From Hymenobacter swuensis DY53 (lineage in GTDB: Bacteria > Bacteroidota > Bacteroidia > Cytophagales > Hymenobacteraceae): 64,000 nt of DNA. The position numbers were made by a program, and so were the translations under genes. Shown one piece after another: positions 1 through 64,000 of this stretch (position 1 is its first letter; every line of letters starts with the position of its first letter). Below the pieces are notes generated by a model. That model did not search any database. It saw only the letters and a list, made by a program, of their open reading frames with translations, and was not told the DNA's origin. The DNA lies in contig NZ_CP007145.1 of NCBI RefSeq assembly GCF_000576555.1, positions 3,348,001 to 3,412,000 on the forward strand, written 5' to 3'.

Positions 1-846
1 GAGGCGCAGGAGTTTTGCCAGCAGCGCCAGGGCGTGTACGTGCACCCGTTCGATGATGCGGCCGTGATGGCCGGGCAGGCCACCGTGGGTCTGGAAATCC
101 TCCGCGACGCGCCCGCGCCCATTGATTTCGTGTTCATGCCCATCGGGGGCGGCGGGCTGGCGGCGGGCGTGAGCAGCGTGTTCCGGCAGCTCAGTCCCGC
201 CACCCGGCTGGTGGGTGTGCAGCCGTTGGGCGCGCCCTCCATGCACCGCGCCATCCAGACGGGGCAGCGCCAGCCGCTGGAGCACATCGAGAGCTTCGTG
301 GATGGGGCGGCGGTGAAGTGCCCCGGCGAGCTGACGTTTGCCATCTGTCGGGAGCTGCTGGATGAGGTGGCGCTGGTGCCCGAGGGCCAGGTGTGCGAGG
401 ACCTGTTGCGCATGTACAACGAGGAAGGCATTGTGCTGGAGCCAGCCGGCACACTCAGTCTCTCGGTGCTGCACCAGTACGCCGGCCAGATCCGGGGCAA
501 AACGGTGGTGTGCATCCTCAGCGGCTCCAACAACGACATCACCCGCATGGAGGACATCAAGGAGCGGGCGTTGCGCCACCAGGGCCGCAAGCACTATTTC
601 CTGGTCACCTTCAACCAGAAGCCCGGGGCCCTGCGCCGCTTCGTGAACCACGTACTGCGCGAGGATGATGACATCATCCAGTTTCAATACATCAAGAAGA
701 ATAACAAGGAAAAAGGCCCCGTTTTCGTCGGCCTGGAAGTGCAGCGCCCCCACGATATTGCCGAAATCCAGCAGCGCATGGTAGCCGAGGGATTTTCGTA
801 CGAGTATTTAAACGGGAAGCAGGATTTTTTGAGTTTGCTGGTGTGA
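1..846 (+). CDS. ilvA: Threonine dehydratase, C-terminal part (5' end outside window)
   Basis: PLP-dependent threonine deaminase making 2-oxobutanoate, the first step towards isoleucine. The reading frame is open from base 1, so the N-terminal half with the PLP lysine lies outside. Visible are the end of the fold II catalytic domain, with the glycine-rich MPIGGGGLAAG stretch near residue 46 and the CILSGSNND segment, followed by one ACT-like regulatory domain in the last 85 residues, starting at HYFLVTFNQKPGALRRF. One ACT-like unit is the short form usual in Bacteroidota and Firmicutes, as opposed to the two-unit E. coli enzyme. Its position ahead of leuACDB fits a branched-chain amino acid locus, although an oppositely oriented orphan gene separates it from leuA. 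Family assignment is firm. Confidence 0.95.
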   Translation, partial: EAQEFCQQRQGVYVHPFDDAAVMAGQATVGLEILRDAPAPIDFVFMPIGGGGLAAGVSSVFRQLSPATRLVGVQPLGAPSMHRAIQTGQRQPLEHIESFVDGAAVKCPGELTFAICRELLDEVALVPEGQVCEDLLRMYNEEGIVLEPAGTLSLSVLHQYAGQIRGKTVVCILSGSNNDITRMEDIKERALRHQGRKHYFLVTFNQKPGALRRFVNHVLREDDDIIQFQYIKKNNKEKGPVFVGLEVQRPHDIAEIQQRMVAEGFSYEYLNGKQDFLSLLV

Positions 847-863
847 ATCGTCTGACTAATAAA

Positions 864-1421
864 TCAAATGCTCAAATCCTGTTCACTCTTTTCAGCGACA
901 CTAACCTTATATGAGATAATAGTAAAAATACCATAGAACAAGAGCCAAAGACCTGAAAAGGCTTTTGTTTCTCTTGATTTATAGTACGTATACTTTTCTT
1001 TACTCAGATACTCTGTTATTTTACCATGATTCTGCAGAATATATTTATCATCCTTAATTTCAGGATTTCCATTTTGAGAAGCAACGAAGGTCATCAAATT
1101 GAATACCACATATAAAGAGCCAGATACAGCAACTAATTTCACCCAACTAGGAATACCTTTAAATATCAATTCCAAAGGAATTCCTGAACTCATCAGATTG
1201 GATTCATTTGATTGTTGATAATCCTGGAATTCTTCACTTTGCTTGTATTTAATAAATACAAAAATTCCAACAGCAAAAATCCCAATATGGAGCAACCATA
1301 CAAAAGGGAAATATTCACTCACATCAATAGTAAAACAAGAGAGTATATGAGCTATCAGACTTAACAGGAAACCTAACGAAGCGGCATATAGTAGCCAATT
1401 GCTCTTTTCAGGCATGTTCAT
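864..1421 (-). CDS. AT-rich orphan membrane protein, four predicted helices
   Basis: Not recognised. Starting at the ATG at 1421 gives 185 residues; the frame stays open to an ATG at 1505, but that extension is cysteine-rich and poor in membrane features. Hydrophobic segments lie near residues 9-31, 40-58, 92-112 and 155-176, with a polar loop of about 35 residues between the second and third and another before the fourth. The gene is visibly AT-rich, with Lys, Ile, Asn and Tyr codons, against GC-rich neighbours. It sits antisense between ilvA and leuA, interrupting an otherwise biosynthetic cluster. Composition and position suggest recent acquisition. No partner gene is visible, so function cannot be inferred. 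Confidence 0.7.
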   Translation of the reverse strand: MNMPEKSNWLLYAASLGFLLSLIAHILSCFTIDVSEYFPFVWLLHIGIFAVGIFVFIKYKQSEEFQDYQQSNESNLMSSGIPLELIFKGIPSWVKLVAVSGSLYVVFNLMTFVASQNGNPEIKDDKYILQNHGKITEYLSKEKYTYYKSRETKAFSGLWLLFYGIFTIISYKVSVAEKSEQDLSI

Positions 1422-1509
1422 TCTTAATACACAATCAGTCATTCTCTCGCTGCAACAAGATATGAACATCGTATAGATTTTGCTTAAACAACACCAACCG
1501 TTCAACGCC

Positions 1510-1531
1510 GAGACGCGAAGTATCGCGTCTC
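1510..1531. repeat. Short GAGACGCGA hairpin (family C repeat, partial)
   Basis: GAGACGCGA at 1510-1518 pairs with TCGCGTCTC at 1523-1531 around a four-base loop, followed by TACGGC. The sequence is the core of the family C intergenic palindrome also seen near 45.6 kb and 54.4 kb. Here only one hairpin is present. Confidence 0.6.
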
Positions 1532-1698
1532 TACGGCAGTTGGCCTTTGTAAGCCACTTAGCAACTATACACTATCAATCAGCTACTTACATCCACATCA
1601 GCAACTTTTTGAAATAGTAGGCGTGTCGAAAAACGGTTTCGGGAGGCCGGGGCTGGGGGTGTACTTGGGGCTTTCCTTCTGCCACGAAGTCATTGCCC

Positions 1699-2865
1699 AT
1701 GTCTACCGAGAAAGTCCACATCTTCGATACTACCCTGCGCGACGGGGAGCAAGTGCCCGGCTGCAAACTGAACCGGGACGAGAAACTGCTCATTGCCCGG
1801 CAGCTGGAGCTACTCGGCGTGGACGTGATTGAGGCCGGCTTCCCGGTTTCCAGTCCCGGCGACTTTGCGGCGGTGGCGGCCATTGCGGCCCAAACCCGCG
1901 AGGCCACCGTCTGCGGCCTTTCCCGGGCCGTGGAAAACGACATTCGCACGGCGGCCGAGGCCCTGAAAGCGGCCCGCTACCCGCGCATTCACACGGGTAT
2001 CGGCACTTCGGAGTCGCACATCCGGTACAAGCTGCTGAGCACGCCCGAGCAGGTGCTGGAACGGGCGGTGGCGGCCGTGAAGCTGGCCAAGTCGCTGGTG
2101 GAGGACGTGGAGTTTTACGCCGAGGACGCCGGCCGCACCGACAACGAGTTTCTGGCCCGCGTGTGCGAGGCCGCCATTCGGGCCGGGGCCACCGTGCTCA
2201 ACATCCCCGACACCACCGGCTATTGCCTTCCGGCCGAGTACGGCGCCAAAATCAAGTACCTCGTGGACAACGTGCGCGGCATTGAGCGGGTGCGCCTCTC
2301 CACCCACTGTCACAACGATTTGGGCATGGCCACCGCCAACTCCATTGCGGGCGTGCTGGGCGGGGCCCGGCAGGTGGAGTGCACCATCAACGGCGTGGGC
2401 GAGCGGGCCGGCAACACGGCCCTCGAAGAAGCCGTGATGGTGCTCCGCCAGCACCCTTACCTCAACTTCAGCACCGGCATCAACACCAAGCTGCTGGCCG
2501 AAACCTCGGCTATGGTGTCGCACCTGATGAGCATGCCGGTGCAGCCCAACAAGGCCATTGTGGGAGCCAACGCCTTTGCCCACTCCAGCGGCATCCACCA
2601 GGACGGCGTGATTAAGCACCGCGAAACCTACGAAATCATCGACCCGCGCGAGGTGGGTATGCCCGATTCCAGCATTGTGCTCACCGCCCGCTCAGGCCGC
2701 GCCGCGTTGGCCTACCGCCTCCAGAAAATCGGCTACGACTTCGACCGCGTGGCCCTCAACAAAGCCTACACCCATTTCCTCGTCCTGGCCGACCGTCAAA
2801 AGGAGGTCGTGGACGAGGATTTGCGCGTGATGGTAGAACAGCAACAGCTGGTAACTGCGGGGTGA
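1699..2865 (+). CDS. leuA: 2-isopropylmalate synthase (short form)
   Basis: Condenses acetyl-CoA with 2-oxoisovalerate, the committed step of leucine synthesis. An HMGL-like TIM barrel covers the protein: metal- and substrate-binding [12 protein letters not shown] near residue 10, [20 protein letters not shown] with the metal histidines, the glycine-rich [11 protein letters not shown] and SGIHQDGV. At 388 residues it stops soon after the linker subdomain and lacks the usual LeuA allosteric dimer domain, so classic leucine feedback through that domain is unlikely. Short LeuA proteins are common in Bacteroidota, so this is not a truncation. The ATG at 1699 is preferred over an in-frame TTG at 1693. 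First gene of the leuA-leuC-leuD-leuB run, separated from leuC by a family A palindromic repeat. Confidence 0.95.
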
Positions 2866-2880
2866 TTCGCCAGCGCAGTA

Positions 2881-2981
2881 GAACGTCATGCTGAGCGCAG
2901 CCGAAGCATCTCGCGTGCTGATGTATGAATAGCATTGCAACGTCAGCACGCGAGATGCTTCGACAGGCTCAGCATGACGTC
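2881..2981. repeat. Family A palindromic intergenic repeat, copy 1
   Basis: Left arm begins GAACGTCATGCTGAGCGCAG and right arm ends GGCTCAGCATGACGTC. The inner arms carry CATCTCGCGTGCTGA and its complement around a short loop. Nearly the whole leuA-leuC gap is this one imperfect palindrome. The same arm sequences occur in at least five other gaps of the window. It could form a long hairpin in the leu transcript. Confidence 0.85.
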
Positions 2982-3035
2982 CTTTCCCTTCACACCCTAT
3001 TCCTTCCTGCACTAACCACCCCCACCCCCTCTCCC

Positions 3036-4448
3036 ATGCCTCACACCTTATTCGATAAAATCTGGGATGCGCACGTGGTGCGCGAGGTGGCCGGCGGGCT
3101 GTCGGTGTTTTACATTGACCGGCACCTGATTCATGAGGTGACCAGCCCCCAGGCCTTCGACGAGCTGACGGCCCGGGGCCTGACGCTGCGCCGCCCCGGG
3201 CAGATACTGGCCACCGCCGACCACAACGTGCCCACCCGCCACCAGGACCAGCCGATTCAAGACCCTTTGTCCCGGTCCCAGGTGGATAAGCTCACCGAAA
3301 ACTGCGCCCGCCACGGCGTAGAGCTGTACGGGCTGGGCCACCCCTACCAGGGCATCGTTCACGTCATCGGGCCGGAGCTGGGCCTCACGCAGCCGGGCCT
3401 TACCATCGTGTGCGGCGACTCCCACACCTCCACCCACGGCGCGTTCGGCACCATTGCGTTTGGCATCGGTACCAGTCAGGTGACGCAGGTAATGGCCTCG
3501 CAGTGCCTGCTGCTGGATAAGCCCCGGCGCATGCGCATTACCGTGGATGGGGAGCTGCAGCCGGGCGTATCGGCCAAGGATATTATTCTGCACGTAATTG
3601 CCCAATTAGGTACGGGCGGAGCCACCGGCTACTTTGTGGAGTACGCCGGCAGCGCCATCCGGAACCTGAGCATGGAAGGCCGCATGACGGTGTGCAACAT
3701 GAGCATCGAAATGGGCGCGCGCGGTGGCCTCATTGCCCCCGATGCCACCACCTTTGAGTACCTGCACGGCCGCCCTTACGCTCCCCAGGCCGAGGCCTGG
3801 GACTGGGCTGTGGCGCATTGGCAAACTCTGTTTTCGGATGAGGACGCGCAGTTTGATGCGGAGTTACACTTTGACGCAACGGTTATCCGGCCTATGATAA
3901 CCTTCGGTACCAACCCCGGTATGGGTATGGCGCTGGCCGGCCGCATTCCGGCCCTGTCCGAGGCGGCCGAGGCCCCGAGCTTCGAAAAGTCGCTGCGGTA
4001 CATGGGCTTTGCGGCGGGCGAGTCGCTGCTGGGCCAGGAAATCAGCCACGTGTTCATCGGCAGCTGCACCAACTCCCGCATCGAGGATCTGCGCACGGTG
4101 GCGGCCTACGTGCGGGGCAAGCGCAAAGCGCCCCACGTGGAGGCCATCATCGTGCCCGGCTCCCAGCAGGTGGCTCGGCAGGCCCGGGCCGAAGGCCTCG
4201 ACCAGGTGCTGGCCGACGCCGGCTTTGAGCTGCGCGAGCCGGGCTGCAGTGCCTGCCTGGCCATGAACGAAGACAAGATTCCGGCCGGGGCTTACTGCGT
4301 ATCCACTTCCAACCGCAACTTCGAGGGCCGCCAGGGTCCCGGTGCCCGCACCCTGCTGGCCTCCCCGCTGGTAGCCGCCATTACGGCCGTGGAAGGCCGG
4401 CTGGTGGACGTAGCAGAGTACGTGCTCGATTACGCGAACCAAGACTAG
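3036..4448 (+). CDS. leuC: 3-isopropylmalate dehydratase, large subunit
   Basis: Aconitase-family large subunit that, with LeuD, isomerises 2-isopropylmalate to 3-isopropylmalate. The 470-residue length is standard. Features include the DHNVPT segment, [13 protein letters not shown], and the three iron-sulphur cysteines in FIGSCTNSR and the [11 protein letters not shown] segment, then [11 protein letters not shown] near the end. The ATG at 3036 begins [15 protein letters not shown], the normal N-terminus; the longer open frame upstream is repeat-derived. leuD follows after an 80-base gap that holds a perfect 17-bp hairpin. Confidence 0.97.
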
Positions 4449-4454
4449 CACTAA

Positions 4455-4491
4455 AACTAGCTCCCCTCCTTTCCAAGGAGGGGAGCTAGTT
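4455..4491. other. Perfect 17-bp hairpin in the leuC-leuD gap
   Basis: AACTAGCTCCCCTCCTT at 4455-4471 pairs completely with AAGGAGGGGAGCTAGTT at 4475-4491 across a TCC loop. There is no following T-run, so it is not a canonical terminator. In the transcript it lies 37 bases before the leuD start and could act in RNA processing or stability, adjusting LeuC to LeuD ratio. That role is inference. Confidence 0.7.
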
Positions 4492-4528
4492 CTAAAAACA
4501 GCTTATCAACCCCTCTCTCACTCCACCC

Positions 4529-5128
4529 ATGGAAAAATTCGCCACCCTGCGCTCCGGTGTGGTTCCGTTGCCCATTGAAAACGTGGACACCGACCAGATC
4601 ATCCCGGCGCGCTTCCTGAAAGCCACCACCCGCGAAGGGTTCGGCCGGAACCTGTTTGCCGACTGGCGCTACGCCGCCGACGGCCAGCCCAAGCCGGATT
4701 TCGTGCTGAATGATGCCCGCTACCAGGGCCACCGAATCTTGCTGGCCGGTAAAAACTTCGGGTGCGGCTCCAGCCGGGAGCACGCCGCCTGGGCGTTGTA
4801 TGACGCCGGGTTTCGGGTAGTCATCAGCAGCTACTTCGCCGATATTTTCCGGGGCAACGCCCTCAACACCGGCCTGCTGCCGCTGCAGGTGACGCCCGCG
4901 GAGCTGCATGAGCTGTTTGCCTTAGTGGCACAGGATGCCCAGGCCGAGCTGACGGTGGACCTGCCCAGCCAGACGCTGCAGGTACCGGGCCGCCCCGAGC
5001 CGATGCGCTTCGAGCTGGACGCCTACAAGAAAGAGTGCCTCATCAACGGATACGACGACATCGATTTTCTCATTAGCCAGGAATCGGCTATTACCGCCTT
5101 CGAGCAGCAACGGACATGGGTATTTTAA
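4529..5128 (+). CDS. leuD: 3-isopropylmalate dehydratase, small subunit
   Basis: Swivel-domain partner of LeuC. The 199 residues contain the expected N-terminal PLPIENVDTDQIIPARFL, then NFGCGSSREHAAWAL and the ISSYFADIFRGNALNTGLLP segment. The length is normal. The last 13 bases overlap the start of leuB, so translation of the two is probably coupled. The ATG at 4529 fits the family N-terminus. Confidence 0.97.
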   Translation: MEKFATLRSGVVPLPIENVDTDQIIPARFLKATTREGFGRNLFADWRYAADGQPKPDFVLNDARYQGHRILLAGKNFGCGSSREHAAWALYDAGFRVVISSYFADIFRGNALNTGLLPLQVTPAELHELFALVAQDAQAELTVDLPSQTLQVPGRPEPMRFELDAYKKECLINGYDDIDFLISQESAITAFEQQRTWVF

Positions 5129-6240
5129 GCAAACACATTGTGGTATTGCCCGGCGACGGCATCGGGCCGGAAGTGTGCGCCGAGGCGGTGCGCGTGTTGC
5201 GGGCCGTGGCCGACCGGTTTGGGCACGAGTTTCACTTCGACTACCACCTGATGGGCGCCTGCGCTATTGATGCCACCGGCTCGCCCCTGCCCGAACTCAC
5301 GCTGGATGCCTGCCACCAGGCCGATGCCGTGCTGCTGGGCGCCATCGGCGACCCTAAGTACGATAACGCCCCCGCCGCCCCGGTGCGCCCTGAGCAGGGC
5401 CTGCTGCGCCTGCGCAAGGAGCTGGGCCTGTACGCCAACATCCGCCCCGTTATGGCTTACGACCAGCTGCTGGAACACTCCCCGCTCAAAGCCGACCGCA
5501 TTCAGGGCACCGATATGCTGATTTTCCGGGAGCTGACGGGCGGGGTGTATTTCGGCGAGAAGGGCCGCTTCAACGATGGGAATTCGGCTTACGACAACTG
5601 CACTTACTCGCGGGAGGAGATTGAGCGGATTGCCCACCGGGCTTTCCGGGCCGCCGAAACCCGTCGCCACAAGCTCACGCTGGTAGACAAGGCCAACGTG
5701 CTGGAAACCTCCCGCCTCTGGCGCGAAACCGTGCAGCAGCTGGCCCCGCAGTACCCCAGCGTGGCCCTCGACTACCTGTTCGTGGACAACGCCGCCATGC
5801 AGATCATCCTGAACCCGCGCCAGTTCGACGTGATTCTGACCGAAAACATGTTCGGCGACATCATCTCTGACGAAGCCTCTGTCATTGCCGGCTCCTTGGG
5901 GATGCTGCCCTCCGCCTCGGTGGGCGATGCAGTTGCCTTGTTCGAGCCCATTCACGGCTCGTATCCGCAGGCCAAGGGTAAGGGCATTGCCAACCCCATT
6001 GCCACCATCCTGTCGGCAGCTATGCTGCTGGACCACTTCGGGCTGACCGAGGAAGCCGTCACCGTGCGCGACGCCGTGCAGCACGCCCTCGACCAGCAGG
6101 TGGTCACGCCCGAGCTGAACCCGGCCACCCGCTATACCACCGAGCAGGTGGGCAGCTTTATTGCCTACGCCGTGCTGGATATTGCCGACTGCGAGATGCA
6201 CCGCAACAACATCCGCCTGGGCATGAGCACCATTATTTAG
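5116..6240 (+). CDS. leuB: 3-isopropylmalate dehydrogenase
   Basis: NAD-dependent oxidative decarboxylation of 3-isopropylmalate, last dedicated leucine step before transamination. Starts with the typical HIVVLPGDGIGPEV. It carries RELTGGVYFGEKG with the substrate arginine and the tyrosine, the DKANVLETSRLWR segment, and the family signature NMFGDIISDEASVIAGSLG with metal-binding aspartates. The 374-residue length is standard. The start codon lies inside leuD, out of frame, with 13 bases of overlap. A terminator about 190 bases downstream closes the cluster. Confidence 0.97.
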   Translation: MGILSKHIVVLPGDGIGPEVCAEAVRVLRAVADRFGHEFHFDYHLMGACAIDATGSPLPELTLDACHQADAVLLGAIGDPKYDNAPAAPVRPEQGLLRLRKELGLYANIRPVMAYDQLLEHSPLKADRIQGTDMLIFRELTGGVYFGEKGRFNDGNSAYDNCTYSREEIERIAHRAFRAAETRRHKLTLVDKANVLETSRLWRETVQQLAPQYPSVALDYLFVDNAAMQIILNPRQFDVILTENMFGDIISDEASVIAGSLGMLPSASVGDAVALFEPIHGSYPQAKGKGIANPIATILSAAMLLDHFGLTEEAVTVRDAVQHALDQQVVTPELNPATRYTTEQVGSFIAYAVLDIADCEMHRNNIRLGMSTII

Positions 6241-6471
6241 CCGCACTACTATTTCGTGGCCCGTTTTCTACGGTCCGGGCTGGTGTATCTGAACACCAGA
6301 GGCAGGCATGCTGCAACAGCCAATTCGCCCCGTTCAGCCCCCGCCGGATATCAGCCCGGATTGTAGAGAACCGGCCATGCCTATGGAGTAGGCAGCGGCA
6401 CCCATTTGCACCGGAGAGGGGTGCCCAAGGCCCGGAATGCTGACAGCTGCTGTCGGCGTCCGGGCCTTTTT
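6241..6471 (+). ncRNA. Candidate structured 3' UTR or small RNA after leuB
   Basis: No convincing reading frame. Several short hairpins can be drawn by eye: CTGGTGT with ACACCAG near 6280-6299, AGGCATG with CATGCCT about 70 bases later, and GGCACCC with GGGTGCC near 6396-6426. The region ends in a strong intrinsic terminator. It may simply be the leuB 3' UTR. It could also be an independent RNA, but no known family was recognised and no promoter is clear. Confidence 0.3.
6427..6471 (+). terminator. Intrinsic terminator of the leu cluster
   Basis: AAGGCCCGGA at 6427-6436 pairs with TCCGGGCCTT at 6459-6468 and is followed by more T residues. The loop holds a smaller GACAG/CTGTC stem. Position and T-run support rho-independent termination of leuACDB. 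Confidence 0.85.
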
Positions 6472-6485
6472 GGTGGCGGAAGCCG

Positions 6486-6539
6486 ACGGTTCACCCAAAC
6501 GGCTTTTACGCTTCGCCCACGGCAGTAGCCGTTTCGCCC
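6486..6539 (+). promoter_or_regulatory. Possible third LytTR-type operator (three direct repeats)
   Basis: Three related 11-base blocks, ACGGTTCACCC at 6486, ACGCTTCGCCC at 6508 and CCGTTTCGCCC at 6529, are spaced 22 and 21 bases apart, 90-145 bases upstream of the hydrolase-LytS-LytTR genes. Spacing near 21 bp is typical of LytTR direct-repeat operators, and the core resembles the CGACGCTTC repeat of the 12.7 and 15.5 kb promoters. A matching -33/-7 pair is not clear here, so this is weaker than those two. Confidence 0.4.
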
Positions 6540-6630
6540 GGTTTGCGTGGGTGGATGTGCCGGATGATGCGGATGTTTGACCCAGTTAACGGCTCGCTAA
6601 CCGCCTCTCCCATCCTTTACTCCTGCTCTC

Positions 6631-7575
6631 ATGTTCCGCTTCCTTTCCTCCACTGTTCGTTTCCTGATGCTGTTGCTTCTTGTGGCATTGAGCACTGTTG
6701 CCCAGGCCCAGAAGCAGGCTGCGTTGCCTGTCGGTTCCCGCGCCATCTTCACTTACGATTCGGTAAAACTGTTTGTGCAGGTGGCAGGCCAGGGCACGCC
6801 CTGCCTGTTTGTGCACGGCGGCCCCGGGGCGGGTAGCTACTCTTTTGAGAAGCTGGGCGGCAACCGGCTCGAAGACAAGCTACAGATGGTGTACCTGGAC
6901 CAGCGCGGCAGTGGGCGCTCGGGCAGTTCCCGCACCAAAAACTACTCTATGGCCCGCATAGTACAGGATATGGAGGAGTTGCGCCAACAGCTGGGCTTGC
7001 AGAAATGGGTGGTGATGGCCCACTCCTTCGGGGGCACCATTGCCACAGCCTACGCCCAAAAGTACCCCCAGCGGGTACAGGCACTGGTGCTGGTGAATAG
7101 CGTACTGAACCCAGTGGCCTCTTTGGATAGCATGCTGGCCTACGGTACCAGCCTACTGCCCGCCGCGGCCCGGCCCGCGCCCAGCCTGCCCCAGATGCAG
7201 CGGTTTGGCATGGTGATGGGTGCGTTGCAGCAGCTGAAACTTGCCGGGCAGTTGCAATTCTCCCACGACTCCCTAGCCGCCCGGGCCATGCGGGTAAGCC
7301 GCGCCGTACCCGGCAATCCGGAATTTGCCCAGCAGGTATTCAGCGGCCGGTTGGCTGATTATGGCCAGGACTATGCCCCCGCTACCGCCAAGCTTACCAT
7401 GCCTACGCTGGTGATTTTGGGTAAAGACGACCGGACAACGGGCGCTACGGCAGCTACTTACCAGTTCCCGCGCAAGCAGGTGGTTACACTGCCGGGCAAG
7501 CACAACTCGTTTCTGGAGCAGCCCGCGCAGTTCCGGCAGGCAGTTGTTAGCTTCGTGCAGCAGCTTCCCCGCTAA
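6631..7575 (+). CDS. Secreted alpha/beta hydrolase, proline iminopeptidase-like
   Basis: A signal peptide (residues 1-26, ending AQA) precedes a complete alpha/beta-hydrolase fold. The oxyanion motif HGGPG sits near residue 62, DQRGSGRS near 90, the nucleophile Ser132 in AHSFGG, acid Asp266/267 in LGKDD and His291 in LPGKHNS. HGGPG with DQRGSGRS is the pattern of S33 aminopeptidases such as proline iminopeptidase, but the cap region is short and the Ser motif is not the usual GGSWG, so the substrate is uncertain. Its stop is six bases before a LytS-type kinase and its regulator follows, suggesting a small transcription unit. It probably acts in the periplasm. Confidence 0.85.
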   Translation: MFRFLSSTVRFLMLLLLVALSTVAQAQKQAALPVGSRAIFTYDSVKLFVQVAGQGTPCLFVHGGPGAGSYSFEKLGGNRLEDKLQMVYLDQRGSGRSGSSRTKNYSMARIVQDMEELRQQLGLQKWVVMAHSFGGTIATAYAQKYPQRVQALVLVNSVLNPVASLDSMLAYGTSLLPAAARPAPSLPQMQRFGMVMGALQQLKLAGQLQFSHDSLAARAMRVSRAVPGNPEFAQQVFSGRLADYGQDYAPATAKLTMPTLVILGKDDRTTGATAATYQFPRKQVVTLPGKHNSFLEQPAQFRQAVVSFVQQLPR

Positions 7576-7581
7576 TTCTCC

Positions 7582-8625
7582 ATGTCAGCCACTCCCCAGC
7601 GCCCGGCCCCGGCTTACCTCAACGATAAATGGTTTTTGTTGCTGGGTATTCCGGTGCTGGGCGCGCTGGTATTGCTGCCCCGCGGCGTGCTGCATGTGCG
7701 CTCCTGGCAGGCGCTGCTGGTGGCGTGGTTTTGCTCCACGCTGATTACCACTATTTTCTGGCTGCTGGGTCGCTCGTTGTGGCGCTACCTGTTCCGACGG
7801 TTCCCACGGGTGGAGCAAACCCGACAGCGGCTGTGGTGGCTGGCGCTCAGCAACACCAGCATTGCGGCCCTCACTACCCTAGGCATCGGGCAAGTAGCCG
7901 CCCGGATGCAGCACGGGCACCTTACCTGGCCAGAGTACTGGTTTGAGTTTGGGCTGAACATGGTGCCCACGGTGATGATTCAGCTCATTTATGAAAGCTG
8001 GAACTTCTTCCGGCAGTGGGCCGATAACGTGCGCCGCACCGAGCAGCTGCAGAGTGCCGAAGCGCGCAGTCAGCTGGAAGCGTTGCAAAACCAGCTCGAC
8101 CCGCATTTCCTGTTCAACTCGCTCAATACGCTGTCGGCTCTCATTGAGCCCCGGAACGAGACGGCCCAGGACTTCGTGGAGCAGCTCTCGGATGTGTACC
8201 GCTACGTGCTGCTGGCCCGTGACCAGCCCACCGTACCAATCAGTGAGGAATTGGCCTTCGTGGAAACCTATCTGGCCCTGCACAAAGCCCGCTTCCGCGA
8301 CAACCTGCGGGTACAGTGGCAGGTGCCACCCGCCGCCCTCACCGCCCGCGTGGCCCCGCTCAGCGTGCAGCTGTTGGTGGAAAACGCCCTCAAGCACAAC
8401 GTGGCCTCCCGGGAACATCCGCTGGCGCTGGAACTCACCGCCGACCCGGCCACTGGCTACTTCACCGTGCGCAACACCCTGCGCCCCCGCACCGCCGGCC
8501 TTGCGCCCGGAACAGGCACCGGCCTTCGCAACGTACGCCACCGCTATGAGCTGCTGCAAGCGCCGCAGCTTGTTGAGGTAACGCAGGAAGCCGGCTGGTT
8601 TGAGGTGCGGCTGCCGCTGTTGTGA
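7582..8625 (+). CDS. LytS/YehU-type sensor histidine kinase
   Basis: Four hydrophobic helices (about residues 17-33, 42-62, 85-103, 122-140) form a membrane sensor without an obvious extracellular domain. A short coiled coil and the His_kinase domain follow, with phospho-acceptor His175 in LDPHFLFNSLN. The ATPase part has VQLLVENALKHN as N-box and GTGLRNVRHRY as glycine-rich lid. Kinases of this family signal to LytTR response regulators, and one is encoded next at 8832. The start is the ATG at 7582, six bases after the hydrolase stop. A family A palindrome fills the gap to the regulator. Confidence 0.93.
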   Translation: MSATPQRPAPAYLNDKWFLLLGIPVLGALVLLPRGVLHVRSWQALLVAWFCSTLITTIFWLLGRSLWRYLFRRFPRVEQTRQRLWWLALSNTSIAALTTLGIGQVAARMQHGHLTWPEYWFEFGLNMVPTVMIQLIYESWNFFRQWADNVRRTEQLQSAEARSQLEALQNQLDPHFLFNSLNTLSALIEPRNETAQDFVEQLSDVYRYVLLARDQPTVPISEELAFVETYLALHKARFRDNLRVQWQVPPAALTARVAPLSVQLLVENALKHNVASREHPLALELTADPATGYFTVRNTLRPRTAGLAPGTGTGLRNVRHRYELLQAPQLVEVTQEAGWFEVRLPLL

Positions 8626-8639
8626 GTGGTTAGAGAAGA

Positions 8640-8787
8640 AACGTTATCCTGAGCATGTGGTGCATCAAGCCAGTGTCGGGAGGCGTAGTTGAAGAATCTC
8701 TACCGCTTCGTTTGGCATGATACGTTTGTTGTAACGTCAGCCCACGAGATTCTTCGACTACGCCTCCGGCTCACTCAGAATGACGTT
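8640..8787. repeat. Family A palindromic intergenic repeat, copy 2
   Basis: The left arm reads AACGTTATCCTGAGCATG and later GGCGTAGTTGAAGAATCTC. The right arm reads GAGATTCTTCGACTACGCC and ends AGAATGACGTT. It separates the LytS kinase gene from its LytTR regulator. It is more diverged than copy 1 but has the same outer arms and central GTAACGTCAGC. Confidence 0.75.
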
Positions 8788-8831
8788 CTTTCTCTACCCC
8801 TAACTTCTGCGTCCTTCACTTCTCCTCGTCC

Positions 8832-9611
8832 ATGACCGTTTTGCTGCTCGAAGATGAATACCCGGCCGCCGAGCGGCTACAACGGCTGCTGCGTCAGGCC
8901 GCACCTGAAGCCCAAGTGCTGGCCGTGCTGGACAGCGTGGCCGGGGCTCTGCACTGGCTAGATACCAACCCCACCCCCCACCTGATTCTATCCGATATTC
9001 AGCTGGCCGATGGGCTGAGCCTAGAAGTATTTGAGCAGACGGTGGTGCGCAGTCCGGTCATCTTCACCACGGCGTATGATGCCTACGCCATCCGGGCCTT
9101 CAAGGCTAATAGCGTGGATTACCTGCTCAAGCCCGTAAAGCTGGCGGAACTGACGGCCGCCCTCACTAAGCTGCACGAATGGCGCACCCCCGCCACAGCC
9201 GCCCGGCCCGCCGACGATACGGCCCAGCGCCTGGAGCGCCTCCTGGATGCCCTGCCCCGGCCGGAGCGGCAGCACAAAACCCGGTTTCTGGTACGCAACG
9301 GCGAGCTGCTGCTGCCGCTGGCCGCCACCCAGGCCGCCTGGTTCCAGAGCCGCCATGAAACCACCACCCTCTGCACCCTCGACGGCCGCCGCTTCGTGGT
9401 GGACTACACCCTGGAACAGCTGGAAACCCTGCTTGACCCCACCCAGTTTTTTCGCCTCAACCGCCAGCTCCTGGCCCAGCTACCCGCCGTGCAGCGCCTG
9501 CACCCGCACTTCAACGGTAAGCTATTAGTGGACTTGCACCCTGCCCCCAGCGAGGAAGTACTGGTTAGTCGGGAAAAGGCAGGGGCGGTGAAGAACTGGC
9601 TGGAAGGGTAA
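8832..9611 (+). CDS. LytTR-family response regulator
   Basis: The N-terminal receiver domain has the acidic pair in LLEDE, phospho-acceptor Asp55 in LILSDIQLADG, the FTTAYDAY switch segment and lysine in DYLLKPVK. A C-terminal LytTR DNA-binding domain begins around residue 155, with FLVRNGELLLPL and FFRLNRQLLAQL. At 259 residues it is a full-length LytR/AgrA-type regulator. It is probably phosphorylated by the kinase just upstream. LytTR domains bind pairs of direct repeats about 21 bp apart; such repeats occur at 12.7 and 15.5 kb and perhaps at 6.5 kb. Confidence 0.95.
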   Translation: MTVLLLEDEYPAAERLQRLLRQAAPEAQVLAVLDSVAGALHWLDTNPTPHLILSDIQLADGLSLEVFEQTVVRSPVIFTTAYDAYAIRAFKANSVDYLLKPVKLAELTAALTKLHEWRTPATAARPADDTAQRLERLLDALPRPERQHKTRFLVRNGELLLPLAATQAAWFQSRHETTTLCTLDGRRFVVDYTLEQLETLLDPTQFFRLNRQLLAQLPAVQRLHPHFNGKLLVDLHPAPSEEVLVSREKAGAVKNWLEG

Positions 9612-9660
9612 GTTTTTGAAGGTGGGTGGAATGTGGCAAATGTGCGTGATGTGGCAGAGA

Positions 9661-9757
9661 AACATCATCCCTCGCTCCGCTCGGAATGTCGTCTGACGTC
9701 AGGATTACTTCAGCAACGTCAGTACGCGAGATTCCTCGCTTCACTCGGAATGACCTT
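9661..9757. repeat. Family A palindromic intergenic repeat, copy 3
   Basis: AACATCATCCCTCGCTCCGC on the left is balanced by GCGAGATTCCTCGCTTCAC and CGGAATGACCTTC on the right, with CAACGTCAGTACGCGAG in the middle. It is an eroded copy of the family. It lies in the gap between the two convergent LytTR regulators. Confidence 0.65.
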
Positions 9758-9808
9758 CATTTATCACACTCCACCTACGTTCTGCACATTCCGCTTCCAT
9801 TCAAAAAA

Positions 9809-10606
9809 TCACCGATCCAGCCAGGCTTTGAAGGCGTTGACTTTTTCACGGCTGACCAGCACGGTGTCGTTGTCGGGGGCGGCGGGCTTGAGGATGGTTT
9901 GCAGGCGGGAGTTAGTGTAGTGGATGATGTCGTGAATGGCGTCGGCGTGGGCCAGGTAGGCCCGGTTGAGACGGAAGAACTCCAATGGGTCGAGCAGGCC
10001 TTCGAGCTGTTCCAGCGTGTAGTCTACCACGAAGCGGCGGCCCTCGCGGGTGTGCAGCAGCGTGACCTTTTCCAGACTGGCGAAGTAGGCAATCTGCTCC
10101 ACCGGAATGGCCTTCAGGTGCTCCCCCACCCGCACCACGAAGCGCGTTTTGTACTCCCGCGCGGGCTGGGCCTGCTGCAGCATGCGCGTGAGCAGTGCCG
10201 CATCGAACTGGGGCGCGGCCTGCTGCTGCCGGCGGTGGAGCTTATCCAGGGCCGCCGTCAACTCCTCCGGATCGATGGGCTTGAGCAGGTAGTCCACGCT
10301 GTTGACCTTGAAGGCGCGCAGGGCGTACTTGTCGTAGGCGGTGGTGAAGATGACGGGCGTGCGGATTTCCAGCCGCTCGAACAACTCGAAGCTCAGCCCG
10401 TCGGCCAGGTGAATATCCAGAAACAGCACGTCGGGCGGGGCGGCCTGCAGGCTTTGCAGCAGCGCCACGGCCTCCGCCACCGACTCGGCCGTGCCCACCA
10501 CGACCACCGGCTGCGGGTGTTTCTTCAGCAAACCGGCCAGCCGGGTAGCGGCCAGCGGCTCATCTTCCACAATCAAAGCGCGCAACGGAGTAGTAGTCGA
10601 GGTCAT
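9809..10606 (-). CDS. Second LytTR-family response regulator
   Basis: Receiver domain with EDEP acidic residues, phospho-acceptor Asp64 in VLFLDIHLADG, FTTAYDKYALRAFKVNSVDYLLKP, then a LytTR domain with FVVRVGEHLKAIP and FFRLNRAYLAHAD. The ATG at 10606 gives 265 residues; a GTG 15 bases earlier is less likely. It is a clear paralogue of the regulator at 8832, and the two genes converge. Its own kinase lies upstream at 10790-11845. Paralogous neighbouring pairs raise the possibility of cross-talk or shared operators. Confidence 0.95.
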   Translation of the reverse strand: MTSTTTPLRALIVEDEPLAATRLAGLLKKHPQPVVVVGTAESVAEAVALLQSLQAAPPDVLFLDIHLADGLSFELFERLEIRTPVIFTTAYDKYALRAFKVNSVDYLLKPIDPEELTAALDKLHRRQQQAAPQFDAALLTRMLQQAQPAREYKTRFVVRVGEHLKAIPVEQIAYFASLEKVTLLHTREGRRFVVDYTLEQLEGLLDPLEFFRLNRAYLAHADAIHDIIHYTNSRLQTILKPAAPDNDTVLVSREKVNAFKAWLDR

Positions 10607-10659
10607 AGGCGAAAAGAGCACGAACGGGAACTTGTCGGGAGTGGAGGGAGCAAGGTAAC

Positions 10660-10765
10660 AACGTCATGCTGAGCGAAGCCGGAGGCGCAGTCGAAGCATC
10701 TCTACCTCTGACTAAATCAATGGCCTTGCAACGAAGCGGTAGAGATGCTTCGACTATGACGTGCT
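10660..10765. repeat. Family A palindromic intergenic repeat, copy 4
   Basis: AACGTCATGCTGAGCGAAGC on the left and GAGATGCTTCGACTATGACG on the right. The right outer arm has lost the CTGAGC part. It lies between the second kinase and its regulator, as copy 2 does for the first pair. Confidence 0.8.
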
Positions 10766-10789
10766 GTTATGTTTCCAGCCGTCTAGCCG

Positions 10790-11845
10790 CTACTGCAATT
10801 CCAGCAGCGGCAGCGTCACGGCAAACTCCAGCTCGGAGGCAGCTACCACCACGGGGCGGGGCGTGAGGAAGGCGTAGCGGGCCTGCAGGTTTTTCAGGCC
10901 CACCCCCATCGATTCGCCCTCGGCCAAACGGCGCGTCTGCCGGGAGTTGCGCACGGTGAGGGTGCGGGCCGGCTCGTCCAGCTCAATGCCGATGCGCAGC
11001 GGGTTGCGCTGGGAGGTGGCGTTGTGCTTGAGGGCATTTTCCAGCAGCAGCTGCAACGCCAGCGGCGGCACCAGCAGCGCCCCGGTAGCAGCAGTAAGCG
11101 GAGGCAGTTGCACCTGCAGCCCCTCGCCCAAACGGGTGCGCTGCAGAAACAGGTAGGCCTCGCCGAACTTCATTTCCTCCGCCAACGACACCACTTCCTG
11201 GTCCTGGCTGTCGAGCACGTAGCGGTACACTTGGCTGAGTTGGCGGATAAAGCGGGAAGCGCGTACGGAGTCGTTTTCCTCTACCAGCGAGGTCAGCGCG
11301 TTCAGGGAGTTGAACAGGAAGTGCGGGTCGAGCTGGCGGCGCAGACTGTCGGCCTGGGCCTGGGCGTTTTCCTTTTCCAGCCGCTGGGCCCGCACCGATA
11401 CCTCGCGCCAGCTCAGCAGAAACGAGCGGCTATGCATGAACAAGGACACCACCAGCGTAATGCCCAGCGGTATCACAAACGCCTTCCAGCTGATGCTCCA
11501 GAACGGCTTGTGAAAGTAACCTACCCGGAACGCCGTCGTCACCACCAGAATAACCAGCAGCGAGGCCAGCAACGATACGGCCACCGTGGTCAGAAACCGC
11601 CGCAGCGGGTTTTCCGTCCAGTCGACGTAGCGGTTCAGCAATTCGGAGGGCACGCCGTTGGCCAGCCACAGGCCGGTGGTATAGCAGAAGTTGTAGCCGA
11701 AGGAGATGAGAAAATTCTCGCTCCAGACCGCACAGCCCGGACAAAAGGCGAAGCTCAGCACCACCGACAGCACCAGCATCAGACCCAGCGTTTTCAGCCA
11801 AGTGTATTTCGGGTAGTATTTCCCCAATACGGCGGATTGTTCCAT
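10790..11845 (-). CDS. Second LytS/YehU-type sensor histidine kinase
   Basis: From the ATG at 11845 the protein has 351 residues; an upstream TTG at 11914 only adds a non-hydrophobic tail. Four membrane helices lie around residues 17-35, 45-62, 84-105 and 122-138. A linker helix and the His_kinase domain follow, with His175 in LDPHFLFNSLNAL, N-box ALQLLLENALKHN and GVGLKNLQARY. It is paired with the LytTR regulator at 9809-10606 on the same strand. Together with the first pair it forms an inverted, probably duplicated arrangement. Confidence 0.93.
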   Translation of the reverse strand: MEQSAVLGKYYPKYTWLKTLGLMLVLSVVLSFAFCPGCAVWSENFLISFGYNFCYTTGLWLANGVPSELLNRYVDWTENPLRRFLTTVAVSLLASLLVILVVTTAFRVGYFHKPFWSISWKAFVIPLGITLVVSLFMHSRSFLLSWREVSVRAQRLEKENAQAQADSLRRQLDPHFLFNSLNALTSLVEENDSVRASRFIRQLSQVYRYVLDSQDQEVVSLAEEMKFGEAYLFLQRTRLGEGLQVQLPPLTAATGALLVPPLALQLLLENALKHNATSQRNPLRIGIELDEPARTLTVRNSRQTRRLAEGESMGVGLKNLQARYAFLTPRPVVVAASELEFAVTLPLLELQ

Positions 11846-11916
11846 GAGCAAGCGAAGTGACAAGCGAAGCGAAAAGATACACAGCGGCAGTTGGACCAAG
11901 TCCGACAGCTGCAACC

Positions 11917-11943
11917 GGCCCGACAGCTGGCAGCTGCCGGACA
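11917..11943 (-). terminator. Hairpin after the secreted repeat-protein gene
   Basis: CCGACAGCT at 11920-11928 pairs (with one wobble) with AGCTGCCGG at 11932-11940. On the minus strand this hairpin follows the stop of the gene at 11954. An almost identical hairpin follows the TonB receptor gene at 13161-13181. No long T-run, so the terminator call is moderate. Confidence 0.5.
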
Positions 11944-11953
11944 GGGGCGGCCG

Positions 11954-12667
11954 TTACTTGGCGGCGGTGGCAGTTTCGTAGGCTTTCAGGCGGCCCAGTA
12001 GCTGCCGCTCGCCCCAGTTGGGGGCCAGGGCCGAGGCGGGCCGGAAGGCAGCGAAACGGGCTTTGGCTTCTTCGTACACGGGCTTGGCCACCTCGGCCCC
12101 GCCCCCGAACATGGCGGGCGTGTAGTAGAGGTTGTTGGCTTCCACTAGGTAGATGCGGGGGTTGGCGGGGTTGAGTTTTTTGGCCTGGGCCAGCGCCTCC
12201 TTCACCATGCCCGAGTACTTCATGGAACGCAGCATGGGCGACACGCCGAGGCGGGCCTGGTAAATGTAACTCTGCAGCACCAGCAGTTCGGCTTCGTCGC
12301 CGCCCAGCTTGCGGGCCTGGGCCAGGGCAGCCTCAGCACGGTCGAGGTAGACATCCTTCACGTCGCCGTCTTCCTTGCTTTGGAAGCAGGTGATGAGGCG
12401 GGCGTAGGCCTGGTAGTAGCGGGGCAGCCAGTCCTGGGGGGCCACGGTGGCGGCGCGCTCCAGCCGGGCATCCAGCTGCTTGAGCACGGCCGGCTCGCCG
12501 GTGCTCATCAGCTCCTTCACGGTGGTTCCCAGCAGGGCGGCGTAGGAGCCGGCCGGAGCGGCTGCGGCAGTGGTGGCAGGGGCCGCAGGGGCGGCCGGAG
12601 CGGCGTTCTGGGCCAGGGTAGCAAGGGAGGCAGTTACGCAGGCGAGGGTCAGCAGGGCAGTTTTCAT
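11954..12667 (-). CDS. Secreted helical-repeat (TPR-like) protein
   Basis: Not assigned to a named family. The ATG at 12667 gives 237 residues with a signal peptide ending near TLAQ, then an Ala/Pro/Thr-rich linker to about residue 40. The rest is helical: AVLKQLDARLERAATVAP, WLPRYYQAYARLITC, YLDRAEAALAQARKL and VKEALAQAKKLNPANPRIYLVEANNLYY resemble TPR-like helix pairs. It probably binds a protein or peptide in the periplasm. Its promoter is nearly identical to that of the TonB receptor upstream, including two direct repeats 21 bp apart, so the two genes are probably co-regulated by a neighbouring LytTR system. Confidence 0.75.
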   Translation of the reverse strand: MKTALLTLACVTASLATLAQNAAPAAPAAPATTAAAAPAGSYAALLGTTVKELMSTGEPAVLKQLDARLERAATVAPQDWLPRYYQAYARLITCFQSKEDGDVKDVYLDRAEAALAQARKLGGDEAELLVLQSYIYQARLGVSPMLRSMKYSGMVKEALAQAKKLNPANPRIYLVEANNLYYTPAMFGGGAEVAKPVYEEAKARFAAFRPASALAPNWGERQLLGRLKAYETATAAK

Positions 12668-12699
12668 GGCGGTAAGAGGGTTTGTGGTGGTTGATGATT

Positions 12700-12776
12700 C
12701 AAAGGTGCATCCCGCCCACCACCCCCGAAACTCGCCGTTACCGAAGCGTCGGATTACCCGGATGAAGCGTCGGATT
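12700..12776 (-). promoter_or_regulatory. Promoter with LytTR-type direct-repeat operator
   Basis: Read on the plus strand, GAAGCGTCGGATT occurs at 12743-12755 and again at 12764-12776, exactly 21 bp apart. Towards the gene follow a -33 TTTC (plus-strand GAAA at 12727-12730), 19 bases, and a -7 CACCTTTG (12700-12707), close to the Bacteroidota TTTG-N19-TAnnTTTG pattern. The gene starts about 33 bases later at 12667. The same layout, with the same spacings, precedes the TonB receptor gene. Two direct repeats two helical turns apart upstream of the -33 box is the geometry known for LytTR activators. Confidence 0.75.
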
Positions 12777-12818
12777 TTCGTCTTCCGTTGCTTTCCGTTT
12801 TGGTGACCTGTCGCGCAG

Positions 12819-13049
12819 GTGACAACGGCCGTCACACAGGTGACAATACCGGTTACACGAGTGACAACGGCTCCTGCACAAGTGACAACGCCCGTCGCAC
12901 GGGTGACAGCTTCCGTCGCATGGATGACAGAGGCCGTCGCACAGATGACAGCTTCCGTCGCACGTGTGACAGAGGCCGTCGCACGGGTGACACAGGCTGT
13001 CGCACAGATGACAGCGGGCATTGCGTGGGTGACAGCGGGCATTGCATGG
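12819..13049. repeat. 21-bp tandem repeat array, 11 units
   Basis: Eleven contiguous 21-base units share the consensus RTGACANNNNCCGTCGCACRG, preceded by one shortened unit near 12803 and followed by a broken one. Each unit starts GTGACA or ATGACA. Because 21 is divisible by 3 and units lack stops, several frames stay open. The plus frame reads a V/M-T-x-x-V-A-x heptad. One minus frame reads C-H-x-C-D-G-x, with the C-H pair unchanged in every unit. No good start or flanking coding sequence is seen for either. The array begins 43 bases upstream of the direct-repeat operator and has the same 21-base period. Confidence 0.9.
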
Positions 13050-13154
13050 GTGGCTGCGAGCGAAGCGGAACCACCGGTCAGGCAGCTGCAAGTAGTCGGG
13101 TCGGTTGACGGTTGCTGATGTTGCGCCGGCCTCGGGCGGACGAATCATACGACA

Positions 13155-13183
13155 AACGGCCCGACAGCTTACAGCTGCCGGAC
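13155..13183 (-). terminator. Hairpin after the TonB receptor gene
   Basis: CCGACAGCT at 13161-13169 pairs with AGCTGCCGG at 13173-13181 around TAC. On the minus strand the stem is followed by CCGTTTGTC. It lies about 50 bases past the receptor stop and matches the hairpin at 11920-11940. Confidence 0.5.
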
Positions 13184-13233
13184 CGGGACCTCCCAACCAA
13201 AAACCCACAACGAAAAACCAACAACCAAAAACG

Positions 13234-15426
13234 CTATTCCGGCCGCTCGTTCACATCACCCGGCGACTTCTTATTGATGGAGATGAACACGCCCAGAAAC
13301 ACCATGCGCGGCGCGGTGGGGCCGATGGCCACGCGGTTGAACTGCCCATCGGCGGCGGGTTGGGTGGCGTAGCGGTAGCCGAACACGTTCGGGCGGCCCA
13401 GCACGTTGTTCACGGCTGCATGCACCACCGTGTAGTGCCCCAGCAGGCGCGTGATGTAGCTGGCGTTCAGGCTCAGCTCCTGGTAGCTGGGCAGGCGGCC
13501 CTGGTTATAGCCGGCCTCGGGCTGGTTTAGGTCGTGGTAGCGGCGGGGGCTGCCGTAGCTGGCCGTGGCCCCCAGCAGCGTGTGCAGCCCGCCTACCCAG
13601 TACTTGCCCACCACCGATACGCTGTGCCGGGCCGCGAAGGTGGGCACGGCCGCCACCGGGTCGTGGCGGTACTGGCGGCGGGTATCCAGGAAGCCGTAGC
13701 TGATATAGTACTCCAGATTTTTCACCGTTTTCCGGTCGCGCCACAGCACATCCAGGCCCCGGGCGTAGCCGCTGCCGCCGTTGTCGTAGCCCAGCGGGTT
13801 GCGCGGGGCCGAGCCCTCGAAGCGGGTGAGGTGGCGGTAGGTTTTGTGGTAGGCTTCCACCTGCAGCAGCTGCCGGTCGTGGGTGTACTGGTAGGTGAGC
13901 ACCGCATGGGTGGCCTGCTCGAAGCGCAGCCGAGGCTGCACCAGCAGCAGCGCGTTGTCGGGGTTCTGGTAAAACCGCCCGTAGGCGCCCGATACCGAGC
14001 TATTGCCGGAAGTCTGATACGCCAGGGCCACGCGGGGGGCAGAGTTCCAGCGGCGCAGCACCGCCGAGTACTCGGTGCGCGCCCCCACCCGACCTGCCAG
14101 CCGGTTGGTGAGCTGAAAGTCGGATTCCACGAAGCCCGCCGCCCGCTGCTCGCTGAACGCCGGCCGGTACACAGTGGCCTCGGCCACGTTGGGCTGCACC
14201 TGCTGGCGCACCTGCTGGGCCAGCACCTCGGCCCCCACCTTCACGTTCCAGCGGGTTGCCGCCGAGTCGTTGATGAGTACCACCCGGCCCACCACCGCCT
14301 GCTCCAGCGTGCGCAGCCGTACCGAATCGGGCCGTAGCTGCTGGTTGTCGCGGCTCAGGGCCAGGCCGGTCTGCAGGCTCCAGCCCCGGCGCAGCGGGCT
14401 CCGGAAGGTAGTGTTGAGGTAGCCGTTGCCGTTGCGCAGCCCCACCGTCTGGGTGCCGGCCGGCTCGGGGCTGGGCTGGCCAATCCGGAACTGCTGACTG
14501 GTCCAAGTGCCGTACACTTTCAGCATGCCCGCCTGGCCGGTGCGGTGATGCAGGGACACGGAAATAGCCAGCCCGCGCGGGGCCTGGTCCCAGCGCACGT
14601 TCTGGGGCAGCAGGCCGGTGTAGGGCGTCAGGTTGGTGTAGTCGGCCGTAACGGCCAAGGAGGTCCGCTCCCACCGCTTGGTGCGCGAGGCCCCCAGGAA
14701 CACCGAGGTAGCCGAAAGGCCGGTCTGGGTTTCGGGGGCTAGATCCGTCGAGTTCAGCAGCAGCACGCCCGACAGCGCCTGCCCGTACAGCGCCGAGTAG
14801 CCGCCGGTGCTGAACACGGTGCCTTTGAACAGCGTGGGCGCAAACCGCCCCCGGGCCGGCACGGCCGCCACGGTAGCATTGTAGGGGTTCTGCACGGGCA
14901 GCCCATCCAGGTAGGTTTTGGTTTCCGACGCCGCCCCGCCCCGCACGAACAGCATGCCGTCTTCGCCAACGCGGGTAGTACCGGGCAGGGTGTTGAACGC
15001 GGCGGCCACATCGGCCAGCGCGCCGGCGGTGGTTTGCACGTCGCGGGTGTTGAGGGCGGCGCTGCGGTGCTCGTCGCTGGCCTCGAAGGCCCCGGCCGTA
15101 ATCACCACCGAGCCCAGGGCGTGGGGCTCACTTTTGAGCACGAGCGTGAGCGGCAGCGGCTGCCCGGTCAGCTCCACGGCCCGCTCCGTGGTAATGAACC
15201 CCAGCAGACTGGCCTGGAGCACGTAGCTGCCCCGTACCGGGGTATCGAACCGGAACCGGCCCACCGAATCGGTGCTGGCCCCGTCGAAAGTGGTTTTGAG
15301 GAACACGTTCACACCCGGCAGCGGCTGGCCCGCCGCGTCGCGCACGGTGCCGCTCAGGGTGGTGGTCTGGGCCTGCACCGGGAGGCCGGCCAGCAGGAAG
15401 AAGAACAGGTAGAGGAGGCGTTTCAT
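13234..15426 (-). CDS. TonB-dependent outer-membrane receptor
   Basis: Starting at the ATG at 15426 it has 730 residues: a signal peptide ending VQAQ, an N-terminal carboxypeptidase-regulatory-like beta domain (TLSGTVRDAAGQPLPGVNVFL, about residues 20-105), a plug domain (about 110-230, with VVITAGAF, TLPGTTRVGEDGMLFVRGGAASE and YLDGLPVQNPYN), and a long beta-barrel. It imports a substrate across the outer membrane using TonB energy. No SusD partner lies nearby, so a glycan-utilisation role is not supported; iron, cofactor or peptide uptake are possible. Its promoter duplicates that of the secreted helical-repeat gene. Confidence 0.9.
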   Translation of the reverse strand: MKRLLYLFFFLLAGLPVQAQTTTLSGTVRDAAGQPLPGVNVFLKTTFDGASTDSVGRFRFDTPVRGSYVLQASLLGFITTERAVELTGQPLPLTLVLKSEPHALGSVVITAGAFEASDEHRSAALNTRDVQTTAGALADVAAAFNTLPGTTRVGEDGMLFVRGGAASETKTYLDGLPVQNPYNATVAAVPARGRFAPTLFKGTVFSTGGYSALYGQALSGVLLLNSTDLAPETQTGLSATSVFLGASRTKRWERTSLAVTADYTNLTPYTGLLPQNVRWDQAPRGLAISVSLHHRTGQAGMLKVYGTWTSQQFRIGQPSPEPAGTQTVGLRNGNGYLNTTFRSPLRRGWSLQTGLALSRDNQQLRPDSVRLRTLEQAVVGRVVLINDSAATRWNVKVGAEVLAQQVRQQVQPNVAEATVYRPAFSEQRAAGFVESDFQLTNRLAGRVGARTEYSAVLRRWNSAPRVALAYQTSGNSSVSGAYGRFYQNPDNALLLVQPRLRFEQATHAVLTYQYTHDRQLLQVEAYHKTYRHLTRFEGSAPRNPLGYDNGGSGYARGLDVLWRDRKTVKNLEYYISYGFLDTRRQYRHDPVAAVPTFAARHSVSVVGKYWVGGLHTLLGATASYGSPRRYHDLNQPEAGYNQGRLPSYQELSLNASYITRLLGHYTVVHAAVNNVLGRPNVFGYRYATQPAADGQFNRVAIGPTAPRMVFLGVFISINKKSPGDVNERPE

Positions 15427-15449
15427 AGCAACGGCAGCGAAGTGATGCC

Positions 15450-15524
15450 CGAAAGTGGGCCGCTGCCGCCGCCGCTGAAACTCGCCGTTACCGAAGCGTC
15501 GGATTCGGTGGATGAAGCGTTGGA
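15450..15524 (-). promoter_or_regulatory. Promoter with LytTR-type direct-repeat operator, second copy
   Basis: Plus-strand reading: GAAGCGTCGGA at 15493-15503 and GAAGCGTTGGA at 15514-15524, 21 bp apart. A -33 TTTC (GAAA at 15477-15480), exactly 19 bases, and a -7 CACTTTCG (15450-15457) lead to the ATG at 15426. The block TGAAACTCGCCGTTACCGAA and the following repeat match the 12.7 kb promoter, while the 19-base spacers differ, so the operator and -33 box appear to be what is conserved. Confidence 0.75.
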
Positions 15525-15542
15525 GCGATAAACAATGCGTAC

Positions 15543-16319
15543 TTATTCCCTCACTGGCTCCGTCACGGCAATCATCACCCCAAAGTCTCCGTCCAACTGC
15601 TCCCACTGCCGGGCCGGCAGGTACGTCCGGGACACGAAGCCATCCAGACACAGCGCGTTGCGGCAGCCCCGCCGCTGGAAGTAGCGGGCAAAATCGCACA
15701 GATTTACCGGCTCTTTCGACATAACCAGCAGTACCCGGCCATCCGGCAGCACGCCCACGCCATTACGCACGTTCAGGTTGCGGGAACCGGCCTGAAAGGC
15801 CGGATGAATCCGGCCCTCCACTACCAACATCGGCCCCGACTGCGTGGCGTAGCGTATCTGCGGGCCAGACCGGAAAGCGGTAGTGGGCTGGATAACCGCC
15901 CGGCCACCGGTAGTGAGAAAAAATACGCCGTTGGGCCGCAGGTAGAAGTTGCCGCGGCCGCTCCCCGTATCCAAAGGAGTACGTAGTCGGCCATTTTCAA
16001 TGTACAGTCCGACCGGCACGTTACCCATGCGGTACATGCCGCCATTGGCGGCGAATACCAGCCGCTGCTGTTTGCTGGCGAGCCACTCGCGCAAACGGGC
16101 AAGGCTGCGCAACGGCTTTCCTTTCTCATCCCGCCAGTACAGGGCCAGCCGACGCGGCTCCACGGAATAGGATAAAAAGCGGGGTTTGGTTGGAGCTACA
16201 GTTTTGGTAGTGGCTGATGCTTGCGGCTCACAGCCTGACAACAGGCCAACGGTGGCAAGCAGCAACGCCATCCAACCCAGCCCAGCACCTCTCACCTGAC
16301 CCAACATAGCCCGACGCAT
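15543..16319 (-). CDS. Phosphodiester glycosidase (DUF2233/NAGPA-like) lipoprotein
   Basis: The N-terminus ends in a lipobox LLSGC, giving lipidated Cys30. The remaining domain matches the NAGPA/DUF2233 family: FAANGGMY, PVGLYIENGR, GNFYLRPNGVFFL, ATQSGPMLVVEGRIHP, RNGVGVLPDGRVLLVMSKEPVNLCDFARYF and NALCLDGFVSRTYLP. Known members hydrolyse sugar phosphodiesters or are linked to exopolysaccharide. The start is two bases after the stop of the TPR histidine kinase upstream, so the two form an operon. The exact substrate cannot be told from the sequence. Confidence 0.88.
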   Translation of the reverse strand: MRRAMLGQVRGAGLGWMALLLATVGLLSGCEPQASATTKTVAPTKPRFLSYSVEPRRLALYWRDEKGKPLRSLARLREWLASKQQRLVFAANGGMYRMGNVPVGLYIENGRLRTPLDTGSGRGNFYLRPNGVFFLTTGGRAVIQPTTAFRSGPQIRYATQSGPMLVVEGRIHPAFQAGSRNLNVRNGVGVLPDGRVLLVMSKEPVNLCDFARYFQRRGCRNALCLDGFVSRTYLPARQWEQLDGDFGVMIAVTEPVRE

Positions 16320-16321
16320 TA

Positions 16322-18259
16322 TCAGCTGGCCGGCAGCGTCAGCCGAAACTCGGTGCCTTCGCCGGGCCGCGACGTTACTTCCAGCTGGCCCTGGTGGCCG
16401 TTCACCACGATGTCGTGGCTGAGAGACAGACCCAGGCCTGTGCCCTCGCCCACCGGCTTGGTGGTGAAGAAAGGCTCAAAGATGCGGGGCAACACCTCGG
16501 GCGCAATGCCGGCGCCGTTGTCGCGCACCCACAGATGCAGGCGGCCATCGGGCAAACGGCCGCTGCCGATGGTCACGGTGGGCACGTAGCCCACTTCGGC
16601 GCGCTGCTGGCGCTGGCGCACGGCGTATAAGGCGTTGGTGCAGAGGTTGAGCAGCACCCGGCCCAGGTCCTGCGCCACCACCGCCGCCGCGGGCAGGGCG
16701 GGTTCCAGCTCCGTCCGCACCTCGGCCACGAAGCCCGGAAACTGTTGCTGCGTGCCCGCGTAAGCCAATTCCAGCTGCTGGCGGGCCAGCTCATTGAGGT
16801 CGGTTAGCTCGCGGGGGGCCTGGCCGGTGCGGGCATGTTCCAGCATGCCCTTGATGATGGCCGTGGCCCGCTGCCCGTGCTGACTGATGTTGAGCAGGTT
16901 TTGCTTGAGTCCGTCGAGGATGTCGCGCTCCAGGTTGCCGTCACGGGCCAGCTGCTGGGCGCCGTTGATTTCGTCTACCAGCTCCGTGCTGACTTCGGCA
17001 AACCGCTTCACGAAGCTGAGCGGGTTTTGCAGCTCGTGCGCTACGCCGGCCGTCATTTCGCCCAGAAAAGCCATTTTTTCACGCTGCACCAGCATCAGTT
17101 GGGCCTGTTTGAGGTCGGCCAATGAGGCCTGCAAGGCGGCGTTGGTGCGCTGCATCCGGCGGCCGTGGCGCAGTCGCAGCGCCAGCAGCAGCCCCAACCC
17201 GGCCAGGCCCACCAGCAGGCCGTAGGTCTGGTAGCGGTTGTGGATGGCCTGCTGGGCTACTATGGCTTCCTGGGCGCGCTGCCGCTCTAGGTAGTCCACG
17301 TTCTGTAGGCGCATTACTTTTTCCTGCCCAAACAACGTGTCCTTCATAGTCACCAGTAACTTCTGGTACCGGAAGGCGCTATCTAGTTGGCCGCGCTGGG
17401 CGAAATCTTGCGTCAGCAGCACACTGGCGTTGAGCACCCCGCGTAGAAATCCGTTCTGGCGGGCCGCCTGGGCCCCGAGCCGGGCATAATAAATGCTAGA
17501 ATCGGACTGCTGTTGCTGCTGGTAAAGAGCGGCCAGCCCGAGGTAGGAGAAGTTGAGGCTGCGCAAGTGCCGTCGTCGCTTCGACTCGACCACGCTGCGA
17601 CGGTAGTATTCCCGGGCTTCCGCGAAGTGTCCCTGCTTGCGGGCCACGTTGCCCAGGCCGTAGAGAATGTAGTTGGTGGAAGCGTGCAGCCGTTGGGCCA
17701 GCTGGTAGGCTCGCTGCTGATAGTACGCGGCCGAATCCAGCTCATCGTACAGATCATACGCCAGCCCGATGTTGCTCAGGTCCACGGCAATCCGGCGCTC
17801 ATCGCCCAGCAGACTATCCAGCCGCAGGCCCTCAAAGTAGTATGACAGCCCCAGCTGCCGGTCGCGCAGATACACGTAGATAATGCCGATGCTGCGCAGA
17901 TTCTGGGCCTGCAGCGTGGTATCCCGCAGCTCCCGGCCCAGCCGCAACGACTCCTGAAACAGTTCCAGGGCGCGGGCCAGATTACTTTCGCGCAGGGCTG
18001 CGCCCAAGCGGTTGAGCGCGGCGCCTTCGCCCGCCCGGTTATGGGTGCGCCGGGCCAGGGCCAGTGCCCGCCGCGAGTACGCGGCAGCAGCCTCCGTATC
18101 GGAAGCCCACAGCTGGTCGCTGATACGGCACAGCAGCTGCACCCGGCTGCTATCGGACTGCGGCAGCCGCTCCAGGGCCTGCAGGCTGTCGAGCGCCGAA
18201 TGCCAGCGCGGCCCGGGTGCCTGAGCGGAAGCCAGCCGGGGGAGCAGTAGCAGCACCAT
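16322..18259 (-). CDS. TPR-containing periplasmic-sensor histidine kinase
   Basis: The ATG at 18259 begins a signal-like hydrophobic segment ending ASAQA. The frame is open to a TTG at 18367, and a start between the two with a charged n-region is possible. Several TPR repeats fill roughly residues 30-320 (for example AAAYSRRALALARRTHNRAGEGAALNRLG), probably periplasmic. One membrane helix (TYGLLVGLAGLGLLLALRL), a coiled coil, HisKA with His408 in GVAHELQNPL, and HATPase_c with NLCTNALYAV, RDNGAGI and GTGLGLSL follow. There is no receiver or regulator gene adjacent. It shares an operon with the DUF2233 lipoprotein. Confidence 0.9.
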   Translation of the reverse strand: MVLLLLPRLASAQAPGPRWHSALDSLQALERLPQSDSSRVQLLCRISDQLWASDTEAAAAYSRRALALARRTHNRAGEGAALNRLGAALRESNLARALELFQESLRLGRELRDTTLQAQNLRSIGIIYVYLRDRQLGLSYYFEGLRLDSLLGDERRIAVDLSNIGLAYDLYDELDSAAYYQQRAYQLAQRLHASTNYILYGLGNVARKQGHFAEAREYYRRSVVESKRRRHLRSLNFSYLGLAALYQQQQQSDSSIYYARLGAQAARQNGFLRGVLNASVLLTQDFAQRGQLDSAFRYQKLLVTMKDTLFGQEKVMRLQNVDYLERQRAQEAIVAQQAIHNRYQTYGLLVGLAGLGLLLALRLRHGRRMQRTNAALQASLADLKQAQLMLVQREKMAFLGEMTAGVAHELQNPLSFVKRFAEVSTELVDEINGAQQLARDGNLERDILDGLKQNLLNISQHGQRATAIIKGMLEHARTGQAPRELTDLNELARQQLELAYAGTQQQFPGFVAEVRTELEPALPAAAVVAQDLGRVLLNLCTNALYAVRQRQQRAEVGYVPTVTIGSGRLPDGRLHLWVRDNGAGIAPEVLPRIFEPFFTTKPVGEGTGLGLSLSHDIVVNGHQGQLEVTSRPGEGTEFRLTLPAS

Positions 18260-18501
18260 GAACACCGCCAGGCGGCTGAGAACAGGTGTCAGAGGAGGAA
18301 GTACTGGTCTGGCCAAAGGACTATGTGGTACGCTCTCAGTCAGTTTATGAAGCTGAACAGCCTGCAAATATTCAACAAAAAAGCCTGATTCTACGGAGCA
18401 GCTTCCGTAACCGCTGCCCTAGCGCGACTACCGCTGGTTTCGGCTGAAAAAGCCCTGAATAAGTTAACACCTCCTGCCCCGGCGCGCCGGCAGAGGAACC
18501 C

Positions 18502-18509
18502 TATATTTG
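18502..18509 (+). promoter_or_regulatory. -7 element TATATTTG
   Basis: TATATTTG matches the Bacteroidota -7 box TAnnTTTG and lies about 43 bases before the ATG at 18552. A good TTTG-like -33 box is not clear. Confidence 0.5.
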
Positions 18510-18551
18510 GGCTTTACCGACTGCTTCCGCTTACCCACACACGCAGGTTTT

Positions 18552-19028
18552 ATGCATTCGATAACTACCCCGACCGATACGCTTATCGAATTCGTGCGCG
18601 ACATCGGCCTCACGGTACACGAGGCTTCCCTAGTGCAGCCGACCTTCCTACCCGGGCTGCTCATCGCGCGGGGTCAGTTGGTGGTAGACCGTCAGCGGCT
18701 GCTGTATCCCGGCGACATTCTGCACGAGGCCGGCCACCTAGCCGTAACGCCGGCAGCCGAACGCCCCTCGCTGGGTGGCAACATCACCGAAAATCATCCG
18801 GAGAAAGAAGGTGAAGAACTGGCCGTGCTGGCCTGGAGCTACGCCGCTGCCCAGGCCCTGGAACTGCCCACGCTGGTGGTGTTTCATCCGGCTGGCTACA
18901 AAGGCCAGAGCGAGTGGCTGGCAGAGCTGTTCGACAGCGGCCAGTACCCGGGCCTGCCGCTGCTGGCGTGGATGGGGTTAACTTTGGCCGCTGAATTCCC
19001 CCGGATGCACCGGTGGCTGCGCGACTAA
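18552..19028 (+). CDS. Small zincin-like protein with HEAGH motif
   Basis: Not a recognised named family. The 158-residue protein has a helix with LHEAGHLAVTP around residue 60, an HExxH metal-protease motif, preceded by LLIARGQLVVDRQRLLYPGDI. A third ligand could be one of the later His or Glu residues in ENHPEKEGEELAVLAWSY. No signal peptide or membrane helix. It may be a cytosolic zinc peptidase or a protein using the zincin site structurally. The stop codon overlaps that of the convergent DUF2809 gene by four bases. The ATG at 18552 fits the -7 box. Confidence 0.75.
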   Translation: MHSITTPTDTLIEFVRDIGLTVHEASLVQPTFLPGLLIARGQLVVDRQRLLYPGDILHEAGHLAVTPAAERPSLGGNITENHPEKEGEELAVLAWSYAAAQALELPTLVVFHPAGYKGQSEWLAELFDSGQYPGLPLLAWMGLTLAAEFPRMHRWLRD

Positions 19029-19456
19029 GCCTGTACGTGCTGGCAGCCCGTCACACGTTCCACCACGTAGCCGGTAGCCACACCGGCGGCGTAACATAGT
19101 AGGTCGCTCCACAAGAACCCGTGGCCCAGTACCAAGCCCCCCAGCGTGGTGCCGCGCACGGCCAGCAGCCAGGGTGGCTGCCATAACTGGCTGATTTCAA
19201 TGAGCACCGCAAAGCTCAGGGCCCCTGCCGCTACCCGGCGGCTGCTCCAGCGAGGCCACCCTAGCCCGACCAGCCAGAACACCAGCAGTGCCCACAGCGC
19301 ATCCCCGGCGTACGAGGCCACGAATGCCGGCAGCCACGGACCATACCTGCGCGACGCCAGCCCCAGCAGCATGGTAAGCCCCAACAGGACCACGTACAGG
19401 CCCCGGTGCCGACAAGTGTTCCGGGTAGTAAATAGGGAGGGATGGGGAGGAAGCAT
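19025..19456 (-). CDS. DUF2809 family membrane protein
   Basis: A 143-residue integral membrane protein with about four helices. It shows the DUF2809 pattern: LGLASRRYGPWLPAFVASYAGDALWALLVFWLVG near the N-terminus and a conserved SDLLCYAAGVATGYVVE near the C-terminus. Function of the family is unknown. It converges on and overlaps the zincin-like gene by four bases. Confidence 0.8.
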   Translation of the reverse strand: MLPPHPSLFTTRNTCRHRGLYVVLLGLTMLLGLASRRYGPWLPAFVASYAGDALWALLVFWLVGLGWPRWSSRRVAAGALSFAVLIEISQLWQPPWLLAVRGTTLGGLVLGHGFLWSDLLCYAAGVATGYVVERVTGCQHVQA

Positions 19457-19520
19457 GGCCAGATGACAACGACGACGAAACTACACGCCGGCTGCCAGAG
19501 TACCACATTCCGGCAAACCG

Positions 19521-19528
19521 TACCTTTG
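19521..19528 (+). promoter_or_regulatory. -7 element TACCTTTG
   Basis: TACCTTTG fits TAnnTTTG and is about 75 bases upstream of the acetyltransferase start. The -33 region is weak. Confidence 0.45.
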
Positions 19529-19602
19529 GCGCGCAGGCAGGTCGCCTGTACTTTCCCGTTGCTCTGTTCTTCGGCTTCTGACCGAACCATTTTTCGCCCG
19601 GC

Positions 19603-20052
19603 ATGACCCTGACCTGGATTCTGAAACCCTTCTCGGACCTCACCACGCCGGAGCTGTACGCCCTGCTGCAACTGCGCTCCGAAGTATTTGTGGTGGAGCA
19701 AACCTGCGCCTTCCAGGATATCGACGGGCAGGACCAGCAGGCTTGGCACCTACTGGGCTACGCGCCCAACGGAGAACTGGCCGCGTATACGCGCCTGTTC
19801 CAGGCCGGTATCAGCTACCCCGAGGCCAGCATTGGGCGAGTAGTAGTGAGCCCCCGGTTTCGGCGCTTTGGGCTGGGCCGGATGCTTCTGCAGGAGTCCA
19901 TTGCCGCCGTGGGCCGACTGTTCGGCGAGCAGCCTATTCAGATTGGGGCGCAGCTGTATTTGCAGGCTTTTTATGAAAGCTTTGGCTTCCGGCAGGTGGG
20001 CGAAGGCTACCTGGAAGACGACATTGCCCACATCCATATGGTACGCCGCTGA
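19603..20052 (+). CDS. elaA: GNAT acetyltransferase, ElaA family
   Basis: A 149-residue single GNAT domain. The N-terminal LYALLQLRSEVFVVEQTCAFQDIDGQDQQAWHL is the hallmark of ElaA proteins. The acetyl-CoA loop is RVVVSPRFRRFGLGRMLL, and the C-terminal strand has FYESFGFRQVGEGYLEDDIAHIHM. Acceptor substrate is unknown. Stand-alone gene with its own putative -7 box. Confidence 0.88.
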   Translation: MTLTWILKPFSDLTTPELYALLQLRSEVFVVEQTCAFQDIDGQDQQAWHLLGYAPNGELAAYTRLFQAGISYPEASIGRVVVSPRFRRFGLGRMLLQESIAAVGRLFGEQPIQIGAQLYLQAFYESFGFRQVGEGYLEDDIAHIHMVRR

Positions 20053-20210
20053 GTTCGTCGGGCCGACTCATTTGCCGCAACGCGCACCGGTTCAAATTCG
20101 TTAAGCTATAACCGCGCGGTAGCTAAAAACCTGCCGTGGTTTTCGATGGTTTGTAGCCTACCTTTACCCGTAGCACGCCGATTCGCCAACTTCTTCCCGC
20201 TTCTTGTTTT

Positions 20211-21515
20211 ATGCCTGCTCCCGCTTTTCCAGTCGATTATCAGCAGCTTTTTCACTCGCTCCCTGATAATTTTCTGCTGATAGCTCCCGATGCCGACGCG
20301 ACGATTCTCGATAATACCGATAGTCACGTAGCGGTGTCCCTGAAAAGCCGGGAGGCGGCCGTGGGCAAACCTTTCTTTGAGGCGTATCCGGCCAGCGACG
20401 ACGCTTCGGCCCGTACTATCCAAGAGTCGCACGAGCATGTGCGCCAGTACCGGGAGCCACACACCATGCCGCTCATCCGCTACGACTTGGAGCGGCCGGC
20501 CGAGCAGGGTGGCGGACTGCAGGAGCTGTACTGGGAAGCTACGCACTACCCGATTCTCGACAAACAAGGGCACCTGCAGTTTATTCTGCAGCGCACCCAG
20601 GACGTGACAGAGCGGTACCTGGCGGAGCAGCGCAGCCAGCAGATGCAGCGGGAGCTGGATGAGCAGCAGGAGCGCACCCGTTTTATTCTGGAGGCCCTAC
20701 CCGTGATGGTGTGGACCAACCGGCCCGATGGCTCCACCGATTACTTTAACACCCGTTGGCTGGAGTTTACCGGCCGGGCCTTAGCCGATACCGTTGGCTG
20801 GAACTGGACGCAGGACATTCATCCAGACGACCTAACCAATGTGGAAACGTTCTGGGCCAAAGCCCGCTCAACTGGCTCGGAGCTGCAGACCGAGTATCGC
20901 CTGCGCCGCCACGATGGGCAGTTCCGCTGGGTGCTGGTACGGGCTCTGCCCCGCTTTGCTGCCGATGGCCAGCTGCTGATGTGGGTGGGCTGCGGCACCG
21001 ATATCCACGATCAGAAACTGATGGTGGAGGAGCTGCTGGAACAGAACGAGCAGCAGGCTATGCTTTCCGACCAAGCCTATGAAACGTTCCGGCAGATGCA
21101 GCAGCAACGCGAAACGTTCTACAACCTGTTTATGCACACGCCGGCCCTCATCTGCATTCTGCGGGGCCCGGAGCATCGTTACGAGTTCGTGAATCCGGAG
21201 TATCAGAAACTATTTCCGAACCGTGCGCTAGTAGGCCACGCGGTAGCCGAAGCCTTACCCGAAATTGCGGAACAAGGCATTCTTGAGCTGCTGGACAATG
21301 TGTACACAACTGGCACGCCGTTCATCGGCAATGAGATACCTATTCTGCTGGACTGGAAAAATACCGGCCAGGTAGAACCGGCCTATTTTAATTTCACGTA
21401 TCAGCAGTTCCAGGAGCAGGGCCAAACCTCCGGCATTACGGTTTTTGCCGTTAATGTTACGGATTTGGTCGTGGCACGTAAGGCCCTCGAAAACCCCGGC
21501 TCCGATGTACGATAG
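20211..21515 (+). CDS. PAS-domain protein without output domain
   Basis: Three PAS modules can be seen in 434 residues: a first around 15-130, a second of PAS_3 type with PAC motif around 160-270 (WTNRPDGSTDYFNTRWLEFTG, IHPDDL, YRLRRHDGQFRWVLVRALP), and a third around 305-420. Short coiled coils link them. The protein ends after the third PAS with VTDLVVARKAL, where a histidine kinase would normally follow; none is present in any frame downstream. It may act through protein contact. A CZB-like protein is encoded 50 bases later on the same strand, a plausible partner. No signal peptide. Confidence 0.85.
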   Translation: MPAPAFPVDYQQLFHSLPDNFLLIAPDADATILDNTDSHVAVSLKSREAAVGKPFFEAYPASDDASARTIQESHEHVRQYREPHTMPLIRYDLERPAEQGGGLQELYWEATHYPILDKQGHLQFILQRTQDVTERYLAEQRSQQMQRELDEQQERTRFILEALPVMVWTNRPDGSTDYFNTRWLEFTGRALADTVGWNWTQDIHPDDLTNVETFWAKARSTGSELQTEYRLRRHDGQFRWVLVRALPRFAADGQLLMWVGCGTDIHDQKLMVEELLEQNEQQAMLSDQAYETFRQMQQQRETFYNLFMHTPALICILRGPEHRYEFVNPEYQKLFPNRALVGHAVAEALPEIAEQGILELLDNVYTTGTPFIGNEIPILLDWKNTGQVEPAYFNFTYQQFQEQGQTSGITVFAVNVTDLVVARKALENPGSDVR

Positions 21516-21565
21516 GTTCCGGTTTGCTATCTTCCCGGTAAGCGGGCCTCAATACAAAAAAAAGC

Positions 21566-21916
21566 ATGGAACTGAGTAGGCTGGATTTTCAGCAGGCCCG
21601 CATTAAGCAGGTGCTGTTCAAGTCGCGGCTGCGCTCCGTTTTATACGGTGTGCGGGAGCCCGACCCGGCCTTGTTTTCACTGGCCGATAACCCGCTGGGC
21701 GCGTGGCTGCATTCGGTGGTGAAGCCCCAATATGGCACTAGTCTGCCCTATCAGCGGCTGGAGCAGGAACTGCAGCGCATGCTGTTCACCGGCCGCGACT
21801 TAGTACAGCAGTACCAGCGGGGCCAGTTGGAAGAATCCCGCTCCGGCCTGGAAAAGCTCGATGCCCACGCTACCCGCATGGAAACCCTGCTGCAGGAACT
21901 GGAGCAGCTGGTGTAG
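21566..21916 (+). CDS. CZB-like domain protein lacking zinc ligands
   Basis: 116 residues, all helical. The pattern DFQQARIKQVLFKSRLRSVLYG, then NPLGAWL and a glutamate-rich helical tail follows the chemoreceptor zinc-binding (CZB) fold, in which the expected motif is HxxW(K) then CxLGxW and two later His. Here the first His is Gln, the Trp is Phe, the Cys is Asn, and no His occupies the later ligand positions. So it keeps the fold signature but apparently not the metal site. It follows the PAS-only gene by 50 bases, suggesting they work together. Assignment rests on eye alignment. Confidence 0.65.
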   Translation: MELSRLDFQQARIKQVLFKSRLRSVLYGVREPDPALFSLADNPLGAWLHSVVKPQYGTSLPYQRLEQELQRMLFTGRDLVQQYQRGQLEESRSGLEKLDAHATRMETLLQELEQLV

Positions 21917-21971
21917 TCCGATTGTCAAGGCTGCGCTGGCCGAAAAGGGACAGGCTTCGTATTTTGGGGCA

Positions 21972-23624
21972 ATGAAATTCCCCTCCTTATTCCTGACAGC
22001 GGGTATGGCCCTGGGGCCCCTGGTCAGTCCGGCCCAAACCATCAGCAAAAAAGTAGACAAGGCCCTGCGCCAGGTCCGGCCCGACGATATCAAGGCCCAT
22101 ATTCAGTACCTGGCCGATGACCGGCTGCTGGGCCGCAAGCCCGGCACGCCGGGCTATCAGCTGGCTGTGGAGTATGTTACAGAGCAGCTCCGCAGCTTTG
22201 GGGTGCAGCCGGCCGGCGAGGAGGGCAGCTTTACCCAACGGGTGCGGCTGCGGCGCGCCACGGTCCGGCCCGGTGCCACCGTCACGTATCAGCCAACCAC
22301 CGCTTCTCTGGTGCTGGCACCGGCTGAAGTCCATCTGTACCCGCACCCCGAGCAGCCCCAGACTCAGCTTGCCCCGAGCGGCCTGGCGTTTGTCGGCTAC
22401 GGCATTTCGGCTCCCGACCAGGGGTATGATGATTACCAGAATCTGGACGTGAAGGGCAAGGTGGTGGTGATTGTGCGCGGAGCCCCGCGCCGCTTCCCTA
22501 GTACCGTGGCCGCCGCCAGCCAGGACCAGACTTTGCTGGTGCAAACGGCGGCGCACCATGGCGCGGTAGGCGTGTTGTTTGCCAGTGCCCGCCCTGCCCC
22601 GGCTACGGCGGCCACGGCTCCTGCCCGGCCGCTTGCCACCACCAGCGTGTTAGGCCCCGATGGCCGGGTGGCCGCTGCCCGGGGTTTTATCAGCGGCTCT
22701 GGGGTAGCGTTGACCGGCACGCTTTCGGCAGCTGGCTTACAGATTTTGCTGCTGAATGCCGCCACCGATACCGCCCGGGTGCTAAGTGCCTTGCGCCAGG
22801 GTACGCCCGCGCCGGTGGCCCTGCGCGGTACCCTGGCGGCCAGTTGGGCCTCGGCGTACCAGGATTTTGATTCGTACAACGTGGTGGGTAAGATTCCGGG
22901 CTCCGACGCGCGCCTCCGTGACGAGTACGTGGTGCATTCCGCCCACCTCGACCATTTGGGCGTGGGCGTGCCCGTGCAGGGCGACTCCATCTATAACGGG
23001 GCCCATGATAATGCCTCGGGGGTGGCTTCGGTGCTGGAAATTGCCCGGCTGTACAGCCATCTGAAGCAGAAACCCCGACGCAGCATTCTGCTGGTGCTGC
23101 AGACTGGTGAGGAGCTGGGGCTGCTGGGGTCGGCGTATTTCGCGGCCCGGCCCACGGTACCCAAAACCAGCCTCGTGGCTGATGTGAATACCGATATGCC
23201 CACCATTATTGCCCCGCTGTTATCGGTGGTACCGCTGGGGGCGCAGCACTCCTCCCTGGCCCGGCCCGTGGCCGAAGCGGCCCGCTACCTCAACCTGACG
23301 GTGGAGGAAGACCCCGAGCCCGACCAGAACCGCTTTATCCGTTCCGATCAGTACAGCTTCGTGGCCCAGGGCATTCCGGCGTTGCACATCAAGTATGGCA
23401 ACCGTACGCCCGACGGCAAAAACAACTTGGCCGAGCAGGTGCAAAAGTGGCGGGCCGTCACCTACCACAAACCCCAGGACGACAGCAACGGCACCTTTGA
23501 TTTTGCAGCGGGCCAGAAATACGTGCAGCTCAATTTCCTCATCGGCTACCTGGTGGCTCAGGACTCGCAACGGCCCACCTGGAACCCGGGCGACTTTTTT
23601 GGCCAGCGTTTCGGGGGCAAATAG
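21972..23624 (+). CDS. Secreted M28 metallopeptidase with PA domain
   Basis: The ATG at 21972 gives 550 residues with a signal peptide ending SPAQ. A PA-type insert (roughly residues 110-230, including GYGISAPDQGYDDYQNLDVKGKVV) precedes the M28 catalytic domain. Zinc ligands and catalytic residues are visible: His and Asp in SAHLDHLG and GAHDNASG, the Glu pair in TGEELGLLGS, Asp in VNTDMP and the late His in TYHKPQDD. It is probably a periplasmic or surface aminopeptidase. The longer upstream frame overlaps the preceding gene and is not used. Confidence 0.92.
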   Translation: MKFPSLFLTAGMALGPLVSPAQTISKKVDKALRQVRPDDIKAHIQYLADDRLLGRKPGTPGYQLAVEYVTEQLRSFGVQPAGEEGSFTQRVRLRRATVRPGATVTYQPTTASLVLAPAEVHLYPHPEQPQTQLAPSGLAFVGYGISAPDQGYDDYQNLDVKGKVVVIVRGAPRRFPSTVAAASQDQTLLVQTAAHHGAVGVLFASARPAPATAATAPARPLATTSVLGPDGRVAAARGFISGSGVALTGTLSAAGLQILLLNAATDTARVLSALRQGTPAPVALRGTLAASWASAYQDFDSYNVVGKIPGSDARLRDEYVVHSAHLDHLGVGVPVQGDSIYNGAHDNASGVASVLEIARLYSHLKQKPRRSILLVLQTGEELGLLGSAYFAARPTVPKTSLVADVNTDMPTIIAPLLSVVPLGAQHSSLARPVAEAARYLNLTVEEDPEPDQNRFIRSDQYSFVAQGIPALHIKYGNRTPDGKNNLAEQVQKWRAVTYHKPQDDSNGTFDFAAGQKYVQLNFLIGYLVAQDSQRPTWNPGDFFGQRFGGK

Positions 23625-23803
23625 CGCACAGCAACCCGGTTATGGCTCGAAACAACCTGCGGAATGATAACCAGGTTGCATGATTTTCGGGGTAAATTTC
23701 CGAATATTAACCGCGTAACCGTTGGGCTTGCTACTGTAGGTGCTCCGGGATATTCCGTCCGCGTTTATGGCGGGCGCAGCAGCTTATCCAGCACCCTTTC
23801 CGC

Positions 23804-24430
23804 ATGATTATCTACGGCTACCGTTCCTCGCATCTACTTACTGAGCCCGTAGCGGGCAATTGCCTGGCATGCTCGGCAACAAGCGGGCTGCGAATGAGTG
23901 TTTTTGGCCGCTATGCGCACGTTTATTGGATTCCGCTGTTTCCCATCGGGAAAGTCGGGGCGTCGGAATGCGGCCACTGCCGACAGGTGCTGCAGCCCAA
24001 AGAGATGGAGCCCGGCTTGCGCCAGGTGTTCCAGGAACTGAAGCGCCGGACGCGGGCACCGTGGTGGCATTTTACGGGTGTTCTGCTGGCGGTAGCGGCA
24101 CTGGGCTGGATTCTGCTGGCAAACAGCAACAACCAGCGGGCCAACCATTCCTTCATTACCACGCCGCACAAAGGCGACCTGTACCACATCCGCACCAGCA
24201 ACGGCCACTATTCTCTCTGGAAGGTGCAGGAAGTAGCCGGCAACGCCGTAAAGCTGCTCGCTAACAACTACGAAATTGATAACGAAACCAAAGTTCAGGA
24301 GCTGAACCGGCCCGAAAATTACGCGCCGGACCCGCTGGAACTCACACGCTACGACCTGAGCATTATGCTGGAAAAGGATGAAATAGTAGATGTAGAGCGT
24401 CCGGAGGCCAGCCTGCTCGTAAAGAAATAA
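23804..24430 (+). CDS. Membrane protein with N-terminal zinc ribbon
   Basis: 208 residues. Cys pairs NCLACS near residue 19 and ECGHC near 57 form a likely zinc ribbon around a hydrophobic YWIPLFPIGK stretch. A membrane helix follows at about 90-106, then a C-terminal domain of about 100 residues beginning TTPHKGDLYHIRT, probably extracytoplasmic. The family is common as a hypothetical protein in Hymenobacter-like genomes. No function can be assigned. It converges with the GT39 gene at a 13-base gap. Confidence 0.75.
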   Translation: MIIYGYRSSHLLTEPVAGNCLACSATSGLRMSVFGRYAHVYWIPLFPIGKVGASECGHCRQVLQPKEMEPGLRQVFQELKRRTRAPWWHFTGVLLAVAALGWILLANSNNQRANHSFITTPHKGDLYHIRTSNGHYSLWKVQEVAGNAVKLLANNYEIDNETKVQELNRPENYAPDPLELTRYDLSIMLEKDEIVDVERPEASLLVKK

Positions 24431-24443
24431 CGGGTCGGACGCC

Positions 24444-25982
24444 TTAGAATCGGCCCCACCGGGCCAGCTCCTCCCGCCTTTCCCGCTGCACGCGGCGCAC
24501 CAGAACACTATCCGGCGCGGTGCCCAGCAGAATGGCCGTACCCCGCTCCCGGGCGTAGGGGTTGCGCACCTCCTCTACCCGGCAGAACGAGCGGAAGTGG
24601 GCGGCGAGGTTGTCGGGTTCATCATCAATCAGCAGCACGTAACGCCAAGGCAGCGGCGGGGCCTGGCTCTGCCAGAACAAATAGCTGCCGTTGAAGCTGT
24701 GCGCGGCGGGCATGGGCCGGTGGCGGTTATAGTAGTTGATGGCCCCGGCCTGCCCGTAGTTGGCCGTAAGAATGAGCGTCCGGGTGCGGGTAGCGGCGGG
24801 CAGGGCCTGGTAAGCGGCCCAGGTTTTATCGGCCAGTTCCTGCCAGCCCAGCATATCGGCGAAATCCTGGGGCAGCGGATGGTCATGGCCGTCTTCCCAG
24901 CGCAGGATTCCGGTGCCCTGAAAGCGCCGGCCGATTGCCTGCATCCGGGCCGGGGGCTCCAGCGTGAACAACAGCGGCAGCACCGGCACGCTGCACGCCA
25001 GCGGCACCAGCAGCAGCGCCGGCCGCAGCACCCGCCCTGCCCGGGGCAGACGGCCCAGCACCCTCTCCCACCACACGGCCCCAACGGCCAGCAGAATGGG
25101 GTAATACCCCAGCGAATAGTAGCTTTTGCCGTGCAGCACCGTCAGCAGCAGCAGCCCGCCGCAATACGTCAGGCCTACTGCGCGGTAGGGCCGCAGGCGG
25201 GGGCCCAGCAGCAAGGCCACCAAACCCGGCACCCACACCCACACGCCCGGAAAATTCATCAGCACCTGGTCCTTCCAGAAATCGGCTACCGACACGTTTA
25301 CCAGCTGGGTTTCGTGCAGCAGCTCCATGTGGTGCCGGAACGGGATGCTGTGCCCCAGCTGCCAGAGCAGGTTGGGCAGCCACAGCAGCAATGCCAGCCC
25401 GGCCCCCAGCCAGAAGCCGCGCGTAGCCAGCACCCGTCGCATGGGCGTAAGCAGCAGGGCAACGCCCAACGCGGCAATAAAGAACAGGGCCGAATACTTG
25501 TTCAGTAGTGCCAGCCCCAATAGCCCGCCAATGCCGTACCACCAGCGCGGCTCCGGCTCCTGCTGATACCGGATCAGCAGATAGCACACCGCCGTAAAAG
25601 CCAGCACCTCAAACGAATTGGGTTGAAACAGGAAGTTGAGCCGGGCATACGCGCCCACTAGGTAGCACAGCCCCGCCAGCACCACGGCCCAGGTCCCGCC
25701 ACCCAGCCGCTGTACGGCCCTGGCTATTACATACACTGTAAGGCTACCCCAGAGCAGCGGCCAGAACTTCACCCAGAACCAGCCGCCGCCCAGTGCCAGC
25801 GTACACCAGCTTTGCAGGGCCGTGAGCGGAGGCACTTCCAGGTAGCCCCAAGCCAGGTGCCGGCCGTAGTCCAGGTATAGGTATTCGTCGCGGTGCAGGT
25901 CGTAGGCCTGACTGGCCAGCAGCATGCCGGAGGCGAATTTCAGCAGGGCAAGCAGCAGCGGCAGGAAACGGGACGGATTCAT
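24444..25982 (-). CDS. GT39-type membrane glycosyltransferase
   Basis: 512 residues with about ten membrane helices and a C-terminal soluble domain. The first loop carries YDLHRDEYLYLDYGRHLAWGY followed by PPLT, the acidic GT-C motif seen in PMT/ArnT-like enzymes, which use polyprenyl-phosphate sugars. The acceptor may be lipid, glycan or protein. No glycan cluster surrounds it. The C-terminal part includes RTLILTANYGQAGAINYY, characteristic of this subfamily. Confidence 0.85.
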   Translation of the reverse strand: MNPSRFLPLLLALLKFASGMLLASQAYDLHRDEYLYLDYGRHLAWGYLEVPPLTALQSWCTLALGGGWFWVKFWPLLWGSLTVYVIARAVQRLGGGTWAVVLAGLCYLVGAYARLNFLFQPNSFEVLAFTAVCYLLIRYQQEPEPRWWYGIGGLLGLALLNKYSALFFIAALGVALLLTPMRRVLATRGFWLGAGLALLLWLPNLLWQLGHSIPFRHHMELLHETQLVNVSVADFWKDQVLMNFPGVWVWVPGLVALLLGPRLRPYRAVGLTYCGGLLLLTVLHGKSYYSLGYYPILLAVGAVWWERVLGRLPRAGRVLRPALLLVPLACSVPVLPLLFTLEPPARMQAIGRRFQGTGILRWEDGHDHPLPQDFADMLGWQELADKTWAAYQALPAATRTRTLILTANYGQAGAINYYNRHRPMPAAHSFNGSYLFWQSQAPPLPWRYVLLIDDEPDNLAAHFRSFCRVEEVRNPYARERGTAILLGTAPDSVLVRRVQRERREELARWGRF

Positions 25983-26125
25983 GGCCTGAATATAGCGTGT
26001 CGGCTATACCATTTTGCCGCCTGATCTTTATTACTGTCCGCCAGCAACTACTGTTACTGTTTTTCTGCCTTCGCTGGAGCGTGGCTGCTCCCGGAACCAG
26101 GAGCACACTGCCGGAACGCCAGCTA

Positions 26126-26338
26126 CTACCGCTGCGCCATGAATTCGTCGGGGGAATGCCAGCGTTGGACAGCTTCCGTGATGAGCTGCAGAGGCTCGGG
26201 CCACGCCTGCTTGTTGAGCAGGCAATCAACAAGCAGGCTATGGTCGGGCTGACGAGCCACGTATACTCTCAGAAAGCGTAGGGCAGCAGATTTGGTTGGG
26301 CCTGTGCAGCTCGCACGGACTAAGCAGGAGTTGGTACC
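26126..26338 (-). pseudogene. Possible gene remnant without a start codon
   Basis: The roughly 570-base gap from 25983 to 26552 contains no convincing complete gene. One minus-strand frame reads sensibly for about 70 codons, for example ALRFLRVYVARQPDHSLLVD and WPEPLQLITEAVQRWHSPDE, ending in TAG at 26126-26128. It begins after a TAG at 26339 with no ATG before its last four codons. The composition looks protein-like, so it may be the tail of a decayed gene. No family was recognised. Confidence 0.3.
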
Positions 26339-26552
26339 CTAGCTGCGTTACCTATATATCTGAGCTCAATAGTTGCCTGCGTGACGGCCAACAGCCGCAT
26401 CTGTTCGCTTTCCGAGGAATATACTGCCGCCGAACCCTTACTCGCCTACGCCTGCTCGGAAGTTGCCGCCAGACGCGTAAGGCGTTTAAGCCAACCTGAT
26501 AGAAACGCTCTATAAGCACCAGATTTTACGTCCGGGAGATATCCCGAAAGTA

Positions 26553-26807
26553 CTATCGGGCTCCTAATTCCTTCGGTAGCCGAATAGTTTCCAAATACTC
26601 ATGCAGGCCGGCAGGGTGCTGGAACAGGTGAATGAACAGGATGCGGGTTTCGTCCCACTCGCACCACTCCTCGGCGTAGAAGTCGCCCAGCGCAAACAGC
26701 CGCAGTCGGAAACTGTCCTGCCGCCGTTCAGCCAGCAGGTGACCGTGCTGAAGCAAATGCTCCGCTTGGCGGTACATATGCAGCTGTTTGAACTCGGTGT
26801 ATTTCAT
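26553..26807 (-). CDS. Small hypothetical protein
   Basis: 84 residues: MKYTEFKQLHMYRQAEHLLQ, then a basic stretch, then FALGDFYAEEWCEWDETRILFIHLFQ and a C-terminal LHEYLETIRL. It resembles a small protein family seen repeatedly in Hymenobacter-like genomes with the pattern F-x-L-G-x-F-Y-x-E, of unknown role. No signal peptide or membrane helix. It is divergent from the transporter gene at 26927. Confidence 0.65.
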   Translation of the reverse strand: MKYTEFKQLHMYRQAEHLLQHGHLLAERRQDSFRLRLFALGDFYAEEWCEWDETRILFIHLFQHPAGLHEYLETIRLPKELGAR

Positions 26808-26892
26808 GGGCAGCCCTCAGAACCCGAAGATACACCATCCGGGTTCCGGGGAGCCACTTATCTGGCAGCCCAGAATGAAGTTCTGTCTGACG

Positions 26893-26922
26893 TTTCAGCA
26901 CTTCACGACTTCCTTACCTTCG
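26893..26922 (+). promoter_or_regulatory. Promoter TTTC-N18-TACCTTCG
   Basis: TTTC at 26893-26896 and TACCTTCG at 26915-26922 match the Bacteroidota -33/-7 pair with near-ideal spacing. The ATG at 26927 lies only four bases past the -7 box, so the transcript may be nearly leaderless. Confidence 0.5.
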
Positions 26923-26926
26923 CGGG

Positions 26927-28273
26927 ATGAAGACGATTCGCTTTCCGCACCCGCTGGTTTTGCTGGTGGGTTTTATTCTACTGGCCTGCGCCCTGAGCTA
27001 CGTGCTACCGGCTGGTGTGTTTGCCCGCCACCCCGACGCGGCTACCGGCCGCGAGGTGGTGGTGGCTGGCTCTTACCACCGCGTGCCCGCCACGCCCGTC
27101 AGTCCGCTACAAGCCCTGGTGGATATTCCCAAAGGTCTGATAGACGCGGCGGCCGTGATTTTTCTGGTGTTTCTGGCCGGCGGCGCGTTTACGGTAGTCG
27201 ACCTCACCGGGGCGCTACGCCGGGGCGTGGATTGGCTGCTGGAGAAATTCCAGGGGCGCGAGGCGGTGGTAATTCCCATCATTTCGGTGCTGTTTGCTAC
27301 CATGGGCGCGCTGGAAAACATGCAGGAGGAAATTGTGCCGCTGGTGCCGGTACTGCTCATTCTCATGCGGCGCATTGGGTACCCCACCCTCACGGCGGCG
27401 GCCGTCAGCATTGGGTCGGCGGCGGTGGGCGCGGCGTTTAGTCCGCTCAACCCGTTTCAGGTAGGCATTGCCCAGAAGCTGGCCCAACTGCCGCTGCTGT
27501 CGGGCGGCGGGTTTCGGCTGGTATTCCTACTGCTGGCCCTCACCATCTGGATTGGCGGCACCGTACGCTACGCCCTGCGCCACCGCCTGCCACCCGAAAC
27601 CGCCGAAGCGGCCGATCCGGGCGTTGCGGCCGGCGGCCGCAACCACGGCCTGGTGTTGCTGTTGCTATTCACGGGTTTCGCCTTTTTCGCCTACGGGGTG
27701 CTGAAGCTGGGCTGGGAGTTCGAGCAGATGGCGGCCCTGTTCTTCACGCTGGGCGTGGTAGCCGGTCTGGTGGGCGGGCTGGGCCTTACCGGCACGGCCG
27801 AGGGCTTCATTGCCGGTTTCCGCGACATTGCCTTTTCGGCTCTGCTCATCGGGTTTGCCCGCGCCATTTTTGTGGTCCTGGAACAGGGCCAAGTGGTCGA
27901 TACCATCGTCAACAGCATGTCGGCCCCGCTGGCCGGGCTGCCCGCCTGGGTGGCGGCTTTGGGCATGATGGGCGTACATACAGCTTTGCACCTGCCGGTG
28001 CCCTCGGTGAGCGGCCAGGCCGTCCTGACCATGCCCCTACTGGTGCCCCTCTCCGACCTCATCGGCCTCTCCCGGCAGGTTACGGTGCTGGCCTACCAGT
28101 ACGGGGCCGGCCTCTGCGAGCTAATAACCCCCACCAACGGTGCCCTCATGGCCATTGTGGCGGCCTGCGGCGTGCGGTTTGATGAGTGGTGGAAGTTTGT
28201 GCTGCCCCTGTATCTGGCACTGTTAGCCCTTGGGGCACTGGCCGTGGTAGTGGGCATTGCAGTGGGCGTATAG
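26927..28273 (+). CDS. YfcC/C4-dicarboxylate-type carrier
   Basis: 448 residues, about twelve membrane helices. The start FPHPLVLLVGFILLACALSYVLPAG and the segment ATMGALENMQEEIVPLVPVLLILMRRIGY are typical of the YfcC (AbgT/DcuC-related) family, and the C-terminal half mirrors the pattern with HLPVPSVSGQAVLTMPLLVPLSDLIG and ELITPTNGALMAI. Such carriers move dicarboxylates, amino acids or similar organic acids; the substrate is unknown. It stands alone between a small divergent gene and a strong terminator. Confidence 0.87.
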   Translation: MKTIRFPHPLVLLVGFILLACALSYVLPAGVFARHPDAATGREVVVAGSYHRVPATPVSPLQALVDIPKGLIDAAAVIFLVFLAGGAFTVVDLTGALRRGVDWLLEKFQGREAVVIPIISVLFATMGALENMQEEIVPLVPVLLILMRRIGYPTLTAAAVSIGSAAVGAAFSPLNPFQVGIAQKLAQLPLLSGGGFRLVFLLLALTIWIGGTVRYALRHRLPPETAEAADPGVAAGGRNHGLVLLLLFTGFAFFAYGVLKLGWEFEQMAALFFTLGVVAGLVGGLGLTGTAEGFIAGFRDIAFSALLIGFARAIFVVLEQGQVVDTIVNSMSAPLAGLPAWVAALGMMGVHTALHLPVPSVSGQAVLTMPLLVPLSDLIGLSRQVTVLAYQYGAGLCELITPTNGALMAIVAACGVRFDEWWKFVLPLYLALLALGALAVVVGIAVGV

Positions 28274-28290
28274 TGAGTAACGGCGTAGCG

Positions 28291-28356
28291 GAGTAACTGA
28301 GTAATCGTTCTGCGGCCCCAAACGGCACTATCAGTAGAACGATTACTCAGTTACTC
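28291..28356. terminator. Perfect 21-bp inverted repeat between convergent genes
   Basis: GAGTAACTGAGTAATCGTTC (from 28291) pairs perfectly with its complement ending at 28356, with a 24-base loop. It sits between the transporter stop and the stop of the convergent gene at 28359, so it can terminate both directions. Confidence 0.7.
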
Positions 28357-28358
28357 TA

Positions 28359-28760
28359 TTATTGCAATTCCAGTTCCCGCGCCTCAAACACGCGCTTTAT
28401 TTTGCGTTTTTTCTCGACCAGCTGAAAGCGAAAAGCATCAGCGGCTTCGTCGTAATACACATCGGAAATCAGTCCCTCATGGGCGGGCTGGTCTTCGGCG
28501 GGGTCAGTTTCCACCACCAGGTCCCCGAAGCTGAATGGCGGGCGCATGTACAGTTCTGTGAACAGCTCCCGGCTGACTTTGAATTGCTGCTCATCGTAAC
28601 GCAGCATAATCCAGTCGTCGGTTTCATCGATTTTTTCGAACACCTTACCCAATGGCTCCAGCCACTCAAACGTGCGGCGGTTGGCAGGATGAATGTAACG
28701 TAGCCCATAGTCGGGCGTCCAGGAGTACAGACCGTATACGACAGGTTTGGGACGTGGCAC
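28359..28760 (-). CDS. Conserved hypothetical protein
   Basis: 133 residues, GTG start at 28760. Reads as a compact beta-rich protein: VYGLYSWTPDYGLRYIHPAN, WLEPLGKVFEKIDETDDWIMLRY, then FGDLVVETDPAEDQPAHEGLISDVYY and a basic FQLVEKKRKIKRVFEA. No signal peptide or membrane segment. The family is not recognised with certainty; similar proteins are annotated only as hypothetical in Cytophagales. Confidence 0.65.
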   Translation of the reverse strand: MPRPKPVVYGLYSWTPDYGLRYIHPANRRTFEWLEPLGKVFEKIDETDDWIMLRYDEQQFKVSRELFTELYMRPPFSFGDLVVETDPAEDQPAHEGLISDVYYDEAADAFRFQLVEKKRKIKRVFEARELELQ

Positions 28761-28988
28761 GCGAAGCAGATTGGCGGGTGAGGAACGGACTGATAACCGT
28801 CGTAAGCAACGGCAGGTTCACCACAAAGCTACAGCCCGGCGCAGGCACAGGCTCCTTCCACACCGCACAAAGTGCCAAACCCTTAATTGCCAGTCAACTG
28901 CCCATACATAGAATAACCTTAATGCTTCGGATTCAGTAAACGGCATAGTCACTGTTGACCTTTTGTGCTGCTTTTCTTCGACAAACCA

Positions 28989-30809
28989 ATGCCTTATTTA
29001 GATACTCCCCACTCTGCCAGTGTGCTGCAAAGTGGAATGGGAGCCATTCCGCACGAGCAGGGTACTACCTTCCGCGTGTGGGCTCCGGCTGCTACGGCCG
29101 TAGCCCTGGTAGGTCCGTTCAATGAGTGGAATACCATTACCCACCCGCTTACGCACGAAGCCGACGGCTATTGGGCCGCTGATTTTGCTGACCTCGGCCC
29201 CGGCACCGAATATAAATTTCACCTGACCACTCCCACCGGCGAGCTGCGCAAAAACGACCCGTACGCCCGCGAGGTGACGCACTCCGCCGGCAACTCCGTA
29301 GTGCACGACCCCAACTTTGAGTGGGGTGATGATGCCTTCCAGATGCCCGCCTGGAACGAGCTGGTGATTTACGAGTTGCACGTAGGCACCTTCCATGCGC
29401 CTGACCCCGAGCGACCGGGCAACTTTTACGATGCCATTGAGAAGCTCGACCACCTAGTGGAGCTGGGGATTAACGCCGTGGAAATTATGCCGGCCACGGA
29501 GTTTCCGGGCAGCCTGAGCTGGGGCTACAACCCGGCGCACCCTTTCGCCATCGAAATTGACTACGGCGGCCCCACAGCGTTCAAGGAATTCATCAAGCAG
29601 GCCCACCGGCGCGGCATTGCCGTGATTCTGGATGTAGTGTACAACCACTTCGGTCCCGGTGATTTAGACCTCTGGCAGTTTGATGGCTGGCAGGAAAACG
29701 ACGGCGGGGGCATTTACTTCTACAACGACTGGCGCGCCGAAACCCCCTGGGGCCACAACCGCCCCGATTTCGGCCGAGAGGCCGTGCGCCGTTACATCCG
29801 CGACAATGCCCTGATGTGGCTGGAGGACTTCCGGCTGGATGGCCTGCGTTGCGACGCCATTGCCCACATCCGGAACGTGGACGGTACCAACGACCCGAGC
29901 CGCGACCTGCCCGATGGCTGGAGCCTGATGAAGTGGATCAACGAGGAAATCCGGGAACGGATGCCCTGGAAAATCACCATTGCCGAGGACCTGATGGGCA
30001 ATGACTACATCACTCGTGCGCCCGAGGAAGATGGCCAGGGCTTCTCCTCGCAGTGGGACTCCCGCTTTGTGTACCCCATCCGAGACGCGCTGGTGACACC
30101 TAACGACGATGACCGGAACATGCACGCTGTGGCCGAAGCTGTGGAAGCCCGCTACAACGGCGACGCCTTCCAGCGCGTGGTGTACACGGAAAGCCACGAC
30201 GAGGTAGCCAATGGTAAAGCGCGCGTGGCGGAGGAAATCATGCCCGGTAACGCCGCTTCCTGGTTTCCCAAAAAACGCTCGACGCTGGGTGCTGCGCTGG
30301 TATTCACCGTGCCCGGCATCCCCATGATTTTTCAGGGCCAGACCATGCTGGCCGATGGTTCCTTCTCCGACGACCAGCCCCTGGACTGGGCCCGTGCCGA
30401 CGAGCACGCCGGGTTGGGCCGCCTGTACCAGGACCTGATCCGGTTACGCCGCAACCTGGATGGCCACACCCGCGGCTTGCTGGGCCAGAGTGTGGATGTG
30501 CATCATCTCAACAACGAGGACAAAATCCTGGCCTTTATCCGTCGCGACAAAGGCGGCCCCGGCGACACAACGATTGTGCTTTGCAACTTCGCTGACCGCT
30601 CGCACCCGGAGTATACCATTGGCCTGCCGCGCAGTGGCCGCTGGCGCGTACGCTTCAACTCCGACTGGGAGGGCTACGACCAGGAGTTCGGCAACTTCGA
30701 AAGTGTGGACACGCACGCGGAGGAAGGCGTATACGATGACCAGCCGTACCACGGCACCATCGGCCTGGCCCCCTACTCCGTGCTGATTCTGTCGCAGGAC
30801 CCGCAGTAG
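28989..30809 (+). CDS. glgB: GH13 alpha-glucan branching enzyme-like protein
   Basis: 606 residues from the ATG at 28989: a CBM48-type domain (about 20-120, TTFRVWAPAATAVALVGPFNEW), then a GH13 barrel. Active-site residues: nucleophile Asp in LDGLRCDAIAHI, acid/base Glu in ITIAEDLMG, and Asp in TESHDEVANGKARV. The ESHDEV-x-x-GK wording is closer to branching enzymes than to trehalohydrolases, although it is shorter than E. coli GlgB. A glycogen synthase follows, which supports a glycogen role. A strong terminator lies between them, so they may be separately transcribed. Confidence 0.85.
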   Translation: MPYLDTPHSASVLQSGMGAIPHEQGTTFRVWAPAATAVALVGPFNEWNTITHPLTHEADGYWAADFADLGPGTEYKFHLTTPTGELRKNDPYAREVTHSAGNSVVHDPNFEWGDDAFQMPAWNELVIYELHVGTFHAPDPERPGNFYDAIEKLDHLVELGINAVEIMPATEFPGSLSWGYNPAHPFAIEIDYGGPTAFKEFIKQAHRRGIAVILDVVYNHFGPGDLDLWQFDGWQENDGGGIYFYNDWRAETPWGHNRPDFGREAVRRYIRDNALMWLEDFRLDGLRCDAIAHIRNVDGTNDPSRDLPDGWSLMKWINEEIRERMPWKITIAEDLMGNDYITRAPEEDGQGFSSQWDSRFVYPIRDALVTPNDDDRNMHAVAEAVEARYNGDAFQRVVYTESHDEVANGKARVAEEIMPGNAASWFPKKRSTLGAALVFTVPGIPMIFQGQTMLADGSFSDDQPLDWARADEHAGLGRLYQDLIRLRRNLDGHTRGLLGQSVDVHHLNNEDKILAFIRRDKGGPGDTTIVLCNFADRSHPEYTIGLPRSGRWRVRFNSDWEGYDQEFGNFESVDTHAEEGVYDDQPYHGTIGLAPYSVLILSQDPQ

Positions 30810-30837
30810 CAGTCAGTACCCAGATTGATCTGTCAGG

Positions 30838-30886
30838 CGGCGTTTTGCCGGAAGCTCCGCAGGCTCCGGCAAAACGCCGTTTTTTA
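30838..30886 (+). terminator. Strong intrinsic terminator after the branching-enzyme gene
   Basis: CGGCGTTTTGCCGGA at 30838-30852 pairs fully with TCCGGCAAAACGCCG at 30865-30879 and runs into six T residues. Confidence 0.93.
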
Positions 30887-30959
30887 TTGTTCCCAGGCTG
30901 CCGGAAACTCCGGCGGGCCGTATATCTTGCCGGTACTCCCATCCGTATTTCCGCTGCTA

Positions 30960-32798
30960 ATGCAAGTCCCCGTTCCCACGCCCGAACCTATTGCCCCCGA
31001 TGCCTTACTTGTGGAAGTGGCTTGGGAAGTATGTAACCAGGTAGGCGGCATCTACACCGTTATCCGCAGCAAAGTACCCGCCACCGTGCAGGCCTGGGAC
31101 GACCGGTACTGCCTGCTTGGCCCGTATTTCGCCCACCAGGCCCAAGGCGAGTTTGAACCGTACGACGACTACCAGCTGGCTACCCTTTCTGACCCGTTTG
31201 CCGGAGCCGTGCGCGAGATGCGCAAGCAGGGCTACGATGTCCAGCTGGGCATCTGGCTGGTAACGGGCCGGCCTCGGGTCGTCCTCATCAACCCTTACCA
31301 GGGCTATCCGCAGCTGGGCCGTATCAAGTCTGACCTCTGGCACCACCACCACATCCCGATGCCCGACAACGACGACCTGTTGCACCAGGTGGTGGCATTC
31401 GGTGAGCTGGCCAAAGTATTTCTGCAGATTCTGGCGGCCGAAGTGGTACCACCCCAACGGCTGGTGGCCCACTTCCACGAGTGGATGACGGGCGTTGCCA
31501 TTCCGGCGCTGCGCCGCGAGCAGGTGCCAGTGCATCTGGTCTTCACCACCCATGCTACCCTGCTGGGGCGGTACCTAGCCATGAACGACCCCAACTTCTA
31601 CGACCACCTGATGCAGGTGGAGTGGCAGGGCGAGGCGCAGCATTTTAACATTGAGCCGGCCGTGACGATGGAGCGCGCCGCCGCGCATGGAGCCCACGTT
31701 TTCACCACCGTGAGCGAGCTGACGGTGCGGGAATGCATTTATCTGCTCGACCGGATTCCGGACGCGGTACTGCCCAACGGCCTCAACATTGAGCGGTTTG
31801 TAGCCCTGCACGAATTCCAGAACCTGCACCAGCAATACAAGTCGAAGATTCACGAGTTTGTGATGGCGCACTTTTTCCAGTCGTATTCCTTCGACTTGGA
31901 CAAGACGCTGTACCTGTTCACCTCGGGCCGCTACGAGTATCACAACAAGGGTTTCGATATTACGCTGGAAGCCCTGGCCCGCCTCAACTACCGCCTGCAG
32001 CAAAGCGGCCTGGAAGGCAACGTGGTGATGTTCTTTATCACCAAACGGCCATTCCATAGCATCAACCCGCAGGTGCTCCAGAGCCGGGCCGTGCTAGAAG
32101 AAGTACAGGCCACTTGCGAAGCCATTGAGCAACAGGTGGGCGAGCGGCTGTTCTATGCCGCCGCCGCCAGCACCGACCACCGCCTGCCCGACCTCAGCAG
32201 CATGGTGGATGACTATTGGAAGCTACGCTACCGCCGCACCCTGCAAAGCTGGAAGACCACCAATCTGCCTCCCGTCATTACCCATAACCTGGTGGATGAT
32301 GCCGGCGACGATATCCTGAACTTCCTGCGCCGCTCCAACCTCGTCAACAACCAGCACGACCGGGTAAAAATCGTCTATCATCCCGATTTCGTGTCACCCA
32401 CCTCGCCTTTATTCGGGATGGAGTACGGGCAGTTTGTGCGCGGCTGTCACCTGGGCATTTTCCCGAGCTACTACGAGCCCTGGGGCTATACCCCGCTGGA
32501 GTGCGTAGCGCGCGGCGTACCGGCCATTACCTCCGACCTCTCCGGTTTCGGCGACTACGTGATGCAAACGGTGCCCGGCCATGAAGACAAGGGCATTTTT
32601 GTGGTGCAGCGCCAAGAGAAGAGCTTCGACGAGGCGGCGGAAGAGCTGACGGATATGCTCTGGGATTTTGTGCAGCTGACCCGCCGGGAGCGGATTATGC
32701 AGCGCAACAACGTGGAAAGCTCAGCCGAACTATTCGACTGGAAAAACCTGCGCGTGCACTACGACCGGGCTTACCAACTGGCCCTGGAGCGGCAGTAA
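30960..32798 (+). CDS. Glycogen synthase, eukaryote-type GT3 family
   Basis: 612 residues from the ATG at 30960. The N-terminus VEVAWEVCNQVGGIYTVIRSK is the signature of GT3 glycogen synthases (fungal/animal GYS type), not of bacterial GT5 GlgA. Further matches: HFHEWMTG, VFTTHATLLGRYLA, GRYEYHNKGFDITLEALARL, and the C-terminal catalytic ESCxxEP-like segment FPSYYEPWGYTPLECVARGVPAIT. GT3 enzymes use UDP-glucose. The arginine-rich regulatory helix of yeast and animal enzymes is not evident in the RRTLQSWKT region. Together with the upstream GH13 enzyme it makes a glycogen synthesis pair. Confidence 0.93.
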   Translation: MQVPVPTPEPIAPDALLVEVAWEVCNQVGGIYTVIRSKVPATVQAWDDRYCLLGPYFAHQAQGEFEPYDDYQLATLSDPFAGAVREMRKQGYDVQLGIWLVTGRPRVVLINPYQGYPQLGRIKSDLWHHHHIPMPDNDDLLHQVVAFGELAKVFLQILAAEVVPPQRLVAHFHEWMTGVAIPALRREQVPVHLVFTTHATLLGRYLAMNDPNFYDHLMQVEWQGEAQHFNIEPAVTMERAAAHGAHVFTTVSELTVRECIYLLDRIPDAVLPNGLNIERFVALHEFQNLHQQYKSKIHEFVMAHFFQSYSFDLDKTLYLFTSGRYEYHNKGFDITLEALARLNYRLQQSGLEGNVVMFFITKRPFHSINPQVLQSRAVLEEVQATCEAIEQQVGERLFYAAAASTDHRLPDLSSMVDDYWKLRYRRTLQSWKTTNLPPVITHNLVDDAGDDILNFLRRSNLVNNQHDRVKIVYHPDFVSPTSPLFGMEYGQFVRGCHLGIFPSYYEPWGYTPLECVARGVPAITSDLSGFGDYVMQTVPGHEDKGIFVVQRQEKSFDEAAEELTDMLWDFVQLTRRERIMQRNNVESSAELFDWKNLRVHYDRAYQLALERQ

Positions 32799-32817
32799 AA
32801 CCGTGCTGCTCCAGTAG

Positions 32818-32870
32818 CAGCAGGCGCATGTCGGGCGGAAGTGACTCCATCGGACATGCGCCTGCTGTTT
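32818..32870 (+). terminator. Terminator after the GT3 glycogen synthase gene
   Basis: CAGCAGGCGCATGTC at 32818-32832 pairs perfectly with GACATGCGCCTGCTG at 32853-32867, followed by TTTG. The 15-bp stem is strong although the T-run is short. Confidence 0.8.
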
Positions 32871-32904
32871 GCCTTGTGTTCCCGTTAATGCCCACTGCTG
32901 ACCA

Positions 32905-33729
32905 ATGCAGAAATTCCTTCTTGCCGGGTTGCTGCTGATAACTACCACTAGTCTGGCCCGGGAGTTCTGGCTGGAGCCGGTGCGGTTCTGGGTGGCCCCG
33001 GGCACGGCCGTGCATGTCCGACGGGTGGTGGGCGAAAATTTCCGGGGTACCGCCTGGGTAGGCAAGCCGAGCCGCGTTACCCTTTTTACCCACTACGCGC
33101 CGGGGGTAGCTGCACGCAGCCTGCTGGCCGCCGCTCTTCCCGATACGCTCCAGAGCACTGTTCGGCTACTGCAGCCCGGGACGCACCTGCTGGCCCTGGC
33201 TACCAATAACGCCTCCGCTACGCTGGATGGCCCCAGCTTCACGGCTTATCTGCGCGCGGAGGGCCTAGACTATGCGCTGGCGCAGCGGGAGCAGCGCCAC
33301 GAATCCGATAAGCCCGGCCGGGAGTTGTACCGGCGGTGCGCCAAGACCCTGATTCAGGTTGGCGCTCCTACTCCCTCCGACACCGCCCGGGCGTGGGTGC
33401 GAGCGGTGGGCCTGCCTCTGGAGCTGGTACCGGAACAGAACCCGTACCGCCTGCTGCCGGGGGCCGCTCTTACCGTTCAGGTGCTGCTGGCAGGCCGCCC
33501 GCTGGCGGGCCAGCCGGTAGTATTATGGCGGCGCGGAGCCCAGCCCACTACCGTTATCAGCAAGCTCCACAGTAACCAAAATGGCCGCGTGTTGTTTCGT
33601 TTATCGGAGCCGGGTGAGTACCTTGTCAGCACGGTACGCATTGAGCCGGCTCCCATTGCTGCCAATGCTGACTGGCAGAGTACCTGGAGCACGCTTACCT
33701 TTGGCCTAACCGGACCTAAACGACCGTAG
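32905..33729 (+). CDS. DUF4198-like secreted protein
   Basis: 274 residues with a signal peptide ending SLA. The mature part begins REFWLEPVRFWVAPGT, and later has LELVPEQNPYRLLPGAALTVQVLLAGRPLAGQPVVLW, QNGRVLFRLSEPGEYLVS and DWQSTWSTLTFGL. This is the DUF4198 layout: two beta-rich Ig-like domains, the second like a CNA-B or transthyretin fold. Some members sit with metal-uptake genes; none is present here. Confidence 0.8.
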   Translation: MQKFLLAGLLLITTTSLAREFWLEPVRFWVAPGTAVHVRRVVGENFRGTAWVGKPSRVTLFTHYAPGVAARSLLAAALPDTLQSTVRLLQPGTHLLALATNNASATLDGPSFTAYLRAEGLDYALAQREQRHESDKPGRELYRRCAKTLIQVGAPTPSDTARAWVRAVGLPLELVPEQNPYRLLPGAALTVQVLLAGRPLAGQPVVLWRRGAQPTTVISKLHSNQNGRVLFRLSEPGEYLVSTVRIEPAPIAANADWQSTWSTLTFGLTGPKRP

Positions 33730-33831
33730 TTTGCAGCTGTTGGTTCTTTTCTGGCTCTTCATCCGCTGCTCACGCCCAAATAGTTTTTTTGTTACCTTCG
33801 CAACTCCCGTAAACACCGAATAACCTGCGGT

Positions 33832-34206
33832 ATGAAGTACTCCATAGATAAAAAGGAAACCTACACGATTATCACGATTGACGAGAAAAAGCTCGACACT
33901 ACCGTTGCGCCGGACCTAAAATCGGAATTCGTGAAATTGAATGCTGAAGGCATTAATAACCTGATTCTGGACCTGAGCAACGTAAAGTATACCGATTCGT
34001 CGGGCCTGAGCTCGATCCTCATTGCTAACCGCCTCTGCAACTCTACCGGTGGTTTACTGGTGCTTACGGGTCTGCAGGACCATGTGATGAAACTCATCAC
34101 AATCAGCAAACTGGAGTCTGTACTGCACATTCTGCCCACCGTGGAAGAAGGAATTGACCGCATCTTCCTGCACGCCATCGAGCGGGACCTGACCAGCAAA
34201 GAATAG
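33832..34206 (+). CDS. STAS-domain anti-sigma factor antagonist
   Basis: 124 residues forming one STAS domain. The phosphorylatable serine lies in VKYTDSSGLSS (Ser56 or Ser57), as in SpoIIAA/RsbV-type antagonists. Without a kinase or phosphatase next to it, the partner is unknown. RNase Z follows after a repeat-rich gap. Confidence 0.9.
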   Translation: MKYSIDKKETYTIITIDEKKLDTTVAPDLKSEFVKLNAEGINNLILDLSNVKYTDSSGLSSILIANRLCNSTGGLLVLTGLQDHVMKLITISKLESVLHILPTVEEGIDRIFLHAIERDLTSKE

Positions 34207-34229
34207 TTCTTCGTGAACTGTTGGCTGTT

Positions 34230-34383
34230 GGCTGTTAGCTGTTAGTTTTCAACTGATGGCTACCGGCCAACAGCTTTTTCTTTTTCCCTGCTGGCTGTAC
34301 TGGCTGTCGAACCAGGCTTCCAGAAACGACTTCTCTCACTTAACAACAGCTGACAGCCAACAGCTGATAGCCAGTAGCTGATT
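34230..34383. repeat. Repeat-rich gap with GCTGTTGGCTGT motifs
   Basis: GTTGGCTGTTGGCTGTTAGC and similar runs on the left are roughly complementary to ACAGCTGACAGCCAACAGC and AGCTGATAGCCAGTAGC on the right, forming an imperfect long hairpin between the STAS gene and rnz. The right end also carries the rnz start region. Confidence 0.6.
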
Positions 34384-35301
34384 TTGGAGTTTGAGCTGAA
34401 AATTCTGGGCAGTGCGTCTGCCACCCCGTTCATGGACCGTCACCACACGGCGCAGGTCCTGACGGTGGGCGGCACCCAATACCTTATTGACTGCGGCGAA
34501 GGCACTCAACGCCGACTGATGGAGCAGAAAATCCGGCATCAGCGCATTCATACCATCTTCATCAGTCACCTCCACGGCGACCATTTTTTTGGCCTGTTCG
34601 GGTTGCTGGGCACCATGCACCTCAACGGTCGTACCGAACCGCTACGCCTGTTCGGGCCGGCCGGCCTGGATGAGGTGCTGACCACGCAGTTCCGGCATTC
34701 CTACACTCACCTTAATTTCGAACTGGAGTTTACGCCCGTAGACACCACGCAGCACATCCAGATTTTTGAGGACAAGAACCTGACGGTCCACACGCTGCCC
34801 ATGCGGCACCGCATTCCGTGCTGCGGCTACCTGTTTCGGGAAAAACCCAAACGCCGCCGCCTGCTGGCAGAACGTTTACCCAATGGCCTCACCCCTACTC
34901 AGCTTACCGCCCTCACCCTCGGCGACGACCTGCTGGATGACTACGGTCAGGTGCTGGTGCCCAACGCGGAGGTAACGAGTGCTCCCAAACGCGCCCGTAG
35001 CTACGCCTTCTGCTCCGATACCCTGTATACCGAGCCGCTGGCCGAGCTGGTACACGGTGTGGACTTGCTGTATCACGAAGCTACCTTTCTGGACGACATG
35101 CGCGAACGGGCCGCCGTTACGCATCACTCCACGGCCCGCCAGGCCGGGCTGCTGGCCCGCCGTGCCCAGGTGCACCGTCTGCTCATCGGGCACTTCAGCA
35201 GCCGCTACCGCGACCTGGAGCCGCTGCTGGCCGAGGCCAAAACCCAGTTTGAGTGGACGGAGCTGGCCGTGGAAGGCCTGTCGGTTTCGCTGGCCGAATA
35301 A
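34384..35301 (+). CDS. rnz: Ribonuclease Z
   Basis: 305-residue metallo-beta-lactamase fold tRNA 3'-processing endonuclease. Motif HLHGDHFFG provides the metal ligands; LKILGSASATP is the RNase Z N-terminus; PMRHRIPCCGYLF, the YEATFL-like HEATFLDD and GHFSSRY complete the site. The start is a TTG at 34384, because an in-frame TAG lies at 34372 and there is no ATG until residue 17. Full family length. Confidence 0.95.
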   Translation: MEFELKILGSASATPFMDRHHTAQVLTVGGTQYLIDCGEGTQRRLMEQKIRHQRIHTIFISHLHGDHFFGLFGLLGTMHLNGRTEPLRLFGPAGLDEVLTTQFRHSYTHLNFELEFTPVDTTQHIQIFEDKNLTVHTLPMRHRIPCCGYLFREKPKRRRLLAERLPNGLTPTQLTALTLGDDLLDDYGQVLVPNAEVTSAPKRARSYAFCSDTLYTEPLAELVHGVDLLYHEATFLDDMRERAAVTHHSTARQAGLLARRAQVHRLLIGHFSSRYRDLEPLLAEAKTQFEWTELAVEGLSVSLAE

Positions 35302-35303
35302 CA

Positions 35304-35408
35304 GAACGTCATGCAGAGGGGCAGCCGAAGCATCTCGCGTGCTGATGTTGCGACACTATTCATCCGGCAGCACGCGTCATTCCTCGGCTGCCCCTCTGCA
35401 TGACGTCC
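35304..35408. repeat. Family A palindromic intergenic repeat, copy 5
   Basis: GAACGTCATGCAGAGGGGCA on the left pairs with TGCCCCTCTGCATGACGTCC on the right, around CATCTCGCGTGCTGATG and GCAGCACGCGTCATTCC. A clear copy with nearly perfect outer arms, between rnz and the queuosine-precursor transporter. Confidence 0.85.
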
Positions 35409-35452
35409 GTTTTAGTACCCGAAATCAACCGTTGATTTCCCTCTCTCCTACT

Positions 35453-36202
35453 ATGCCCCAACCTTTATCCCACAAAAAGCAGCAGCTGTACTTGGTGCTC
35501 AGCGGTATTTTCATTGTGAATGCACTGCTGGCCGAAATAATCGGGGTTAAGATTTTCTCGGTGGATGCGCTGATGGGGCTGCCTGGCAACCTCACGGCGG
35601 GCGTGCTCATCTGGCCTGTGGTGTTCGTGACCACCGATATCATCAACGAGTACTTCGGCAAGGAAGGCGTATTGCGGGTGAGCTATCTCACGGTGGGCCT
35701 GATTCTGTTTGCCTTCCTCGTGATTTACGCTACTACCCTGCTGCCCCCGGCCGCCTTCTGGCTCGATGCCAACAAAGCCGACGCCCAGGGCCGGCCCTTC
35801 GACGTGGACTTCGCCTACCGCAACATTTTCCGGCAGGGGCTGGGCATTATCATGGGGTCCATTACGGCGTTTGGTATCGGGCAGCTGCTGGATGCTACCG
35901 TGTTTCAGCTGCTGCGCCGCGCTACCGGGGGCCGCTACGTGTGGCTGCGCGCCACGGGCTCCACGCTGGTTTCCCAGCTTGTGGATTCGTTTGTGGTGCT
36001 ATTCGTGGCCTTCTATGTATTCGGCAACTGGACACTGGAGCAGGTCCTGAGCGTGGCCAATGCCAATTACTGGTATAAATTCGCGGCCGCCATCCTGCTC
36101 ACGCCCGTGCTCTACCTCGCCCACTTCCTCATCGATCGGTACCTGGGCAACGAAGCCACCCGAGAGCTGCAGCAGGAAGCCGCCGCTGATGCGGCTGTAT
36201 AG
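35453..36202 (+). CDS. Queuosine precursor transporter (YhhQ/VUT family)
   Basis: 249 residues with about six to seven membrane helices. Typical sequence: LVLSGIFIVNALLAEIIGVKIF near the start, then VVFVTTDIINEYFGKEGVLRVSYL, and STLVSQLVDSFVVLFVAFY, which hold the conserved acidic residues of YhhQ proteins. It takes up a deazaguanine precursor such as preQ0 for tRNA modification. The true start is the ATG at 35453; the longer open frame overlaps rnz. Confidence 0.92.
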   Translation: MPQPLSHKKQQLYLVLSGIFIVNALLAEIIGVKIFSVDALMGLPGNLTAGVLIWPVVFVTTDIINEYFGKEGVLRVSYLTVGLILFAFLVIYATTLLPPAAFWLDANKADAQGRPFDVDFAYRNIFRQGLGIIMGSITAFGIGQLLDATVFQLLRRATGGRYVWLRATGSTLVSQLVDSFVVLFVAFYVFGNWTLEQVLSVANANYWYKFAAAILLTPVLYLAHFLIDRYLGNEATRELQQEAAADAAV

Positions 36203-36226
36203 GCACCTTTTCATATCTCCATTCTA

Positions 36227-36862
36227 ATGCGTTTTCTACTCTTATTCACTGCCCTGCTGCTACCACAGGTGCTGTTCGCTCAATTTGAATCGGGCTATTA
36301 TGTACTGATCCGGGAGCCTAATGCCCGTCATGTGGCCCAAATCAAAATGCCAGATGAGAACAAGCTCTTCATTAAAGAAGGAGACCAGAAAAAGCAGGAG
36401 CTTGACCTAGAGCAAGTAGCGTACTTCAAGATGGGTAACAAAAATTACCGCCCGGTTAGTGGCCTTTCAATCAAGAAGGGCAAACAAACGATAACCCATG
36501 GTTTTGCTGAAGTGCTAGATAGTGGACAGGTAATGCTTTACGCCTACTCCTACTTGGTAACAAATTCCACCATGATGACTGGTAATGGAGTAATGTACGG
36601 CGGCGGATCATCCTGGGCGACCATTCATCTGGTTGAGAATACCGGTCAGCAAAACTTCACTATTATATCAGCCCCTAGCTTTACTGGCACGAACAAAGAG
36701 TTCAGGGAGACGCTACGGCCTTTCCTGGCGGCCCGGGCTGATATGGTAAAGTACTTGGATGCCAAACTGCTGCTCATTTATCATCTGGAAATGGCCGTCC
36801 GCGCCCTCAACCACGGTGAGGCCTTTGTACCGGTAGATCCGTGGAAGGCCACGACCAACTAA
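36227..36862 (+). CDS. Secreted hypothetical protein
   Basis: 211 residues with a signal peptide ending LFAQ. The mature protein begins FESGYYVLIREPNARHVAQIK and includes ELDLEQVAYFKMGNKNYRP, then a Gly/Met-rich SYLVTNSTMMTGNGVMYGGG turn and a C-terminal helical segment. Codon use is more AT-rich than its neighbours. No family recognised. It lies 18 bases upstream of trpS but is unlikely to be functionally linked. Confidence 0.7.
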   Translation: MRFLLLFTALLLPQVLFAQFESGYYVLIREPNARHVAQIKMPDENKLFIKEGDQKKQELDLEQVAYFKMGNKNYRPVSGLSIKKGKQTITHGFAEVLDSGQVMLYAYSYLVTNSTMMTGNGVMYGGGSSWATIHLVENTGQQNFTIISAPSFTGTNKEFRETLRPFLAARADMVKYLDAKLLLIYHLEMAVRALNHGEAFVPVDPWKATTN

Positions 36863-36880
36863 CTTCATTTCTACTGCCCC

Positions 36881-37858
36881 ATGTCCCGCATCCTCACCGG
36901 CATTCAGAGCACCGGCCGCCCGCATTTGGGCAACCTGCTCGGCGCCATCCTGCCCGCCATTGAACTCTCCAAAAGCAGCGCCAACGAAAGCCTGCTGTTC
37001 ATTGCCGACCTTCACTCCCTCACCACTGTGCGCGACGCCGAGCTGCTGCGCCAGAATACCTACGCCGTGGCGGCCTCCTGGCTGGCCTGCGGCTTCGACA
37101 CCGACAAGAACCTGTTCTACCGCCAGTCCGACGTGCCGCAGGTAACGGAGCTGACGTGGTATCTGAGCTGCTTCACGCCTTTCCCGATGCTGGCCAACGC
37201 CCACTCGTTCAAGGACAAGAGCGACCGGCTTTCCGACGTGAATGCGGGCCTGTTCACGTATCCGGTGCTGATGGCGGCCGATATCCTACTCTACGACGCG
37301 GAAATCGTGCCTGTGGGCAAAGACCAAGTGCAGCACCTGGAAATTGCGCGCGACATTGCCTCAGCCTTCAACAACCGCTACGGCGAAACCTTCGTGCTGC
37401 CCCAGTCGCGGGTGGACGAGCAGATCCAGACCATCCCCGGCCTCGACGGGCAGAAGATGAGCAAGAGCTACGGCAACATCATCGACATCTTCCTCGACGA
37501 CAAGGCGCTGCTGAAGAACATCAAGCTCATCGTATCGGACAGCACGCCGCTGGAAGCTCCCAAAAACCCTGATACAGACACCACCTTCAAGCTTTTCTCG
37601 TTGCTGGCCACGCCCGAGCAAACCGCCGAGATGCGCCAGAACTACCTGAATGGCGGCTACGGCTACGGCCACGCCAAGCAGGCCCTGTACGAAGTTATCC
37701 GGAGCCGCTTCGCCCAGGAGCGGGAGCAGTTCAACTTCTACATGAACAACCTGCCCGAAGTGGACCGCAAGCTGGCTGAAGGTGCCGCCAAAGCCCAAGC
37801 CTACGGCTCCGAAGTACTCAACAAAGTCCGCGAGAAAGTGGGCTACCAGAAGCGGTAG
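36881..37858 (+). CDS. trpS: Tryptophanyl-tRNA synthetase
   Basis: Class I aminoacyl-tRNA synthetase of 325 residues charging tRNA-Trp. TGRPHLGNLLGA is the HIGH-type motif, DGQKMSKSYGN is the KMSKS loop, and PVGKDQVQHLEIARDIA is the conserved mid-domain motif. Length is normal for bacterial TrpS. A family B repeat follows. Confidence 0.97.
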   Translation: MSRILTGIQSTGRPHLGNLLGAILPAIELSKSSANESLLFIADLHSLTTVRDAELLRQNTYAVAASWLACGFDTDKNLFYRQSDVPQVTELTWYLSCFTPFPMLANAHSFKDKSDRLSDVNAGLFTYPVLMAADILLYDAEIVPVGKDQVQHLEIARDIASAFNNRYGETFVLPQSRVDEQIQTIPGLDGQKMSKSYGNIIDIFLDDKALLKNIKLIVSDSTPLEAPKNPDTDTTFKLFSLLATPEQTAEMRQNYLNGGYGYGHAKQALYEVIRSRFAQEREQFNFYMNNLPEVDRKLAEGAAKAQAYGSEVLNKVREKVGYQKR

Positions 37859-37866
37859 AATACATC

Positions 37867-38036
37867 TGTCATTGCGAGGAGGCACGACGAAGCAATCCGT
37901 CCTCTTCAAGAGGCGACAAGTCTCAAACAAGCAGAAAGCCCCTGACGTCTGGACTGACATCAGGGGCTTTTGCATAGGTCAGGACTTAGCACTATGTGAA
38001 GGAAGGATTGCGTCGTCCTTCGTCCTCGCAATGACA
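37867..38036. repeat. Family B palindromic intergenic repeat, copy 1
   Basis: Outer arms TGTCATTGCGAGGA and TCCTCGCAATGACA, next arms GAAGCAATCC and GGATTGCG, and an inner hairpin AGCCCCTGACGTC / GACATCAGGGGCT followed by TTTT. The inner part could act as the trpS terminator. A second copy lies at 57978-58136. Confidence 0.85.
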
Positions 38037-38054
38037 GAGCTTCAACCTCACCAC

Positions 38055-38897
38055 TTAATACGGCAGGCCGTCGATGGATTGGTGGCGCTGCTCGTGGTAG
38101 AAGCTGAAGCCGACTTTGCTGCCGCGGCTTACCTGCTGGTTTTCCAGCTTCTGCTTCACCGAAATCTTCTGGATATCGGTGAGCGGCGGGGCAATCAGGT
38201 CGTTGTTGACGGCCGCAATCATGGCACTTTCCACGAACAGGCGCAGGCTTTCCTCCGTCACGGGGTTATCCGACATATCGTTATCGGGTAGCTCCAGCTG
38301 CTGCACGCCTTCGAGGAAGTAGTGGCTATCGATGTTGATGAGTAGGCGGCCCACCAGGTAGCCGGGGTCATTGAGGCGCTGGTACTTGATGCTGTCGGCC
38401 ATGAAATTGTAGGCCATAATGTGCCCGAAAAAGCGTCGCCGAAAGTCCTCTTCCACATATTTCGTGTCCATCGGGCCGTAGTCGTCGGGGAAGGTGACGA
38501 TGTTGGAGTGCAGCACGAACACCAGCAGGTCGCCGCTGAAGCGGATGTGAAACTCCATGTCGTTTACCGGCCGGTACTCGATGATAACCGAGGAATCGAC
38601 GGGCGTGATGCGCCGGCTCAGCTCCACCACCAGCTCCTGCGACACCTTGCGCAGCATATCAAACGTGGCGAGGGTGTTGCGGTAAATAGCCTGCTTCACC
38701 GAAGACTTCTGCTTGAGGCCATCGGAAATCAGGTCGAGGCGGTCTTGTGGTGAGGGGGCCGGCTCGCCGGGGGCATTGGGAGCATTGCCCTCGGAGTTGG
38801 GCGTGCCGGCCGTAGCGGGTGCGGTGTGGGGTGCGCCGGGCGTGCCGTCGTCGGTTTGGGGTGAGGTGGCGGGAGTGATGGGGGGCAGTTCGTCCAT
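38055..38897 (-). CDS. Conserved hypothetical protein with Pro/Ala-rich N-terminus
   Basis: 280 residues from the ATG at 38897. The first 50 residues are a disordered Pro/Ala/Thr-rich stretch. The rest is well structured: LISDGLKQKSSVKQAIYRNT, LATFDMLRKVSQELVVELSR, EYRPVNDMEFHIRFSGDLLVF, FRRRFFGHIMAYNFMADSIKYQRLND, LVGRLLINIDSHYFLEGVQQL. It looks cytoplasmic and conserved in Cytophagales, but no function was recognised. The open frame continues upstream to 39086 through repeat sequence. Confidence 0.75.
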   Translation of the reverse strand: MDELPPITPATSPQTDDGTPGAPHTAPATAGTPNSEGNAPNAPGEPAPSPQDRLDLISDGLKQKSSVKQAIYRNTLATFDMLRKVSQELVVELSRRITPVDSSVIIEYRPVNDMEFHIRFSGDLLVFVLHSNIVTFPDDYGPMDTKYVEEDFRRRFFGHIMAYNFMADSIKYQRLNDPGYLVGRLLINIDSHYFLEGVQQLELPDNDMSDNPVTEESLRLFVESAMIAAVNNDLIAPPLTDIQKISVKQKLENQQVSRGSKVGFSFYHEQRHQSIDGLPY

Positions 38898-39017
38898 GTA
38901 GTAACAACGCAGCGGCAACCGGCCAGACCGGCCGCCAGTGAAACAAAGGCCAGGCCGAAGCCCGCACCCGTAAAGTAGTCTGTACGCAAAGTAGCCGCCT
39001 GGAAGTTTTGGCTGGGG

Positions 39018-39105
39018 CAGTAGCGCGAACTTTGTAGTTCGCGTCCCCGCACCGTTCGGAGACCCTGACGGCGCGGAAGCGCGCACTACAAAGTTCGCGC
39101 TACTG
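39018..39105. repeat. Family D inverted repeat
   Basis: CAGTAGCGCGAACTTTGTAG at 39018 pairs with its perfect complement ending in GTTCGCGCTACTG at 39105 (21-bp arms). It fills the gap between the hypothetical gene and the CoA-transferase gene. Only one copy was seen here. Confidence 0.8.
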
Positions 39106-39110
39106 TGCTC

Positions 39111-40238
39111 CTACTCCGGCCCCAAAGCCGGCGGTGCGCTCAGGGACAGTGCCATCGGCCACGCGCTGCTGCGGAACGCCACCGTGCGCACGCCCGCGTG
39201 TGGGAAGCCGGGCGCAGGCGGCAGCAGCATGGGCTGGGCCAGCGGATGGGCCAGGGCCTCGCCCACCGTACGCACCGCCCCGGCCGGCACCGCCAACTGC
39301 CCCAACTGAGCTAGTAGCTCCTGGCCGCTCACCTCCGCAATGCGCTCGGCCAGTAGCTCTTCCAGCGCGGCGCGGTGCGCTACCCGGTCAGGGTTGCGGC
39401 GGAAGCGGGCATCATCGGCCCACTCGGGGCGGTGTAGCACGGCGCAGAGGTGGCGAAACTGCTGGTCGGCGCCCACGGCCAGCAGCAGGCGCGTGCCGTC
39501 CCGGGCCGTGTACACGGTGCCGTAGGGCACGATGCTGGGGTGGCCCGAGCCCAACGGCTGCGGCTCCTGCCCCGTGACGAGGTGGGTGGCGGCCTGGTTG
39601 GCCAGCGAAGCCAGTGCGCTATCCAGCAAGCTCACCTGCACCAGCGCGCCCTGGCCGGTCCGCTCGCGGCGGTAAAGGGCCGTGAGCAGGCCTTCCTTGA
39701 GCTGGTGGGCCGTGAGCAAATCGATGATGGCCACCGGCATTTTCTGGGGCGGCTGGCCGGGGCCGGGGGCGTTGAGGTGCATGAAGCCGGTTTCGGCCTG
39801 CAGCACGGCATCGTAGCCGGCGCGGGTTTCGGTGGGGCCGTAGCCGGTGATGTGGCCGTAAATCAGGCGCGGGTTGAGGGCCGAGAGCGTGGCGTAGTCG
39901 GCGCGGAGCTTCTCGGCGTCGCCGGGCTTGTAGCTGGTCAGCACGATGTCGGCGGCGGCGGCTAGCTGGTGCAGGGCGGTTTGGCCGGCTTCGATGGTCA
40001 GGTCGAGCAGCTGGCTGCGCTTGCCCCAGTTGGCGCTGCTGAAATAGGCCGTGACGGTGGTAGCGGGGTCTTCGGCCAGGGTGCGCCAGGTGCGCGTCAC
40101 GTCGCCGGCCGGGGGCTCCAGCTTCAGCACGTCGGCCCCCAGCTCGGCCAGAAACTGGCCCACCTGCGGCCCGGCCAGCACCGAGGCCAGCTCCAGCACG
40201 CGCAAACCAGCCAGCGGAAGTTCATCAGAAGGATTCAT
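39111..40238 (-). CDS. Family III CoA-transferase (CaiB/BaiF type)
   Basis: 375 residues. Contains LPLAGLRVLELASVLAGPQVGQFLAELGADVLKLEPP, the CaiB/BaiF N-terminal signature, and the catalytic Asp143 in AGYDAVLQAETGFM. RRERTGQGALVQVSLLDSALA is also characteristic. It transfers CoA between organic acids; the acids are unknown and no acyl-CoA dehydrogenase is nearby. Confidence 0.9.
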   Translation of the reverse strand: MNPSDELPLAGLRVLELASVLAGPQVGQFLAELGADVLKLEPPAGDVTRTWRTLAEDPATTVTAYFSSANWGKRSQLLDLTIEAGQTALHQLAAAADIVLTSYKPGDAEKLRADYATLSALNPRLIYGHITGYGPTETRAGYDAVLQAETGFMHLNAPGPGQPPQKMPVAIIDLLTAHQLKEGLLTALYRRERTGQGALVQVSLLDSALASLANQAATHLVTGQEPQPLGSGHPSIVPYGTVYTARDGTRLLLAVGADQQFRHLCAVLHRPEWADDARFRRNPDRVAHRAALEELLAERIAEVSGQELLAQLGQLAVPAGAVRTVGEALAHPLAQPMLLPPAPGFPHAGVRTVAFRSSAWPMALSLSAPPALGPE

Positions 40239-40265
40239 GCGGCCGAAGGTAGCACCCGCCCCGAT

Positions 40266-40997
40266 TTACCGCCGCCCGGCCCGCGCAAACACCGGAAACA
40301 CCACCTCCCGCTCTCCCGCCCCCCAGCGGCGCATTACCTCCTCGGACAGCAGTAAAACCGCGTCCTGGCCGTGCTGCTGCTGGTATTTCACCACGCTCGA
40401 CCACGTGCGCAGGTAGTTCAGAAACCACTCCGCCGACCACTGCCGCCGCACCTCAAAGCGGGCAGTTTGCACCTCGGCAAACGGAAACGACAGGCGGGCG
40501 TACTCGTCGGTGATGTGCCAGCGGTTGTCGTCCCAGTAGGGCCGCATGGTGTCGTTGTGGAAGTGCTGTACCAGCGGGTCCAGCGCAGGGCTGATGCGCA
40601 GCAGGCCGTAGCCCCACTCGGCCACCACGCCGCCGGGTTGCAGCACGCGGTGCACCTCGGCGTTGAACGCGGCCATGTCAAACCAATGCACGGCCTGGGC
40701 CACCGTCACCAGATCGAAGCTGGCATCGGCAAATGGCGTGTGCTCGGCCGGGGCTTGTTGGTAGGTGATGTTGAGCTGGCGGGCCGCCTGGGCCAGCTGC
40801 GCCGCGCTGATGTCGGTGGCCTCCACCTGCCCGAAGTGCTCGGCCAGCACGGCCGCCACCTGCCCGTTGCCGGTGGCGCAGTCCCAGGCCCGGGTGCGGC
40901 CCGGCACCTGCGGCAGCAGCCAGTCGTAGAGGGCCGCCGGGTAGTCGATGCGGTAGCGGGCGTAGAGGTCAGCCTGGGAGGAGAATCGGTCGAGCAT
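40266..40997 (-). CDS. SAM-dependent class I methyltransferase
   Basis: 243 residues from the ATG at 40997. RFSSQADLYARYRIDYPAALYDWL, then SAM motif AWDCATGNGQVAAVLAE, acidic EATDISAAQLAQA and DLVTVAQAVHWFD: a Methyltransf_11 domain with the VHWFD variant seen in Bacteroidota small-molecule methyltransferases. An 8-base tandem repeat lies directly upstream (41021-41050). Confidence 0.9.
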   Translation of the reverse strand: MLDRFSSQADLYARYRIDYPAALYDWLLPQVPGRTRAWDCATGNGQVAAVLAEHFGQVEATDISAAQLAQAARQLNITYQQAPAEHTPFADASFDLVTVAQAVHWFDMAAFNAEVHRVLQPGGVVAEWGYGLLRISPALDPLVQHFHNDTMRPYWDDNRWHITDEYARLSFPFAEVQTARFEVRRQWSAEWFLNYLRTWSSVVKYQQQHGQDAVLLLSEEVMRRWGAGEREVVFPVFARAGRR

Positions 40998-41020
40998 GGC
41001 GGTTGGGTGGTTGAACTGGT

Positions 41021-41050
41021 GGATTGGCGGATTGGCGGATTGGCGGATTG
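41021..41050. repeat. 8-bp tandem repeat before the methyltransferase gene
   Basis: The unit GGATTGGC is repeated almost four times without interruption, 24 bases upstream of the methyltransferase ATG. It lies in the probable promoter or 5' leader, so slippage could alter spacing. Confidence 0.8.
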
Positions 41051-41066
41051 TAGATAAACAGAACGC

Positions 41067-41214
41067 CATTCCGAGCTTGCGAGGAATCTCGCGTGCTGAT
41101 GTTGCAGCACTAAATACGCCGTTGCAACGAAGCGGGAGAGATGCTTCGGCTGCGCTCAGCATGACGGTTACCATTGCAACGTCAGCACGCGAGATTCCTC
41201 GCAAGCTCGGAATG
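41067..41214. repeat. Family A palindromic repeat, copy 6 (nested)
   Basis: Outer arms of about 40 bases, starting CATTCCGAGCTTGCGAGGAA, match each other with a single mismatch. Between them is a piece reading GAGATGCTTCGGCTGCGCTC then AGCATGACGG, which is the right arm of another family A copy. So one element is lodged in another, or recombined with it. Confidence 0.85.
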
Positions 41215-41315
41215 ACGTTCCTGAACCCGGAATGCCGTTCTTGAAACGACGTTCCCGGAATACCGTTCTTGACAACCCGTTGCAACGCTTGCTTCTCCAA
41301 CAACGAAAAACGCCC

Positions 41316-42350
41316 ATGTCCTCTCCCATCCAAACCGGCCTGCTGGCCTACGGCATGTCGGGCCGCATTTTTCACGCGCCGTTTCTGAGTACGTACCCCG
41401 GCTTTGCGCTGCGGGCCGTGGTGGAGCGCAGTCGCAAGCAGGCGCAGGCCCAATACCCCAGACTCATCAGCCACGACAGCGTGGCCGAGCTGCTGGCCGA
41501 CCCGCAGCTGGATCTAGTGGTAGTAAATACGCCCAACGACACTCATTTCGCCCTCGCCCGGCAGGCGTTGCAGGCCGGCAAGCACGTGCTCATCGAAAAG
41601 CCCGTAGCCACCACCGTGGCCGAACTGGACGAGCTGCTGGCCCTGGCCGCCGCGCAAAACCTACACGTGCTGGCCTACCAGAACCGCCGCTGGGACTCCG
41701 ATTTTCAGTTGGTGCGCCAGGTGGTGGAAAGCGGCCAGTTGGGCCAGCTCACGGAAGTGCATTTCCGCTTCGACCGGTACAAAGCCGCCCTCAACGCCAA
41801 AACCTTCAAGGAAGACCCCAGCGTGGCGGGCAGCGGCCTGAGCTTCGATTTGGGCCCGCACGTGCTGGATCAGGCCCTGAGCTTGTTCGGGCGGCCCGAG
41901 CAGGCCCACGTCACGCGCGCCAGCCACCGCCCTGGCTCCCGCGTCGATGACTACTTCCACGTGCATCTGCAGTATCCGCAGGGGCTGAACGTGTTTGTGG
42001 CCGGCAGCCTGCTCACGGCCGCGTCCGGCCCGGCCTACGTGCTGCACGGCACGCTCGGCTCGTTCCAGAAAAGCCGCGCCGACGTACAGGAAGCCCAACT
42101 CGACCAGGGCCAGCTGCCCACTGCCGCCACCTACGGCCACGAGCCCGCCGGCCAGGAAGGTACCCTCACGCTGGTACCCGCCCCCGGCGAAACACAGCTT
42201 TCCCGCCTCCCCGCGCCCCAAGGCCAGTACCAGGGCCTGTTCGAGGCGGTGTACCAAACCATCCGCCACGGCCAGCCCTTCCCAGTGCGCGCCGAGCAGC
42301 TGCGCTGGCAGCTGGAGATTCTGCAACTACCCGCACACAAACAGTTCTAG
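41316..42350 (+). CDS. Gfo/Idh/MocA-family oxidoreductase
   Basis: 344 residues from the ATG at 41316. The N-terminal Rossmann domain has GLLAYGMSGRIFHAPFL and the EKPVATTVAEL motif with the conserved lysine; the C-terminal domain has DLGPHVLDQALSLFG with the active-site His. Resembles the YdgJ-like branch of sugar and inositol dehydrogenases. Substrate unknown. Confidence 0.9.
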   Translation: MSSPIQTGLLAYGMSGRIFHAPFLSTYPGFALRAVVERSRKQAQAQYPRLISHDSVAELLADPQLDLVVVNTPNDTHFALARQALQAGKHVLIEKPVATTVAELDELLALAAAQNLHVLAYQNRRWDSDFQLVRQVVESGQLGQLTEVHFRFDRYKAALNAKTFKEDPSVAGSGLSFDLGPHVLDQALSLFGRPEQAHVTRASHRPGSRVDDYFHVHLQYPQGLNVFVAGSLLTAASGPAYVLHGTLGSFQKSRADVQEAQLDQGQLPTAATYGHEPAGQEGTLTLVPAPGETQLSRLPAPQGQYQGLFEAVYQTIRHGQPFPVRAEQLRWQLEILQLPAHKQF

Positions 42351-42398
42351 AGCGTTTCTCGAGTCACTGTACTCTGCACAGTGACTCGAGAAACGCTC
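42350..42398. terminator. Perfect 21-bp bidirectional hairpin
   Basis: GAGCGTTTCTCGAGTCACTG (42350 on) pairs fully with the arm ending 42398, with a 7-base loop. It lies between the convergent oxidoreductase and TlpA-like genes, touching the stop codon of the first. Confidence 0.8.
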
Positions 42399-42403
42399 GA
42401 AGG

Positions 42404-43528
42404 TTACTTAACATATTGCGCCAGCGCTTCGCGCAGGGCGGCTCCTTTCAGATTAACCGCCAGAATCTTCCCATTGGGGTCAATCAGAAAGTTCTGCGGA
42501 ACGCCGGTAACGTGATAAAGGCGGGCAGCCGCGTTTTCCAAGCCCTTCAGGTCCGAAACCTGGGTCCAGGGAAGCTGGTCGGCGGCAATAGCTTTTACCC
42601 ATTTGGCACGGCCTTTCTCGTCGTCAACGGATATGCTCAATACATCGAAGTTGCGACCCTTGTATTCATTATAGGCCTTGATGACCATCGGATTTTCCTG
42701 GCGGCAGGGGCCGCACCAGCTGGCCCAGAAATCCACCAGCACGTACTTGCCCCGGTAGTCGCGCAGGGAAATCACTTTACCATCGGGAGTTGGTTGGGTG
42801 AAATCGGGGGCCTGGGTGCCCGCTATTACCCCCTTCATGCCCGCCAGCCGCGCTCCGTACTCGCGGCCGGCCGCGCTGCTTTTAAGCTCCGGACTCAGGG
42901 CCGCGTAGAGCGGCGCTACTTCCTCATAAGAAGGCTCAATCATCTGTATTGCCGTCAGCGCGTGCAAGCTGGCCCAGGATGCTGGGTTGGCTTTGATAAA
43001 GGCGTGCTGGGCGGTGGCTATCTGCTTATTGAAGCTGGTAAATTTTGCCTGTACCTGCTCCCCGAAAGCCGGGTCCTGCTGTTGCTGGGCCGAGGCCTTC
43101 TGCAATTCGGCTCCGTAAACGTCCATGCTTGCAAAAACAGGTTTCAAGGCCTCCTTCAGACGCAGATTATCGGCATTAATCGGCCCGCCTTTGATGGTGG
43201 CGTGGGTCAGCGAATCGGGGCTGGTAACGACTACCGTGCCCGGCTCCAGGAATATAAGCGTCTGGACCCGTGCGCCACGCAGGTTAGCCGGCCGGCCCTT
43301 TTGGCGTAGCAGCAGTTCAGCCATAACAGGCTCCGCAGCCGTGCCCTTAATTTCAAACGTGCCGTTCTTGACCACGGCTGAATCCAGCATCGAGGGGCCG
43401 CTTACCAGATACACTTTGGCCGGCGCACTGATGAGGCCGAGCTTCCCCTTAATGGTATAGGTAAATGGCTGCTGGGCCTGGGCTAGGCCGCTGCTTAGTA
43501 GCAAAATTGGCAGGATACGCTTCTTCAT
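42404..43528 (-). CDS. TlpA/ResA-like thiol-disulphide oxidoreductase with DUF4369
   Basis: 374 residues: signal peptide ending QAQ, an N-terminal DUF4369 domain (TYTIKGKLGLISAPAKVYLVS, DSAVVKNGTFEIKGT), a helical middle, and a thioredoxin domain with DFWASWCGPCRQENPM as the redox motif and VTGVPQNFLIDPNGKIL with the cis-Pro loop. It reduces or rearranges disulphides in the periplasm, typical of Bacteroidota. Confidence 0.93.
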   Translation of the reverse strand: MKKRILPILLLSSGLAQAQQPFTYTIKGKLGLISAPAKVYLVSGPSMLDSAVVKNGTFEIKGTAAEPVMAELLLRQKGRPANLRGARVQTLIFLEPGTVVVTSPDSLTHATIKGGPINADNLRLKEALKPVFASMDVYGAELQKASAQQQQDPAFGEQVQAKFTSFNKQIATAQHAFIKANPASWASLHALTAIQMIEPSYEEVAPLYAALSPELKSSAAGREYGARLAGMKGVIAGTQAPDFTQPTPDGKVISLRDYRGKYVLVDFWASWCGPCRQENPMVIKAYNEYKGRNFDVLSISVDDEKGRAKWVKAIAADQLPWTQVSDLKGLENAAARLYHVTGVPQNFLIDPNGKILAVNLKGAALREALAQYVK

Positions 43529-43667
43529 ACGTTGAATAAGGGAATGATGGAAGATACGCGCCAGATAATGCCCAAGGCGCAGGGGCGTCCGGCAGCGGAC
43601 AAGTAACGGAAATTTCGCCGGTCCCCGGCCGCCTCTAGGCCCGGGGCGGGTTCCGCCGTCAATCCCC

Positions 43668-43675
43668 TATCTTTG
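43668..43675 (+). promoter_or_regulatory. -7 element TATCTTTG
   Basis: TATCTTTG fits TAnnTTTG about 75 bases before the helicase start. The -33 side is not clear. Confidence 0.5.
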
Positions 43676-43748
43676 TTAGCAAAGCACCCCAGCGGTTTGC
43701 TGACCGAGACGCAAGGTCAGCCCTCTATCATCTTAACGAAGCTGTACT

Positions 43749-45479
43749 TTGACGTTTCACGAGTTTAACCTGCACGATGACCTGCTCGCGGGCATCGATG
43801 CCATGAATTACCAGAATGCCACGCCCATCCAGGAGCAGGCCATTCCCCGCATTCTGGAAGGCAAGGACCTGATTGCCTGCGCCCAGACCGGTACCGGCAA
43901 AACCGCCGCCTACCTGCTGCCGCTGCTCGACAAGATTTCGCACGCCAAGCACGGCACCACCTCCACGCTGGTACTGGTGCCCACCCGCGAACTGGCTACG
44001 CAGATTGATGAGCAGGTAACGGGCTTCGGCTACTTCGTGGAAGCCAGCTCCATTGCCATCTACGGCGGGGGCAAATCCGAAGGCTGGGAGCAGCAGAAGC
44101 GCGCCCTTACCTCCGGCGCTGACATCATCATTGCCACACCCGGCCGCCTCATTGCCCACATGCAGATGGGCTACGTGAAGTTCGAGGACCTGAAGTATCT
44201 GGTGCTCGACGAGGCCGATAAGATGATGGACATGGGCTTCTCCGATGACATCCTCAACATCGTGCGGCAGCTGCCCAAAGAGCGCCAGACGCTGCTGTTC
44301 TCGGCCACCATGCCCAGCAAAATCCGCGACTTTTCGCAGCAGCTGCTCAAGAGCCCCGAGGAAATTCGTTTGGCCGTTTCCAAGCCCGCCGCTGGCATCG
44401 ACCAGCAGTTCTACATGGCCTTCGACCGCCAGAAGATCTACCTGCTCGAGCACATCATCAAAACCCAGGACGTGCAGAGCATGGTGCTGTTCACTAGCCA
44501 GAAAGCGGCTGTGGGCGGCATTGTGCGGGCCATCAACAAGCTGGGCATCGAGGCCAGGGGCATCAGCTCCGACCGCACCCAGGAGGAGCGTGAGGAAATC
44601 ATGCGCGCCTTCAAAAACAAGCAGTTCCCTATCCTCGTTGCCACCGACGTGCTGAGCCGGGGCATTGACATCGACTCGCTGAGTCACGTGGTAAACTACG
44701 ACATCCCGCGCGCCGCCGAGGATTACGTACACCGTATCGGGCGCACGGCCCGCGCCGCCACCAAAGGCACGGCCATCACCTTCATTGCCGACCAGGACCA
44801 GGACCGCGTGCTCAAAATCGAGAAATTGATTGAGCGCGAAGTAGAAAAGCAGAACATCACCGAAGGTCTCGGCCTGGGCGAAGCCCCCGAGTTCGACCCC
44901 AAACGGTTCAGTGGCCTGCGCGGCAAAGTAGGCGGCCGGCCCGAGCGTGGCCCCCGCAGCGGCGGTGCTGGTGGTTCCGGCGGTGGCCGTGACCGTGGCC
45001 CCCGCCCCGAAGGCGGCGGTGGCGGCCGCTCCGGCGGTGGCCGCGACGGTGCCCGCCCCAACCGCGGCGACAGCAAACCCGACGCCGATCAGCAGGCCCG
45101 CATTGCCAAAGCCCAGGCCACCCTGGCCGCCCTCGACGCCGGCCAAGCCCCGGCCCAGCCCTACCAGCGTCCCCCCCGCGAAGACCGCCCCGAAGGCAGC
45201 GACAGCCGCCCCCGCCGCGAGCCGCGTGAACCCCGCGCCGAAGGCGAAGCTCGTCCACCTCGGGCTCCACGCCCCGAAGGCGAAGCCCGCCCGCCCCGCG
45301 AACCGCGTGCCCCGCGCCCTGAAGGCGAAGCCGCTGCTGAGCCACGGGCTGAAGGCGATAAAGCCGAAGGCCAGCGCCGCCGCAAGCGCGGAGGCCGCAA
45401 CCGCTCCGGCCGTGGCCCGCGCCCCGAGGGCGGTGCCGCCACCGAAGCTTCTGCCCCGGTAGCCCCGGCCGCTGAATAA
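43749..45479 (+). CDS. DEAD-box RNA helicase with long disordered tail
   Basis: 576 residues. TTG start at 43749: an in-frame TAA at 43734 excludes an upstream ATG and the first ATG would remove part of the Q motif (FHEFNLHDDLLAGI...TPIQEQAIP). Motifs: AQTGTGKT (I), DEAD (II), FSAT (III), HRIGRTARA (VI). After about residue 385 the tail is low complexity: Gly/Arg-rich (GGRDRGPRPEGGGGGR), then several PRPEGEARPPR-type repeats, ending in a basic GQRRRKRGGRNRSGRGPRPEG. Such tails bind RNA and can drive condensation. Probably acts in ribosome assembly or mRNA turnover. Confidence 0.95.
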   Translation: MTFHEFNLHDDLLAGIDAMNYQNATPIQEQAIPRILEGKDLIACAQTGTGKTAAYLLPLLDKISHAKHGTTSTLVLVPTRELATQIDEQVTGFGYFVEASSIAIYGGGKSEGWEQQKRALTSGADIIIATPGRLIAHMQMGYVKFEDLKYLVLDEADKMMDMGFSDDILNIVRQLPKERQTLLFSATMPSKIRDFSQQLLKSPEEIRLAVSKPAAGIDQQFYMAFDRQKIYLLEHIIKTQDVQSMVLFTSQKAAVGGIVRAINKLGIEARGISSDRTQEEREEIMRAFKNKQFPILVATDVLSRGIDIDSLSHVVNYDIPRAAEDYVHRIGRTARAATKGTAITFIADQDQDRVLKIEKLIEREVEKQNITEGLGLGEAPEFDPKRFSGLRGKVGGRPERGPRSGGAGGSGGGRDRGPRPEGGGGGRSGGGRDGARPNRGDSKPDADQQARIAKAQATLAALDAGQAPAQPYQRPPREDRPEGSDSRPRREPREPRAEGEARPPRAPRPEGEARPPREPRAPRPEGEAAAEPRAEGDKAEGQRRRKRGGRNRSGRGPRPEGGAATEASAPVAPAAE

Positions 45480-45490
45480 TTCATCTGGCC

Positions 45491-45540
45491 CAAACCAAAA
45501 ACGGCCCCGCTGCATGTGCAGCGGGGCCGTTTTTGGTTTG
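45491..45540 (+). terminator. 24-bp perfect stem terminator after the helicase gene
   Basis: CAAACCAAAAACGGCCCCGC (from 45491) and following TGCA pair fully with the right arm that reads GCGGGGCCGTTTTTGGTTTG and ends at 45540. The right arm itself contains the T-run after the GC-rich stem, so it works in the plus direction. Confidence 0.93.
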
Positions 45541-45616
45541 AGTTGGCTTGTGCCGTTAACTTGAGGATTTGCGCAGTACAATCGGTAGCAGTTCTTAGGT
45601 TAAGATATGGCCATTG

Positions 45617-45727
45617 GACGGTGTAGAGACGCAATATCTTGCGTCTCGTCGTTGCTGATGTTGTTTGATCTGCGCAACACCAGTCGTTCAACGATGAGAC
45701 GCAAGATATTGCGTCTCTACATCGTCC
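45617..45727. repeat. Family C palindromic intergenic repeat
   Basis: GGTGTAGAGACGCAATATC and TTGCGTCTC on the left, GAGACGCAAGATATTGCGTC and TCTACATCG on the right. Each arm also folds on itself (GAGACGCAA/TTGCGTCTC). Related pieces lie at 1510 and 54.3 kb. Confidence 0.8.
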
Positions 45728-45745
45728 GATCTACGAAGAACTAAC

Positions 45746-46000
45746 TCAAGATTCTGACGCATCGAGGCGGCGCTGGAGCTGCGCGGCGAAATCGGGGGGC
45801 AGTTGGGCGGTGGAGGTGGCCTGCGCGGCGAGGCGGGCGGCGCGGGCCAGGGCCGGGCTCTGCACGGCGTAGCGGCGGCAGTAGGCACACAGGCGCAAGT
45901 GGGCCCACAGCTTCATCCGCTCGGCCAAGGGCAGCTGCTGGTCGGCGCGGCGCTCAATGAGCAGGGTGGCGCGTTGGCAGTCGGAAATGAAGGTGCGCAT
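45746..46000 (-). CDS. Tiny zinc-type (ZAS-like) anti-sigma factor
   Basis: 84 residues, soluble. The helical N-terminal half has Cys8, then His34, Cys38 and Cys41 in HLRLCAYC, the H-x3-C-x2-C motif of zinc anti-sigma factors such as RsrA, in which thiol oxidation releases the sigma factor. The C-terminal part (TAQLPPDFAAQLQRRLD) is a short amphipathic helix. Its start lies three bases after the stop of the ECF sigma gene, so they form a sigma/anti-sigma operon. Unlike NrsF of the Azospira system it has no membrane helices. That it senses oxidant is inference from the motif and neighbours. Confidence 0.8.
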   Translation of the reverse strand: MRTFISDCQRATLLIERRADQQLPLAERMKLWAHLRLCAYCRRYAVQSPALARAARLAAQATSTAQLPPDFAAQLQRRLDASES

Positions 46001-46003
46001 ACG

Positions 46004-46594
46004 TTACGAACGGAGAGTGGAGCCGAACCAGTTCTTTTCGAGGCAGCGGCGCAGGTGAAGTTTCAGGCGGTGTACGATAACCCAGTAGTTGGCGGCCGTC
46101 AGCTGTAGCGCCGCGCAGATTTCCTCGGCCGACATTTCCTCGGCAAAGCGCAGCACAAACACGGCTCCGTGCTGGGGCGAAAGCCGCTGCTGGCAGCTGC
46201 GCAGCACCGCCTGAAACTCCTGTTGCTCCAGCGCGTCTTCGTCGCTGGGCGCGGCCCAGTCGGCGGGGCCTTGGCCGGGCTGCCAGTGGCCGGTAGCAGG
46301 CTGGAAGAATTCGGCCTCGGGGTCCTGCTCAGGCAGTAGGGGCAGCGGCACAAAGGGCGAGCGGGCCTGCCGCCGGTAAAAGTCCACGACTTTGCGGCGC
46401 AGAATTACAAACAACCAGGTGCGCTCCGAGGCTTCCCCGCGAAAGGAAGCCAGCGCGTCGAGGGCGCTGCACAGGGTATCCTGCACCAGCTCCTGCGCCT
46501 CCTCCGCCGAGGCCACGCGGCTCAGGGCGAAACGGTACAGGTCGTCGCCGTAGCGGGCAAGCCACTGCGCGGGCTCGGGCACCGAAAGGGCCAT
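46004..46594 (-). CDS. ECF-type RNA polymerase sigma factor
   Basis: 196 residues from the ATG at 46594. Region 2 has WLARYGDDLYRFALSRVASAEEAQELVQDTLCSAL and ERTWLFVILRRKVVDFYRR; region 4 has LSPQHGAVFVLRFAEEMSAEEICAALQLTAANYWVIVHRLKLHLRRCLE, the helix-turn-helix for the -35 element. Between them is a 60-residue linker with acidic and Pro-rich sequence. It directs RNA polymerase to promoters likely of the GCTGTAAGG-N14-GCGTCTA type found three times in this island. Autoregulation is not obvious: this motif was not seen directly upstream of the sigma gene itself. Confidence 0.93.
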   Translation of the reverse strand: MALSVPEPAQWLARYGDDLYRFALSRVASAEEAQELVQDTLCSALDALASFRGEASERTWLFVILRRKVVDFYRRQARSPFVPLPLLPEQDPEAEFFQPATGHWQPGQGPADWAAPSDEDALEQQEFQAVLRSCQQRLSPQHGAVFVLRFAEEMSAEEICAALQLTAANYWVIVHRLKLHLRRCLEKNWFGSTLRS

Positions 46595-46700
46595 GCGGGA
46601 AAGGATAGGTGAAGGGGAGGAAAACCCATCTGGCGGGCTCCGGCAAGTAACGCAAATATCCTGGAGCGCGGATTGGCCATTGCTGGATATACTTCGGCCG

Positions 46701-47498
46701 TTATAGGCTGGCGTGCCAGTCGTAGCCCCGGGCGGCCCAGTAGTCGGCCGGGCGCTCCGCCACGAAAGCCAGCGTGCCGATGCGCTTGAGCTGCTTGATG
46801 CCATACTTGCGGGGCGTGATGAGGCGCAGCGGCGCGCCGTGCTCCGGCAGCAGCGGCCGGCCGTTCATCTCGTAGCACAGCAGGGTTTGCGGGTGCAGGG
46901 CACTGACCATATCGAGGCCCACGTAATACGCATCGTCGGGAGTGCGCAGGCTTACGTAGGGCGCTATTTCGGCAGAGGGAAGGGTGGCCAGCGGGTAGCG
47001 GGCCAGGAAATCGGTGAGGCGCACGCCGGCCCAGGTAACCACCGTGCTCCAGCCCTCGATGCATTTGAGCTCGGTGGTCATTTCGGTGCGGGGCAACGCC
47101 TGCAGCTCGGCCAGGGAGAACTCCCGGACCGGCTGCCCACCGAAACCTTCCACCCGCAGCCGCCACGCGGCCACGTCCAGCGGCTGCTTGAGGCCCACGG
47201 AGCCGTTGGCGCGGGGCGTGCGGGCCTGGTTGCGCGGAAACTCGGGGGCCAGCTGGGTGGGGCTGAGCAGGGTGGCGGCTACGCGGGCGTTGGCCTCCAG
47301 GCCGGCCCGCAGCGGCCCCGGAATGTCCATCACCTCGGGCTGGCCCAGCAGCCAGCGCCAGCCGCCCAGGCCCGCCAGGGCGGCCAGCCCGCCCACCAGA
47401 AAGGTCCGCCGGGAACGGCGCGTCACTTCTCGCTCCAGGGCAACGTCAGCAGCAGGTGGCGTGGCGGGCGGCTGCGGAAGGGATGATTCGGATTGCAT
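46701..47498 (-). CDS. Tat-exported molybdopterin oxidoreductase, MsrP/YedY-like
   Basis: 265 residues. A Tat signal, RRSRRTFLVGG at about 27-37, follows an unusual 25-residue N-terminal extension. The SUOX-type Moco domain has Cys146 in ELKCIEGWS as the molybdenum ligand, then VTWAGVRL, LRTPDDAYYVGLDM, LCYEMNGRPLLPEHGAPLRLI and PRKYGIKQLKRIGTLAF. E. coli MsrP repairs oxidised periplasmic methionine; this protein is a related, shorter form. A cytochrome b-type electron donor precedes it and an ECF sigma/anti-sigma pair follows on the same strand. Methionine sulphoxide reduction is the leading inference; sulphite oxidation is an alternative. Confidence 0.88.
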   Translation of the reverse strand: MQSESSLPQPPATPPAADVALEREVTRRSRRTFLVGGLAALAGLGGWRWLLGQPEVMDIPGPLRAGLEANARVAATLLSPTQLAPEFPRNQARTPRANGSVGLKQPLDVAAWRLRVEGFGGQPVREFSLAELQALPRTEMTTELKCIEGWSTVVTWAGVRLTDFLARYPLATLPSAEIAPYVSLRTPDDAYYVGLDMVSALHPQTLLCYEMNGRPLLPEHGAPLRLITPRKYGIKQLKRIGTLAFVAERPADYWAARGYDWHASL

Positions 47499-47638
47499 CG
47501 GTCAGTACAATAAACGCGTAAGGGAAAACTGGTAATTCTGACTGCTCTGTGCGGCGCGCCGCAATCAGTCCCATACCTGGGGCCGGGCGCATTCTGCTGC
47601 CAAGGTTAGATGAGGGGGCTCTAACAAAGGACCTCAGG

Positions 47639-48394
47639 CTAGGGCCGCACGGGCAGCGGCGGCACGGTATGCAGCGGACTGCTGCTACTGGGGGCCACAT
47701 CGGGCGCGGCGGCGAGCGAGGCAGCCGCGGCCGTGGGGGCAGAGTCCTTTACCACTTCAAACCCCGCTACCATGGCCCGGAAGTTGTTCCAGCCGGCCCG
47801 CACCACTTGGGCAATGTGTACCAGAAAAAACAGCACGTAGCCGATGGTCAGGGCGAAATGCTCCAGGCGGGCCCACTCGTAGCCGCCCAGCGCGGTAGTG
47901 AGGCCGGCCAGCTGGGTGGGCTTGTAGATGGCCAGGCCGGTGAGCAGCGAGCCGGCCCCCATCAGCACCACCGAGGTGTAGGCCAGCTGCTGGGCCCCGT
48001 TGAACTTGGCGGGCGGCGGCGGGTTCTGGCGCAGGCCCACGTCGTGCAGCAGCGTGTGCCAGGCGCTGCGGAGCGTACCGCGCTGCGGCACCAGGTACCG
48101 CCACTCGCCCGAAATCAGGGTGTAGCTCACGTACAGCAGCCCGTTGAGGGCAAACACCCACATCAGCACAAAATGCCAGCTCATGCCCTTGGCCAGCTTG
48201 TGGTCCATGTCCAGCACATCGTACACCGACTGCGGGAAAAACCGCAGCAGCGTGGTGTCGCCCCACCCGAGCCGGTACACGTCGTTGGCCCAGTAAATCA
48301 GCAGGCCGCTCCAGATCATGAGGGCCAGCACCGGGAAATTGAGCCAGTGAAACCAGCGGATAGCCAACGGGTGCTTTTCAACGAGGCGGGGCAT
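47639..48394 (-). CDS. b-type cytochrome, electron donor (YedZ1-like)
   Basis: 251 residues with four to five membrane helices and an Ala/Pro/Ser-rich C-terminal tail. Candidate haem ligands are His16 (IRWFHWLNF), His74 (GMSWHFVLMW), His179 (ARLEHFALT) and His193 (FFLVHIAQV), the spacing of di-haem cytochrome b561/hydrogenase b-type subunits. It probably passes quinol electrons to the exported molybdopterin enzyme 140 bases downstream. It is read from the leftward ECF-type promoter at 48452-48481. Confidence 0.87.
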   Translation of the reverse strand: MPRLVEKHPLAIRWFHWLNFPVLALMIWSGLLIYWANDVYRLGWGDTTLLRFFPQSVYDVLDMDHKLAKGMSWHFVLMWVFALNGLLYVSYTLISGEWRYLVPQRGTLRSAWHTLLHDVGLRQNPPPPAKFNGAQQLAYTSVVLMGAGSLLTGLAIYKPTQLAGLTTALGGYEWARLEHFALTIGYVLFFLVHIAQVVRAGWNNFRAMVAGFEVVKDSAPTAAAASLAAAPDVAPSSSSPLHTVPPLPVRP

Positions 48395-48451
48395 AGGACA
48401 CAGGGCGTTTGAGGGGAGAAACCAGCAGGCGGCCAGCCACCGCCACCCCGA

Positions 48452-48481
48452 TAGACGCCCGGCCGACGGCCACCTTACAGC
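48452..48481 (-). promoter_or_regulatory. ECF-type promoter P1 (leftward)
   Basis: On the minus strand: GCTGTAAGG (48481-48473), 14 bases, GCGTCTA (48458-48452), then TCGGGG. It lies about 58 bases before the cytochrome start. Identical element and spacing to P2 and P3. CGTCTA is a well-known -10 form for ECF sigma factors. Confidence 0.8.
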
Positions 48482-48518
48482 TGCCCCCGAAAAATATTTT
48501 TCGGGGGCAGCTGTAAGG
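48473..48518. repeat. 46-bp perfect palindrome between divergent promoters
   Basis: CCTTACAGCTGCCCCCGAAA and then AAT | ATT run into the exact complement, ending GGCAGCTGTAAGG at 48518, without loop. Its two outer ends are the -35 elements of the divergent promoters P1 and P2, and its centre is AAAAATATTTTT. It could be a binding site for an additional dimeric regulator or simply a mirrored promoter pair. Confidence 0.9.
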
Positions 48519-48539
48519 CCGGAAGTGGTGACGCGTCTA
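48510..48539 (+). promoter_or_regulatory. ECF-type promoter P2 (rightward)
   Basis: GCTGTAAGG at 48510-48518, 14 bases, GCGTCTA at 48533-48539, then GCCG. The ATG of the DUF1223 gene is 44 bases past the -10 element. Same element and spacing as P1 and P3. Confidence 0.82.
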
Positions 48540-48582
48540 GCCGAGTAGCCGCCGCCGTTGGCTGGCCTTGTCTGTTTTCTTT

Positions 48583-49356
48583 ATGAAACTGCTGCTTGTC
48601 GCCGGTCTGGCTTTCGGAAGTCTGCCGCTCACCTCCCCCACCCCGCTGCCTGGCTCACCCGCTGGCCCGGTACCCGCCCGCGTGCCGGTAGCCGTGGAGC
48701 TGTTCACGTCCGAGGGCTGCTCCAGCTGCCCCGCCGCCGATGCCGCACTGCGGGAGCTGGAAGCCAGCCAGCCAGTGCCGGGCGTGGAAATAGTGGCCCT
48801 GGGCCAGCACGTGGACTACTGGAACCGCCTGGGCTGGAAAGATACCTTCTCCTCGGAGCAGTTCACTCAGCGCCAGCGCACCTACGCCGCCGGCTTTGGC
48901 TCGGGCTCCTACACGCCGCAGGCCGTCATCAATGGCCGCTACGAGCTGGTGGGCAGCCAGCGGACCAAGCTGCTGGAAGCCATTGCGCAGGCAGCCCGTA
49001 CGCCGCGCACCACCGTGCAGCTCAACGGCCCCGCGGCGGCCCTGCGCGTACAGGTGCGCGACCTGCCCGCCGGCACCGGCCCGGCCGACGTGCTGTTGCT
49101 CATCACCGAAACCGGCCTCACCACCCAGATCGGGCGGGGCGAAAATGCCGGGCGGCTGGTGCGCCACGCCGCCGTGGTGCGGGAGCTGCGCCCGCTGGGT
49201 GCGGTAGCCGCCGATGGTACGTTTGGGGCCTCGCCCGCGCTCCGGCTGCCGCCGCAGTGGCAGCAAAGCCACCTGCGGGCGGTAGTGCTGGTGCAGGAGC
49301 GCGCCAGCCACCGCGTGGTGGGCGTGGGCAGCCTGCCGCTCAGCCCCGCCGGCTAG
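48583..49356 (+). CDS. DUF1223 thioredoxin-like secreted protein
   Basis: 257 residues from the ATG at 48583, with a signal peptide. VAVELFTSEGCSSCPAADAALREL is the DUF1223 signature with a thioredoxin-like CSSC pair near residue 48; HVDYWNRLGWKDTFSSEQFTQRQRTY and YTPQAVINGRYELVGS complete the domain. A C-terminal beta domain follows. Family function is unknown; the cysteine pair suggests thiol redox work in the periplasm. It is the first gene of the rightward unit driven by ECF-type promoter P2. Confidence 0.9.
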   Translation: MKLLLVAGLAFGSLPLTSPTPLPGSPAGPVPARVPVAVELFTSEGCSSCPAADAALRELEASQPVPGVEIVALGQHVDYWNRLGWKDTFSSEQFTQRQRTYAAGFGSGSYTPQAVINGRYELVGSQRTKLLEAIAQAARTPRTTVQLNGPAAALRVQVRDLPAGTGPADVLLLITETGLTTQIGRGENAGRLVRHAAVVRELRPLGAVAADGTFGASPALRLPPQWQQSHLRAVVLVQERASHRVVGVGSLPLSPAG

Positions 49357-49430
49357 GGCCCGGCCAGTTTACGGCCGCCACCTGCGCGGATTTCAACTCA
49401 GCACACCGTTCACTCTTCATTGCTTTTCCT

Positions 49431-49883
49431 ATGACTACCCGCATACTAGGGCTGTTGCTGCTGGGCCTGAGCCTGGGAGCCTGCCAACAGGAAACCCCGG
49501 AGCCCGCCGCGTCTACTACCACCACGCCCCCGGCCGGCACGCTCACGGTGGTGCGCAAGGGCATCGTGCAGCCCCAGGGCGGCGTGCCCAGCTCAGGCAC
49601 CGTGGATTTGGTGCGCGACGCCGCGGGCAAGGAATTTCTGCGCTTCAACGCCGATTTCATGACCGATTTCCATACCGGCTCGCTCACCATCTACCTGGCC
49701 AAGTCGGCCGAGCTGATTCGGGTGCAGCGGGGGCGTGGGGCCGAGAACGTACTGAGCGTGGGCGTTATCACGCAGTCGGGGGCGCAGGTGCTGGCCGTGC
49801 CGGTGGCTTCGGCTGGCTTCTCGCACGTGGTGCTGCACTGCGAGCCGGCCCAGTACAACTTCGGCGCGGCGGCTCTACAATGA
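49431..49883 (+). CDS. DM13-like lipoprotein
   Basis: 150 residues with lipobox LSLGAC (Cys18) and a Thr/Pro-rich linker. The domain GTVDLVRDAAGKEFLRFNADFMTDFHTGSLTIYLAKSAE resembles the DM13 domain (a proposed electron-transfer or redox module, beta sandwich) with a late Cys in VVLHCEPAQ. The resemblance is by eye. Its stop overlaps the next start in ATGA, so the two are translationally coupled. Anchored in the envelope. Confidence 0.75.
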   Translation: MTTRILGLLLLGLSLGACQQETPEPAASTTTTPPAGTLTVVRKGIVQPQGGVPSSGTVDLVRDAAGKEFLRFNADFMTDFHTGSLTIYLAKSAELIRVQRGRGAENVLSVGVITQSGAQVLAVPVASAGFSHVVLHCEPAQYNFGAAALQ

Positions 49884-50722
49884 GGGCGGCCCGCGCCGGG
49901 TGGCTGCTGGCTGCCGCGCTGCTGCTCGCGGCCGAGGCCCGGGCCGGTGGCGGCTGGACGCGCAAGAAGAAACGCGGCTACGCCAAAGCCGGCCTCACCA
50001 CCGTCAGCACCACCCGCTACCATCCGCTTAGCGGCCCCACCATCGAAACGGCCCGGTTTCGGCAGCAGGTGTTCAGCCTCTACGCCGAGTACGGCCTCAC
50101 CGACCGCCTGGAAGCCACCCTCAACTTTCCGGTTTTCCGGCGCGCCGCCTACGCTACCGTCACGCCCAGCCGGGGCATCGGCGACCCGGAAGTGGGCCTG
50201 CGCTACGGGCTGCTGCGCGGGGCATGGCTGCTGGTCGTGGGCCTAAGCGTGGAAGCGCCACTGGGCAACCCGCGCGCCCGCGGCTTCGACCGCACCGACC
50301 CGCGCGTGTTCGTGGCCCTGCCCACCGGCGACGGAGAGTGGAATGTATGGACGCGGGCGGCCCTCTCGCACAGTCTGAGCCGCTGGCCGGCCTTTTTCAC
50401 GGTGGAAGCGGGCTACAACCAGCGCACCGCCGGCTTCACCAGCCAGTACAGCTACGGCGCACAGGCTGGCTACCACCTCCGGAAAAAAGCCTGGCTGACG
50501 GCCACGTTCCGCACCCTCGACAACGTGCGCCCGCCCGACCCTAACCGGCTGGGCAGCATCGGGCTGGGCGAGGGCGTGGCGTACTCCACGGCAGGGCTGG
50601 GCGTGAGCTTGGAGGCCACCCGCCACCTGCGCCTCACCACCGACTGGGCCACCGGTTTTGGCCGGCTGCGCAACGTGTACTCGGGCCAGCAGTTCACGTT
50701 TGGGGTGGCCGTGGAATGGTAA
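49880..50722 (+). CDS. Outer-membrane beta-barrel protein
   Basis: 280 residues with a signal peptide ending ARA. The mature part alternates as an outer-membrane barrel: KRGYAKAGLTTVSTTRYHP, QQVFSLYAEYGLTDRLEATLNFPVF, GIGDPEVGLRYGLLRG, FFTVEAGYNQRT, and it ends FTFGVAVEW with a terminal aromatic. Similar to small transporter-like barrels of the MetA-pathway type. Starts in the ATGA overlap with the DM13-like gene. It could export or admit a small molecule for the island. Confidence 0.8.
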   Translation: MRAARAGWLLAAALLLAAEARAGGGWTRKKKRGYAKAGLTTVSTTRYHPLSGPTIETARFRQQVFSLYAEYGLTDRLEATLNFPVFRRAAYATVTPSRGIGDPEVGLRYGLLRGAWLLVVGLSVEAPLGNPRARGFDRTDPRVFVALPTGDGEWNVWTRAALSHSLSRWPAFFTVEAGYNQRTAGFTSQYSYGAQAGYHLRKKAWLTATFRTLDNVRPPDPNRLGSIGLGEGVAYSTAGLGVSLEATRHLRLTTDWATGFGRLRNVYSGQQFTFGVAVEW

Positions 50723-50759
50723 CCGGGCCTCGGCCGCTACCAAAAAAAGTCCTACGCCC

Positions 50760-50789
50760 GCTGTAAGGCCTACTGCCGGGCCGCGTCTA
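50760..50789 (+). promoter_or_regulatory. ECF-type promoter P3
   Basis: GCTGTAAGG at 50760-50768, 14 bases, GCGTCTA at 50783-50789, then TCCGGG. It precedes the methionine-rich gene by 49 bases. Only the two elements and TAAGGCC agree with P2; the spacer differs, which argues for functional conservation. Confidence 0.82.
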
Positions 50790-50838
50790 TCCGGGCAACA
50801 CCACACATGTTTCACGTTTCACTTTTCCTCTCTTCCCC

Positions 50839-51117
50839 ATGCGTACCAACCTGTTCTTCGCCCCCGGCTCCCTGCTACTCGCCGCCGTCTTCTGCCTCGG
50901 CACGCTCCTGCCCAACCCCACCTTCGCCCAAGGCGACAAAATGCAGGGCGACAAGATGAAAACCGATAAGATGGCCGACAACAAGATGGCTGACGGCAAA
51001 ATGACCGATGGTAAGATGTCGGATGGCAAAATGGTCACCAGCAAAATGAGTTCGGCAAAAACCGCCAAGAAAGCCCCCAAGAGCAAAATGGCCGACCACA
51101 AGATGGACAAGATGTAA
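50839..51117 (+). CDS. Secreted Lys-Met pentapeptide-repeat peptide (MrpX-like)
   Basis: 92 residues: signal peptide to about Ala30, then a 62-residue mature peptide made of Lys, Met, Asp, Gly and Ala. Met occurs at 35, 40, 45, 50, 55, 60, 65 and 70, strictly every five residues and always after Lys (DKMQG, DKMKT, NKMAD, GKMTD), then at 84, 89 and 92. The only cysteine lies in the signal peptide. Resembles the MXKDX pentapeptide family and Azospira MrpX, a sacrificial methionine peptide that quenches hypochlorite and is recycled by a YedY enzyme. It has its own promoter P3. Function is inference from composition and neighbours. Confidence 0.85.
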   Translation: MRTNLFFAPGSLLLAAVFCLGTLLPNPTFAQGDKMQGDKMKTDKMADNKMADGKMTDGKMSDGKMVTSKMSSAKTAKKAPKSKMADHKMDKM

Positions 51118-51144
51118 CCACGCCCCGGCTGCCGGCAGCAGTTG

Positions 51145-51200
51145 CCCAGAACCCATCAGGCCCCGGCTACCTCTGTAGTCGGGGCCTGATGGGTTCTGGG
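51145..51200. terminator. 26-bp stem between convergent genes
   Basis: CCCAGAACCCATCAGGCCCC (from 51145) pairs with GGGGCCTGATGGGTTCTGGG (to 51200), with one G-T pair near a four-base loop. Serves the methionine-rich gene and the convergent reductase gene. Confidence 0.8.
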
Positions 51201-51213
51201 GGCTAGTGGCGGG

Positions 51214-52125
51214 CTACACGTCCGCGTACACGCCGTCGGTTATCAATTCCCGGTTCAGCCAGGCCCCTGCTTTGGCTCCCTGCGCTACGGCCGCTGCTAC
51301 CTGCCGCATGCCGGTGGTGGCGTCGCCGGCCGCAAACAGGTTGGGCACGTTGGTTGCGCAGACTTCTGTCACCTGAATAAGGCCGGCTTCGGTGAGCGAG
51401 CAGCCCAGCTGCCGGGCCAGGTTACCGGGCAGGCGCGTGGGGAAACGGGCAAATACCGCTTCCAGCGGATGCAGTTGGCCATCAGCCGTACGCAGCCCGG
51501 ACAGGTAGCCGCCTTGGTGAGGAATATCCAGAACGGGTTCTTCTACGACGGGCACCTGATGCGTTTGCAGCAGGGCCTGTTGCTCAGGGGTAAAATCGGC
51601 GGGGCCGTTGGTGAACACCGTCAGCTTGCGGCTCCAGTTGCGCAGCAGCGCCACCAGCTCCGCCGCCACGGCCCCGTTGGCAAGCAAGCCCAGGTGCTGC
51701 CCCCGCACCTCGTAGCCGTGGCAGTACGGGCAGTGCAGCACCGAAATGCCCCAGCATTCGGCCAGCCCCGAAATCGGCAGCAACTCGTCTACCACGCCGG
51801 TAGCCAGCAGCAGCTTGCGCGCTGTCACTTTCGCGCCATCGGCCATTTTCACTTGGAAGCCTGTCGCCTCAGCCGTAGCCGCAACTACCTCGCTATTCAG
51901 GAACGCCACCGTGGGATACCGCGCCACCTGCTCCCGCGCTACCGTGGCCAGCTGAGTGGGCGTCGCACCGTCCTGGGTCAGGAAGCTGTGCGAGTGGGGC
52001 GTCTGGCGGTTGGCGGGCCGTTGCGTATCCACCACCAGCACCCGGCGCATCGAGCGGCCCAGCAGCAGCGCCGCACTCAGCCCGGCGTAGCTTCCGCCTA
52101 CTATCACTACATCATATGCTTCCAT
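51214..52125 (-). CDS. Thioredoxin-reductase-like FAD oxidoreductase
   Basis: 303 residues. FAD motif YDVVIVGGSYAGLSAAL, NAD half with GLLANGAVAAELVALLRN, and the redox pair Cys132/Cys135 in LHCPYCHGYE, then NLFAAGDATTG. The CPYC pair and sequence suit the TrxB-like family of small-molecule disulphide reductases rather than canonical TrxB (CATC). It is convergent with the methionine-rich gene, and could belong to the same stress response, but no ECF-type promoter was seen before it. Confidence 0.9.
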   Translation of the reverse strand: MEAYDVVIVGGSYAGLSAALLLGRSMRRVLVVDTQRPANRQTPHSHSFLTQDGATPTQLATVAREQVARYPTVAFLNSEVVAATAEATGFQVKMADGAKVTARKLLLATGVVDELLPISGLAECWGISVLHCPYCHGYEVRGQHLGLLANGAVAAELVALLRNWSRKLTVFTNGPADFTPEQQALLQTHQVPVVEEPVLDIPHQGGYLSGLRTADGQLHPLEAVFARFPTRLPGNLARQLGCSLTEAGLIQVTEVCATNVPNLFAAGDATTGMRQVAAAVAQGAKAGAWLNRELITDGVYADV

Positions 52126-52226
52126 TATCCCTGTTTGCTTAAATGCAACAATGATGCAAATATAGAAATTGGCAGAAAAAAACCCAATGAATACTGGGTG
52201 TAGGTGACGAAATAGTTTGGTACTAA

Positions 52227-52793
52227 CTACGCCGCCGCCGCATCGTCGGGTAGCTGTAGGTAGCGGGCCGGAACTTCCTCAGTCAGCCACACACCATTGT
52301 CGGCGCGGTAGAAAGCGTGGCCCTCAGCGTGCATGCGGGCGGCATCTATCCGGAGCACAACCGGCGCGCCGTGGCGGCTGCCCACTTGCCGGGCGGTGGC
52401 ATGGTCGGCGCTCAGGTGCACTTGCTGGCGGCTCATTTTCTGCAGCCCTTCCCGCATGATTTGGGCCTGATGACGGGCCGTCGTGCCGTGGTAGAGCACA
52501 GCCGGCGGCACGGCCGGCGCATAGCCTAACTCCACCACCACCGAATGGCCCTGGCTGGCCCGAATGCGCTGCTGGTCGTCGCTGAGGCGGAAACGCTGCT
52601 TAGGGCTGGTATCCACGATGTGCAGTAGCATCTCGTGGGTGAGGTTGATCTTGTGCGCTTGGGCCTGCCGGAGAAGTTCTTCCACACCTACCCAGCCCTG
52701 CTCGTCCAGCGTCAGGCCCAGGTGGGCCGGATCGTGGCGGAGTACCAAGCTCAAGAGCTTGCTGAGGCGGGTGGTTTCTTTATCAGGTAGCAT
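52227..52793 (-). CDS. kptA: RNA 2'-phosphotransferase
   Basis: 188 residues of the Tpt1/KptA family, which removes a 2'-phosphate from RNA onto NAD+. Conserved pieces: TRLSKLLSLVLRHDPAHLGLTLDEQGWV, RFRLSDDQQRIRASQGHSV, VLYHGTTARH, LSADHATARQVGSRHG and FYRADNGVWLTEEVPARYL. Bacteria lack the tRNA-splicing pathway of eukaryotes, so its natural substrate is unclear; roles in NAD-dependent RNA or DNA end modification are discussed for such proteins. Confidence 0.95.
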   Translation of the reverse strand: MLPDKETTRLSKLLSLVLRHDPAHLGLTLDEQGWVGVEELLRQAQAHKINLTHEMLLHIVDTSPKQRFRLSDDQQRIRASQGHSVVVELGYAPAVPPAVLYHGTTARHQAQIMREGLQKMSRQQVHLSADHATARQVGSRHGAPVVLRIDAARMHAEGHAFYRADNGVWLTEEVPARYLQLPDDAAAA

Positions 52794-52815
52794 AGATCTT
52801 AACTTCGAATGTTGA

Positions 52816-53313
52816 TTACCCTGGGCTAGATTTGATCAAGCCACTACATTGGTCGTTGCGTAACTTCTCGAATAATAGCGTTATCGTTTCTATTTGCTCA
52901 ATCATTTTATTTGACTCGTTGGCATGGCCACTCCTCACCGAAGCCTGAATGCTATTCAACAGCAAGCCAATTAACTTCTTTTCAGGCCGATGAGCGGCTG
53001 AACTTGTCGTCAGTATAGCCAGCATTTCAGCCGTTGTCCGTCTCCACTGTGTCAGTGAGTAGTTGCCATTGGGGCCGCCCCAGATTTCATCCGCCGCTTC
53101 GTCGTCTTGGCCATCATCTTCCCATTCGCAGATAGAGCAAATTTCATAGCCCGCCCGCTCACCCAATGTCGGATAGCCACAGGCTGGGCAGGTATTCAGC
53201 TTCGCTGCTTCATGCTTTAGCTGATTCAAGCAACAATCGATTTTCGGGAAATAGGCTGCAAAAAACTGACGCCTTTGTTGAAGCTCGTGTAATTGTGCTG
53301 CATTAATTTCCAT
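52816..53313 (-). CDS. CPCC-type cysteine-rich protein
   Basis: 165 residues from the ATG at 53313. Central CPACGYPTLGERAGYEICSICEWEDDGQDD and EIWGGPNGNYSLTQWR match the Cysteine-rich CPCC domain, with four zinc-binding Cys. An N-terminal helix and a C-terminal helical extension flank it. CPCC proteins often occur near toxin immunity or mobile loci; none is seen here. Composition is lower in GC than its neighbours. Confidence 0.8.
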   Translation of the reverse strand: MEINAAQLHELQQRRQFFAAYFPKIDCCLNQLKHEAAKLNTCPACGYPTLGERAGYEICSICEWEDDGQDDEAADEIWGGPNGNYSLTQWRRTTAEMLAILTTSSAAHRPEKKLIGLLLNSIQASVRSGHANESNKMIEQIETITLLFEKLRNDQCSGLIKSSPG

Positions 53314-53318
53314 GACGC

Positions 53319-54254
53319 TTACACCACCTGCCCCAGCCCGAACAGCAGCGTGAACACCAGCGTGGTGAGGGCCATTTGCTTGAGCAGCGGGTCGAGCTGC
53401 ATGGAATCCTGGCGCTGCCACACGGCGGCGGCGTTGCGCACCAGCAACGGGGCGCTCTGCAGAAACAGCCACTGCCAGGGTGAGCGGTAGGTAAGCAGCA
53501 CGTAGAGCACGGCGCATACCAGGCCGGCCGTGAGTAGCACCACGTGATACACGCGGGCCCGCTGCGGCCCCAGGCGCACCGGAATGGTGATTTTGCCGGC
53601 CAGCGCATCGGAGCGAATGTCACGGATGTTGTTCACGTTGAGTACGGCCGTAGCGAAGCAGCCCAGCGCGGCGGCGGGCAGCAGCACCGACAGCGGCAGC
53701 GTGCCAGCCTGCAGAAAATACGTGCCGCACACGCCCACCAGCCCGAAAAACACGAACACCGACACGTCGCCCAGTCCGGCGTAGCCATACGGTTTGGAGC
53801 CGGCCGTATAGTTCACCGCCGCCCAGATAGCCGAAAGGCCCAGCACGAAAAAGGCCAGGAAAATCCAGGCGCCGGCCGTGCCCAGGGCCACCCACAGTAG
53901 CAGCAGCCCGCTCAGCAAAGAAAGCGCCCCAAACAGGCCCATGCCCTTCTTCATCTGCGCTGGCGTGATGGCGCCGCTTTGCACGGCCCGTTGCGGCCCC
54001 TCGCGGTGCACGCTGTCGGCCCCGTTCTGCGAGTCGCCGTAGTCGTTGGCTAGGTTGCTCAGGATTTGCAGCAGAATGGTCGTCAGGGCGGCCAGCCCGA
54101 CTACGCTGCCCCGAAAGTAGCCGTTGCTGGCGGCCAGGAAGCCGCCGGCCATGATGCTGGCCAGCGCCAGCGGCAACGTGCGCGGCCGAAACGCCGAAAT
54201 CCAGGCTTTGGCGGGGCTAGCTGGTGCGGGAGCGGCGGGAGAAGAAGTTGCCAT
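53319..54254 (-). CDS. menA: 1,4-dihydroxy-2-naphthoate polyprenyltransferase
   Basis: 311-residue UbiA-family membrane enzyme that prenylates DHNA in menaquinone synthesis. First Asp-rich motif NLANDYGDSQNGAD, second NVNNIRDIRSDALAGKITIPVRLG, and about eight to nine membrane helices. WISAFRPRTLPLALA is the typical MenA N-terminus. Six bases before the CPCC gene on the same strand. Confidence 0.93.
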   Translation of the reverse strand: MATSSPAAPAPASPAKAWISAFRPRTLPLALASIMAGGFLAASNGYFRGSVVGLAALTTILLQILSNLANDYGDSQNGADSVHREGPQRAVQSGAITPAQMKKGMGLFGALSLLSGLLLLWVALGTAGAWIFLAFFVLGLSAIWAAVNYTAGSKPYGYAGLGDVSVFVFFGLVGVCGTYFLQAGTLPLSVLLPAAALGCFATAVLNVNNIRDIRSDALAGKITIPVRLGPQRARVYHVVLLTAGLVCAVLYVLLTYRSPWQWLFLQSAPLLVRNAAAVWQRQDSMQLDPLLKQMALTTLVFTLLFGLGQVV

Positions 54255-54327
54255 GAAAGTATTTTGGAGCCGCGTGCGAAGGCGCGGCTCTTCAGAAAGG
54301 CATGTTGGCGAAAGCAGGCTGGATAAC

Positions 54328-54459
54328 TGCCGGAACGAGGTAGAGACGTGTATTCACGTAGCGTCGTTGAACGGCTAGCACTGTGCAGTCTGGATAGACG
54401 AAGATAAACAACCTCAGCAACGACAAGACGCGAATACGCGCTCTACCTCGTTCTGCCGG
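54328..54459. repeat. Family C-related palindromic repeat
   Basis: CCGGAACGAGGTAGAGACG on the left and GCGCTCTACCTCGTTCTGCC on the right pair with few mismatches; inside are CGTCGTTGAACGGC and AACGACAAGACGCGAATACG. It fills the gap between the HAD phosphatase and menA genes. Confidence 0.75.
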
Positions 54460-54471
54460 CTGTAAGCTACC

Positions 54472-55149
54472 CTATGAGGCTTCTAGAGCACCTGTTTCAA
54501 GCGCGGCAATACGGGCAGCCGTCAGCTCCTGGAAATGGGTCACGACTAAGTCAGCGTGACTGAGGTCCTGCAGAGGCGAGTGGATGCTGTTGTAGCCAAT
54601 GCAGTAGAGGCCGGCAGCTTTGGCGGCCGTTACGCCATTGGCCGAGTCTTCTATCACCACACACTCTGCCTGCGAAGATTGCGCCAGCGACGCAGCGTGT
54701 GCAAAAATGGCCGGATCGGGCTTGGAGCGCGGAAAATCCTCGCCACTGACAAGGTGCGAGAAGTACGGCCCCAGCACAAACCGGCGCATCACCCGGTCAA
54801 TTGTCGATTGGGAAGCGGAAGAAGCCAGAATCAGCTCCAGGTTGTGCTGGTGCAGGTCTTCGATGAGGCGGCGCACGCCGTCGAGCAACTCCAGATCCGG
54901 CTTTTCATCAAAGGCGAGGTTGAAGAACTCGCGCTTGGCCAGTACCAGTTCTCCTACCTCATGCGCCAAGCTATGCTTATCCTTGAGGTGCTGATAAACA
55001 TTTTTGGTGGAGCGGCCGGTAAAGGTGGCGTACTCAGCATCCGACACCCCAATGCCCAGCTCCTCAAAGTGTTGGAAATAAGCGTAGCGATGCACCGGCT
55101 CGGTGTCCACTATAACGCCGTCCATGTCGAAAATAACGGTGCGGACCAT
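54472..55149 (-). CDS. HAD-family phosphatase, beta-phosphoglucomutase-like
   Basis: 225 residues. HAD motif I FDMDGVIVDTEPVH with nucleophile Asp, motif II in LILASSAS, motif III lysine in PRSKPDPAIF and motif IV VVIEDSANGVTAAKAAG. A four-helix cap lies between motifs I and II. Substrate might be a sugar phosphate. Confidence 0.9.
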   Translation of the reverse strand: MVRTVIFDMDGVIVDTEPVHRYAYFQHFEELGIGVSDAEYATFTGRSTKNVYQHLKDKHSLAHEVGELVLAKREFFNLAFDEKPDLELLDGVRRLIEDLHQHNLELILASSASQSTIDRVMRRFVLGPYFSHLVSGEDFPRSKPDPAIFAHAASLAQSSQAECVVIEDSANGVTAAKAAGLYCIGYNSIHSPLQDLSHADLVVTHFQELTAARIAALETGALEAS

Positions 55150-55267
55150 GCAGTAAGTTGTAGTTGCGAGGGCGAAGATACTTCCCGCAGCCTATCACTG
55201 CGCTCAGCGGCGGATGGCTTGAACAGCAGTTGCCGCTTCCGTTGCTGGGCGCACTGGTGGCCGGGTG

Positions 55268-55843
55268 TTATTTCTGAATAGCAGCCAGCAACTCCTCGCT
55301 TAGCGGCTTCACTTTAGACGGGTAGAAGCCCTGCACATGCCCCTGCTCATCAATGAGATACTTGCAGAAATTCCAATTCGGCTTTTCGTCTGTCACGCCG
55401 TTTCTGACTTTGCTGCCCAGGTACTGAAACAGCGGTGCGGCATCGGCACCAGCCACGGATACTTTGGAGAAAAGCGGAAACGTCACGCCGAAGTTTTTCT
55501 CACAGAAAGTGGCAATCTGCTCGTTAGTACCTGGTTCCTGACCGCCGAAGTTATTGGCCGGAAAGCCCAGCACCGTTACTTTGCTGCCGTATTTCTGGTG
55601 TAACTCTTCCAGTTCCTTGTACTGCGGCGTGTAGCCACACTCGGAGGCAGTATTTACAATGAGCAGCTTTTTGCCTTTATATTGGCTCAGTTTCGCGTCT
55701 TTGCCATCAATGGTTTTCACCGTAAAATCATACACGGTGCCAGCAACGGGGAGGGTCAGGTCGGTCATGGCGGGAGTTGCGTTACGTGAGGAAATGGAAA
55801 GACCGCCAATAAGCAGCGCGCCCAGCAGAACAAAGGATTTCAT
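55268..55843 (-). CDS. Glutathione peroxidase-family thiol peroxidase
   Basis: 191 residues from the ATG at 55843, with a signal-like N-terminus and a periplasmic or membrane-anchored form possible. Active site: Cys69 in NTASECGYTPQY, Gln102 in NNFGGQEPG, Trp158 in KPNWNF. It has cysteine in place of selenocysteine and so probably uses thioredoxin to reduce peroxides. Frame extends upstream without better start. Confidence 0.92.
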   Translation of the reverse strand: MKSFVLLGALLIGGLSISSRNATPAMTDLTLPVAGTVYDFTVKTIDGKDAKLSQYKGKKLLIVNTASECGYTPQYKELEELHQKYGSKVTVLGFPANNFGGQEPGTNEQIATFCEKNFGVTFPLFSKVSVAGADAAPLFQYLGSKVRNGVTDEKPNWNFCKYLIDEQGHVQGFYPSKVKPLSEELLAAIQK

Positions 55844-56156
55844 GTGCGAAGATTGGGAGATTCTGAAGAAAAACCGGCAGCTATACGCAATGTTCCCTGC
55901 TGGGGCTTCACTAGCGCCACAAGTGGGGGCCTGCGTGGTTGAACGGGTATTTGCGGTTCCTACGACCACCCGCTTGTTCGCCCCCTGCCAATAGACCGCC
56001 GGGGAAGCGTGGTACGACACTAACCCTAGCCTCTGGTATACAAGCGGCCCTAACCCCTACCTGAAGCATACTGCTGCCCCTAGATGTACCGGTCGGAGGT
56101 GCCTTAGGAATGCCAGAATTATATACAAGCAGGCAGGTCGCTACCTAAAAAGGCCC

Positions 56157-56164
56157 TACTTTCG
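56157..56164 (+). promoter_or_regulatory. -7 element TACTTTCG
   Basis: TACTTTCG is close to TAnnTTTG and lies about 38 bases before the ATG at 56202. No matching -33 box stands out. Confidence 0.4.
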
Positions 56165-56201
56165 TCCCTTGTCGCTCACAAACTCCCCTACTGATCTGAT
56201 A

Positions 56202-57293
56202 ATGAGTAAGACTCTCTATTCTGTCATTACTGGAACAGGCAGTTACCTTCCTTCCCGTATTGTCAAAAACGAAGAATTTACTACTTCGTTCTTTTTTGAG
56301 GCCGACGGCAAGCCCCTCACCAAAGCGGGCGCGGAGATTGTAGAGCGTTTCGCCCAAATCACCGATATCCAGGAACGGCGCTACGCCGAAGACGACCAGG
56401 TGGCGTCCGATCTGGCTTACCTGGCGGCTCGTAACCTGTTCGCCAGCTGCAACGCCGACCCCGAACAACTGGACTATATTCTGGTGGCCCACAACTTTGG
56501 GGACGTATCGATGGACAATCGTCGTTCTGATTTTGTACCCACCCTGGCGGCTCGCGTCAAGCACAAGTTGGGCATCGAGAACCCGAAAACTGTTGCCTAC
56601 GATCTGCCGTTTGGCTGTCCCGGCTGGCTGCAGGGCGTCATTCAGGCCGATTACTACCTGCGCTCCGGCGACGCGAAGCGGGTGCTGGTGATTGGAGCCG
56701 AAACCCTTTCCCGGGTGTGCGACCCCCACGACCGGGACAGCATGATTTACGCCGACGGGGCCGGGGCCATCCTGCTGGAAGCCCGGGCAAGCGATACGCC
56801 CATCGGCATTCTGGCTCACGGCACCCGCTCCGATACGGTACAGGCGGCCCATCTGCTGCGCATGGCCGTTTCCTACAATCCCGCGTACCAGGGTGCGGAG
56901 CTGTTTCTGAAGATGGAAGGCCGTAAGCTGTATGAATACGCCCTCAAAACCGTCCCGCAGGCCATCAAGGATACGCTTGACAAAGCTGGGCTATCCATCG
57001 AAGCCATGAGCAAGTTGCTCATTCACCAAGCCAACGGGAAAATGGACGAGGCCATACTCAAGCGCCTGTACGCCCTCTACGACCAGCCCACTGTGCCCGC
57101 CGGCGTAATGCCCATGACCATTTCCTGGTTGGGCAATTCATCGGTAGCCACCCTGCCTACTCTACTGGATCTGATCCTGAAGCACCAGCTGCCGGAAACC
57201 ACCATTGCTGCCGGCGAGAATCTGGTGTTTGCCTCCGTGGGAGCCGGCATGAATTGCAATGCCGTGGTATACCGCGTGCCGGCGGTGAAATAG
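56202..57293 (+). CDS. Beta-ketoacyl-ACP synthase III-like thiolase
   Basis: 363 residues from the ATG at 56202. FabH-type thiolase fold with Cys139 in PFGCPGWLQG, His275 in LIHQANGKM and Asn312 in LGNSSVATLPTLL, the Cys-His-Asn triad. N-terminus ITGTGSYLPSRIV. A longer loop than in E. coli FabH (FFFEADGKPL) is typical of a Bacteroidota subgroup. It may initiate fatty acid or another acyl chain; no acyl carrier protein is beside it, so the housekeeping FabH role is not certain. Confidence 0.9.
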   Translation: MSKTLYSVITGTGSYLPSRIVKNEEFTTSFFFEADGKPLTKAGAEIVERFAQITDIQERRYAEDDQVASDLAYLAARNLFASCNADPEQLDYILVAHNFGDVSMDNRRSDFVPTLAARVKHKLGIENPKTVAYDLPFGCPGWLQGVIQADYYLRSGDAKRVLVIGAETLSRVCDPHDRDSMIYADGAGAILLEARASDTPIGILAHGTRSDTVQAAHLLRMAVSYNPAYQGAELFLKMEGRKLYEYALKTVPQAIKDTLDKAGLSIEAMSKLLIHQANGKMDEAILKRLYALYDQPTVPAGVMPMTISWLGNSSVATLPTLLDLILKHQLPETTIAAGENLVFASVGAGMNCNAVVYRVPAVK

Positions 57294-57386
57294 CGCGGTG
57301 GTGACATGGGGAGTCTGACGTTCTGATTGCGCCACGTACGCAGATTGAACGTCAGACTCCCCATGTCACCACCGCGCTATTTCACC
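57284..57386. terminator. 40-bp perfect inverted repeat between convergent genes
   Basis: The left arm 57284-57323 starts inside the last codons of the FabH-like gene and covers its stop; the right arm 57347-57386 is its exact complement (for example GGTGGTGACATGGGGAGTC with GACTCCCCATGTCACCACC). The loop is 23 bases. It ends just before the stop of the convergent LOG gene at 57389. Stem length is unusual for a terminator. Confidence 0.85.
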
Positions 57387-57388
57387 AC

Positions 57389-57970
57389 TTATGTGGTGCG
57401 CGGGGTAAGCCATTTTTCCAGTGCTACGGGCTGGTAGGCCAGCATTTCATCAAGCAGGCCGTTGGGGTCGGGGTTGCTGAGGAGTTGGTTGCGGTTTTCG
57501 CGGCGGAGCAGGCCTTCATCGGCCATGTGGTCGAGGGCGCGGAGCAGGTGGTCGTAGAAGCCGGCAACGTTGAGTAGGGCCACAGGCTTTTTGTGCAGGC
57601 CCAGTTGGCCCCAGGTCAACACCTCAAACAGCTCCTCCAGTGTACCGAACCCGCCGGGCATAGCCACGAAGCCCTCGGCCAGGTCGGCCATCAGCAACTT
57701 CCGCTCGTGCATACTTTTCACGATGTGCAGCTCCGTGAGGCCGGTGTGCGCCAGCTCCTTATCGGCTAGAAAATCGGGAATTACGCCGATGGCCCGGCCG
57801 CCGTGCTGCATCACGGCATCGGCTACGGCCCCCATCAGGCCTACCCGGCCGCCGCCGTACACCAGCGTGAAGCCCCGCTGGGCCAACGTTTGGCCCATGG
57901 CAGTGGCTTGCTGAGCGAACAATTCGTTGGTGCCGCTGCTGGCACCACAATACACGGCTACGCTTTTCAT
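57389..57970 (-). CDS. LOG-family protein (TIGR00730)
   Basis: 193 residues. VAVYCGASSGTNELF at the start, the PGGFGTLEELFEVLTWGQLG motif with catalytic Arg-Glu context, and YGGGRVGLMGAVADAV. LOG-like phosphoribohydrolases cleave ribose 5-phosphate from AMP-type nucleotides. In bacteria the physiological role is nucleotide or cytokinin-related. Confidence 0.93.
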   Translation of the reverse strand: MKSVAVYCGASSGTNELFAQQATAMGQTLAQRGFTLVYGGGRVGLMGAVADAVMQHGGRAIGVIPDFLADKELAHTGLTELHIVKSMHERKLLMADLAEGFVAMPGGFGTLEELFEVLTWGQLGLHKKPVALLNVAGFYDHLLRALDHMADEGLLRRENRNQLLSNPDPNGLLDEMLAYQPVALEKWLTPRTT

Positions 57971-57977
57971 AGAATGC

Positions 57978-58136
57978 TGTCGTTGCGAGCGGAGCGAAGC
58001 AATCCTTCCTCTTCCGGCTCTGGAGTTTTATCTAAGCGATAAGCCCCTGACGTAGCAACCACGTCAAGGGCTTAGCTGGTTTTTGGGCTTCTGACCTGCG
58101 AAAAGGAAGGTTTGCTTCGCTCCGCTCGCAATGACA
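57978..58136. repeat. Family B palindromic intergenic repeat, copy 2
   Basis: Outer arms TGTCGTTGCGAGCGGAGCG and CGCTCCGCTCGCAATGACA, then GAAGCAATCCTTCC against GGAAGGTTTGCTTC, inner hairpin AAGCCCCTGACGT / ACGTCAAGGGCTT. Matches the copy at 37867 in outer and inner parts. Lies between argS and the LOG gene. Confidence 0.88.
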
Positions 58137-58145
58137 GAGGGCTGA

Positions 58146-59939
58146 TTACATCCGCTCGGGCACCTGGATGCCGAGCAGACCTAGGCTGGCTTTGATGGTC
58201 TGGCCGGTTTGGGCCGAGAGGGCCACGTAGAAAGAGCGGCTGGTTTCGTTGGGCTCCGTGAAAATTTTCACTTCAGTGTAGAAGCGGTTGTAGGCGCGGG
58301 CCACCTCATAGGCGTACTGTGCCACCACGGCGGGCGAGAACGTGCGAGCAGCTTCCTGCACTACACCCTGATAGCGGCCTAACTCCTGCACCATTTCGCG
58401 GGCGGCAGCGGGCAGTTCCTTCAATGCGCTCAAGTCGGCCTCCTGACTGATGCTCATTTCGGCGGCCTTGCGCAGGATGGTGGCAATCCGGGCGTGCGAG
58501 TACTGCACGAACGGCCCCGTGTCGCCTTCCAGCTTCACCGATTCCTCGGGGTTGAAGAGCATGCGCTTCTTGGGATCCACCTTCAGCAGGTAGTACTTGA
58601 GCGCACCCAGTCCCAGCATATGGTAGAGTTGAGCCAGCTCGTCGTCGGAGAGGCCTTCCGTTTTGCCTTTTTCGAGGGTGGCTTGCTTGGCGGCTTCTAC
58701 TACTTCGCGCACCAACTCGTCGGCGTCTACTACGGTGCCTTCGCGGGTTTTCATTTTGCCCGTAGGCAGATCCACCATGCCGTAGCTGAGGTGATGAATG
58801 GCCGCTGCGTAGGGTTTTTCCAGTTTCTGAAGCGTCGCCTGCAGTACCTGCATGTGGTAATTCTGCTCGTCGGCAATGACGTAGATACTGGAATCGTAAT
58901 GGAAGTCGGCGTATTTCAGTTCGGCTGTGCCCAGGTCTTGGGTGAGGTACACGCTGGTGCCGTCAGAACGGAGCAGGATTTTCTGATCCAGCCCTTCCTG
59001 CGTCAGGTCCACCCAAGTCGAACCGTCTTCTTTTCGGTAAAACAAGCCCCGGTCCAAACCTTCCTGCACCCGCTCCTTACCCAGCAGATACGTACCCGAC
59101 TCGTAGTAAAACTTGTCGAAATCGACGCCAATAGCGGCATAGGTAGCATTGTGGCCTTCGTACACCCAGCCGTTCATCTGCCGCCACAGGCTCACTACTT
59201 CTTCGTCACCGGCCTCCCATTTCTGTAGCATATCCCGGGCTTCCAGCATCAGCGGAGCCGATGCCTTGGCTACATCCTCGGATACCCCCTCAGCTACCAG
59301 CTGCGCTACCTGCTCGCGGTAGTGCTTCTCGAACAGCACGTAGTACTTGCCCACCAGATGGTCGCCTTTGATACCGTCACTTTCAGGCGTCTCGGCGTGG
59401 CCAAACTGCTGGTAGCCCAGCATCGACTTGCAGATATGGATACCCCGGTCGTTAACCAGGTTTACTTTACTTACGGTAGCTCCGGTGGCCTTCAGAATCT
59501 CGGCCACCGAGTAACCGAGGAAGTTGTTGCGCAGGTGGCCCAGGTGCAGGGGCTTGTTGGTGTTGGGCGAGGAGTACTCCACCACCACGTTGCGCGGGCC
59601 CTCGGTAGTTACGGGCGTGCCAGCCGGCTGCCGGCGCAGCGCCGTGAACAGCTTCAGCCACTCGGCATCGGCAATTTCCAGGTTCAGGAAGCCTTTCACC
59701 ACGTTGAAGCCGCTCACCAAGGGCGCGTTGGCCACCAGCCACTCGCCGAGGGCCTGCCCGATCTGCTCGGGACCTTTGCCCAGGGTTTTGGTGAAGGGGA
59801 ACGTGACGAGCGTAAACTGGCCGGCAAACTCCTTGCGCGTGGGCTGCAACGTAAGCTGAGCGGCGGGCACGGTGGTGCCGAATACGGCCTGAATAGCTGC
59901 CCCAAGGGCAGTTTTGAGGGTTTGTTCGAGTTGCTGCAC
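58146..59939 (-). CDS. argS: Arginyl-tRNA synthetase
   Basis: Class I synthetase of 597 residues, assuming the GTG at 59939 that starts VQQLEQTLKTALGAAIQ; the frame continues upstream to 60131 but the added part is not ArgS-like. N-terminal Add-1 domain, catalytic SSPNTNKPLHLGHLRNNFLG with HLGH as HIGH motif, GKMKTREGTVVDADEL in place of a KMSKS loop (usual in ArgS), and the C-terminal DALR domain (GPFVQYSHARIATIL). No ATG is available near the expected N-terminus. Confidence 0.95.
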   Translation of the reverse strand: MQQLEQTLKTALGAAIQAVFGTTVPAAQLTLQPTRKEFAGQFTLVTFPFTKTLGKGPEQIGQALGEWLVANAPLVSGFNVVKGFLNLEIADAEWLKLFTALRRQPAGTPVTTEGPRNVVVEYSSPNTNKPLHLGHLRNNFLGYSVAEILKATGATVSKVNLVNDRGIHICKSMLGYQQFGHAETPESDGIKGDHLVGKYYVLFEKHYREQVAQLVAEGVSEDVAKASAPLMLEARDMLQKWEAGDEEVVSLWRQMNGWVYEGHNATYAAIGVDFDKFYYESGTYLLGKERVQEGLDRGLFYRKEDGSTWVDLTQEGLDQKILLRSDGTSVYLTQDLGTAELKYADFHYDSSIYVIADEQNYHMQVLQATLQKLEKPYAAAIHHLSYGMVDLPTGKMKTREGTVVDADELVREVVEAAKQATLEKGKTEGLSDDELAQLYHMLGLGALKYYLLKVDPKKRMLFNPEESVKLEGDTGPFVQYSHARIATILRKAAEMSISQEADLSALKELPAAAREMVQELGRYQGVVQEAARTFSPAVVAQYAYEVARAYNRFYTEVKIFTEPNETSRSFYVALSAQTGQTIKASLGLLGIQVPERM

Positions 59940-60446
59940 TGAGAAGAGCGAAACGCTTGGTAAGGAAATCCGGATCAGGATTTCGCAATGATTGACTGGA
60001 CGACTGGCCGCGAAACGGGCGTAAGCGCGGGCACTGACCGGGTTAGCGGCGCCGGCCACTGCCGACATGCCTGCTGCACCCGGCGCAAGCTGCTGCTTAC
60101 GCCATGAGTCGTCGTGGCCGGAGTAGTCCAAAAATCGGAGTCATAATGAAAGGTCGGTGCTCCATTCAGAGTCGCCGACCCCACAAAGGTAGAAACCTGC
60201 GCCGGAAGCTGCCCGAAAAAGTGCGGCCCCGGCTTCGGCACACCAGCCGGGCACGCCGGGCATCCGGGCGGCCCGCTTTCCGCTTTTCCCATTAGTACCT
60301 TCCTAGCATTCACTCACCCTGACACTTGGGGCTTTCATCAGTAGAAAGATGATGAATATCATGTATTTATCTGATTTTTTAATCTTGCAGCAAGCCGAGC
60401 GGTTGGCGTACTTGCCGGCGGTACATTTCTCGCTTTTTTCCGCATC
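59940..60446. other. Gene-free stretch between argS and the stress-protein gene
   Basis: About 500 bases without a convincing gene. It holds a -7 type TACCTTTG on the minus strand (60191-60184), which would give argS a leader of roughly 240 bases if used. The right side becomes AT-rich (60350-60390), as expected for the promoter of the rightward stress-protein gene; TACATTTC near 60421 is a possible -7 box. Small minus-strand frames here do not look coding. Confidence 0.5.
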
Positions 60447-61259
60447 ATGGCCACTTCCCTGCTGATTCTCACCGACTTTTTTCAGGCCGCCGACGCGGCC
60501 CTGAACTATGCCACCAACTTAGCCGCGCCCCTCAATGCTCGCCTGGTGCTGCTGCACGTACGCCGCGACTCGGTGCTGGATCCTGAAATGTTTACCGGGC
60601 AGCTTTCCAACCTCAGCCGCGAAGCCATTCATTTGGCCCTGAGCAGCCTGGCCCGCGACCTGTCGGTGCCGGTGGTGGCGGAGATAGGTCACGGACGGGT
60701 GGCCTTTGCCGTGGCCGATGCCGTGAGCCGCCACCATCCGGCCCTGGTGGTACTGGGCCGCCACGATACTTCAGGCACGCCCGATGAGCTGGTGACGACT
60801 ACCTCGCTCGATATTCTGCGCACGGCCCCCTACCCCATGCTGGTAGTGCCGCACACCATACGCAACCCTGCCCTGCCCCACCGCGTGCTGCTGGCTACCG
60901 ATGGCGAGGAGTTCACGCTGGGCCAGTTTGCCGGCACCGCCCGCCACCTGCTCAACGCCCTACACGCCGAGCTAACCATCCTGCACGTTACGCCCACGGA
61001 AACGGCCGCTGACGAGACCTCCGCCCTGGATTCCGTCACGCGCACCGGCCTCACCGCCGACCTGCTCACGCTACATAGCCGCACGGCAGTAGCTGCCCAA
61101 CCCGCCGAAGGTATTTTACAGGTAGCCTCCGAGTACGACATAGTCATACTCATTGCTCGCCGCCGCAGCTTCCTGGGGCAGCTGTTTCACCATAGTGTTA
61201 CGGCCGAGGTGGTCCGCCGCAGCCCGGTGCCAGTTCTGGTGCTGCCGGCCCAGGAATAA
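60447..61259 (+). CDS. Tandem universal stress protein
   Basis: 270 residues with two UspA domains. First: LLILTDFFQAADAALNYATNLAAPLNARLVLLHV. Second begins HRVLLATDGEEFTLGQF and ends VVRRSPVPVLVLPA. The full ATP-binding G-x2-G-x9-G(S/T) signature is weak in both halves (VVLGRHDTSGT in the first, LIARRRSFLGQLFHHSVT in the second), so nucleotide binding may be altered. Role in stress or growth arrest is inferred from the family. Confidence 0.88.
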   Translation: MATSLLILTDFFQAADAALNYATNLAAPLNARLVLLHVRRDSVLDPEMFTGQLSNLSREAIHLALSSLARDLSVPVVAEIGHGRVAFAVADAVSRHHPALVVLGRHDTSGTPDELVTTTSLDILRTAPYPMLVVPHTIRNPALPHRVLLATDGEEFTLGQFAGTARHLLNALHAELTILHVTPTETAADETSALDSVTRTGLTADLLTLHSRTAVAAQPAEGILQVASEYDIVILIARRRSFLGQLFHHSVTAEVVRRSPVPVLVLPAQE

Positions 61260-61302
61260 CTGCCAAAGCCCCACCGACGCGCATCGGTGAGGCTTTGGGC
61301 AG
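61260..61302 (+). terminator. Hairpin after the stress-protein gene
   Basis: CTGCCAAAGCCCCACCGA at 61260-61277 pairs with TCGGTGAGGCTTTGGGCAG (to 61302), with small bulges. No T-run; it faces the convergent YbaY-like gene. Confidence 0.65.
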
Positions 61303-61330
61303 AAGGTAACGGAACCGGCCCGGCCGGCTG

Positions 61331-61783
61331 CTACTGCACTGGCCGCAGCACCAGTTCTACCTGCTTGGGATGGTTGCCGGTGATGACGGGGTAGGCCTCG
61401 TCGTTCAGGTACAGCAGCCGGCCGCCGTCGGTAATGCGGGCCTGCACGGTGTAAGTGTTGCTCATCTTGATCAGGGCCGGATCATAGCGCAGCGCAAAGG
61501 CAAACGGCACCTGCCGTCCGTTGGGCCGAATGGTCACGGAATCCAGCACCGTAGCGGCCACATCCTGCAGCGAGACATCCTGCAGCACCACCCGCACCAC
61601 GGCCGTGGGCGGCAGCGCCATGCGGTTGCGGTAGGTAATGGTGCCCGTCACGGAATCCGGGGCAGCAGCAGCGGTGGCCGGCTCTCCAGTGGCGGCAGCT
61701 GGCGGGGCAGTAGACGACGGAGAGGCAGTGCAGCTGGCCAGCAGGATGGGCAGGCTGAACACCAGGCTATGGAGCGTTTTCAT
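61331..61783 (-). CDS. YbaY-like lipoprotein
   Basis: 150 residues with lipobox LLASC (Cys18) and an Ala/Pro/Thr-rich linker to about residue 42. The domain VTGTITYRNRMALPPTAVVRVVLQDVSLQDV, then RYDPALIKMSNTYTVQARIT and YPVITGNHPKQVELVL is the YbaY/YscW-type beta fold. Envelope protein of unknown function. Convergent with the stress-protein gene; downstream of rocF on the same strand. Confidence 0.85.
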   Translation of the reverse strand: MKTLHSLVFSLPILLASCTASPSSTAPPAAATGEPATAAAAPDSVTGTITYRNRMALPPTAVVRVVLQDVSLQDVAATVLDSVTIRPNGRQVPFAFALRYDPALIKMSNTYTVQARITDGGRLLYLNDEAYPVITGNHPKQVELVLRPVQ

Positions 61784-61793
61784 AACGGAGAAA

Positions 61794-61839
61794 GCAAGAT
61801 TGAACGCGCAATAAACGGTTATTGTGCGTTCAATCTTGC
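61794..61839. repeat. Inverted repeat in the rocF-lipoprotein gap
   Basis: GCAAGATTGAACGCGCAATA and its partner TATTGTGCGTTCAATCTTGC pair over 21 bases with one G-T mismatch and a four-base loop. Could be the rocF terminator or attenuate read-through to the lipoprotein gene. Confidence 0.7.
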
Positions 61840-61849
61840 GCGGACTCAG

Positions 61850-62824
61850 CTATCGGCTTACCACTTCCTCCAGCCGCAGGCGGCGTTGAATAGCATCGGT
61901 GGCGGCTTCCAGGATGTCAAAGGCGTTCTGAGCCATGGTGTTTTCGGAGTCTAGCGTAGGGTTGATTTCCACCATCTCGAAGCACACTACCCGGTCGTTA
62001 TCCAGCAAGGCGCGGCACAGACTGATGGCTTCCTCCACGTTCAGGCCATCCACTACGGGCGTGCCGGTACCTTTGCTGAAGCGCGAATCTAAGGAGTCCA
62101 CATCGAAGCTGATGTACACCATGTCGCAGAAGCGGAGCCGCTCATAAATCTCGCGGGCTACCTGGCGGGTACCCTTCTCCTTCACCTCGGCCAGCTTGTA
62201 GTTCTTGATGCCCAGCCGCTCGATGATGGCATCCTCCTCGTGCTCGGTGTCGCGCACCACCACGTATACCAAGTGCTCGGGCGTGACTTTGGGGCCGGCT
62301 TCGCCCAGGTTTTTGAGCTTCTGCCAGAAGAACTCGGTTTCGGGCTCGGGCTGATTGCGCTGACACTCGCGGTTATCATCACCCAGCGAAATAGCCAGCG
62401 GCATACCATGCATATTACCCGAGGGCGTGGTATAGGGCGAGTGAATGTCGGCGTGGGCATCTACCCACACGACGCCTAGCGTTTTGTGCGGATAAGCCGC
62501 CTTAATGCCCGCAATAGTGGCGGAGGCGTTGCTATGGTCGCCGGCCAGTACCAGCGGAAACTCCCCGAAGCGTAGGGTTTGCTCTACGGTGCTGGCAATG
62601 CCCTTTTGCACCGTGTAAATGGAATCGATGTGCTTGGCCTTCGGAAAGTGGTTTTTCTCGAAGAGCACGTGGTTCAGATCGGGCACACTCACCGAATTGA
62701 ACCGGCGGAAGTAGTCGGACCCTTTGTTGAGGCAGGCCACCTTGAGGGCATCCACGCCCAAGCTGGCGCCACGGGTTCCGGCCCCGAGTTCGGAACGGAC
62801 TTCCAGAAGCTTAATGCGTCGCAT
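61850..62824 (-). CDS. rocF: Arginase
   Basis: 324 residues of the ureohydrolase family. Metal sites: GDHS, WVDAHADIH, SFDVDSLDS and EINPTLD. SGNMHGMPLAISLG is closer to arginase than agmatinase sequences. It hydrolyses arginine to ornithine and urea. The gene is divergent from the arginine decarboxylase gene at 63080, so the two arginine-using routes sit side by side and may share the 255-base control region. Confidence 0.9.
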   Translation of the reverse strand: MRRIKLLEVRSELGAGTRGASLGVDALKVACLNKGSDYFRRFNSVSVPDLNHVLFEKNHFPKAKHIDSIYTVQKGIASTVEQTLRFGEFPLVLAGDHSNASATIAGIKAAYPHKTLGVVWVDAHADIHSPYTTPSGNMHGMPLAISLGDDNRECQRNQPEPETEFFWQKLKNLGEAGPKVTPEHLVYVVVRDTEHEEDAIIERLGIKNYKLAEVKEKGTRQVAREIYERLRFCDMVYISFDVDSLDSRFSKGTGTPVVDGLNVEEAISLCRALLDNDRVVCFEMVEINPTLDSENTMAQNAFDILEAATDAIQRRLRLEEVVSR

Positions 62825-62960
62825 ATTACATTGGCAGAAAAAGGGTTAGGTGGTTTAGATGCTTGCCGATTGAGTGGGTGGGGTCCCTCTCAGGCTTGAC
62901 GCGCGCGGGCCTTCCGGCGCAACCAACGAACAGAGCACAACCAAAACCCCCGCGAGGGGG

Positions 62961-62968
62961 TATCTTTG
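62961..62968 (+). promoter_or_regulatory. -7 element TATCTTTG before the decarboxylase gene
   Basis: TATCTTTG fits TAnnTTTG. It lies about 110 bases upstream of the ATG at 63080, just after a CCCCCGCGAGGGGG palindrome. Confidence 0.55.
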
Positions 62969-63079
62969 CACCTGCAAGTTCGGCAAAAGCTTTGCGAAGA
63001 AAAAGAGTGCACGGTGGAGCTTGCTACCAGTCGGCGTTCTTTCGGCCAAACCCCTCACAACTTCCCCCAATTTCCTTCA

Positions 63080-64000
63080 ATGGATACCTACCACGACCTG
63101 ATTTCGCAGACGTTCGACTTTCCCACCGATGAGTTTCAGGTACAGGATAACGAGCTGCGCTTCCACGACATTGATTTGATGGCTTTGGTGGAAAAGCACG
63201 GCACCCCACTGCGCCTGGCCTACCTACCCAAAATCTCCTCCCAGATTCAGCGGGCCAAGGAGTGGTTCCGTCTCGGCATCGAGCAGACCGGCTACCAGGG
63301 CAAGTATTCTTACGCCTACTGCACCAAGGCTTCGCACTTCAGCTTTGTGGTGGAGGAAGCTCTCAAAAACGGCGTCCACATCGAAACGTCCTCCTGGTTT
63401 GATACGAATATCATCCGGGCCATGCACGCCAAGGGCAAGGTGCAGAAGGACACGTTCATCATCTGCAACGGTTTCAAAACCGAGGACTACAAGCGCGAAA
63501 TCACCCGCCTCATCAACGACGGCTTCGTGAACTGCATGCCCATCCTGGACTCGCCCAACGAGGTGGACTACTACCACGACAACGTGCGCGAAAAGTGCAA
63601 CGTGGGCATGCGCCTGGCTTCCGACGAGGAGCCGCGCTTCCAGTTCTACACCTCCCGCCTGGGCATCCGCTACACCGATGCCCTGCCGCTCTACGAGCAG
63701 AAAATTAAGGACGACCCGCGCTTCGAGCTCACGATGCTGCACTACTTCATCAACACTGGCATCAAGGATACCAGCTACTACTGGTCGGAGCTGAGCCGGT
63801 TTGTGCATAAGTACTGCGAGCTGCGCAAAGTGTGTCCTACCCTCACCACCCTGGATATCGGCGGCGGCCTGCCCATCCAGACCAGCATTCAGAAGGAGTA
63901 CGACTACCCTTATATGATTGCCGAGGTGCTGCGCACCATCAAGCGCATCTGTGAGGAGGAAGGCGTGCCGGAGCCGGATATTTTCACCGAGTTCGGCATC
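63080..64000 (+). CDS. speA: Arginine decarboxylase, N-terminal part (cut by window end)
   Basis: The frame is open from the ATG at 63080 through base 64000 (307 codons). Fold-III PLP decarboxylase: PLP lysine is probably Lys83 in YAYCTKASHF, and LDIGGGLPIQTS is the glycine-rich phosphate-binding loop. Sequence FDTNIIRAMHAKGKV and HYFINTGIKDTSYYWSEL agree with the Bacteroidota type of arginine decarboxylase (related to the diaminopimelate/ornithine group). Makes agmatine for polyamines. Divergent from arginase. The C-terminal barrel with the active-site Cys lies outside the window. Confidence 0.85.
   Translation, partial: MDTYHDLISQTFDFPTDEFQVQDNELRFHDIDLMALVEKHGTPLRLAYLPKISSQIQRAKEWFRLGIEQTGYQGKYSYAYCTKASHFSFVVEEALKNGVHIETSSWFDTNIIRAMHAKGKVQKDTFIICNGFKTEDYKREITRLINDGFVNCMPILDSPNEVDYYHDNVREKCNVGMRLASDEEPRFQFYTSRLGIRYTDALPLYEQKIKDDPRFELTMLHYFINTGIKDTSYYWSELSRFVHKYCELRKVCPTLTTLDIGGGLPIQTSIQKEYDYPYMIAEVLRTIKRICEEEGVPEPDIFTEFGI

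Follow-up and report, generated by a model that had tools for sequence, protein, structure and literature searches.

The window analysed here is a 64,000-nt stretch of the 5.25-Mb genome of Hymenobacter swuensis DY53 (GTDB lineage Bacteria; Bacteroidota; Bacteroidia; Cytophagales; Hymenobacteraceae), covering forward-strand positions 3,348,001-3,412,000 of contig NZ_CP007145.1 (assembly GCF_000576555.1). An island at 45746..51117, counted from the window's first letter, carries all eight genes that a preliminary description had named there, each at its expected place. The genes and regulatory features are as follows.

45746..46000, minus strand: small, soluble anti-sigma factor with the ZAS-type motif C8/H34/C38/C41 (sub-threshold zf-HC2/NF052368 matches plus the motif)
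About 46004..46594, minus strand: ECF sigma factor, TIGR02943-like (Sigma70 r2 and r4)
46701..47498, minus strand: Tat-type molybdopterin (Moco) oxidoreductase, MsrP-like, active-site Cys146 (PF00174)
47639..48394, minus strand: b-type cytochrome, which presumably feeds electrons to the Moco enzyme (PF01292)
48453..48479, minus strand: predicted ECF promoter TGTAAGG-N15-CGTCT, 5' of cytochrome-msrP-(ECF-anti-sigma) (motif search)
48473..48518, no strand: 46-nt perfect palindrome whose ends are the -35 elements of both divergent promoters (sequence)
48512..48538, plus strand: predicted ECF promoter TGTAAGG-N15-CGTCT, 5' of DUF1223-DM13-barrel (motif search)
48583..49356, plus strand: DUF1223 protein of thioredoxin fold, with CxxC (translation probably begins at the ATG at 48583)
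49431..49883, plus strand: DM13-domain lipoprotein (PF10517)
49880..50722, plus strand: outer-membrane beta-barrel with FapF/COG4313-like fold (AlphaFold2 and Foldseek)
50762..50788, plus strand: predicted ECF promoter TGTAAGG-N15-CGTCT, 5' of the Lys-Met peptide (motif search)
50839..51117, plus strand: secreted Met/Lys-rich repeat peptide (ORF, repeat, signal-like start)

Profile searches placed the Sigma70 r2 and r4 domains of the ECF sigma factor above cut-off and its TIGR02943 score (147 bits) under the cut-off of 162; 47 of the 120 Hymenobacter genomes encode a homolog (E <= 1e-25). The anti-sigma gene begins 3 nt after the ECF gene, and its product scored 16.3 bits against zf-HC2 (cut-off 22.2) and 49.6 against NCBIfam NF052368, just under the cut-off of 50. 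As the preliminary description had noted, an H-x3-C-x2-C motif is present in this protein: the register C8-x25-H34-x3-C38-x2-C41 recurs with identical spacing in 47/47 homologous rows and fits the ZAS pattern C/H-x23-26-H-x3-C-x2-C, which we took from the accessible part of PMC7907618. The membrane anti-sigma factor NrsF (PF06532) was found above cut-off in 0/120 Hymenobacter genomes, with 3 partial sub-threshold matches, and gave no match in the window's own genome, while the Caulobacter positive control was detected. The idea of a different, soluble thiol-type anti-sigma factor thus holds with respect to NrsF and the ZAS register, but the switch is already of a known kind, that of Neisseria sigma-E/MseR and Haemophilus RpoE2/HrsE.

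The promoter motif TGTAAGG-N15-CGTCT, derived de novo, occurs without mismatch at just three places in the genome, each preceding a separate transcription unit: the cytochrome/MsrP-like genes, DUF1223-DM13-barrel, and the Lys-Met peptide. Because these only three exact sites all fall inside the island, its grouping goes beyond chance, and the eight genes are predicted to form one regulon. The ECF and anti-sigma genes lie 3' of the cytochrome gene and msrP and have no motif site of their own, so that read-through would give positive feedback. At other divergent loci the -35 elements are spaced by 28-38 nt (nine loci) or 53 nt (one more), and the perfect palindromic symmetry of the island is absent from all 10. 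In this genome, the upstream regions of the three MsrB genes contain no motif site even at up to three mismatches, and 0/8 one-mismatch sites adjoin an Msr gene recognised by seeds; a membership of MsrA and MsrB in the regulon is therefore suggested by the relatives.

Among 120 congeneric genomes, whose counts are non-independent through shared ancestry, motif sites were present in 44 of the 47 with the ECF gene (152 sites) versus 5 of the 73 without it (5 sites). With at most one mismatch, the motif stood 5' of the cytochrome gene at 36/41 loci versus 1/23 in ECF-negative genomes, 5' of DUF1223 at 36/36 versus 1/4, and 5' of the peptide at 7/13 versus 0/6; it is accordingly missing before five cytochrome genes and six peptides of ECF-positive genomes, and directly precedes only 2/45 ECF genes. 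On the tree, six well-supported independent ECF contrasts remained, of which about 4 agreed with expectation and 0.1 ran counter to it (sign test, p about 0.13). Seventy-two motif sites outside island loci were fetched, and 51 of them precede MsrA (25) or MsrB (26), with a further six preceding AhpC/TSA proteins. The regulon in the relatives is, judged from these sites, one of methionine-sulfoxide repair. The complete layout of all eight genes is uncommon (4/61 neighbourhoods), and conservation is therefore visible at the level of the regulon.

The Lys-Met peptide has 92 aa, of which 61 follow the presumed signal peptide, with 11 Met and no Cys. It scored 20.6 bits against TIGR02953 (cut-off 41), compared with 57 and 54 bits for two Proteobacterial members. 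Defined by two or more KMxDxKM matches, Lys-Met repeat loci occur in 20/120 genomes, and msrP is present in 20/20. The TIGR02953 model matched 11/120 genomes at E <= 0.01, none above cut-off; three of these (G003, G041, G080) lack msrP, so that the peptide is confined to msrP-bearing genomes only when the KMxDxKM rule defines it. Met-rich peptides are able to bind copper(I). The peptide might, then, bind copper or another metal, or form a structural or antioxidant coat, rather than serve as an enzyme substrate; the msrP-less matches and some solitary peptide genes without a motif would fit this. We find this doubtful, given the 20/20 association and the Met-rich peptides adjoining cytochrome and enzyme genes in Proteobacteria, Planctomycetota and Nitrospirota. 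In the Brucella system (BcrS/AbcS-BcrXQP), moreover, a single transcript covers bcrX, bcrQ and bcrP, and resistance to HOCl depends in part on bcrXQP, according to the accessible part of PMC8315932.

The Moco enzyme matched PF00174 with 102 bits. Its Cys146 aligns with the E. coli MsrP cysteine (structure 1xdq) and is invariant in 64/64 rows, confirming the earlier assignment of this residue in a Tat Moco oxidoreductase. The enzyme has the MsrP active-site context C-x-E-x-W-S and scored 86.3 against the MsrP equivalog (NCBIfam PRK05363, cut-off 207), under which the Caballeronia and Kozakia enzymes likewise stay (80 and 85). The cytochrome (PF01292, 68.5 bits) has five His invariant in 64/64 rows, which makes four haem ligands, as proposed earlier for a b-type cytochrome, plausible. 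Present in 72/120 genomes, msrP adjoins the cytochrome gene in 61/61 neighbourhoods; 28 of the 72 msrP genomes have no ECF gene and control the enzyme some other way. PF00174 also includes sulfite oxidases, the enzyme gives weak SorA/SorT/SoxC matches, and sulfite-activated ECFs of Sinorhizobium (compare RpoE1/RpoE4) are reported in the accessible part of PMC3511301. It is nevertheless very improbable that the two proteins work together in sulfite oxidation and that the ECF answers sulfite or sulfur stress. The cysteine context CIEGWS resembles CVEAWS of MsrP and not CAGNRR of chicken-type sulfite oxidase, the other promoter targets are mostly MsrA and MsrB, and the Lys-Met loci are, by the KMxDxKM rule, confined to enzyme-bearing genomes, the weak TIGR02953 matches in three others notwithstanding.

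DUF1223 (PF06764) scored 201.2 bits against a gathering cut-off of 30.7; its CxxC is retained in 40/40 rows, and the PDB contains a relative (2axo). The DM13 protein barely exceeds its gathering cut-off (25.4 versus 25.0 bits), has a lipobox recognised by eye, and conserves the Cys of HCEP in 23/24 rows. The barrel is sub-threshold for PF13505 (19.3 versus 28.7), and its AlphaFold2 model (pLDDT 88.9) is an outer-membrane barrel that resembles FapF/COG4313 channels in fold (Foldseek query TM 0.62-0.69, identity 15-18%). While the fold is alike, the partner gene of the Hymenobacter barrel is DM13, which adjoined it in 18/18 loci fetched around a barrel. An ECF-driven MsrP/peptide set and a DM13-barrel pair could be unrelated units that abut by accident: such pairs are remote from msrP in many genomes, also in other families of the order, msrP is found within 6 kb at only 6/24 barrel places, barrel and msrP presence show no association across genomes (p 0.81), and the motif precedes 0/9 leading DM13 genes outside the ECF-positive set. 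We regard this as unlikely, since DUF1223 is found within 6 kb at 11/24 barrel places, both genes follow the DUF1223 promoter in the window, and the motif precedes 2/5 truly leading DM13 genes in ECF-positive genomes, namely those of L135 and L136, where an exact match stands before a run that DM13 heads on a contig other than that of msrP. DM13 and the barrel are predicted to be parts added to the known effector set.

The Azospira system reportedly joins SigF/NrsF with YedY1, YedZ1 and MrpX and places a Met-rich peptide under an ECF sigma factor. The island resembles this Azospira/Brucella (ECF16) type in having a PF00174 enzyme, a PF01292-type cytochrome and, by its repeat and signal-like start though under the TIGR02953 cut-off, a peptide rich in Met, all predicted to answer to a single ECF, and we confirmed the enzyme-cytochrome pair of ECF16-type layout in Caballeronia and Kozakia loci. 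The view of the island as the Azospira system's counterpart in Bacteroidota, with added envelope parts, is supported, as it shares its effector families with two Proteobacterial loci and one motif joins the parts. MsrQ belongs to a family other than PF01292, to which the Hymenobacter membrane partner belongs, in contrast to E. coli MsrP-MsrQ. According to the accessible part of PMC8315932, the latter are a periplasmic Moco methionine-sulfoxide reductase and its haem membrane partner, and ECF16 sigma factors pair with a six-helix membrane anti-sigma factor (NrsF, DUF1109) and promoters of the form GTAA-N14-21-CGAA. The Hymenobacter island differs from ECF16 in its soluble ZAS-type anti-sigma factor, in additionally holding DUF1223, DM13 and the barrel, and in its promoter, which has CGTCT at -10 and leaves the ECF16 form unmatched.

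The switch resembles Neisseria meningitidis sigma-E/MseR (NMB2144/NMB2145) in Cys-His-Cys-Cys spacing, promoter elements and, in the relatives, MsrA/MsrB as probable targets. As far as the accessible part of PMC2893595 goes, NMB2145 and RsrA have the x25 spacing, the regulon comprises the sigma operon and msrA/msrB, MsrP, cytochrome b and Met-rich peptides going unmentioned, and the consensus is GTMAGBWTT-N12-13-CGTCTAAH. TGTAAGG-N15-CGTCT fits this consensus in phase; neither the WTT segment nor the positions 3' of CGTCT are fixed in Hymenobacter. A similarly small ZAS anti-sigma factor is the 67-aa HrsE of Haemophilus influenzae, whose gene rises with HOCl and H2O2; periplasmic MsrAB is under RpoE2/HrsE control, as are other proteins of envelope repair, and the effectors named in the accessible part of PMC7907618 (MsrAB, MtsZ, a DoxX-like operon and others) include no Met-rich peptide or PF01292/PF00174 pair. 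The island is therefore best described, from sequence comparison, as a putative hybrid of a Neisseria-type switch and Azospira/Brucella-type effectors. The combination is also seen at two Planctomycetota loci and one Nitrospirota locus, which hold an ECF, a ZAS-type frame, a Met-rich peptide, PF01292 and PF00174; one adds MsrB and one DUF1223, and the promoter motif was found at none of the three.

Together, the genes appear to protect or repair the cell exterior against oxidants by means of methionine, and we propose, at a probability of about 0.85, that the island constitutes a compact regulon for methionine repair in the envelope. In resting cells, the anti-sigma factor would hold the ECF via the zinc/thiol site suggested by its motif; an oxidant reaching the thiols would break this grip, and the freed sigma factor would read the TGTAAGG-N15-CGTCT promoters. 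Cytochrome b and the MsrP-like enzyme would then pass quinol electrons to periplasmic methionine sulfoxide, the secreted peptide would absorb oxidant and be re-reduced, and the DUF1223 protein, DM13 lipoprotein and barrel would be made alongside. The switch would work as Neisseria sigma-E/MseR does and the effectors as Azospira SigF-YedYZ1-MrpX. A much broader proposal, which we consider quite unlikely as a whole, is a cross-phylum envelope shield in which the thiol switch drives a regenerating sink (sacrificial Met peptide, quinol-fed Moco reductase and MsrA/MsrB) that DM13 and the FapF-like channel would extend to the surface in Bacteroidota, for example by export of the Met peptide or of reducing power across the outer membrane.

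As a proposed methionine-repair regulon, the island brings together, outside the Proteobacteria, two separately known systems: a thiol-switch sigma factor as in Neisseria/Haemophilus and a regenerating sink built on a methionine peptide as in Azospira/Brucella. Its promoter and regulon are directly testable in a Hymenobacter strain. Judging from the loci in Planctomycetota and Nitrospirota, the effector set has apparently come under a thiol-type switch more than once. The arrangement also hints that the poorly understood DUF1223 proteins, DM13 lipoproteins and their partner barrel take part in oxidative repair of the envelope.

All eight genes that the preliminary description assigned to the island at window positions 45746-51117 are present. 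On the minus strand, transcription runs from a PF01292 cytochrome gene through a PF00174 oxidoreductase whose start is of Tat type (the MsrP-like Moco enzyme) and an ECF sigma factor to an 84-aa anti-sigma factor, with gaps of 140, 106, and 3 nt. The divergent side carries DUF1223 (likely start ATG at 48583), then the DM13 lipoprotein and barrel genes, which share 4 nt, and finally the gene for a secreted 92-aa Lys-Met peptide. The least secure labels are the anti-sigma factor, below the thresholds of Pfam and NCBIfam, DM13, only 0.4 bits above its cut-off, and the peptide, which scores half of the TIGR02953 cut-off. The best named protein match is from H. yonginensis (97%); the closest ECF locus is that of H. 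perfusus (L215; 95%), among the best 80 of 198 relatives in the named collection, own-genome records possibly being excluded. Behind the anti-sigma gene, at 45620-45720, a GTAGAGACGCAA(T/G)AT(C/A)TTGCGTCTC-like repeat occurs as an inverted pair that appears REP-like by eye. At 52227-52793, an RNA 2'-phosphotransferase gene (Tpt1/KptA; PF01885, 179 bits) adjoins a thioredoxin-reductase-like gene (51214-52125).

A paired-word search upstream of DUF1223 recovered TAAGG-N15-CGTCT in 28 of 40 sequences, with a maximum of 4 after shuffling. The predicted ECF promoter, TGTAAGG-N15-CGTCT, occurs without mismatch at exactly three places in the 5.25-Mb genome, all within the island, and eight further sites have one mismatch.

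Exact promoter motifs in the island
48453-48479, minus strand: precedes the cytochrome gene
48512-48538, plus strand: precedes the DUF1223 gene
50762-50788, plus strand: precedes the peptide gene

Between the divergent genes, a perfect 46-nt palindrome (48473-48518) ends in both -35 elements, and its AT-rich middle might serve the two promoters as a common UP element. Nine other divergent loci show a similar -35 spacing but not the perfect symmetry. Across 120 Hymenobacter genomes, the exact motif was found in 44 of 47 genomes with this ECF (ECF+; 152 sites), whereas only 5 of 73 genomes without it (ECF-) had the motif (5 sites). The reversed pattern used as a control gave 20 and 44 sites in ECF+ and ECF- genomes, respectively, and is therefore a poor base rate; a better comparison is provided by the ECF- genomes. 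When single genes were scanned for TGTAAGG-N15-CGTC with up to one mismatch, the motif preceded the cytochrome gene in 36/41 ECF+ versus 1/23 ECF- loci, DUF1223 in 36/36 versus 1/4, and the peptide gene in 7/13 versus 0/6; directly upstream of the ECF gene itself it was found in 2/45. Five DM13 genes with the motif appeared to be leading genes, of which those in the window and in loci L032 and L033 are frames overlapping DUF1223, so that only L135 and L136 are true cases. A tree built from Moco enzyme and cytochrome requires at least 11 changes of ECF state. Its well-supported branches provide six independent contrasts; in about 4 of these the motif goes with the ECF and in 0.1 it runs opposite (p about 0.13), which falls short of significance because the contrasts are too few.

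The anti-sigma factor had been described as thiol-type and distinct from NrsF, the membrane anti-sigma factor (DUF1109) of the ECF16 systems of Azospira and Brucella. The zinc/thiol-type (ZAS) register C-x25-H-x3-C-x2-C is kept in 47/47 anti-sigma rows, and none of the 120 genomes contains an NrsF match above its cut-off. Because NrsF at this cut-off is absent and the promoter differs, we place the window system outside ECF16. The anti-sigma spacing equals that of Streptomyces RsrA and of Neisseria NMB2145 (MseR; Cys4, His30, Cys34, Cys37) as given in excerpts of PMC2893595, and it fits the ZAS pattern stated for Haemophilus HrsE in an excerpt of PMC7907618. Both elements of the neisserial sigma-E consensus in the PMC2893595 excerpts (GTMAGBWTT, 12-13 nt, CGTCTAAH) are in phase with our motif, which had been derived independently beforehand. 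According to the same excerpts, the MseR regulon does not respond to peroxide, diamide, or singlet oxygen; the excerpt of PMC7907618 reports increased expression of Haemophilus RpoE2 with HOCl and H2O2. Membership in the sigma-E/MseR group is not proven.

Cys146 of the Moco enzyme corresponds in the alignment to the E. coli MsrP cysteine and is invariant in 64/64 rows; its context, C-x-E-x-W-S, differs from that of the cysteine in chicken-type sulfite oxidase. The proposed match to the Azospira-type effectors is supported by Proteobacterial plasmids. Two of the six plasmid loci opened (Caballeronia L151 and Kozakia L153) show cytochrome b, Moco enzyme, and a "pentapeptide MXKDX repeat protein" adjoining a sigma factor and DUF1109, with msrA and msrB also present in L153, and their enzymes and cytochromes belong to the same Pfam families as ours, with similar sub-threshold MsrP scores. 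The other four have no peptide annotation and three of them no sigma factor, in a gene table that is incomplete. Among the added envelope parts, DUF1223 has a thioredoxin fold (PDB relative 2axo; also stated in an excerpt of PMC3091736) with CxxC in 40/40 rows. The barrel model (pLDDT 88.9, 17 sequences) is nearest to FapF and a COG4313 channel (TM 0.62-0.69). For DM13 proteins, an electron-transfer role is thought likely because they occur in company of DOMON domains (excerpt of PMC7189620).

The Moco enzyme is present in 72/120 Hymenobacter genomes. Its listing of 76 rows, less three weak ones, gave 73 places including that of the window; besides the window, the neighbourhood count drew on 60 of the remaining 72, three lie within the later loci L132, L137, and L181, and nine were left out, two of which (in genomes G018 and G098) look island-like judging by coordinates alone. 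Around the resulting 61 places we found the cytochrome in 61, DUF1223 in 17, and ECF with anti-sigma in 13, two weak ECF matches at 7 kb being excluded, while DM13, barrel, and peptide occur near the enzyme in an identical set of 5/61 places. The suggested co-occurrence of all eight genes, sought across the genus, is limited to 4/61 neighbourhoods: the window, the near-identical L032 and L033, and the more distant L068 with a different gene order. Strict eight-gene synteny as a general rule is thus rejected.

The modules regroup instead. ECF and anti-sigma genes stand divergent from DUF1223-DM13-barrel without the Moco enzyme in L130, L133, and L140, and elsewhere DUF1223, ECF, and anti-sigma form a single run. 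Genome-wide, 37/54 ECF places have DUF1223 within 6 kb, and the barrel adjoins DM13 in all 18 loci fetched around it, four of them from other genera of the order. By presence, the Moco enzyme accompanies the ECF (44/47 genomes versus 72/120 overall; Fisher p 3e-10) and the Lys-Met peptide (20/20 versus 72/120; p 2e-5), both uncorrected for kinship. The barrel shows no such association in the 120 genomes (p 0.81), with 21 of its 23 genomes counted after removal of 7 fragments or weak rows from 31. Barrel genes at G113:C94 and G064:C74 have internal stops or split frames and are apparently decaying. The Moco enzyme occurs without such an ECF in 28/72 of its genomes.

For the hand-compiled list of peptide genes, a locus needed two or more KMxDxKM matches inside 300 nt; one match or more is found in 41/120 genomes. 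The TIGR02953 model hits 11/120 genomes at E <= 0.01, none above its cut-off, and three of the 11 have no Moco enzyme. Directly behind the anti-sigma gene, a peptide gene is found in L130 (10799-11500), L068 (3311-4029), and L187 (3405-4108), the last with no recognised ECF beside the pair. In L148, L182-L186, and L188-L191, peptide genes have neither the promoter motif nor another recognised island family in the fetched stretch, and these genomes do carry the Moco enzyme.

Outside island loci, we examined 72 exact sites in relatives, a fetched subset of those listed, the listing itself being incomplete. MsrA genes follow 25 and MsrB genes 26, in cytoplasmic and lipoprotein forms as judged by their starts; families were assigned by Pfam for ten representatives and by similarity to these for the rest. 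Further targets are six AhpC/TSA proteins, three Spondin_N proteins, and one DsbD; the remaining 11 comprise six "other", one without a frame, two weak matches, and two GNAT-like frames. Two of the 72 sites lie in ECF- genomes, with neither target assigned, and 13 listed sites whose spacer resembles cytoplasmic-MsrA sites, plus two others, were left out. With 51/72 sites before MsrA or MsrB, the regulon of this sigma factor is predicted to be methionine-sulfoxide repair. The Spondin_N protein of L210 was recognised by Pfam and those of L317 and L338 by similarity; L316 and L335 contain the two frames judged GNAT-like by eye. For the genome of the window itself, a motif link to Msr was sought for MsrB genes only and not found: allowing up to 3 mismatches, no site precedes any of its three MsrB genes. 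Since, in addition, no 1-mismatch site adjoins a recognised Msr gene, the regulon there may be confined to the island.

Similar combinations occur in other phyla. The best 80 of 198 ECF relatives comprised 25 Hymenobacter and 55 other loci; of these 55, 40 have a ZAS-like frame, defined as a stop-free frame anywhere on the ECF strand and thus a count that has no chance control, and three contain the effector trio.

Non-Hymenobacter loci with the effector trio
Zavarzinella formosa (L249): ECF, ZAS, MsrB, Met-rich lipopeptide, cytochrome, enzyme (interrupted by an N run)
Isosphaeraceae MAG (L273): peptide, cytochrome, enzyme, DUF1223, ECF, ZAS
Nitrospirota MAG (L240): more distant ECF, ZAS-type frame (no Pfam match), Met-rich peptide, cytochrome, enzyme

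No site for the Hymenobacter motif was found in the three loci, and a relaxed-pattern search within them gave no clear shared promoter motif. On the L240 contig, roughly 3.6 kb separates two pairs of ECF and ZAS-type genes, and the trio accompanies one of them. Among the open-access literature matches listed, with most subscription papers outside this scope, no description of the combination was found for Bacteroidota, Planctomycetota, or Nitrospirota.

The sequences establish the gene content, a single promoter motif in front of three units, the relatives' link to MsrA and MsrB, and the ZAS register. We propose that oxidation would release the sigma factor in a redox-dependent manner, that the Moco enzyme would reduce methionine sulfoxide with the cytochrome as electron donor, and that the peptide would serve as a sacrificial substrate; positive feedback may also operate. 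Control would then work like that of Neisseria sigma-E/MseR and output like that of the ECF16 system. The island is directly testable, and it would tie DUF1223, DM13, and the barrel to methionine repair.
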